In this document: one piece after another, positions 1 to 26,089 of the stretch
Numbering within the stretch: position 1 is the first letter of the stretch
How the letters are laid out: each line of letters starts with the position of its first letter
Source of the DNA: a virus
IMG/VR virus record: IMGVR_UViG_3300025889_000837
Span: 1-26,089 of that record
Direction: 5' to 3' (one strand)
Length of the DNA: 26,089 nt
Position numbers and translations under genes: made by a program
Notes under the pieces: generated by a model
The model's database searches: none
What the model saw: the letters and a program-made list of their open reading frames with translations, nothing else
Told to the model about the DNA's origin: nothing

Positions 1-141
1 CCTAGTACAACTCAACCTAGTACAACTCAACCTAGTACAACTCAACCTAGTACAACTCAACCTAGTACAACTCAACCTAGTACAACTCAACCTAGTACAG
101 GAACAACTCAACCTAGTACAACTCAACTTAGTACAGGAACC
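1..141 (+). repeat. 15-bp tandem repeat encoding PSTTQ
   Basis: Six perfect copies of CCTAGTACAACTCAA run from base 1 to 90. A copy with a 6-bp insertion (GGAACA, 91-111), one perfect copy (112-126) and a degenerate half copy (127-141) follow. All changes keep the frame. The array probably continues upstream of the window. It encodes a flexible Pro/Thr-rich linker before the M23 domain. Confidence 0.95.
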
Positions 142-882
142 AGAGTAAAACCTCAAACACCTGTAGTAGGTGGTACCAACTTGGGTGCAGCATCTGGTGA
201 TAGTGGATCTGCAAGATATTCAGGACGTGGACCGAGAGCTCCTTTGGCCGTACCAATAACACCGTTCCTTGAGAGTGATATTTCTAGACAAGGTATATCA
301 ATTATATCTGGATTTGGTGAAAGATTTGGTAGAATGCATAAAGGATATGATTTACCTGCAGCTGAGGGAACTCCACTTCATGCATATTTACCAGGTGTTA
401 TTACAAGAAATATGTCCAACGTAAATGGATATGGAAATCTTATTGAATGGAAAGATGATGTATACGGTCAAACCCATATGTTTGCTCACATGCAAGAACC
501 ATCACCACTAAGACCTGGAACTAAATTTAAAGCAGGAACTGTATTAGGAAAGGTTGGTAATACTGATGGCGGAACTGGTATATCTGAAGGACCTCACCTA
601 CACTGGGAGATTGGTAAACAAGGTTCTGAGGTAGATCCAGGTGAATGGCTTCAAAAACATCCTATTAATGTTGCTCCTTCATCATCACCACCCAAAAATC
701 AGAAGGTTAGTTACCAAACAGAATATGAAAGGTCAGGAGTACAAGTTGCAATGGTTCAGGTTCCAGTTCCTATACCAGTAGAAACACCTATTTCTGTTGG
801 TGGTGGAGGAGGTTCTTCTTCTGGTAGTAGTGTAAATACATATAGTGATTTATTCTTAGCGTCACGTTATTCAGAGGCATAA
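1..882 (+). CDS. Tail/baseplate-associated M23 peptidase (5' end outside window)
   Basis: The reading frame is open from base 1, so the gene begins upstream; the TTG at 181 is not a convincing start. The visible part opens with Pro/Ser/Thr/Gln repeats (bases 1-141) and continues into a LytM/M23 zinc endopeptidase domain (about 295-630). The metal and catalytic motifs are intact: HKGYD (337-351), the His of FAHM (487-489) and HLHWE (595-609). M23 enzymes cleave peptide crossbridges in peptidoglycan. A Ser/Gly-rich tail closes the protein. It is followed by hub genes with a one-base overlap (TAATG), so the enzyme probably sits at the baseplate or tail tip and opens the cell wall during infection. 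An end-of-infection endolysin role is possible but fits the context less well. Confidence 0.85.
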   Translation, partial: PSTTQPSTTQPSTTQPSTTQPSTTQPSTTQPSTGTTQPSTTQLSTGTRVKPQTPVVGGTNLGAASGDSGSARYSGRGPRAPLAVPITPFLESDISRQGISIISGFGERFGRMHKGYDLPAAEGTPLHAYLPGVITRNMSNVNGYGNLIEWKDDVYGQTHMFAHMQEPSPLRPGTKFKAGTVLGKVGNTDGGTGISEGPHLHWEIGKQGSEVDPGEWLQKHPINVAPSSSPPKNQKVSYQTEYERSGVQVAMVQVPVPIPVETPISVGGGGGSSSGSSVNTYSDLFLASRYSEA

Positions 883-2252
883 TGGCGAGTCCCCCATATA
901 AAGAGTCTATCAGACCTGGAGATATAAAATTATTTAAGATTAAAGGTTCTAATGGAGAATCTGCAGACATTAGTGGTGCAATTGCAGAATTTTATTATTA
1001 TGAGAGTATATTATCTAACACAGTAACTGCAACTGTTGCATTCATTGATACTGGTTTTGAAAAAGAAGGAACTGGTAATGGAAGAACAAAGACCAGTGGT
1101 ATTATCAATGAACTTCAGTTAGTTGGTGGTGAGGAAGTATATTTTGAAGTTGTTGATAATGGTAACACAGGATCAGAGGAAGATGGAACTATTACCTCTG
1201 AGATTGGTTCATCAACATCAATGACATTGAAAACTATTAGAAATGTTGGTAACCCATCAACCAAACAGATGTTTATTCTGGACTTGGTCACTCAAGATTA
1301 CTGGATTAATGAAGAGACCAGAGTTACCAAGAGATATGATGGTAATCCTGGTAATCATGTTCAGAATATAATGACAGAAATCATGGGTGTCCCTGGTGGT
1401 TTCCTTGACATTGAACAGAGTGGATTTGACTACAACTTCATTGGTAATACAAAGAAACCATTACACACTTGTACTTGGTTGGCATCCAAATCAAATTCAT
1501 CAAGTTCACCACAGGGAAATGGCAAATCATCTGAAGGTGCTAGTGCAGGTTTCTTCTTTTTTCAAACAAGAGACAAGTATAACTTTAAATCAATTGACAC
1601 ATTATCCAGAGGACAGGTAAAGTCTGGTCGTGACTTCATCTATAACAATACTGGTAAAGAAGTTCAAGGTGGATTGGGTGGAAAAACTACTAACATTCTA
1701 AATTACGTTGCCTCACAACAGACAGATATTGCAAAAGATTTGTCTTTAGGTGTATATAATAATAAAACTATATTCTTCAACCCATATTCATTGAGTTATA
1801 GGGTGAGAAACTTTTCTTTTGATAAGGATAAGAAGAGTGTGAAGTTATTGAATGGAGAGACAAATTCTGCAGATGAAAGGATTAGACAGAAGCCGTCAAG
1901 GTTGTTATTCAGAATTGATGATATAGGAACTCTACCACAAAGTAATCAAAATCTTGTATCTGACAAGGAGAATCCTGATCCGACTTACCAAGCAGATAAG
2001 TTGATGGTTCAGGCACTGATGAGATATAATGAATTATTCAGAACAAAAATAAATATTCTTATACCTGGTAATTTTGGTATCAGGGCAGGTGATGTTGTAC
2101 ATTGTACTTTTGCAGATCTGAACTCTGAACAGAATCAAAATGAAAATCTTTCTGGAAAATATATTGTTGCCAGTGTTTGTCATAAACTCAACTCAGAACA
2201 AACATTATCAAGTATTGACATTGTCAGAGATAGTTTAGGAGATTCTGAATAA
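882..2252 (+). CDS. Baseplate hub-like virion structural protein
   Basis: This 456-aa protein starts with ATG overlapping the previous stop by one base. The N-terminal part (residues about 10-60, with FYYYESILSNTVTATVAF) resembles the first beta-barrel of cyanophage hub proteins of the gp27/gpD type. The C-terminal part (about 385-450) contains the run INILIPGNFGIRAGDVVHC, typical of the tail-hub barrel domain. Such proteins form the ring that joins the tail tube to the spike. It sits between the M23 peptidase and the gp5-like protein, which fits a central hub role. The assignment rests on motif resemblance and position; a direct gp27 relationship is likely but not shown here. No signal peptide or membrane segment was seen. 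Confidence 0.7.
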   Translation: MASPPYKESIRPGDIKLFKIKGSNGESADISGAIAEFYYYESILSNTVTATVAFIDTGFEKEGTGNGRTKTSGIINELQLVGGEEVYFEVVDNGNTGSEEDGTITSEIGSSTSMTLKTIRNVGNPSTKQMFILDLVTQDYWINEETRVTKRYDGNPGNHVQNIMTEIMGVPGGFLDIEQSGFDYNFIGNTKKPLHTCTWLASKSNSSSSPQGNGKSSEGASAGFFFFQTRDKYNFKSIDTLSRGQVKSGRDFIYNNTGKEVQGGLGGKTTNILNYVASQQTDIAKDLSLGVYNNKTIFFNPYSLSYRVRNFSFDKDKKSVKLLNGETNSADERIRQKPSRLLFRIDDIGTLPQSNQNLVSDKENPDPTYQADKLMVQALMRYNELFRTKINILIPGNFGIRAGDVVHCTFADLNSEQNQNENLSGKYIVASVCHKLNSEQTLSSIDIVRDSLGDSE

Positions 2253-4693
2253 TGGATCAGGGACAAATAAAAAATGAATTTCTGGGAAGAGATGGATTCT
2301 ATTGGTGGATAGGTCAAATTCCTGATGAAGGAGTGTGGAAAGATAACAGAACAGGTCGTCCTACAGAAAGTAATGAGGACATCAAAGGATTTGGTGAGAG
2401 ATATAAAGTAAGAATTATGGGTTCTCACCTTGATGCGTGGGAATCTACTAGTACACCTCAAGAACCTGACATCTCAGATGAGAAGCTTCCTTGGGCAACT
2501 TTAACGTATCCTGTGACTGCAGGTGGTGGTCCAGGTGCATCTTATCAATCTGCAAACCTAACACAAGGAATGTTTGTGTATGGTTTCTATGCGGATGGGG
2601 AGAATGGTCAGAACCCTGTCATTTTTGGTGTTCTGGGTTATTCTGAATTTAATAAAGTTGCCACAACACCAGGAGTTTTTCAACCTTTTAGTGGATTTAC
2701 TGAAAGTGGTGATGATCTAGGTAAGATTCCTGCATTCTCAGTGAAACCCGCACCTGGTGGAATATATGCAGATGATTATGAAAAGACTTTTGATAATGTT
2801 GCACAATATTGGACAGAAGCAGCAACAGGAAATACAAGTCAACTTGATCTCGCCACTGAAGATGAAACTGAAGATGGTAAGAAAAAGAAACCAGTTGCAG
2901 TCCCCCAAGATTGTAAGTCAGGAATATCTGGAATTCAACTTCAGTTACAGAACATTATACAAGAAGTTGAAAAGGCAAAGAAGACTACATCTGATTATAG
3001 GTATGCAATAAGTAGTAATCTTGCTGATGTTCAGACATTTATTGATGAAAGAATTCAAGAAGCAGCAAAACTTATTGCTGGTGGTATCAAGTGGATTCTC
3101 ACTCTCATTGAAAAAGAAGTTATCAAGAGAATCAATGATGTTGCTAAAAAGACTTATAACCTCTTGATGCCAAATGAACAACCTGCAATGAAGGAGGGAA
3201 TGGAGAAGGTAAGTGACCTTATTGCATGTCTGTTCAAGAAGATTATTGGTTCTCTTATTGGAATAATTGCTGCTTTCTTGAAAGATCTGGTTAACAAGGC
3301 AATCAATGTTCCTGAATGTTTGGTAGATAATTTTATTGGTGGTTTGTTTGGTCAGTTGGCTGATCTTCTTAATGGTGCAATGAACCAGGCAATGAATATA
3401 ATCAATTCTGTCTTAGATGGAATTGAGGGATTTGTTGGAGATGCACTCAGTATTGCTGGTGATGCGTTATCAATTATTTCTGATGTTCTTTCATTCTTGA
3501 ATTGTGAGGAAAAACCAGAGTGTCCTACTGTTGATGAGTGGAGTATCTGGGATGGTGCTAATGATGGTATTGTTGGAGATATTAACTCATTGATTGATAA
3601 GATTACATCATTCGCAGATTCTGCTGGAAATATTGCTAATTCTTTTGATATTGATAACTTTGATTTCAGTATGGACTTTGATAAGTTATTTGATGAATCT
3701 AGTTGTTCCAGTGGTCCAAGATTATGTGGACCACCAACTGCAAAGACGAATGGTCCAGGTATAGGTGCATTGATCAACTTAGTTGTTGCACAAAATGGTG
3801 AGATTATCGCAGGTGATGTTGTTTCATCTGGATATGGATATGATCCTAAGACATCTTATGTAAGAGTTGTTGATGATTGTGGTACTGGAACTGGTGGAGT
3901 TATTGTACCTGTATTTGGTGGAACTGACCCTGATGGGAATCCCATTGGTCCCGATGGAAATATTTTACCACCAGGATCATTTACACCTGATATTAGAGAT
4001 CCCAATGGTAACCCTTCTGTTGGTATAGTTGATATCATCATTGCAGATCCTGGTACAGGTTATCTTCCAACTCCTAATGGAAGTCAGGGTGGTGATGGTA
4101 GACCTTGGTCAGAACCTAATGATACTATTATCATTGGACCTGGTGGTGATTATCGTCCACCAATTCCACCTGGCATAGATGTTTCTGTAGATCCAGGTGA
4201 TATTGTAACTACACCACCTGGATCAATTACTGAGACTGTTGATGGTGTTGTCATTGGTGGTGGCTCACCAGTAACCATAGAAACTACTACATCATTCACT
4301 ACTCCTCCAGGTAGGTCAAAACTTCTTGATGGCACATATCCTTCTTTGGATGTAGGAAAATATCCTGTTATTCTTTATCTCTGTGACTTGATCATCAGAG
4401 ATAGTGGTATTAACTATCAAGATGGAGATGAAATTGTAATTGAACCAAACAATGGTGCAGTTGCAGTTCCTAAGTTTGATGAACTTGGACAACTTAAAGA
4501 TATCAAGATTACTTCCCAAGGTGAAGGATTCTCTGAAAGACCCACTATTTCCATTAGATCTGAAACAGGTTTCAATGCAGTTATTATTCCTAAGTTCTGT
4601 ATAGATAGAATAGGTGAAAATGATCTTGATAAACTGACACCTAAATCACAGGATAAGGTCATTTCTGTTGTAGATTGTGTAGGTAAGTTCTAA
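2252..4693 (+). CDS. gp5: gp5-like baseplate central spike protein with OB-fold domain
   Basis: This 813-aa protein begins with a domain matching the T4 gp5 OB-fold: FYWWIGQIPD near residue 16, EKLPWATLTYPVTAG near 77 and MFVYGFYADG near 106, followed by NPVIFGVLGY. T4 gp5 then has a lysozyme domain and a beta-helix; neither is visible here. Instead there is a long helical stretch (about 215-420), with hydrophobic runs such as IGSLIGIIAAFLKDLV, then a Cys-containing acidic segment and Gly/Pro-rich beta modules (about 490-780) containing SGYGYDP and DSGINYQDGD. It probably forms the platform below the hub that holds the needle. It overlaps both neighbours by one base. The OB assignment is strong; the functions of the middle and C-terminal parts are unknown. 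Confidence 0.8.
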   Translation: MDQGQIKNEFLGRDGFYWWIGQIPDEGVWKDNRTGRPTESNEDIKGFGERYKVRIMGSHLDAWESTSTPQEPDISDEKLPWATLTYPVTAGGGPGASYQSANLTQGMFVYGFYADGENGQNPVIFGVLGYSEFNKVATTPGVFQPFSGFTESGDDLGKIPAFSVKPAPGGIYADDYEKTFDNVAQYWTEAATGNTSQLDLATEDETEDGKKKKPVAVPQDCKSGISGIQLQLQNIIQEVEKAKKTTSDYRYAISSNLADVQTFIDERIQEAAKLIAGGIKWILTLIEKEVIKRINDVAKKTYNLLMPNEQPAMKEGMEKVSDLIACLFKKIIGSLIGIIAAFLKDLVNKAINVPECLVDNFIGGLFGQLADLLNGAMNQAMNIINSVLDGIEGFVGDALSIAGDALSIISDVLSFLNCEEKPECPTVDEWSIWDGANDGIVGDINSLIDKITSFADSAGNIANSFDIDNFDFSMDFDKLFDESSCSSGPRLCGPPTAKTNGPGIGALINLVVAQNGEIIAGDVVSSGYGYDPKTSYVRVVDDCGTGTGGVIVPVFGGTDPDGNPIGPDGNILPPGSFTPDIRDPNGNPSVGIVDIIIADPGTGYLPTPNGSQGGDGRPWSEPNDTIIIGPGGDYRPPIPPGIDVSVDPGDIVTTPPGSITETVDGVVIGGGSPVTIETTTSFTTPPGRSKLLDGTYPSLDVGKYPVILYLCDLIIRDSGINYQDGDEIVIEPNNGAVAVPKFDELGQLKDIKITSQGEGFSERPTISIRSETGFNAVIIPKFCIDRIGENDLDKLTPKSQDKVISVVDCVGKF

Positions 4694-5277
4694 TGGCAGA
4701 AAGGAAGAATTATCATACCATTAGGTATGGGAACAGGAGTGGTGAAATACAATTTGGTCATATTCACTCAGATAACGTTTTATCTGCTGCAATGCTTAGA
4801 AGTGGTTATGATCCACTTCACTATATCACTTTAGATTCTACTGGTGAAGACCATAGAAAGAATGGAACAATTGCAAGATCAACTGGAAGTTTTCAAGTTC
4901 AAGCAGGTGACAATGTTCAGAAAGGTAAACCAGGAATCTATTTGGATGCAGTAAGTGGTGACATTGTCATCAAGGCATCAAGTGGTAATGTAAGAATTGA
5001 AGGTATCAATGTAACTGTAAAGGCAACAGGTGCAGATAACCAGAATGGTAACATTCAATTAGATGCTAATGAAAAAATTATTGCCAAAGCACAGACTATT
5101 GATATTAACTCAAAGGTTTCTACAAAGATCTTCTCTGAAAAATCTGTAGAGTGTATTGGTAAGGCTGTGTTAAATATATACGGTGGAATGATTGACTGTG
5201 CCGATGGTGCCACAGAGGTCATTGGTTCTAAAGGAGTACCATCAACTAATGAAATTAAAAACCGTTCACTAATCTAA
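4693..5277 (+). CDS. Beta-helical needle-like baseplate protein (gp5 C-terminal/VgrG-tip type)
   Basis: This 194-aa protein has a short N-terminal head followed by repeating beta strands: GIYLDAVSGDIVIKASSGNV, then VRIEGINVTVKA, NGNIQLDANEKIIAKA and TIDINSKVSTKIFSEKSVEC. Alternating hydrophobic strands with a period of about 8-10 residues are the hallmark of the trimeric beta-helix found in T4 gp5C and VgrG needles. It lies directly after the OB-fold protein with a TAATG overlap, so it probably forms the membrane-piercing needle that T4 carries as the end of gp5. No lytic motif is seen. Another short structural spike role cannot be excluded. Confidence 0.65.
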   Translation: MAERKNYHTIRYGNRSGEIQFGHIHSDNVLSAAMLRSGYDPLHYITLDSTGEDHRKNGTIARSTGSFQVQAGDNVQKGKPGIYLDAVSGDIVIKASSGNVRIEGINVTVKATGADNQNGNIQLDANEKIIAKAQTIDINSKVSTKIFSEKSVECIGKAVLNIYGGMIDCADGATEVIGSKGVPSTNEIKNRSLI

Positions 5278-5975
5278 TGAAAGTATCTGATTTATTTGTA
5301 GGAAAAAGATTTTTCCTTGGTTTGGGAAATCCAGAAATTCTTGGTCGTGGACCTTTAGAAGTTCGTGGCTCTGGATATATGGAAGGTCCGACCATTACTG
5401 GTCAACCTAATGGTCAGTTTGACCCTGTAACTGCTGCAGCAGATGGTGCTCCTGTAGGACCAACTAATGGTCTTGGTAATGTGATGATCGGGCAAAACAT
5501 GAATCCCGAAATGAAACCCATTCCATTCTATGCATTATTTGTGAAGACATTTGCAAGAATCAAAGGTTTCTTAAAAGTTGACACTAATATCACTGCAAGA
5601 ACTATTAAGTCGAAAATCATTTATACTGAAGTTCTCCTTGCAAGATCTAAGAACTTCAGTATTCCACACCCAGACTATCCCAATAAACAACTTGTTTATG
5701 CATGTTTAGAGGGTCCAGAACATTCTGTTTATGTAAGAGGACAACTAAAGAATAAAGATACTATCATTCTTCCTGAGGTTTGGAGAAATCTTATAGATGA
5801 GAGATCTATCACAGTTTCTCTTACACCAATTGGAACTCATCAAGAATTGATTGTAAAAAGAATTCAAGATAACAAAATTATAGTAGGTACAAAACCAGGA
5901 TTACCTATTAATTGTTATTATCATGTGTTTGCAGAAAGAAAAGATATTCCCAAATTAATTACGGAGGTTGGTTGA
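5277..5975 (+). CDS. Virion structural protein with shared C-terminal beta domain
   Basis: The 232-aa product starts with ATG overlapping the previous stop by one base. The N-terminal third (to about residue 75) is rich in Gly and Pro. The C-terminal ~110 residues carry a domain beginning FSIPHPDYPNKQLVYACLEG and ending with CYYHVFAERKD. A diverged copy of this domain occurs in the next protein. The domain occurs in structural proteins of marine phages as far as I recall; its exact role is unknown. Position after the needle protein suggests a baseplate or tail component. Confidence 0.7.
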   Translation: MKVSDLFVGKRFFLGLGNPEILGRGPLEVRGSGYMEGPTITGQPNGQFDPVTAAADGAPVGPTNGLGNVMIGQNMNPEMKPIPFYALFVKTFARIKGFLKVDTNITARTIKSKIIYTEVLLARSKNFSIPHPDYPNKQLVYACLEGPEHSVYVRGQLKNKDTIILPEVWRNLIDERSITVSLTPIGTHQELIVKRIQDNKIIVGTKPGLPINCYYHVFAERKDIPKLITEVG

Positions 5976-6817
5976 TGCCAGGACCATTTCAACTTAGAAA
6001 TTACGCTACATTTACTGGACCACTTCAAAAAGATGAAACTGCATATAGTTATGAACTTTCTCAGGTAGAAGGAGTTTGGCCTGCAGATATTCCAATTGAT
6101 TCTTCTTATCCTTTCAGTGATATTGGGATGCTCTTTTTCAGAGATCTCACAGACTATGCATACTTCCATTGTTTTGCTGCCTCTCCACAGATCATTACTT
6201 TAGAGAAGGGTTATGGACAACCACTTCCAAGTATGATCCATAGGGTTTTGAATACCATTGTCAATGGCAATATTATTGTAAATGGAGCCATTGTTGCAAA
6301 TAAACTTTGTACCGTTAATGGTGTCTTAGTTCTTAATGGTGTAGTTACAATGAATGCCACGGCCAATTTGGCAGGTATTGGCGACATGGCAACATACATG
6401 ACTACCACCAGATCTATTGCAAATTCTAAGAAGTCTTTTGATATTCCACACCCAACTAAGGAAGACCATAGACTCAGGTATGTTTGTGTTGAAGGACCAA
6501 CCGCTGATGTTTATGTCAGAGGTAAGTTGAAAGATGACAATGTAATTACTTTACCAGATTATTGGAAAAAATTGGTTGATCCTGATAGTATTGATGTTGT
6601 TTTAACACCTAGAGGATCTTTTCAGGAACTCTTTGTAGAGGATATTCAATGGGGAACTAAGGTTATTGTCAAGAATAATGCAGGTGGTCCTATTAACTGT
6701 AGTTACGTTGTTTATGGTGAGAGAAAGGATGTATCTCCTAACATTCCTGAGTATAAAGGATTGACAGAAGCAGACTATCCAGGGGATAATAGTGAATATA
6801 TTGTAAATTCTGATTGA
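5975..6817 (+). CDS. Virion structural protein, paralogue of the preceding gene
   Basis: The start is set at ATG 5975 because GGAGG (5963-5967) lies 7 bases upstream and the ATG overlaps the previous stop; an ATG 63 bases upstream in the same frame would overlap the neighbour deeply and lacks such a site. The 280-aa protein has a unique N-terminal part (about 1-150, with several NGxIVxNG repeats suggesting beta-helix) and a C-terminal domain beginning FDIPHPTKEDHRLRYVCVEG and ending SYVVYGERKDV. That domain aligns over its whole length with the one in the previous gene. Probably a tail or baseplate appendage. Confidence 0.75.
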   Translation: MPGPFQLRNYATFTGPLQKDETAYSYELSQVEGVWPADIPIDSSYPFSDIGMLFFRDLTDYAYFHCFAASPQIITLEKGYGQPLPSMIHRVLNTIVNGNIIVNGAIVANKLCTVNGVLVLNGVVTMNATANLAGIGDMATYMTTTRSIANSKKSFDIPHPTKEDHRLRYVCVEGPTADVYVRGKLKDDNVITLPDYWKKLVDPDSIDVVLTPRGSFQELFVEDIQWGTKVIVKNNAGGPINCSYVVYGERKDVSPNIPEYKGLTEADYPGDNSEYIVNSD

Positions 6818-7494
6818 TGAACAAAGTACATGAGATCTTTCCCTTAGTAATCTATCAGGATAGTATCGAATGTCACAAAGAATTTAAGATTGATAACTTA
6901 GACTCACTTCGTGAGTATTGGTTCAATGGATATGAGAATGAAAGTCCAGAATATTCTGGAAAGATCTTTCTTCACCTTGATCCAAAATATAATTTCTTTT
7001 TCGATGATCTAAAAAAATCTATTGATAATTATTTTCTACACTTGAGTGTTGATTATTCAAAACTCAATTACCATATAACAAAATCATGGGTTGGTTATCA
7101 TAAAGATGATGAAACACCATCTATTCCAGCACACTTTCATAATGAGTCCAATATTAGTTTTGTATATTATTTAAAAACTGATTCAACATCAGATAAGTTT
7201 TGTCTTCAACAATATAAGAATAGAAATGAGTGTGTTGGTGGATTATTTGAAGTAGCAGATTCTAATAATACATTGTTATCATTCAACAAGTATAATTGTA
7301 ACTTTTATACAATCACTCCTCATGAAGGAACAGTTGTTATTTTTCCAAGTGATGTTGTTCATTTTACCAAGAAGAATAACATGAGAAATGATGAAAGAAT
7401 TGTAATTGCTGGTGATATTAGAGTTACCTTAAAACAAGAATGTTATAATCATCATCAAGGTTCTACACATCCAAACCAATGGAAACAAATCTAA
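6817..7494 (+). CDS. 2-oxoglutarate/Fe(II) oxygenase-like protein
   Basis: The start is ATG 6817, overlapping the previous TGA; a TTG codon immediately upstream is less likely. The 225-aa protein matches the putative 2OG-Fe(II) oxygenase family often found in cyanophages. It has an HFHN motif at residues 106-109 before the strand ISFVYYLK, the run GTVVIFPSDVVHF with His182, and a conserved Arg at 194 (NDERIVIAGD). These fit the first metal ligand region, the distal His and the 2-oxoglutarate-binding Arg of the jelly-roll fold. The second ligand, usually Asp, is unclear here (Asn109 or His108). The family hydroxylates proteins or small molecules; the substrate is unknown. Its place inside a structural operon hints at a virion protein substrate, which is inference. 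Confidence 0.7.
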   Translation: MNKVHEIFPLVIYQDSIECHKEFKIDNLDSLREYWFNGYENESPEYSGKIFLHLDPKYNFFFDDLKKSIDNYFLHLSVDYSKLNYHITKSWVGYHKDDETPSIPAHFHNESNISFVYYLKTDSTSDKFCLQQYKNRNECVGGLFEVADSNNTLLSFNKYNCNFYTITPHEGTVVIFPSDVVHFTKKNNMRNDERIVIAGDIRVTLKQECYNHHQGSTHPNQWKQI

Positions 7495-7498
7495 ATAA
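7491..7498 (+). promoter_or_regulatory. Possible late promoter, CTAAATAA
   Basis: CTAAATAA overlaps the stop codon (TAA 7492-7494) of the oxygenase gene and lies 20 bases before the next ATG. It deviates from NATAAATA at the second base, so it is a weak call. Confidence 0.35.
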
Positions 7499-7518
7499 CA
7501 CTACAATAGTTTTGTAAA

Positions 7519-8763
7519 ATGTCTACATTATCTACGACAGGACAATTTGTTGTTACTGGTCTTACTTCTGAAAAGGCAGCTAGAGAAGAAGAAAATAACG
7601 TATTTGATTATCCTATTGGTATTGCATCAACAGCAGTAAATAAGTATCAGTTAGTATCAAAAGAACTTGACTTAGAATTACTCGCAAATGTTCAAAGTAC
7701 TGTAGATCAAATTAATTCAAAGAAACAAGAAGCAATTGACCTTGGTCTTACTGCATTAGGACCATTTCAACCAGGTGTATTTCCCCCAATCTGTAGTTTT
7801 TATTCAGATTCTGGTAGTGTCAATAATAATATTTCCTCTGGTAATGAAACTGATTCCGCAGTTGAAGGTGGAACAGGAGCAGGTACTACAACCCCTGCAG
7901 TTTCGTATTCTATTGTTAGAAAAGATGCTTTAAGAATAAGAAGATACCCTTATCTTGAAAATAGACAGGCTCCAAATGATAATGCATTACAGGGGTTAAA
8001 ATTTCCTATTTTAAATTCTGGAAATGTTGGTCAAGGTGAAGAAAATATCTGGTTTGAAAATTCTAAGTACACCGAAGGTGGTAGTGTCACATACTACGTG
8101 ACTACTGATGAGGGTGATTATAGCACGGTTGGATTTGATGGAGAGAGTGGAGACGTATTGGGAAGATATTACCCAGTAGATCCAACAGGAACTGCAGGAA
8201 CTAGTGTTATTAGTATTCCTGGAGAGTTATCGAATGGATTTATTTTTGTACCAGAGGATGGATATACTGGAATCAGTTCTTACCTGACTGGTATTCAAAC
8301 GTCTAATTGGTATAGTTATAGTTCTGGTATTGGTACAGTTCCATGTGAATGGAATACTGATACTGGAGAATTAGTGGACTTAGGATTATCATTTTTCCAA
8401 TTAACTGCGGGTTTAGGTGAACTGACAGTGTCTATTGGAAATATTTGTGCTGGTATTGCATCCGCACAACAAGATGCATTAGATGAAATTGACACTCTTA
8501 GAGTTGGTATTCAAACATGGTTTGTTTCTGCAAACACGACCAAACAAAGAAAACATGGAGCACAATTAGAACTTTGGTCTGCAGAAAGAGTTAAAATTAG
8601 AAATAATGAAGAAACAAATGGTTCTAATGATTTTGCGAGAGATATTTCAGAGGCCATTCCAGCAACTGAAGCAGCAGATCCAAACCTCCCAACAAACAAT
8701 AATACCGCAGATAGAGAAGGAATTACAGCAGATAACACAGAAATTACCTCAGATAGTAAGTAA
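7519..8763 (+). CDS. Virion structural protein
   Basis: This 414-aa protein begins after a 24-base gap, the first real gap in the operon. The N-terminal part is helical and charged (EKAAREEENN, then KELDLELLANVQSTVDQINS). The middle is beta-rich with Tyr/Gly/Ser. The segment near residues 300-360 (IASAQQDALDEIDTLRVGIQ) is helical again, and the C-terminus is a polar Asn/Thr/Asp-rich tail. No enzymatic motif is seen. I recall similar proteins as conserved structural components of cyanomyoviruses, but I cannot assign a precise location in the virion. Confidence 0.65.
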   Translation: MSTLSTTGQFVVTGLTSEKAAREEENNVFDYPIGIASTAVNKYQLVSKELDLELLANVQSTVDQINSKKQEAIDLGLTALGPFQPGVFPPICSFYSDSGSVNNNISSGNETDSAVEGGTGAGTTTPAVSYSIVRKDALRIRRYPYLENRQAPNDNALQGLKFPILNSGNVGQGEENIWFENSKYTEGGSVTYYVTTDEGDYSTVGFDGESGDVLGRYYPVDPTGTAGTSVISIPGELSNGFIFVPEDGYTGISSYLTGIQTSNWYSYSSGIGTVPCEWNTDTGELVDLGLSFFQLTAGLGELTVSIGNICAGIASAQQDALDEIDTLRVGIQTWFVSANTTKQRKHGAQLELWSAERVKIRNNEETNGSNDFARDISEAIPATEAADPNLPTNNNTADREGITADNTEITSDSK

Positions 8764-8769
8764 TAAATA
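8762..8769 (+). promoter_or_regulatory. T4-type late promoter, AATAAATA
   Basis: AATAAATA overlaps the stop codon of the preceding gene (TAA 8761-8763) and sits 21 bases before ATG 8791. A CGGAG ribosome-binding site follows at 8776-8780. Confidence 0.7.
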
Positions 8770-8790
8770 AACCTACGGAGATTACTAATC

Positions 8791-9138
8791 ATGGCAAAAC
8801 AAACAATTAACTTGGGTTCTGTTCCTAATGATGGAACTGGAGATCCATTGAGAACTTCTTTTGACAAGACTAACGATAATTTTAACGAAATATATGATAC
8901 TTTTGGTGACGGTTCAACCTTGAGTGCCACTGTATCCAATGCATCTTATGCAACAAATGCAGGAATTGCAACTGTTGCACAAAATCTTACTGGAGCACCT
9001 AATTTAAATGTTGGTATTATAACTGCAAATGGATTTGTTAGTGCTGGAAATACAACTCCAGTACAAATCACCCATACTGGTGGAGTATTAACATTTACTG
9101 TTTCTGGTATTGGTGCCACTAGTCTGACACTTTATTGA
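8791..9138 (+). CDS. Short tail-fibre-type structural protein
   Basis: The 115-aa product opens with INLGSVPNDGTGDPLRTSFD followed by KTNDNFNEIYDTF, a recurrent N-terminal module of marine phage fibre proteins thought to act as an attachment or trimerisation segment. The remainder (about 50-115) is a short beta-rich stretch with NVGIITANGFVSAGNTTPVQ. There is no long shaft or receptor tip, so it may be a stub fibre, an adaptor or a remnant. The late promoter at 8762 and a CGGAG site serve it. The stop codon lies in a small hairpin. Confidence 0.75.
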   Translation: MAKQTINLGSVPNDGTGDPLRTSFDKTNDNFNEIYDTFGDGSTLSATVSNASYATNAGIATVAQNLTGAPNLNVGIITANGFVSAGNTTPVQITHTGGVLTFTVSGIGATSLTLY

Positions 9139-9144
9139 GTGTCA
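9125..9144 (+). other. 7-bp inverted repeat over the stop codon
   Basis: TGACACT (9125-9131) and AGTGTCA (9138-9144) pair perfectly around a 6-base loop. The TGA stop (9136-9138) lies at the loop/stem edge. No T-tract follows, so this is not a standard intrinsic terminator; it could stabilise the mRNA 3' end. Confidence 0.45.
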
Positions 9145-9152
9145 CACACTCC

Positions 9153-9181
9153 TTGACAACGTTGTCTGAATACCTTATAGT
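9153..9181 (+). promoter_or_regulatory. Sigma-70-type early promoter
   Basis: TTGACA (9153-9158) and TATAGT (9176-9181) are separated by exactly 17 bases, in the gap between a late fibre gene and a small gene at 9204. The -35 is perfect and the -10 matches at 5 of 6 bases. Early cyanophage genes use host sigma-70 polymerase, so this probably drives the small genes and tRNA up to the terminator at 10287. Confidence 0.8.
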
Positions 9182-9203
9182 AAGAAGGTAGTCAATCAAG
9201 TCT

Positions 9204-9434
9204 ATGGAGTACAACAGAAAAGACTTCCTCATTGAGAGTGAAGACGATGAGTATATTACTAGTTGCGTCATTGATTTAATGAAACGTACTTTTACCTTAT
9301 ACTCTAATGAAGGTAATACTAACTCTGCTATTTGCAATACAACTGAAGAATTTATGAATGTTCTTGAAGCAATCAGATTGGTACTCCCAGAAAAAATCAT
9401 TAAGTACGTTGAACCAGTATCTCTTTATGAATGA
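9204..9434 (+). CDS. Conserved hypothetical protein, 76 aa
   Basis: A small acidic protein beginning MEYNRKDFLIESEDDEYITS, with an alternating strand pattern and a C-terminal helix (FMNVLEAIRLVLPEKIIKY). Transcription would start about 15-20 bases upstream of the ATG from the promoter at 9153-9181, leaving a short leader. No known domain is recognised; the function is unknown. The start codon is the first ATG after the promoter, with no strong Shine-Dalgarno site. Confidence 0.7.
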   Translation: MEYNRKDFLIESEDDEYITSCVIDLMKRTFTLYSNEGNTNSAICNTTEEFMNVLEAIRLVLPEKIIKYVEPVSLYE

Positions 9435-9472
9435 ATATTCTCACAACTTTTACCAAGAAATTTTAAAGTGTT

Positions 9473-9637
9473 ATGAGTATGAGACCAGAAACCCGTCAGT
9501 CTATGGAAATGTTATTCGCAGCAAAGTGGAATATTCCCACCGCAGCAAAGAATGCAAATCTAACAGAAAAGGAAATGAAAATCACCTTTAATGAGTATTG
9601 TCGTTTAAATCCACCAAATTATAAATCTATTGAGTAA
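9473..9637 (+). CDS. Small HTH-like protein, 54 aa
   Basis: ATG 9473 opens a 54-codon frame ending at TAA 9635-9637; a second ATG at 9479 is also possible. The protein reads MSMRPETRQSMEMLFAAKWN, then IPTAAKNANLTEKEMKITF and NEYCRLNPPNY. The pattern of helix, short turn (NIPTAAKNANL) and second helix looks like a compact helix-turn-helix. I recall close relatives as a conserved small cyanophage protein. A competing overlapping frame (9427-9591) encodes a less protein-like sequence. Function is unknown; DNA or RNA binding is a guess. It lies 14 bases before the tRNA. Confidence 0.7.
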   Translation: MSMRPETRQSMEMLFAAKWNIPTAAKNANLTEKEMKITFNEYCRLNPPNYKSIE

Positions 9638-9651
9638 TCCTATTGCCTGAT

Positions 9652-9737
9652 GGGCGTGTGCCGGAATTGGTCTACGGAACTGACTTAAAATCAGTCGGAC
9701 TGTAAAGTCCTTGCGGGTTCAAGTCCCGCCATGCCCA
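9652..9737 (+). tRNA. tRNA-Leu (anticodon UAA)
   Basis: The acceptor stem pairs GGGCGTG (9652-9658) with CATGCCC (9730-9736), with A9737 as discriminator. The anticodon stem ACTGA/TCAGT encloses loop CTTAAAA with anticodon TAA at 9686-9688. A long variable arm (GGACT-GTAA-AGTCC), typical of class II tRNA-Leu, and a T arm GCGGG-TTCAAGT-CCCGC complete the cloverleaf. The 3' CCA is not encoded. It decodes UUA (and UUG), frequent in this AT-rich genome, and may boost translation of phage genes in a more GC-rich host. Confidence 0.96.
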
Positions 9738-9770
9738 CTGACTTGAATTGTATATGATCCTACATCAATC

Positions 9771-9778
9771 TATAAATA
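9771..9778 (+). promoter_or_regulatory. Consensus T4-type late promoter, TATAAATA
   Basis: A perfect TATAAATA lies 21 bases before ATG 9800 and 34 bases after the tRNA. It suggests that the following small genes are expressed late, even though they also lie downstream of an early promoter. Confidence 0.8.
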
Positions 9779-9799
9779 TTTTCAAATCTGGGGTTCCCC

Positions 9800-10069
9800 A
9801 TGAAATATAAGATTGAAACCAAGTATGTTTGGATCAATGATACCTCTAATCTGGTATTAATGTATTTCATCCAAGGTATTCCGTTTACCTTCGACGATTG
9901 TAGTGAAGAACAATATTTTGACTATGAGATTGTAGATTCTGCTAATAATTCACCAACATATACCATGGATTATTTGTATCATATGTCATCATATCTAATT
10001 TTGGAAGAATGTCATCCTATGTTATTTGAATTGGAATTAGAAAATCCTGAACTTTTACCTTTAGAATAG
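9800..10069 (+). CDS. Hypothetical protein, 89 aa
   Basis: A small acidic protein starting MKYKIETKYVWINDTSNLVL, with a strand-rich first half, an aromatic central part (YTMDYLYHMSSYLILEE) and an acidic Leu/Glu-rich C-terminus. No recognised domain and no clear membrane segment. The perfect late promoter TATAAATA at 9771 immediately upstream points to late expression. The next gene begins one base after the stop, so the two are probably co-translated. Function unknown. Confidence 0.65.
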   Translation: MKYKIETKYVWINDTSNLVLMYFIQGIPFTFDDCSEEQYFDYEIVDSANNSPTYTMDYLYHMSSYLILEECHPMLFELELENPELLPLE

Positions 10070-10070
10070 T

Positions 10071-10247
10071 ATGAAAATTAATCTGTGGAGATGTAATACA
10101 ATAAATCAGTGGAGATGGACTCTCACTGGTAATAGTGAAGAATCTATCTGGCAAGAGTCTGGACAGAGAGCTGACTTGAGAGATGCTATGAATGATGTTG
10201 CAACCACGGTAGAGTATTTACTTTCCAAAAAAAGTATGATAGAATAA
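10071..10247 (+). CDS. Small conserved protein, 58 aa
   Basis: ATG 10071 opens one base after the previous stop; the frame ends at TAA 10245-10247. The sequence begins MKINLWRCNTINQWRWTLTG and ends with a helix (RADLRDAMNDVATTVEYLL). The Trp-rich strand pair followed by a helix is a pattern I recall from a conserved cyanophage small protein. Function unknown. It is the last gene before the intrinsic terminator at 10287. Confidence 0.7.
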   Translation: MKINLWRCNTINQWRWTLTGNSEESIWQESGQRADLRDAMNDVATTVEYLLSKKSMIE

Positions 10248-10286
10248 TAGTTCCTTCCGTGTGAATGAAGTCCCTGTGCTTCCATG

Positions 10287-10312
10287 AACCTCCCTTTTTG
10301 GGGGGTTTTTTT
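10287..10312 (+). terminator. Rho-independent terminator
   Basis: AACCTCCC (10287-10294) pairs with GGGGGGTT (10300-10307) around a TTTTT loop, with one T-G pair, and runs into a T-tract (to 10312). It separates the small-gene island from the giant fibre gene and its own late promoter. Confidence 0.9.
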
Positions 10313-10315
10313 ATG

Positions 10316-10323
10316 GATAAATA
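10316..10323 (+). promoter_or_regulatory. T4-type late promoter, GATAAATA
   Basis: GATAAATA begins four bases after the terminator T-tract and 27 bases before ATG 10351, insulating the 1988-aa gene from upstream transcription. Confidence 0.75.
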
Positions 10324-10350
10324 TCTAATAATGACTAACGTGCCGGTAAG

Positions 10351-13300
10351 ATGCCTCTATCTCGATTAGACAATTTCCTGAAGAACATCCGTGGAAATAT
10401 CCTTTATGTAGATCCTAATAGTTTAGATGCTACTGATAGTATTACTAATCAGGGTAACTCTCTTGCCCAACCGTTTAGATCTATTCAGAGAGCTTTAGTA
10501 GAAGCTGCTAGATTTTCTTATCAGAGAGGTCTGGATAATGATAGATTTGAGAAGACCACCATTATGTTGGCACCTGGTGAACACTTTGTTGATAATAGAC
10601 CTGGATGGATACCAGATGGAAGTAATAATTACAGATTAAGGAATGGTCAGACAAGTAGTGACCTGGCACAGTTTGATGTTTATACAAACTTCGACGTAAA
10701 GAATAGTAAAAACTCACTTTATAAACTGAATAGTATCCACGGTGGTGTTATTATCCCTAGAGGTGTTTCTATTGTTGGTCAGGATCTTCGTAAGTGTAGG
10801 ATCAGACCTCTGTATGTTCCAATCCCAACAAATGATAATATTGAGAGATCGGCAATATTCAGAGTAACAGGTGGTTGTTACTTCAATAGTTTTACTATCT
10901 TTGATGGTGATCCAAACGGTAATGTTTATAGAGACTACACCAACAATGTAGTAGTTCCTAATTTCTCACACCACAAACTCACATCATTTGAATATGCTGA
11001 TGGTGTTAATAATGTCAGTATCAACGATCAGTTTCTAACTTACTCTACAAATAGAACTGACCTCGATATGTATTATCAGAAGGTTGGTATTGTTTACGGT
11101 CCTTCTTCTGGTCGTGCAATTAGTCCTGATTATCCTGCCAATGGTGTTGATATTGAACCAAAGGTTGATGAATTCCGTATTGTTGGTCCAACTGGAGGAT
11201 CTACAGGTATTACTAGTATTAGATCTGGTGATGGTGTAACTACATCAACAACAATCACTGTAAATGTTGATGATAGTGATGGTATTGATGGTCTGAATGT
11301 CGATACTTATTTCCAAATTAATGGTGTATCTGATACATCTTACAATGGTACATTTGTTGCAACACAAATTCTTTCACAGAATGCAGAAGGTAAGACAACA
11401 TCATTCACTTATGAAACTGCAACACTTCCATCTGTGGCACTTCCTTCAGTCACTGGTGTAAATGTAGAACTTTCTACTGATACAGTATCTGGTGCTTCAC
11501 CATACATCTTTAATATATCGATGAGATCTGTTTATGGTATGTGTGGTATGCATGCCGATGGATCTAAGACCTCTGGATTCAAATCCATGGTTGTTGCTCA
11601 ATTTACTGGTGTATCTCTCCAGGTTGATGACAATGCATTTGTCAAGTATGACTCAACTTCTGGAACATACTTAGATTCCACTACTGTAAAGAATCTCCAC
11701 TCAGATTCTGATGCTCAGTATAAGGCAGATTATGAGAACTATCATATTAAGGCATCAAATAACTCCATCATTCAGTTAGTTTCAATCTTTGCAATCGGTT
11801 TCTCTGATCATTTTGTGACTGAATCTGGTGGTGACTTCTCCGTCACTAACTCTAACTCCAACTTTGGTCAGACTTCGTTGAGATCTAGTGGTTATAGGGA
11901 TGACGCATTTTCTGTAGATGATGTTGGTTATATTAGTAATTCAATTCCTCCAAAAAGAATTGATACCACAGATATTAATCTTGAATATGACTTCATCGAT
12001 GTTTCTAGAACCGTTGGAGTAGGTTCCACAAGTAGACTGTATCTTTACAATCAAACTAACCAAGATCTAAAACCACGATCCACAATTCAGGGTTACAAAA
12101 TTGGTGCTAAGGGTGATGATAGACTTAATGTTTTTATACAAGAAGGTGGAGTCTCTAGACCATACAGTGCCAGAATTGTTATGCCAGAGACTCAAATTGA
12201 ATCTAATCAAGTCACAGGTACTAAAGTATCAAAAGTTGGTAGAAGTGTAGGAACTGGTAATAGTATCAGTGGTAACATTATTACTTTTGTTGATAATCAT
12301 CAATTTCATAATGGTGAGACTATTAGAATTGCCAGTGACAACTCAAGATTCCCTGATGGATTGGAACAAAGTTCTGTTTATTACGCGATTACGACTGGAT
12401 TAAATTCAAACCAAATTAAGATCGCACAGACTTTAAAGGATTCAGAATTTGGAACAGAAATTCCAATCAACAATCTTGGTGGAAATCTAATAGTTGAAAG
12501 TAGAGTTAGTGATAAGACTTCTGGTGATGTAGGTCACCCAATTCAGTATGATACTATTGTAAATCAGTGGTATATTACCGTTGGAACTGCAGCAACTGAT
12601 AATACACTCTATTCCAAACTTGTAAGTCTTGGAACAACTTCACTTGGTGACTCTACCTCTAGAACATATATCACAAGAACACCAGATAATAGAACATCTA
12701 AAGATAGAATTTATCAATACAGATATGTAATTCCTGCTTCTTCAGGTATTAGTACAGCAAGAGTACCTAAAGATAGTTTTATTATTCAAGAGTCTAACAC
12801 TGTAACTGGTCAGACAAATACTGAAGTATCACTCCAGTATAATCCAGGATCTGTTACCATGAGTAACAGTGGTCAACTTAGAAATCCTTCATATATCACT
12901 AATGCAAAATATAGTGGTGGAATTGCATTCTACGAAACAGAAAGAGATCATAGACTTTCAATTGGGTCTACCGTTCAGATTGAAAATGTAACCAGTACAA
13001 ACTTCACTGTTGGTACAGCACAATCTGGATATAATGGTAAGTATAGAGTTATTGGTATTCAAAGTGCAAGATCATTCTCTGTAGAGGGTCTTTCTTCTGA
13101 TCCTGGAACATTTACCAACAATGTTTCTGACAGAACTACAAGTCTTCCTACATTCAAACGTAAAAACTTAAATAATAATTATTTTGCATATGACATTGAG
13201 CAGATAAATGAATATATTCCTGGACAACAGGATGGTGTATATTATCTGACGGTCTTAAACTCCTCAAATACTCCACAAATTTCACCATTTAACAATAGTT

Positions 13301-16300
13301 CTAAGTATTCATTTAGACAACCAATCACTAATCTATATCCTCAACTTGATAGAGATAATCCCACCAATGATCCAGACTCTTCGGTCACTTATGCACTTCC
13401 TGACAGAATTGGAAGAACAATCATTTCTGATCCAAGACACAGTATAACAAAAGAAACTGTAGATAAAGTTACAAGAGACATTAATCTGGGAGTTGGGATT
13501 ACTGATATTCAATCAAATTCTGATGGTACAAGTGTTGTAATTTATACTGATCGTGACCATGGATTGAATAGTCTAACAAGAGTAAGTATCAGTGCTGCAG
13601 GTGCTGGATATGGTAATGGTAGTGGTGGAGTAGAAAATCTTTATAATGCCATTCTTTCTGGTTCATTTTCAGGAACTGGTGCTCTTGCAAGAATTACAGT
13701 AGATGCCTCTGGTAGTGTCACTGATGTTGATATTATGAATGGTGGTAGTGCTTATGTTGAAAGTGAAACTCTGAATATTGTTGGAACTTCTCAGACCACA
13801 GGATATAGTCAAGCATCTGTTACTGTTGATAAGGTATATAATAATATCAATGACACAATTCAAATTATTGGAGTAACTTCTGATACTTACAATCAATATA
13901 ATCAACTCTACAGAATTAGTGAGATTATTAATAAGACTTCTATTAGGGCCATTCCTGTAAATACACTCAGTGTCGGTATTAACACCACTGGAATTGGTTC
14001 CGATAAAACTATCAATTCTAATTTTGCACTTACTGGACAAACACTTGGTATTAGCACCTTTGTATATGATAATGTTAGTGGTTTAGCAACAGTTACAACA
14101 AACCAAGGTCATGGTTTTAGAGTTAATAATGTTGTTAGGATTGGTGGAGCAACTACAGACTTCTTCAATAAAGATTTTATTGTTGTTGATAATGTAGGTA
14201 TTTCAACATTCACTATCAATGTTGGTATTAATACATTACCCGTAGGAACAGGCGGAACACTTCGTGCATACCATCCAGGTAGAATTTCTCAAGGTGGTCC
14301 ATTATTATTGTTTAATGGTGAAAACTTTGGTGGAAGAGATATTAATCCTTATGCAGGAATTACAACCACAATTTCTGCAGAAGTTCCTAATGCAACTACT
14401 GATGAGATTAATATCAGAAACCTCACTGATTTCAACTTGCAAATTGGTGATTATCTGAGAATTGATGATGAAATTGTTAGAATTAAGACCACTGTAACTT
14501 CTAACCCTATTAAGGTCTTTAGAGGTTTGATGGGTACAAGACCAACAACTCATGAAGATAATAGTGTAATCAGAAAAATTGATATAATACCAGTTGAATT
14601 CAGAAGAAATTCAATTATTCGTGCTTCAGGTCATACGTTTGAATATCTTGGTTATGGTCCTGGTAACTACTCTACTTCATTACCATCTAAACAGAAAAAA
14701 CAACTTAGTGTTGATTCACAATTACTTTCACAATCACAAACATCTAGTGGTGGAGTTGTTGTTTACACTGGTATGAATGATTCTGGTGATTTCTTCATCG
14801 GTAATAAGAAGATTTCTTCTAATACTGGTAAAGAAGTTACCTATGACACTCCGATTCAAACATATACTGGTGAAGATTTTGTTAATGGTAAAAATGCATC
14901 ATTTGGTGTTGATGTTGTTGAAACACAAGAGGTCATTGCATCTAGAGCACTTAGAGTTAATGGTGGTTTTTCAAATAACATTCTATCAGAATTTGATGGA
15001 CCTGTTGTTTTCAATGAAAAACTCACTTCCACCTCAGATAAAGGTATTGAGGCGAATTCAATCTTCCTTCAGGGTGATGCAGTAGTTTCTAGAAACTTTA
15101 CTGTTGGTATTTCGACCCCAATACAGGCAGCAAACCCTGGTGATGTTGTTTACAATGCAAATCCAACTAAAGGTGGAACACTTGGTTGGACTTACACTGT
15201 AGAAAATGGTTGGTATGAATTTGGTAGTGTCACTTCTGATGGTGGTGAGTTTATCTTTGAGAAGGTTGGTATTGGAAATACAACTGTTGGTGATTGTACT
15301 TTTAAGGTTGGTTCAGGTTCTTCGACATTTTGTGTTGACGAAACTGGAGTTGGTATCGGAACCACTTCTAGTGGTAGAAAACTCACAGTTGCTGGTCAAA
15401 TTTCAGCAACATCATATGTTGGAGATGGTTCATTACTTTCTAACCTCTCTACTGATAGTCTTTGGTCCAATATTGGTTCTGCAGGAACTGCACTTTATCC
15501 TCTTAATAATCTGACTGTTGGTATTGGTACTACAGTTGTTGATGGTGAATATACGTTGGTTCTTGGTACTCCTGGAACAGGAACTACGGATTTGTATGTT
15601 GAAAATCAATCAAGATTTATCAGTACAGCAACATTTGATGGTGATGTTAATTTTGATGGTCAAGTTAATATCAAAAATTTGGTATCAAATGGTGGTAATG
15701 TTTATGCTGGATTCATCACAGCAACAGATGCACTGAGAGTTGGTTCAAGTTCAACAACTCTTTCTGCAATAGCAAGTCAGGGTGTTGGTATTGGAACTTC
15801 AACACCAAGAGAAAACCTTGATGTTGAAGGTAGAGCAAGATTCAAATCATACTATGAAACTACTCAAACTGTAACTTCTTCTTCAAATATTGTTCAAATT
15901 GATTTGGCACAGGGTAACTCCTTCACACATACCACAACAGAGGCAGTTAATTCTTTCAGAATTATTAATCCTCCAACAGGTGGAACCTTCGCCTTTACTC
16001 TAAAAGTTACACAGGGTGCCACTGCTTATGGTGTTGGTATTAATACCTTTATCAATAGTATTGGTAATGCAGTTCCTGTTTATTGGCCTGGTGGTTTGAT
16101 TCCTGAAATCACACCATCTGCATCTGCAACTGATATCTATTCATATATGAGTTTTGATGGAGGAACTTCACTCTTTGGTGGTGTTATTGGACAGAACTTT
16201 ATTGCTGGTATTGGTGGTACAGTACCATTTAATGGTTGGACATATGATTCTGTCACTAAGACTGTTACTGTTTATGATAACCTCACTACTATTGGTGATC

Positions 16301-16317
16301 TTCAGTCTGGAACCTAA
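10351..16317 (+). CDS. Giant tail-fibre/virion structural protein, 1988 aa
   Basis: This is the largest gene in the window. The N-terminal ~250 residues (NILYVDPNSLDATDS, then AQPFRSIQRALVEAARF and TTIMLAPGEHFVDN) look like a pectate-lyase-type right-handed beta-helix. The middle is a long series of beta-rich modules with repeated GxG and HGL/HGF motifs (DHGLNSLTRV, GHGFRVNNVV). Around residue 1430 is FEYLGYGPGNYSTSLPSKQ, followed by VVYTGMNDSGDFFIGNKKI, a block I recall from cyanophage structural proteins. The C-terminal ~350 residues carry VGIGT fibre repeats and a final beta domain. No S74 chaperone, membrane segment or catalytic motif was found. It is probably a long fibre or a baseplate-attached host-contact protein. 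The upstream ribosome-binding site is weak (GGTAAG). Confidence 0.8.
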   Translation: MPLSRLDNFLKNIRGNILYVDPNSLDATDSITNQGNSLAQPFRSIQRALVEAARFSYQRGLDNDRFEKTTIMLAPGEHFVDNRPGWIPDGSNNYRLRNGQTSSDLAQFDVYTNFDVKNSKNSLYKLNSIHGGVIIPRGVSIVGQDLRKCRIRPLYVPIPTNDNIERSAIFRVTGGCYFNSFTIFDGDPNGNVYRDYTNNVVVPNFSHHKLTSFEYADGVNNVSINDQFLTYSTNRTDLDMYYQKVGIVYGPSSGRAISPDYPANGVDIEPKVDEFRIVGPTGGSTGITSIRSGDGVTTSTTITVNVDDSDGIDGLNVDTYFQINGVSDTSYNGTFVATQILSQNAEGKTTSFTYETATLPSVALPSVTGVNVELSTDTVSGASPYIFNISMRSVYGMCGMHADGSKTSGFKSMVVAQFTGVSLQVDDNAFVKYDSTSGTYLDSTTVKNLHSDSDAQYKADYENYHIKASNNSIIQLVSIFAIGFSDHFVTESGGDFSVTNSNSNFGQTSLRSSGYRDDAFSVDDVGYISNSIPPKRIDTTDINLEYDFIDVSRTVGVGSTSRLYLYNQTNQDLKPRSTIQGYKIGAKGDDRLNVFIQEGGVSRPYSARIVMPETQIESNQVTGTKVSKVGRSVGTGNSISGNIITFVDNHQFHNGETIRIASDNSRFPDGLEQSSVYYAITTGLNSNQIKIAQTLKDSEFGTEIPINNLGGNLIVESRVSDKTSGDVGHPIQYDTIVNQWYITVGTAATDNTLYSKLVSLGTTSLGDSTSRTYITRTPDNRTSKDRIYQYRYVIPASSGISTARVPKDSFIIQESNTVTGQTNTEVSLQYNPGSVTMSNSGQLRNPSYITNAKYSGGIAFYETERDHRLSIGSTVQIENVTSTNFTVGTAQSGYNGKYRVIGIQSARSFSVEGLSSDPGTFTNNVSDRTTSLPTFKRKNLNNNYFAYDIEQINEYIPGQQDGVYYLTVLNSSNTPQISPFNNSSKYSFRQPITNLYPQLDRDNPTNDPDSSVTYALPDRIGRTIISDPRHSITKETVDKVTRDINLGVGITDIQSNSDGTSVVIYTDRDHGLNSLTRVSISAAGAGYGNGSGGVENLYNAILSGSFSGTGALARITVDASGSVTDVDIMNGGSAYVESETLNIVGTSQTTGYSQASVTVDKVYNNINDTIQIIGVTSDTYNQYNQLYRISEIINKTSIRAIPVNTLSVGINTTGIGSDKTINSNFALTGQTLGISTFVYDNVSGLATVTTNQGHGFRVNNVVRIGGATTDFFNKDFIVVDNVGISTFTINVGINTLPVGTGGTLRAYHPGRISQGGPLLLFNGENFGGRDINPYAGITTTISAEVPNATTDEINIRNLTDFNLQIGDYLRIDDEIVRIKTTVTSNPIKVFRGLMGTRPTTHEDNSVIRKIDIIPVEFRRNSIIRASGHTFEYLGYGPGNYSTSLPSKQKKQLSVDSQLLSQSQTSSGGVVVYTGMNDSGDFFIGNKKISSNTGKEVTYDTPIQTYTGEDFVNGKNASFGVDVVETQEVIASRALRVNGGFSNNILSEFDGPVVFNEKLTSTSDKGIEANSIFLQGDAVVSRNFTVGISTPIQAANPGDVVYNANPTKGGTLGWTYTVENGWYEFGSVTSDGGEFIFEKVGIGNTTVGDCTFKVGSGSSTFCVDETGVGIGTTSSGRKLTVAGQISATSYVGDGSLLSNLSTDSLWSNIGSAGTALYPLNNLTVGIGTTVVDGEYTLVLGTPGTGTTDLYVENQSRFISTATFDGDVNFDGQVNIKNLVSNGGNVYAGFITATDALRVGSSSTTLSAIASQGVGIGTSTPRENLDVEGRARFKSYYETTQTVTSSSNIVQIDLAQGNSFTHTTTEAVNSFRIINPPTGGTFAFTLKVTQGATAYGVGINTFINSIGNAVPVYWPGGLIPEITPSASATDIYSYMSFDGGTSLFGGVIGQNFIAGIGGTVPFNGWTYDSVTKTVTVYDNLTTIGDLQSGT

Positions 16318-16321
16318 ATAT
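16314..16321 (+). promoter_or_regulatory. Possible late promoter, CTAAATAT
   Basis: CTAAATAT overlaps the stop codon (TAA 16315-16317) and is 22 bases before ATG 16344. As at 7491, the second base departs from NATAAATA. A GGAGAG site follows at 16329-16334. Confidence 0.35.
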
Positions 16322-16343
16322 CAATACAGGAGAGTAAAAACTA

Positions 16344-17951
16344 ATGATACCATTTGGGTTTAGAGGGTTTAGGACACCACCTACAGATTTATATCTGAAT
16401 GGTCCTGAGCTGAGTATATTAACTCAACCAGGAAGTCAAGTTATAACTGTAGGTTCTGCTTGTACTTTCACCACTTCTGTGAGACCGTATTTTAGAAATA
16501 ATACTGGTGCGCCAGATGGATATGTTAAGTATCAATGGTATGATCAAAGTGGACCATTAATTGATGGAACAAAAATATCTGGCTCCAAAACAAATTCTCT
16601 TACAATTAACAATATTCAATCACCACAAGATGATGGTAGAGCTTTTTATGTAGAGTCAACTTATATTCCTGGTGGATATGGCTCTAAGAAAGAAGACTAT
16701 TATTTTCCGTTCGAAACATCAGGTACTGCAATTAATAGTCCTTTAAATTCTAATGCGGTTATACTGACAGTAGTACCTACAATCACTATTACTCAACAAC
16801 CAGTATCACAAACTGTTGGTAAAGATGAGACGGTTACATTTACTGCCGTTGCATCTACTTCAGACCCATCAAAACCACTTCAATATTATTGGACTATTGA
16901 TGGTGTTGTTCAATCAAATTCAAATTCAACTTCTATAGAACTTACAAAAAGTTCTATTGGAACTGAGAAGGTACAGTTTCATGCGTTTACAACAGTTGAT
17001 GGTGTAAATTACATAACTTCCTCTAATGAAGTTGACTTCATTGGTGTAGCATCCAGAAACATTGTTAAATTTGAAGCCTTTACTACCAATAATTTATACT
17101 CTTCTCAAGAGGTGAATCTTGATGATGGTGATTTTACTCTGTTAGATACTGTATTTGGCACTAACTATAATATTATAACTTTCTATGCAAAAGAAAAAGA
17201 TATACCATTAGAACTCACTCTAAAAGCATCTAAAGGATCTAATAAAGGTTCTTTTAATGGTGGAGAAGGAGGTGTTTCTACAATATCACTAACTTTAGAT
17301 CAAGATAGTGAATATACATTACTGGGCATTTCAAATAATTCTGCTGTTTTCTTATATAAAGGTTCAGAACTTTACGCAGTTGTTGGACAAGGTGGTTCTG
17401 CAGGAATATCTGGTAATGGTGGTAATGGTGGAGGTGTGGGACTAGCTGGTGCTAATGCTTCTGGTGGAAGTGGTCCAGGAACTGGTGGACCAACTGACAG
17501 TTTGTCATTGAATGGTATTTTTGGTTCTTCTCTAAGTTCTGTAACATTACAATCTGGAGATTCACTTGCAACTTCTCCAGATGGTGGTAGAACCATTTCA
17601 TGCACAAAGGGTAGTTATTGGATCAACCAAGGAATATCACCCTGTTCAAATAACTCCACTTCCAATATTAAATTTGTAAATACTGATGGAACTGAAATCA
17701 CTTCAAGTGATAAAATTATTAGAGGATTTAAACCAGGATATACAATTACTACAACCGCAGGTAAAGGTGTAGACACTCCAGGTGTTGACAGTGGTGATGG
17801 TGGTAATGGTGCCAGTGGTGGTGATGGAGGAACTAATGGTTCTGGTGGTGGAGGAGGAAGTGGATACACTGGTGGTTCTGTACAGGTTATATCTACTTCA
17901 TCAGGTGGAAATAGTTCTACTAAATCTTCTGTAGTGTTTTCTATTTCATAA
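16344..17951 (+). CDS. Ig-like, glycine-rich tail-fibre/adhesin protein
   Basis: This 535-aa protein begins MIPFGFRGFRTPPTDLYLNG, served by AGGAGAG. Two Ig-like domains follow: one at about residues 25-145 (SILTQPGSQVITVGS, then YQWYDQSGPLIDG) and one at about 150-230 (ITITQQPVSQTVGKDETVTF, with YYWTIDG). A beta domain spans about 235-345. Two glycine-rich blocks (about 349-383 and 490-516) contain GGNGGNGGG and GGDGGTNGSGGGGGSG, with a 100-residue segment between them. Ig-like domains are common on phage surface proteins, and glycine-rich tips are known from adhesins such as gp38 of T2-like phages and S16. It is likely a receptor-binding or fibre-tip protein. No S74 or protease motif is seen. 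Confidence 0.7.
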   Translation: MIPFGFRGFRTPPTDLYLNGPELSILTQPGSQVITVGSACTFTTSVRPYFRNNTGAPDGYVKYQWYDQSGPLIDGTKISGSKTNSLTINNIQSPQDDGRAFYVESTYIPGGYGSKKEDYYFPFETSGTAINSPLNSNAVILTVVPTITITQQPVSQTVGKDETVTFTAVASTSDPSKPLQYYWTIDGVVQSNSNSTSIELTKSSIGTEKVQFHAFTTVDGVNYITSSNEVDFIGVASRNIVKFEAFTTNNLYSSQEVNLDDGDFTLLDTVFGTNYNIITFYAKEKDIPLELTLKASKGSNKGSFNGGEGGVSTISLTLDQDSEYTLLGISNNSAVFLYKGSELYAVVGQGGSAGISGNGGNGGGVGLAGANASGGSGPGTGGPTDSLSLNGIFGSSLSSVTLQSGDSLATSPDGGRTISCTKGSYWINQGISPCSNNSTSNIKFVNTDGTEITSSDKIIRGFKPGYTITTTAGKGVDTPGVDSGDGGNGASGGDGGTNGSGGGGGSGYTGGSVQVISTSSGGNSSTKSSVVFSIS

Positions 17952-17954
17952 ATA
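17947..17954 (+). promoter_or_regulatory. T4-type late promoter, CATAAATA
   Basis: CATAAATA overlaps the stop codon TAA (17949-17951) of the glycine-rich protein gene. It is one of two late-promoter-like octamers in this gap. Confidence 0.65.
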
Positions 17955-17957
17955 CTA

Positions 17958-17965
17958 AATAAATA
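17958..17965 (+). promoter_or_regulatory. Second late-promoter-like octamer, AATAAATA
   Basis: AATAAATA lies 4 bases after CATAAATA and 33 bases before ATG 17999. Only one of the pair may be used; initiation from this one would begin at about 17971, within the left arm of the leader hairpin (17967-17972). Confidence 0.55.
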
Positions 17966-17966
17966 A

Positions 17967-17994
17967 AGAGGTGGACAGTGAAACCTCTAGAGGT
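17967..17994 (+). promoter_or_regulatory. Leader hairpin and palindrome ahead of Shine-Dalgarno
   Basis: AGAGGT (17967-17972) pairs perfectly with ACCTCT (17983-17988). A second AGAGGT (17989-17994) follows at once, making the 12-bp palindrome ACCTCTAGAGGT. The second copy supplies the Shine-Dalgarno AGAGG, 5 bases before ATG 17999. The same anti-SD-like ACCTCT could engage either copy, although direct folding on the adjacent copy is sterically blocked. Confidence 0.6.
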
Positions 17995-17998
17995 ATAA

Positions 17999-19912
17999 AT
18001 GGCCGTTAACAAGAACTTTGTAGTCAAGAATGGCGTAGAGGTTTCAACAGACCTCATTTACGCTGAAAGTACCATTGACAAGGTTGGCATTGGTACGACC
18101 ACACCAGGGGCCAAACTTGAAGTTATTGGAGATATTATTGGTGTAGGTCTCACTCTAACAGGTGGTCTTACTGGTACAGATGCCAATTATTCTGGTATTG
18201 TTACCGCAAATATTGGTCTAAAAGTTGGTTCAGGTGGAACATCAATTCATGTTGATGTTACTAACAATAGTATTGGTTTTAATTCCACATCACCAGATAC
18301 TAATTTTGTCTTAGATGTTCAACCAGGTGTTGCTCAATCGGCAGCTACTCTTGGTGGATCTCTTGATGTAAAAGGAAATGCTTGGATCAATGGTAATCTG
18401 AAAGTAAATGGTGCAATTGATGGTTCTATTACAATTAATTTGAACAATCCTGTCATCACTGGTGTTGTAACTGCAACTGATGCAGAAATTTACAAACAAT
18501 TTGATATTATTAACAATGGTAATATTGCCTATCAATTTCAATCAACTGGTATTGGATTTACACAAAACATAGATGATCCAACTTTATTCTTGAATAGAGG
18601 TGAAAAGTATCATTTCAATGTAAATGCTATTGGGCATCCATTCTATATTAAAACCACTAGAAGTACTGGTTCTGGTGACCAATATACAGCTGGTGTTACA
18701 AATAATGGTACTCAGGTAGGGGTTGTTACTTTCTATGTTCCATATAATGCACCATCTGAACTCTTCTATCAGTGTGGTGCTCACTCTGGAATGGGTAACA
18801 CCATGTATGTGCTTAAAGATTCAACATCTGGTGTTTCCACAGAAACATTTGTAACTGAAAATCTGAATGTTACTGGTGTAGCTACAATTGGATATGTTAA
18901 TTCATCAGGAATTGTTGTAACTGGTATTGTTACTTCTACTACTTTTGATGGAAACTTAACTGGTAATGTAACTGGTAATGTTACTGGAACTGCTGGTGGG
19001 CTTACTGGAACTCCAAACATTATAGTATCAAATGTAACTGCTGGTATTGTAACTGCTACATCATTCAATGGATCTTTGACAGGTAATGTAACTGGTAATT
19101 TAATTGGCAATGCAGATACTGCAACTACAGCAACTAATGTAACTATTGCAGATGAGAGTTTAGATACTTCTTGTAATGTTCTCTTTGTTACAGCAGCAAC
19201 AGGTAACTTACCACCTAAAACAGGATCTAATTTAACTTTTAATTCTAGTAATGGTACATTAACTGCCACAACATTTAGTGGCAACTTAACTGGTAATGCA
19301 GATACTGCAACTAATGCAACAAACATTACTCTTGCAGATGAAAGTGTTGATACCACTTGTTTCCCTATATTTGCTACAGATGCAACAGGAAACCAAGCGC
19401 CAAAAACTGATGTAAGTACTTTAACTTACAATGCTTCAAACGGTACACTTTCAGCAACAACGTTTAGTGGAACTGCAACTAATGCAACAAACATTACTCT
19501 TGCAGATGAAAGTATTGATACCACTTGTTTCCCTATATTTGCTACAGATGCAACAGGAAACCAAGCGCCAAAAACTGACTCTAGTGCTTTAACTTACAAT
19601 GCTTCTACAGGTCAATTGACTGCTGTAGATTTAAATGCAACTTCTGATATCAATTTAAAGAAAGATATTGAAGTTATTACTGATGCCACTGGTTTAATTA
19701 AACAACTAAATGGTGTTAGATTTACTTGGAAAGAAAATGATAGAAAATCTCTTGGTGTCATTGCACAAGAAGTAGAAGAGTTATTGCCTGAACTTATTTC
19801 TGAAAGAACAGACACTGGAACTAAATCCGTTAATTATAATGGTTTAGTTGGTGTTCTGATTGAAGCAGTGAAAGAACTCTCTGCAAGAGTTGATGAATTA
19901 GAAAAAAGATAA
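17999..19912 (+). CDS. Tail fibre with cupredoxin-like insert and C-terminal S74 autocleaving chaperone
   Basis: This 637-aa protein opens with NKNFVVKNGVEVSTDLIYAE and VGIGTTTPGAKLEV, standard fibre N-terminal modules. At about 190-275 is a cupredoxin-like domain with His213, Cys259, His262 and Met265. Residues about 300-545 are repeats containing LTGNVTGN and ADESxDTxC modules; one 56-aa unit is nearly duplicated at DNA level. The C-terminus is a peptidase S74 intramolecular chaperone: TSDINLKKDI with Ser549 and Lys554, then GVIAQEVEELLPELI and a coiled-coil end VKELSARVDELEKR. S74 domains trimerise beta-helical fibres and then cut themselves off at the Ser, releasing here about 89 residues. 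AGAGG lies 5 bases before the ATG. It probably forms a receptor-binding fibre. Confidence 0.88.
   Translation: MAVNKNFVVKNGVEVSTDLIYAESTIDKVGIGTTTPGAKLEVIGDIIGVGLTLTGGLTGTDANYSGIVTANIGLKVGSGGTSIHVDVTNNSIGFNSTSPDTNFVLDVQPGVAQSAATLGGSLDVKGNAWINGNLKVNGAIDGSITINLNNPVITGVVTATDAEIYKQFDIINNGNIAYQFQSTGIGFTQNIDDPTLFLNRGEKYHFNVNAIGHPFYIKTTRSTGSGDQYTAGVTNNGTQVGVVTFYVPYNAPSELFYQCGAHSGMGNTMYVLKDSTSGVSTETFVTENLNVTGVATIGYVNSSGIVVTGIVTSTTFDGNLTGNVTGNVTGTAGGLTGTPNIIVSNVTAGIVTATSFNGSLTGNVTGNLIGNADTATTATNVTIADESLDTSCNVLFVTAATGNLPPKTGSNLTFNSSNGTLTATTFSGNLTGNADTATNATNITLADESVDTTCFPIFATDATGNQAPKTDVSTLTYNASNGTLSATTFSGTATNATNITLADESIDTTCFPIFATDATGNQAPKTDSSALTYNASTGQLTAVDLNATSDINLKKDIEVITDATGLIKQLNGVRFTWKENDRKSLGVIAQEVEELLPELISERTDTGTKSVNYNGLVGVLIEAVKELSARVDELEKR
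19304..19410 (+). repeat. 107-bp direct repeat, copy 1
   Basis: Identical to 19472-19578 except for one base (the G of GTGTTG here versus A there). The period is 168 bp (56 codons), in frame within the fibre gene. A third, diverged protein-level copy lies upstream at about 19135-19260. Confidence 0.95.
19472..19578 (+). repeat. 107-bp direct repeat, copy 2
   Basis: Second copy of the repeat at 19304-19410, with a single mismatch that changes Val to Ile in the encoded module. Such close identity suggests recent in-frame duplication or ongoing gene conversion in the fibre shaft. Confidence 0.95.
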
Positions 19913-19915
19913 ATA
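19908..19915 (+). promoter_or_regulatory. T4-type late promoter, GATAAATA
   Basis: GATAAATA contains the stop codon (TAA 19910-19912) of the S74 fibre gene and lies 32 bases before ATG 19948. GGAG at 19936-19939 serves as the ribosome-binding site. Confidence 0.72.
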
Positions 19916-19947
19916 TTATACAGTAAAAGCCTAGTGGAGACACGAAC

Positions 19948-21609
19948 ATGGCAATTAAAATATCAGGAACTACTGTTATTGATGACAGTAGAAATATTAC
20001 TGATGTAGAAAATGTCGGTGATGCTAATACAGTATATTTTGGTGATGGTAGTAATCTAACAGGTGCTGGTGGTGGATCAATCACAGCAACGGCATCAGGA
20101 ACTCTTGCAAATGGTGACACTGTAGTTCTTAATAGTGATGGTACTGTAAGTACCATTTCAAGTAGTTCTTCTAGTACTCCCAAAGTTTACGAGGGTAAAC
20201 AAGTATTTTATAACGCAGTTAACAATACCATTGGTAATAGTAATTATTATATTCCTGATGAAAATATTATATTCACAACTTTCCTTTATGCAGATTCTCT
20301 AGGTCCATCATTATCCTACAGGTCAGTTTATTCCATAGGTAAAGTTGTAGGTGAGACCATTGAATATGGTCAATGGAATCAATTTCCTTGGGATCCTAGT
20401 GCTCCCTCAGTACAGGCAGCATATTATAGTGCTATTGCTTATGATTCCAATCAATCTTCAGTTATTTTAGCTTTTTCTAATCCAAATGATTATACATCTT
20501 CCTATGTCATAGCAGGTCCCTTAAATGATAGTAAAACTCAAGTAGAATGGGGAGACCCAGTTAATTTCCTACCTGCTGGGAGTTATTCGACTATTTATGT
20601 AAGAAGTTTAATATATGATACTAATGCACAAAAGACTCTATTGACTTTTGTATATCGTGATACGGGTACCACTAACTACCATGGTAGGGGAAGAGTAGTA
20701 ACTGTGTCTGGTGGAAATACAGTTACTTTGGGTACTGCAAATGATTTTAGGAGTGCCAGTGGTGATGATGTGAGGATTTCACATGCAGTATATGACACCA
20801 ATGCACAAAAGACCTTATTGATTTATGGAGACGATGTTGGTGGAGGGAATGTTTATGCTAGAACAGCAACCATAAGTGGTACTACTATTAGTTACGGTAC
20901 ACAACTCACTGTTAATAGTGGTTCACAGTATTTTGCAACCGGCCTCAATATTTCATCTAATACTGTATTAGCATATGATGCTACTGCTCAAAAATCAGTA
21001 TTTGCTTATTATCGTGGATCTAATCCCAACTACACTAATGGACTTAGGGTATTTACAATTTCTGGAACTGATGTGACTGTGGGTTCTGAACTGGCATATG
21101 AAACAGGTAGTAACATCGCTGAAGGGAAACTTTGTTATAATCCATCTATTGGTAAATGTGTTTTATTTACTTACCAGAACACTGATAAAGAGCGTGAATC
21201 TTCCATAGTGACAATTACTGGAACAACACCTACAATAAGTACCAGAATTGTTTACGATGTATTTTACACAGGATCTCAAGTAGAACCTGTTTATGAATCT
21301 GTTAGTAATTATATTGTACAATCACTAGTAGATGAACAAGCCTTCGTTGTACGATTGTTTGATATACAACCTGAAACGACTAATTTAACATCAGATAACT
21401 TCATTGGGTTCTCTGATGGTGCATATACTAATGGACAAACTGCAACTATTCAAACTGTAGGATCTACTGATGATGCTCAGACTGGATTGACACCAGGTAA
21501 GAAATATTATGTTAAGAAGAATGGTGATTTATCATTAAATGGAAATACAACTCCATTGATATTTGCTGGTACTGCATTGTCATCTACTGAGATTATCGTT
21601 AAAGGTTAA
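19948..21609 (+). CDS. Tail-fibre protein with propeller-like repeats
   Basis: The 553-aa product begins MAIKISGTTVIDDSRNITDV and VYFGDGSNLTG, an N-terminal module common in cyanophage fibres. Residues about 140-440 contain at least five repeats of roughly 50-60 residues built around YDTNAQKTLLTF, YDTNAQKTLLIY, YDATAQKSVFAY, YDSNQSSVILAF and YNPSIGKCVLF, which suggests beta-propeller blades. The C-terminal ~80 residues (DNFIGFSDGAYTNGQTATIQ and LTPGKKYYVKKNGDLSL) are a recurrent fibre-tip module. No S74 domain is present. It probably recognises a surface glycan or receptor, but this is inference. It is the last gene before the terminator at 21650. Confidence 0.75.
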   Translation: MAIKISGTTVIDDSRNITDVENVGDANTVYFGDGSNLTGAGGGSITATASGTLANGDTVVLNSDGTVSTISSSSSSTPKVYEGKQVFYNAVNNTIGNSNYYIPDENIIFTTFLYADSLGPSLSYRSVYSIGKVVGETIEYGQWNQFPWDPSAPSVQAAYYSAIAYDSNQSSVILAFSNPNDYTSSYVIAGPLNDSKTQVEWGDPVNFLPAGSYSTIYVRSLIYDTNAQKTLLTFVYRDTGTTNYHGRGRVVTVSGGNTVTLGTANDFRSASGDDVRISHAVYDTNAQKTLLIYGDDVGGGNVYARTATISGTTISYGTQLTVNSGSQYFATGLNISSNTVLAYDATAQKSVFAYYRGSNPNYTNGLRVFTISGTDVTVGSELAYETGSNIAEGKLCYNPSIGKCVLFTYQNTDKERESSIVTITGTTPTISTRIVYDVFYTGSQVEPVYESVSNYIVQSLVDEQAFVVRLFDIQPETTNLTSDNFIGFSDGAYTNGQTATIQTVGSTDDAQTGLTPGKKYYVKKNGDLSLNGNTTPLIFAGTALSSTEIIVKG

Positions 21610-21649
21610 TCTCATTAAATTAGATAAACCACTTTCTAAACTGTCACAG

Positions 21650-21688
21650 AACCCCTCTGGAAACCCTCCAGGGGGGTTATTATATTTG
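21650..21688 (+). terminator. Rho-independent terminator after the fibre genes
   Basis: AACCCCTCTGG (21650-21660) pairs over 11 positions, including one T-G pair, with CCAGGGGGGTT (21668-21678) around a 7-base loop. An AT-rich TTATTATATTT tail follows rather than a pure T run. It closes the fibre block. Confidence 0.85.
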
Positions 21689-21705
21689 GAGATACACAAA
21701 CACCT

Positions 21706-21810
21706 ATGAAACTGACAGGACTGGAGAAACTTATTTTTGTGTCTTCTTTCTTTATTCTTATGCACTGGGGTGTTCGTATTTCTGAGAGGATTTTTTATGC
21801 ATTCTATTGA
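21706..21810 (+). CDS. Putative small membrane protein, 34 aa
   Basis: ATG 21706 opens a 34-codon frame ending TGA 21808-21810. The start MKLTGLEKLIFVSSFFILMH contains one hydrophobic segment of about 14 residues (LIFVSSFFILMHWG) flanked by Lys and Arg, as in single-pass small membrane proteins. It overlaps the next gene by 14 bases, a typical arrangement in compact phage genomes. GGAG lies 14 bases upstream of the ATG, further than usual. It is short, so a chance frame is possible. Confidence 0.45.
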   Translation: MKLTGLEKLIFVSSFFILMHWGVRISERIFYAFY

Positions 21811-22141
21811 AGTAGTAGGAAATCCTTTGTATCCACCTGTAGAACCCCCTGAAGAGGTTATTTACTGGTTTATGGGTGAATACTTAGAAAACCATTCGAT
21901 CGACCTCACAGTGGTTCATATGGACCTATCTGATGAAGGTGTCTGTGGGTGGATGATGAGAGAAGATGAACATGAATTCATTATTCAAATTGAAGAATCT
22001 CTTGAAGGTAATGAATACATCAAAACAATTCTCCATGAGTTGTATCATCTAATGCAACATCTTCTTGATGTTCCTAGGTGTGAGATCTGTGCATATCTGA
22101 GTGAGAAGATAAACCTTGACAAATTCTCAAACCATGAGTAG
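21797..22141 (+). CDS. HExxH putative zinc metalloprotein, 114 aa
   Basis: The start is ATG 21797 because GAGAGGA (21784-21790) lies 6 bases before it; a GTG further upstream would prepend an unlikely hydrophobic run. The protein has HELYH at residues 80-84, the zincin HExxH signature, followed by CEICAYL (95-101), where Glu96 could be the third zinc ligand. Acidic residues dominate the middle. The layout resembles small phage zincin-like proteins with a C-terminal acidic-AYL motif. It might be a peptidase acting in the host cytoplasm, or an inactive zinc-binding relative; no substrate can be proposed. Confidence 0.7.
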   Translation: MHSIEVVGNPLYPPVEPPEEVIYWFMGEYLENHSIDLTVVHMDLSDEGVCGWMMREDEHEFIIQIEESLEGNEYIKTILHELYHLMQHLLDVPRCEICAYLSEKINLDKFSNHE

Positions 22142-22144
22142 GAT
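22116..22144 (+). promoter_or_regulatory. Sigma-70-type promoter inside the end of the HExxH gene
   Basis: TTGACA (22116-22121) and TAGGAT (22139-22144) are 17 bases apart. The -35 is perfect; the -10 matches 4 of 6, including the key TA...T positions. It would start transcripts about 35 bases before ATG 22185. Confidence 0.6.
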
Positions 22145-22184
22145 AGGTTTGTCCAGGATGAAAAGGATTTAACTTAAAGTTTTT

Positions 22185-22379
22185 ATGAAGACCAAATTCG
22201 TTACAGTTCAACCTAAATCTAAGAAAGCAAGGAATCGTTTTTCTAATATGATGAATAACCTCCATTCTTGTAGGGTTCAGCAAGAAGACGATACTAAAAT
22301 GTTTCTTGAGTCAATTAGTGGTCGTTATTTCTTCTGGATGGATAAAACAGAAGATCCAAATTGGACTTTGATTAAATAA
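22185..22379 (+). CDS. Conserved hypothetical protein, 64 aa
   Basis: A small basic protein beginning MKTKFVTVQPKSKKARNRFS, then NMMNNLHSCRV and ISGRYFFWMDKTEDPNWTL at the C-terminus. The basic N-terminal half and aromatic C-terminal half suggest a compact fold that might bind nucleic acid, but no known domain is recognised. I recall very similar small proteins in other T4-like cyanophages. The sigma-70 promoter at 22116-22144 lies immediately upstream, so early expression is likely. There is no clear Shine-Dalgarno site directly before the ATG. Confidence 0.7.
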   Translation: MKTKFVTVQPKSKKARNRFSNMMNNLHSCRVQQEDDTKMFLESISGRYFFWMDKTEDPNWTLIK

Positions 22380-22397
22380 TACAACTATCATTTCTGT

Positions 22398-22586
22398 ATG
22401 AATTCCGAAAAATACGAAAAGAGAAAAGATGCTCTTGGTCTTTTTGTTGAATCAGTTATTAAACCAGATCCACAACTTCGACAATGTTCTCACAACCAAG
22501 AATGTTTCCATGAATTGATGGAATGGCGGCAAGAAGTATTGGATTATCTACAGAATCGGAGGAGAGAAGAATTTTGGGAGGGATAG
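22398..22586 (+). CDS. Hypothetical protein, 62 aa
   Basis: A charged, mainly helical protein starting MNSEKYEKRKDALGLFVESV and ending ELMEWRQEVLDYLQNRRREE plus FWEG. Cys and His occur in the middle (QCSHNQECFHE), spaced C-x-H-x4-C-x-H, which could be a metal-binding knuckle but may be chance. It follows the 64-aa gene by 18 bases and is probably co-transcribed. Function unknown. Confidence 0.6.
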   Translation: MNSEKYEKRKDALGLFVESVIKPDPQLRQCSHNQECFHELMEWRQEVLDYLQNRRREEFWEG

Positions 22587-22591
22587 ACCTC

Positions 22592-22619
22592 TTGACAAGA
22601 CACTCCTATCCTTTACCTT
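22592..22619 (+). promoter_or_regulatory. Possible weak sigma-70 promoter
   Basis: A perfect TTGACA (22592-22597) is followed after 16 bases by TACCTT (22614-22619), which keeps the TA...T positions only. It lies in the gap before the gene at 22655. Low confidence because of the poor -10. Confidence 0.3.
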
Positions 22620-22654
22620 CTCAATGTTAAATAGTAACAACAGGAAAAGTGTGT

Positions 22655-22966
22655 ATGTTGTCAACACAATACCGACTTCGGTTAGAGTTTATTTGTAAAT
22701 GTATTGCAAATGGAGAAGAAGTAAAACTTGAAGAGATGATATGGGCAGAAAAATTATCAAAAGCCAATACAACTGCCCGTGAAATGCTCAAGAAAGCAAG
22801 ACGACAATCTTCAGGTATTGAAGACGGAAGTATGGATGATTTTTTGAATAGAATGGGATTAGGAGATCCTGATCCATCTAATCATAAAACTGGATTTGAT
22901 TCTGCAGATGATGTTGCTGATTGGTTTAAGAGAGATAATTCGGAGGACTGGAGAACACGTGATTAG
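22655..22966 (+). CDS. Conserved hypothetical protein, 103 aa
   Basis: Start chosen at ATG 22655, 8 bases after AGGA (22642-22645 region); a GTG two codons upstream is less likely. The N-terminal two thirds are helical (QYRLRLEFICKCIANGEEVK, then LEEMIWAEKLSKANTTAREM), and the C-terminus is acidic with the block MDDFLNRMGLGDPDPSNHKT. I recall this as a conserved cyanophage protein of unknown function. It is the last gene before the homing endonuclease insertion; its reading frame is not disrupted. Confidence 0.7.
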   Translation: MLSTQYRLRLEFICKCIANGEEVKLEEMIWAEKLSKANTTAREMLKKARRQSSGIEDGSMDDFLNRMGLGDPDPSNHKTGFDSADDVADWFKRDNSEDWRTRD

Positions 22967-22981
22967 TTAAGAGGCATCAAG

Positions 22982-23049
22982 TGTAGTCAGGGGTGATAAA
23001 ACTTGTGTAAGTCCTCATATAAATAAAAGTAATCATACCCCTGATTACA
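22982..23049 (+). promoter_or_regulatory. Leader inverted repeat with late promoter in its loop
   Basis: TGTAGTCAGGGGT (22982-22994) pairs over 13 positions (one G-T) with ACCCCTGATTACA (23037-23049), which ends right at ATG 23050. The 42-base loop holds the late promoter TATAAATA. A second, shorter hairpin, GTAATCA (23029-23035) with TGATTAC (23042-23048), competes for the same right arm. Confidence 0.7.
23018..23025 (+). promoter_or_regulatory. Consensus T4-type late promoter, TATAAATA
   Basis: Perfect TATAAATA 24 bases before ATG 23050. By T4 spacing the late transcript would start at about 23031, after the left arm of the long hairpin, so late RNA cannot form that stem. Confidence 0.78.
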
Positions 23050-23679
23050 ATGAACGAATACTACACTTACGCATATTTGCGAGAAGACGGAACTCCTTAC
23101 TATATTGGTAAAGGTAAAGAAAACCGAGCATATTCTAATAAAAGAAAGATAAAACCACCAAAAGATAAAAATAGAATACTAATTTTAAAACAAAATCTTA
23201 CAGAAAAAGAATCGTTTAATCACGAAATTTATATGATTTTTATTTTTGGTAAAAAAACAAATGGGGGTATTCTTTATAATATTACTGATGGTGGTGAAGG
23301 AGTTTCTGGAATGAAACATACAGATGATAGTAAAGAAAAAATAGGTAAAGCATTTAGAGGTAAAAAACTAACACCTGAACATATAGAAAAATTGAGAAAA
23401 TCAAAGTTAGGTAATACTTGGAATAGAGGAAGAGTAGTTCCTCAATCTCAGAGGGAAAAGATTAGACAAACTATGTTAGGTGTAAAACACACACCAGAAC
23501 GCAGAAAAAACCAAAGTTTAGCAAAGTTGGGAGTAAAACATTCTCCTGAAAGAAATTCTAAAAAATCCTTGACAAACACTGGAAAAAAGTGGTATAATAA
23601 TGGCAAGGTAAATAAGTTTTGTAATGAGTGCCCTGATGGATTTGTTGTTGGTATGATTAAAAGGAGACAAAGAGATTAA
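23050..23679 (+). CDS. GIY-YIG homing endonuclease with NUMOD3 repeats
   Basis: The 209-aa protein has a GIY-YIG nuclease domain: YTYAY (residues 5-9), YYIGKG (17-22), Arg26, Glu59 (HEIYMI) and Asn77 (LYNITDGGEG), all at positions expected for catalysis. C-terminal to it are NUMOD3-type DNA-binding repeats (KHTDDSKEKIGKAFRGKKL, LTPEHIEKLRKSKLG, GVKHTPERRKN, GVKHSPERNSKKS) and a terminal motif KKWYNNGKVNKF with CNECPDGF. Such free-standing enzymes cut a site in related genomes lacking the gene and spread by repair, like the T4 Seg proteins. No intron is evident. No strong Shine-Dalgarno site precedes the ATG. The Lys-rich, A-rich coding sequence stands out from its neighbours. Confidence 0.92.
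   Translation: MNEYYTYAYLREDGTPYYIGKGKENRAYSNKRKIKPPKDKNRILILKQNLTEKESFNHEIYMIFIFGKKTNGGILYNITDGGEGVSGMKHTDDSKEKIGKAFRGKKLTPEHIEKLRKSKLGNTWNRGRVVPQSQREKIRQTMLGVKHTPERRKNQSLAKLGVKHSPERNSKKSLTNTGKKWYNNGKVNKFCNECPDGFVVGMIKRRQRD
23569..23598 (+). promoter_or_regulatory. Perfect sigma-70 promoter inside the endonuclease gene
   Basis: TTGACA (23569-23574) and TATAAT (23593-23598) both match consensus exactly with an 18-base spacer. It lies within codons 174-183 of the homing endonuclease and points to the run of small genes from 23679 onward. Confidence 0.78.
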
Positions 23680-23816
23680 TGACAAAACGACAATGGGAAG
23701 AAGTTGAAGCAATTGTCCGTAAAGAACAAGAAAAAGCATTACAACACTTTAACTCTAAACGTTACAATGAACTTTCTGACATTCTAGATAATCTTTACGA
23801 CTTGGCACATAGTTAA
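23679..23816 (+). CDS. Small charged helical protein, 45 aa
   Basis: ATG 23679 overlaps the endonuclease stop (TAATG); the frame ends TAA 23814-23816. The sequence MTKRQWEEVEAIVRKEQEKA plus LQHFNSKRYNELSDILDNLY is one continuous charged helix pair. AAGGAG at 23661-23666 lies 12 bases before the ATG. No known domain; the function is unknown. It is probably transcribed from the promoter at 23569. Confidence 0.65.
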   Translation: MTKRQWEEVEAIVRKEQEKALQHFNSKRYNELSDILDNLYDLAHS

Positions 23817-23963
23817 ATGACAAAGAAAACAATTCCTTGGTGGAGGTTACATAGAATCGCAGAAGAATTACAAGGTAATCTTAAGAGTGTAAAAGTAGTT
23901 GAAAGTAACGGTAAATCGTACTCAAAAATTGTGATAGAATACCAGGAGGAAGAAGATGACTGA
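23817..23963 (+). CDS. Small protein, 48 aa
   Basis: ATG 23817 directly follows the previous stop; the frame ends TGA 23961-23963, overlapping the next gene by 8 bases. It begins MTKKTIPWWRLHRIAEELQG, continues with SVKVVESNGKSYSKIVIEY and ends EEEDD. The helix followed by two strands is plausible for a small folded protein. The final Glu codons double as the AGGAGGA ribosome-binding site for the next gene. Function unknown. Confidence 0.6.
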   Translation: MTKKTIPWWRLHRIAEELQGNLKSVKVVESNGKSYSKIVIEYQEEEDD

Positions 23964-24198
23964 CACTGCAGTAATTTATTCTAACGGAAGTCAAGAGTGT
24001 GAGAGAATGGCGTCTCTCTTGAAGAATCTTGGTGGTGAATTTTTAGAGTATCATCTTGGCAAACATTTCTCAAAGAAATCTTTTTATGATGAGTTTGGTG
24101 AAGATGCAACATTTCCACAGATTGCTCTTGGTAACCAACATATTGGATCAATGAAAGAAACCCTTCAATTTATGTCAGACAGAGGAATGTTTGTATGA
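23956..24198 (+). CDS. Glutaredoxin-like protein lacking the first active-site cysteine
   Basis: The 80-aa size and order of elements match a thioredoxin-fold glutaredoxin: strand TAVIYS, an active-site turn NGSQEC, helix ERMASLLKNLG, strand EFLEYHL, TFPQIAL with the conserved cis-Pro54, and GSMKETLQFM. In place of the usual CPYC it has Ser12-Gln-Glu-Cys15, so only the second cysteine remains. Glutaredoxins reduce disulfides, for example in ribonucleotide reductase; without the nucleophilic Cys the normal reaction is doubtful. A strong AGGAGGA lies 5 bases before the ATG, suggesting high expression. Confidence 0.75.
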   Translation: MTDTAVIYSNGSQECERMASLLKNLGGEFLEYHLGKHFSKKSFYDEFGEDATFPQIALGNQHIGSMKETLQFMSDRGMFV

Positions 24199-24494
24199 TT
24201 AACACGGAAACAAAAAAACAAATTCCAAAACTCAGTGATTCTTTCGGTAGTACAGTCGAAAAGAATATTCCTGATAATGTAGAGTGGATTGATGATGTAT
24301 TTTACATCAAAGAAACCCGATTTGGATTGTTTACAAGTATTCTCAAAGACCCATTGGGTCAACATTTTATCACTGGTGCAACTAAAGAGGGTGTGATTAA
24401 AACAACCCGATGGCATCTTAAGAGTTTACAAGAAGGAACATTGCAAGATCATACCCGTGTGGTAAATAGCGGCGTCGTAGGTGGTAAATTATGA
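24195..24494 (+). CDS. Conserved hypothetical protein, 99 aa
   Basis: The ATG overlaps the glutaredoxin-like gene by 4 bases (ATGA). The sequence has a polar N-terminus, a beta-rich core (NVEWIDDVFYIKETRFGLFT, then SILKDPLGQHFITGATKEGV) and a Gly-rich end. No known domain is recognised. Tight coupling to both neighbours suggests a shared operon. I recall similar proteins in cyanophages; function unknown. Confidence 0.65.
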   Translation: MINTETKKQIPKLSDSFGSTVEKNIPDNVEWIDDVFYIKETRFGLFTSILKDPLGQHFITGATKEGVIKTTRWHLKSLQEGTLQDHTRVVNSGVVGGKL

Positions 24495-24634
24495 CTAAAA
24501 AATCAAAGGAAAATTCAAAAGGTGATACTTTTGAATGGGAAGAAACTGAAGAAATGCGTAAAGCAGTAGAAGAACTACACAGGACTATCAGTAAATTGGA
24601 AGCAGAAACATCTGATTATGGTGTCGGAAAGTGA
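24491..24634 (+). CDS. Small charged protein, 47 aa
   Basis: ATG 24491 overlaps the previous stop by 4 bases; the frame ends TGA 24632-24634. It starts MTKKSKENSKGDTFEWEETE and continues EMRKAVEELHRTISKLEAET, a short coiled-coil-like helix. The next gene overlaps its end by 17 bases. Function unknown. Confidence 0.6.
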   Translation: MTKKSKENSKGDTFEWEETEEMRKAVEELHRTISKLEAETSDYGVGK

Positions 24635-24779
24635 CAGCACTTTTCATTTTGATGTTCATCACATTGTTGACAGTGACAATGGAGATGACATGGGGAGTAA
24701 AGAATCCCAAATTTTAGAACCATCTGTTCTATATTTGATGAAGGATTTGACTGAGAGACTACTTCATGGTATAGTGTAG
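24618..24779 (+). CDS. Small protein, 53 aa
   Basis: ATG 24618 lies inside the end of the previous gene; the frame ends TAG 24777-24779. The sequence begins MVSESDSTFHFDVHHIVDSD and contains LEPSVLYLMKDLTERLL. His and Asp residues cluster in the N-terminal half (FDVHHIVDSDNGDD). I recall a similar conserved small protein in cyanophages. The 17-base overlap and the lack of a strong ribosome-binding site suggest translational coupling. Function unknown. Confidence 0.62.
   Translation: MVSESDSTFHFDVHHIVDSDNGDDMGSKESQILEPSVLYLMKDLTERLLHGIV
24747..24775 (+). promoter_or_regulatory. Sigma-70-type early promoter
   Basis: TTGACT (24747-24752) and TATAGT (24770-24775) are 17 bases apart, each with one mismatch to consensus. 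It lies at the end of the 53-aa gene. The 78 bases before ATG 24858 would be its leader region. Confidence 0.68.
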
Positions 24780-24857
24780 ATGATTTACAAGACATAACTA
24801 ATCTTCATGATTAGGTATCAACTTATACACATTAGATTCCACATAGAAGGAGAATAA

Positions 24858-25079
24858 ATGAAAATTCTTACACTTGAAGATTATCAAAAAGCAGGAGAAA
24901 CATTCTGGCCTAAGTATTGGTACATTGCTAAAGAACTTGGAGAAGATTCCAAACCAGAAGATATTCTAAAGGTTATGGAAGCAATTGGTGGTGTTGCACT
25001 AAAATTAAAACTGGAAGATGCAATTGCACCCTTCGGATTCAATAAAAAGAAAGAGACCACTGATGATGAAACCATCTGA
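24858..25079 (+). CDS. Conserved hypothetical protein, 73 aa
   Basis: A helical acidic protein starting MKILTLEDYQKAGETFWPKY, then WYIAKELGEDSKPEDILKVM and EAIGGVALKLKLEDAIAPFG. AAGGAG (24846-24851) sits 6 bases before the ATG. It follows the sigma-70 promoter at 24747 and is the first gene of that transcript. I recall relatives in cyanophages; function unknown. Confidence 0.7.
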   Translation: MKILTLEDYQKAGETFWPKYWYIAKELGEDSKPEDILKVMEAIGGVALKLKLEDAIAPFGFNKKKETTDDETI

Positions 25080-25473
25080 CATAAAATTGGATAAAGTTTC
25101 CAAAAACTTTGAATATGAAAAACTTTCTAGAGATATTGACACAATCAATGATGTCAATACTCTTAAAGAGATGTTGAAGTGTTATGTGAAACTTTATTTC
25201 AAACAACAAGAAATTGTAACTTCACTTGGTTTGACAAGTGTCGTACCAAGAAAAGAAGGAGAGATTAATGTTGGTGATACTGTCAAGTTTATTGGCGGAT
25301 CAAAAGAACAAAGAAATTGGGGTGGAACTGATCCAGCATATCATTTGATTGTTGATCATAAATATACAGTCACAAATGTGGAAGTTCGTTCTCAACACAC
25401 TAGAATTGAAGTCAAAGGTATTCAAGGTATCTTTAATTCTGTTCTATTTCAGGTAGTAAATGATCAGTACTAA
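25063..25473 (+). CDS. Conserved hypothetical protein, 136 aa
   Basis: Start placed at ATG 25063 (a second ATG follows at once); an ATG 45 bases upstream would overlap the previous gene deeply. The N-terminal half is helical (RDIDTINDVNTLKEMLKCYV, then KLYFKQQEIVTSLGL). The C-terminal half is a beta-barrel-like domain: GEINVGDTVKFIGGSKEQRN, HKYTVTNVEVRSQ and IQGIFNSVLFQVV, resembling a small SH3-type fold. The function is unknown. It overlaps the preceding gene by 17 bases. Confidence 0.68.
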   Translation: MMKPSDIKLDKVSKNFEYEKLSRDIDTINDVNTLKEMLKCYVKLYFKQQEIVTSLGLTSVVPRKEGEINVGDTVKFIGGSKEQRNWGGTDPAYHLIVDHKYTVTNVEVRSQHTRIEVKGIQGIFNSVLFQVVNDQY

Positions 25474-25600
25474 CATCACAGAAGCATCAGAAAAAGATTG
25501 GGATGATTTTTGGAACTCTGTAGTCGAGGATTTGTCACTCGAAGGAGTTTGGAATGAAATGGATAAAATAGAACCACTGACACCTAAAGGAGAAAAATAA
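25460..25600 (+). CDS. Small acidic protein, 46 aa
   Basis: ATG 25460 lies inside the end of the previous gene; the frame ends TAA 25598-25600. The sequence begins MISTNITEASEKDWDDFWNS and continues VVEDLSLEGVWNEMD, strongly acidic and Trp-containing. Its last codons hold the AAGGAG ribosome-binding site of the next gene. Function unknown. Confidence 0.6.
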   Translation: MISTNITEASEKDWDDFWNSVVEDLSLEGVWNEMDKIEPLTPKGEK

Positions 25601-25821
25601 TGTCATTGTCAGAAAGTGTAAATGAAAGTTTGAAAGAAGCAACAGAAAATCTACGGAATGCTCTTGCATTTGCTGCTCGTCATGAAAAACCTTTTGTATG
25701 TAAAGAAATTGCAGACATGATTAATCAAATTGAAAACATTAAACAATCTGACAAGATTCTTGACATGTTAGAAAACCGTAAAAAAGGTGATAATGGTATG
25801 TTTGGTTCATTTTTTGACTAA
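25600..25821 (+). CDS. Conserved hypothetical helical protein, 73 aa
   Basis: The ATG overlaps the previous stop by one base (TAATG), with AAGGAG at 25587-25592. The protein is all-helical: MSLSESVNESLKEATENLRN, ALAFAARHEKPFVCKEIADM and INQIENIKQSDKILDMLE, ending GMFGSFFD. Two helices separated by a turn suggest a small helical bundle. I recall similar proteins in cyanophages; function unknown. Confidence 0.68.
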   Translation: MSLSESVNESLKEATENLRNALAFAARHEKPFVCKEIADMINQIENIKQSDKILDMLENRKKGDNGMFGSFFD

Positions 25822-25825
25822 TGTA

Positions 25826-25833
25826 AATAAATA
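25826..25833 (+). promoter_or_regulatory. Possible late promoter, AATAAATA
   Basis: AATAAATA lies four bases after the previous stop but 84 bases before ATG 25918, longer than at other genes here. The 96-base gap is very AT-rich, which raises the chance of a random match. Confidence 0.4.
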
Positions 25834-25917
25834 TTACTATATTCTAAAAATATAATAAAGAATCGTTGTTTTTCTCTTTTCTTGAACTAAAATATTAGTG
25901 TTTCCACACATACTTCA

Positions 25918-26082
25918 ATGACCCTTATCAACAACAATCAAAAACTTACCTCAAAAGAGATTAAAAGTATTGAAATTGCTGTAGGTGATTCAGGTATTCG
26001 TGCAATTCATCCTGAAAAAATGGAAGCATTTGCTGCAGAATTGGTGGAGAAACTGAAAAATTCCGAACAAGAAAATAAATAA
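25918..26082 (+). CDS. Small protein, 54 aa
   Basis: ATG 25918 opens a frame ending TAA 26080-26082, followed by only seven more bases of the window. The protein reads MTLINNNQKLTSKEIKSIEI, then AVGDSGIRAIHPEKMEAFAA and ELVEKLKN. A strand-turn-helix-like layout is visible but no known domain. It has a longer leader than its neighbours and no clear ribosome-binding site. Function unknown. Confidence 0.55.
   Translation: MTLINNNQKLTSKEIKSIEIAVGDSGIRAIHPEKMEAFAAELVEKLKNSEQENK
26074..26081 (+). promoter_or_regulatory. Possible late promoter at the window edge, AATAAATA
   Basis: AATAAATA overlaps the stop codon of the last gene (TAA 26080-26082), the same arrangement as at 8762 and 19908. The downstream gene lies outside the window, so it cannot be confirmed. 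Confidence 0.4.
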
Positions 26083-26089
26083 GTTTATC

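Follow-up and report, generated by a model that had tools for sequence, protein, structure and literature searches.

The question raised by this locus is whether the leader of a homing endonuclease gene (HEG) distinguishes RNA entering from upstream from RNA begun at a late promoter within the leader itself. Sequestering leaders that contain a late promoter precede I-TevI, I-TevII, I-TevIII, segB and e in phage T4, and mobE in phage Aeh1 (PMC2988022, PMC3014915). The initial annotation had proposed a leader resembling those of e and I-TevI, with a 13-bp inverted repeat around a late promoter. The tail and baseplate genes and the cyanophage relatives of the window, the whole stretch of 26,089 nucleotides that we analyzed, identify it as part of a T4-like cyanophage.

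The endonuclease gene and its leader in the window

The predicted protein matched family phrog_314 in PHROGs (1.1e-12), and the motif YTYAYLR..PYYIGKG is visible in it. NUMOD3 was detected with a score slightly below its cut-off, the match to solved GIY-YIG proteins was weak, and the Pfam GIY-YIG model gave no match to this protein. By family match and motif, the gene is a GIY-YIG homing endonuclease gene, for which cleavage and homing are predicted. There were 72 relatives of the endonuclease in IMG/VR. Relatives without the HEG at this locus also had no leader, and their homology to the window ends a few bases from the stop codon of the phrog_507 gene. Because other small genes occupy the site in these relatives, the insertion boundary is only approximate.

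Table 1. Features of the leader and the adjacent genes in the window
Feature	Positions	Strand	Remarks
phrog_507 gene, upstream host gene	22649-22966	+	retained in HEG-free relatives
Pa 5' strand, GAGGC	22971-22975	+	pairs with 23011 (G) and 23013-23016 (CCTC); 23012 bulged
Pb 5' strand, CAAGT	22978-22982	+	partner is ACTTG, 23001-23005
Pc 5' strand (left arm), TGTAGTCAGGGGT	22982-22994	+	within the Pb loop
Pb 3' strand, conserved unpaired G-UAA, G (partner C22975), bulged T, Pa 3' strand CCTC	23001-23016	+	
Late promoter motif, TATAAATA	23018-23025	+	reported cyanomyovirus late promoter consensus is NATAAATA (PMC2984593)
Late RNA start, predicted	23031	+	sixth base past TATAAATA, from T4 late promoters
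Second, competing hairpin, 7 bp	23029-23048	+	GTAATCA 23029-23035 with TGATTAC 23042-23048
Pc 3' strand (right arm), ACCCCTGATTACA	23037-23049	+	abuts the start codon
GIY-YIG type homing endonuclease gene with NUMOD3 motif	23050-23679	+	209 aa; phrog_314

The inverted repeat is present as annotated (Pc in Table 1), with 12 Watson-Crick pairs and one G.U pair, arms that are 42 nt apart, and a right arm that ends directly before the ATG at 23050. The best Pc helix had a score of 31, whereas dinucleotide shuffling of the 100 nt preceding the promoter gave a mean of 14.8 and a maximum of 27 in 2000 replicates. The late promoter lies between the arms, as had been described, and the second hairpin also claimed for this leader was found; relatives keep it in a shorter form, GUC/GAC, with weak covariation. 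The initial annotation overlooked an enclosing hairpin (22971-23016) that holds the left arm in its loop. Because Pc links this loop to a downstream strand, crossing Pa and Pb, the predicted fold of the leader is a pseudoknot. Base 22982 has a possible partner in either Pb or Pc.

The position of TATAAATA leads us to expect a late start near 23031, which would give an RNA with a 19-nt 5' UTR. There was no motif resembling a Shine-Dalgarno sequence before the ATG in the window. Late-promoter motifs are also found further upstream in the window, at 19910, 22373 and 22628.

Conservation and covariation in type A leaders

We collected leaders of this type, termed type A, from relatives of the endonuclease and from pattern scans that were independent of the endonuclease. 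Approximately 70 distinct type A leaders, from cyanophage contigs and the isolates S-SRM01 and S-B05, follow one plan. The order is the Pa 5' strand, a single A, the Pb 5' strand, the Pc 5' strand in the Pb loop, and the Pb 3' strand, followed by R-UAA, a G that pairs with the C of Pa, a bulged base, the Pa 3' strand, the late promoter motif, the Pc 3' strand, and the ATG.

Compensatory changes in relatives, which the initial annotation had put forward as a check of the pairing, were seen in all three helices. All five Pa pairs were present in 70 of 70 leaders, with compensatory variation in the outermost two, and four of the five Pb pairs had changes on both sides. At least six Pc cores were found (for example CTTGGCG, CTGGGGA, CAGGGGT, CCTGGCA, GCGGGGG and TAGGGGT), each with its downstream match. 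Invariant in 69 of 69 aligned leaders were GGC, TAAG, CC and one G in Pc. In the alignment as a whole (A1), the structure was paired in 92.7% of cells and 15 of 22 pairs had changes on both sides; when the registers were slid by 1-3 columns, pairing dropped to 30-45%.

The A1 leaders were chosen partly for the presence of Pc, so a scan specifying only the ends of Pa is a cleaner test. This pattern gave 52 distinct matches that had the late-promoter motif, and a Pc of at least 9 bp preceded the ATG in 50 of them; of the two exceptions, L171 is a truncated contig and L204 is apparently a chance match. Pairing in matches without the motif was at most 10 bp, and these were either chance-like or instances of a hairpin described further on.

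The internal mismatches in Pc indicate the strand on which it acts. There were 17 G.U mismatches (8 in type A and 9 in the type B leaders described below) and a single A.C, in type A; the sequences are related, and the counts are therefore not fully independent. A DNA palindrome would yield both kinds equally, and the large excess of G.U therefore argues for functional pairing in the plus-strand RNA. The conserved unpaired bases, an A opposite RUAA, go beyond the needs of simple sequestration, and this internal loop may stabilize the fold or be a binding site for another component. A further pairing, between the conserved GUAAG of the leader and CTTACGC in the coding sequence (an inverted repeat), was rejected, as changes in the coding sequence in L014, L017 and L060 were uncompensated.

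The Pa/Pb hairpin motif (GGGCA, stem, loop, stem, RUAAG N CCC) also occurs without a late promoter, at L210:10965-11075, L181:5584, L192 (-) 6438 and L067:3883. These copies apparently lack Pc, have the conserved loop GTGGTTAC, and form a tandem pair in L210. The promoterless hairpin may represent a general RNA element of cyanophages, from which the type A leader arose. The same internal-loop motif is present in a hairpin, GTGGGCATCAATTTTCGACTGATTGTGTAAGTCCCAC, at L152:5834 and in L153, L187, L213 and L172 (the sequence in L172 differs), and a short ORF (MSQV.KRKGLAR..) lies directly 3' of it.

Promoter position, type B leaders and downstream genes

Across type A leaders, TATAAATA or a close variant was located between the Pc arms, and in 69 of 82 leaders 9-11 nt separated TATAAATA from the Pc 3' strand. 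If transcription starts 6 nt past the motif, by analogy with T4, the late RNA is predicted to begin just 5' of the Pc 3' strand, and most type A leaders would give it a 16-19-nt 5' UTR. We compared the predicted cost of opening the region from -15 to +13 in read-through and late RNA, using a nested folding program by which the pseudoknot is not scorable. Type A leaders had a mean cost of 11.4 kcal/mol for read-through RNA, falling to 3.4 kcal/mol for late RNA, and the values for type B were 12.8 and 3.8 kcal/mol, compared to 7.5 and 5.1 kcal/mol for control ORFs with late promoters. A leader nearly identical to that of the window (L001) had predicted costs of 9.6 and 2.1 kcal/mol. In the late RNA, ACAAUG is left free by a small 5'-terminal hairpin. 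Few leaders had a Shine-Dalgarno-like motif (type A, 9 of 83; type B, 2 of 74), compared to 80 of 291 other late-promoter ORFs.

Endonuclease genes without a type A leader often have a second kind, type B, in which the sequences differ and the logic is the same. Its order is a late-promoter motif, 4 nt, a TGCY hairpin with the Pc 5' strand in its loop, an intrinsic terminator, a late promoter, the Pc 3' strand, and the ATG. We scanned for type B using the terminator and second promoter only (at least 120 contigs). Among the matches listed, 76 were distinct and readable; nearly all of these had a long Pc, almost all were followed by ORFs recognizable by sequence as endonucleases, and in 74 of the 76 the first promoter motif (NATAAATA or NCTAAATA) was exactly 4 nt 5' of the hairpin. 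Pc was present in 52 of 53 collected type B leaders, with 46 distinct arms. Tandem late-promoter motifs thus flank the hairpin and terminator (for example, L339:213-311 (-) and L312:1812-1921), a layout that predicts a short terminated RNA of ~55-60 nt complementary to the downstream start region.

The genes downstream of type A leaders are varied. They include the GIY-YIG family of the window and a second GIY-YIG family (L159, L216), several HNH types (L075; L160 and L192; L150; L182 and L209), proteins that we read by eye as PD-(D/E)xK-like and that had no Pfam match (L092 at 5310, L165), and NUMOD-bearing remnants (L134, L146). Most of the PHROGs families that matched downstream genes are named homing or HNH endonucleases. 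Because these are unrelated endonucleases (GIY-YIG, HNH, and probably PD-(D/E)xK), the leader is a shared cassette, and together with its endonuclease gene it behaves as a single mobile cassette. The site 3' of the phrog_507 gene (22966-23680 in the window; also L006, L075, L079, L080 and L093) is an insertion hot spot that contains a GIY-YIG or an HNH endonuclease gene depending on the phage, each with a type A leader.

In the collected contig DNA, we surveyed all ORFs that have a late-promoter motif. Long sequestering stems accompanied 91 of 98 endonuclease-like ORFs and 31 of 322 others. We checked 20 of these 31, and at least 14 were endonucleases as well. A stem was lacking at some HEGs of the same family despite a late-promoter motif (L027, L030, L035, L042, L058, and two in S-SRM01), indicating that the switch is not obligatory. 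Whole-record searches gave zero to two type A leaders per phage. The isolate S-B05 has two, one of them ahead of an annotated homing endonuclease gene, and the genome of S-SRM01, a phage that infects Synechococcus sp. KCZYC6, combines a type A leader (77575-77666) with two type B leaders and the stemless HEGs.

Neither leader family matches Rfam. The only Rfam match in the window was a tRNA, and representative loci had only sub-threshold, chance-like matches. Two exact leader patterns had no match in 84,980 prokaryote genomes, and no earlier report of the leader was found in the literature searched, which took in only a minority of subscription papers. Type A and B leaders are outside the described RNA families; the T4-style logic itself was already known. 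The window also contains a tRNA gene, at 9652-9737 within the tail gene region.

A proposed switch by transcript origin

We propose that the leader is a cis-acting switch that responds to the origin of the transcript, and that it probably works like the T4 switch. RNA entering from upstream would carry Pa, Pb and Pc, and the loop of the Pa/Pb hairpin would pair with the 12-15 nt just 5' of the start codon, so that ribosome loading on read-through RNA would be blocked. RNA begun at the late promoter, which sits between the Pc strands, would have only the Pc 3' strand in its 16-19-nt 5' UTR; its start region would be open, and the endonuclease would therefore be made. Three points in this proposal are inferred: formation of Pc in vivo, a late RNA start near 23031, and a difference in translation between the two RNAs. 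The initial annotation had assigned such a leader the role of limiting early expression. Discrimination by transcript origin is retained from this proposal. The distinction between early and late is not clear, because the late-promoter motifs upstream of the gene mean that the read-through RNA could itself be late, and the switch would select by origin and not necessarily by time.

The c4 antisense RNA of phages P1 and P7 (RF01695) acts in trans, and its hairpin loops are complementary to a start region downstream on the same strand. The cyanophage leader has this same arrangement, and a short RNA containing the Pc 5' strand could act similarly, as a same-strand antisense RNA that damps the late endonuclease mRNA. 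Such an RNA could arise by processing, by termination past the hairpin or, in type B, from its own late promoter. The Pc 5' strand is displayed in a loop in both types, and the type B promoter ahead of the hairpin, together with the terminator, predicts such an RNA. We consider trans action unlikely: in type A, to which the window leader belongs, only 17 of 83 leaders had an upstream TAAATA, and the T-run after Pa was inconsistent. In addition, there was no match to the Rfam c4 model in the window or representative loci, the leader resembles c4 in neither sequence nor structure, and c4 has no late promoter between the pairing partners. A broader scheme, in which cyanophage HEGs of unrelated folds use two portable leader families, A and B, as cassettes that recombine with nucleases, and in which the left half (of B, and perhaps of A) is also freed as a trans-acting same-strand antisense RNA, is possible but doubtful.

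The repeat flanks the late promoter, and the operator for I-TevI autorepression overlaps the I-TevI late promoter (PMC2988022), so the arms could be a DNA operator bound by the endonuclease. However, the same arm cores are found ahead of GIY-YIG, HNH and other nuclease types, and the arms diverge with compensation and with G.U rather than A.C mismatches, making an operator very unlikely. The hairpin could instead serve mainly to terminate transcription of the upstream gene, with an incidental match to the start region. There is a canonical terminator in type B, and TTTT follows some type A hairpins; yet the T-run is inconsistent in type A and missing in the window, and termination would not need the Pc arms, which covary. 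We find this explanation highly improbable as well. Finally, a conserved pseudoknot that abuts the start codon of a nuclease gene might be a guide or cofactor RNA, like the omega RNA beside IscB (HEARO). We give this almost no credence: the leader is common to unrelated nuclease types, the promoter divides the RNA, and the HEARO/omega RNA models of Rfam had no match at the gathering threshold in the window or representative loci.

The preferred reading, a cis-acting switch, can be compared with known phage systems. As in T4 I-TevI, I-TevII, I-TevIII and segB and Aeromonas phage Aeh1 mobE (PMC2988022), the late promoter is inside a long-range pairing; in those genes the pairing closes the HEG start region on early and middle RNA, a likeness that is predicted here. 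Those leaders are simple local hairpins over a Shine-Dalgarno sequence, whereas the cyanophage leader is a covarying pseudoknot without one and is common to several nuclease families. The T4 gene e leader (PMC3014915) is similar in that the initiation region is folded in long transcripts and the 5' strand is absent from late ones; unlike the cyanophage leader, it is a simple stem, and it belongs to a late lysis gene (lysozyme) that is not mobile. The T4 analogy of the initial annotation holds for the mechanism, but the structure differs and a Shine-Dalgarno sequence is absent. The CfrI antisense RNA of cyanophage S-PM2 (PMC2984593) is likewise tied to a cyanophage HEG, but is ~225 nt, is on the opposite strand, and spans psbA and the endonuclease gene.

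The hairpin switches in T4 are single cases, whereas the proposed switches described here are conserved RNA families with strong covariation. The families span T4-like cyanophages and GIY-YIG, HNH and other nucleases, and are found almost only at endonuclease genes. This distribution implies strong and repeated selection against read-through expression of selfish endonucleases, and suggests that regulatory leaders have moved between unrelated mobile genes. At several HNH and GIY-YIG genes (L004:169, L102:14037-14408 (-), L168:718-1182 (-) and L122:2738), a late promoter lies within a sequestering hairpin of a different, simple kind; these are further independent arrangements of the same logic.
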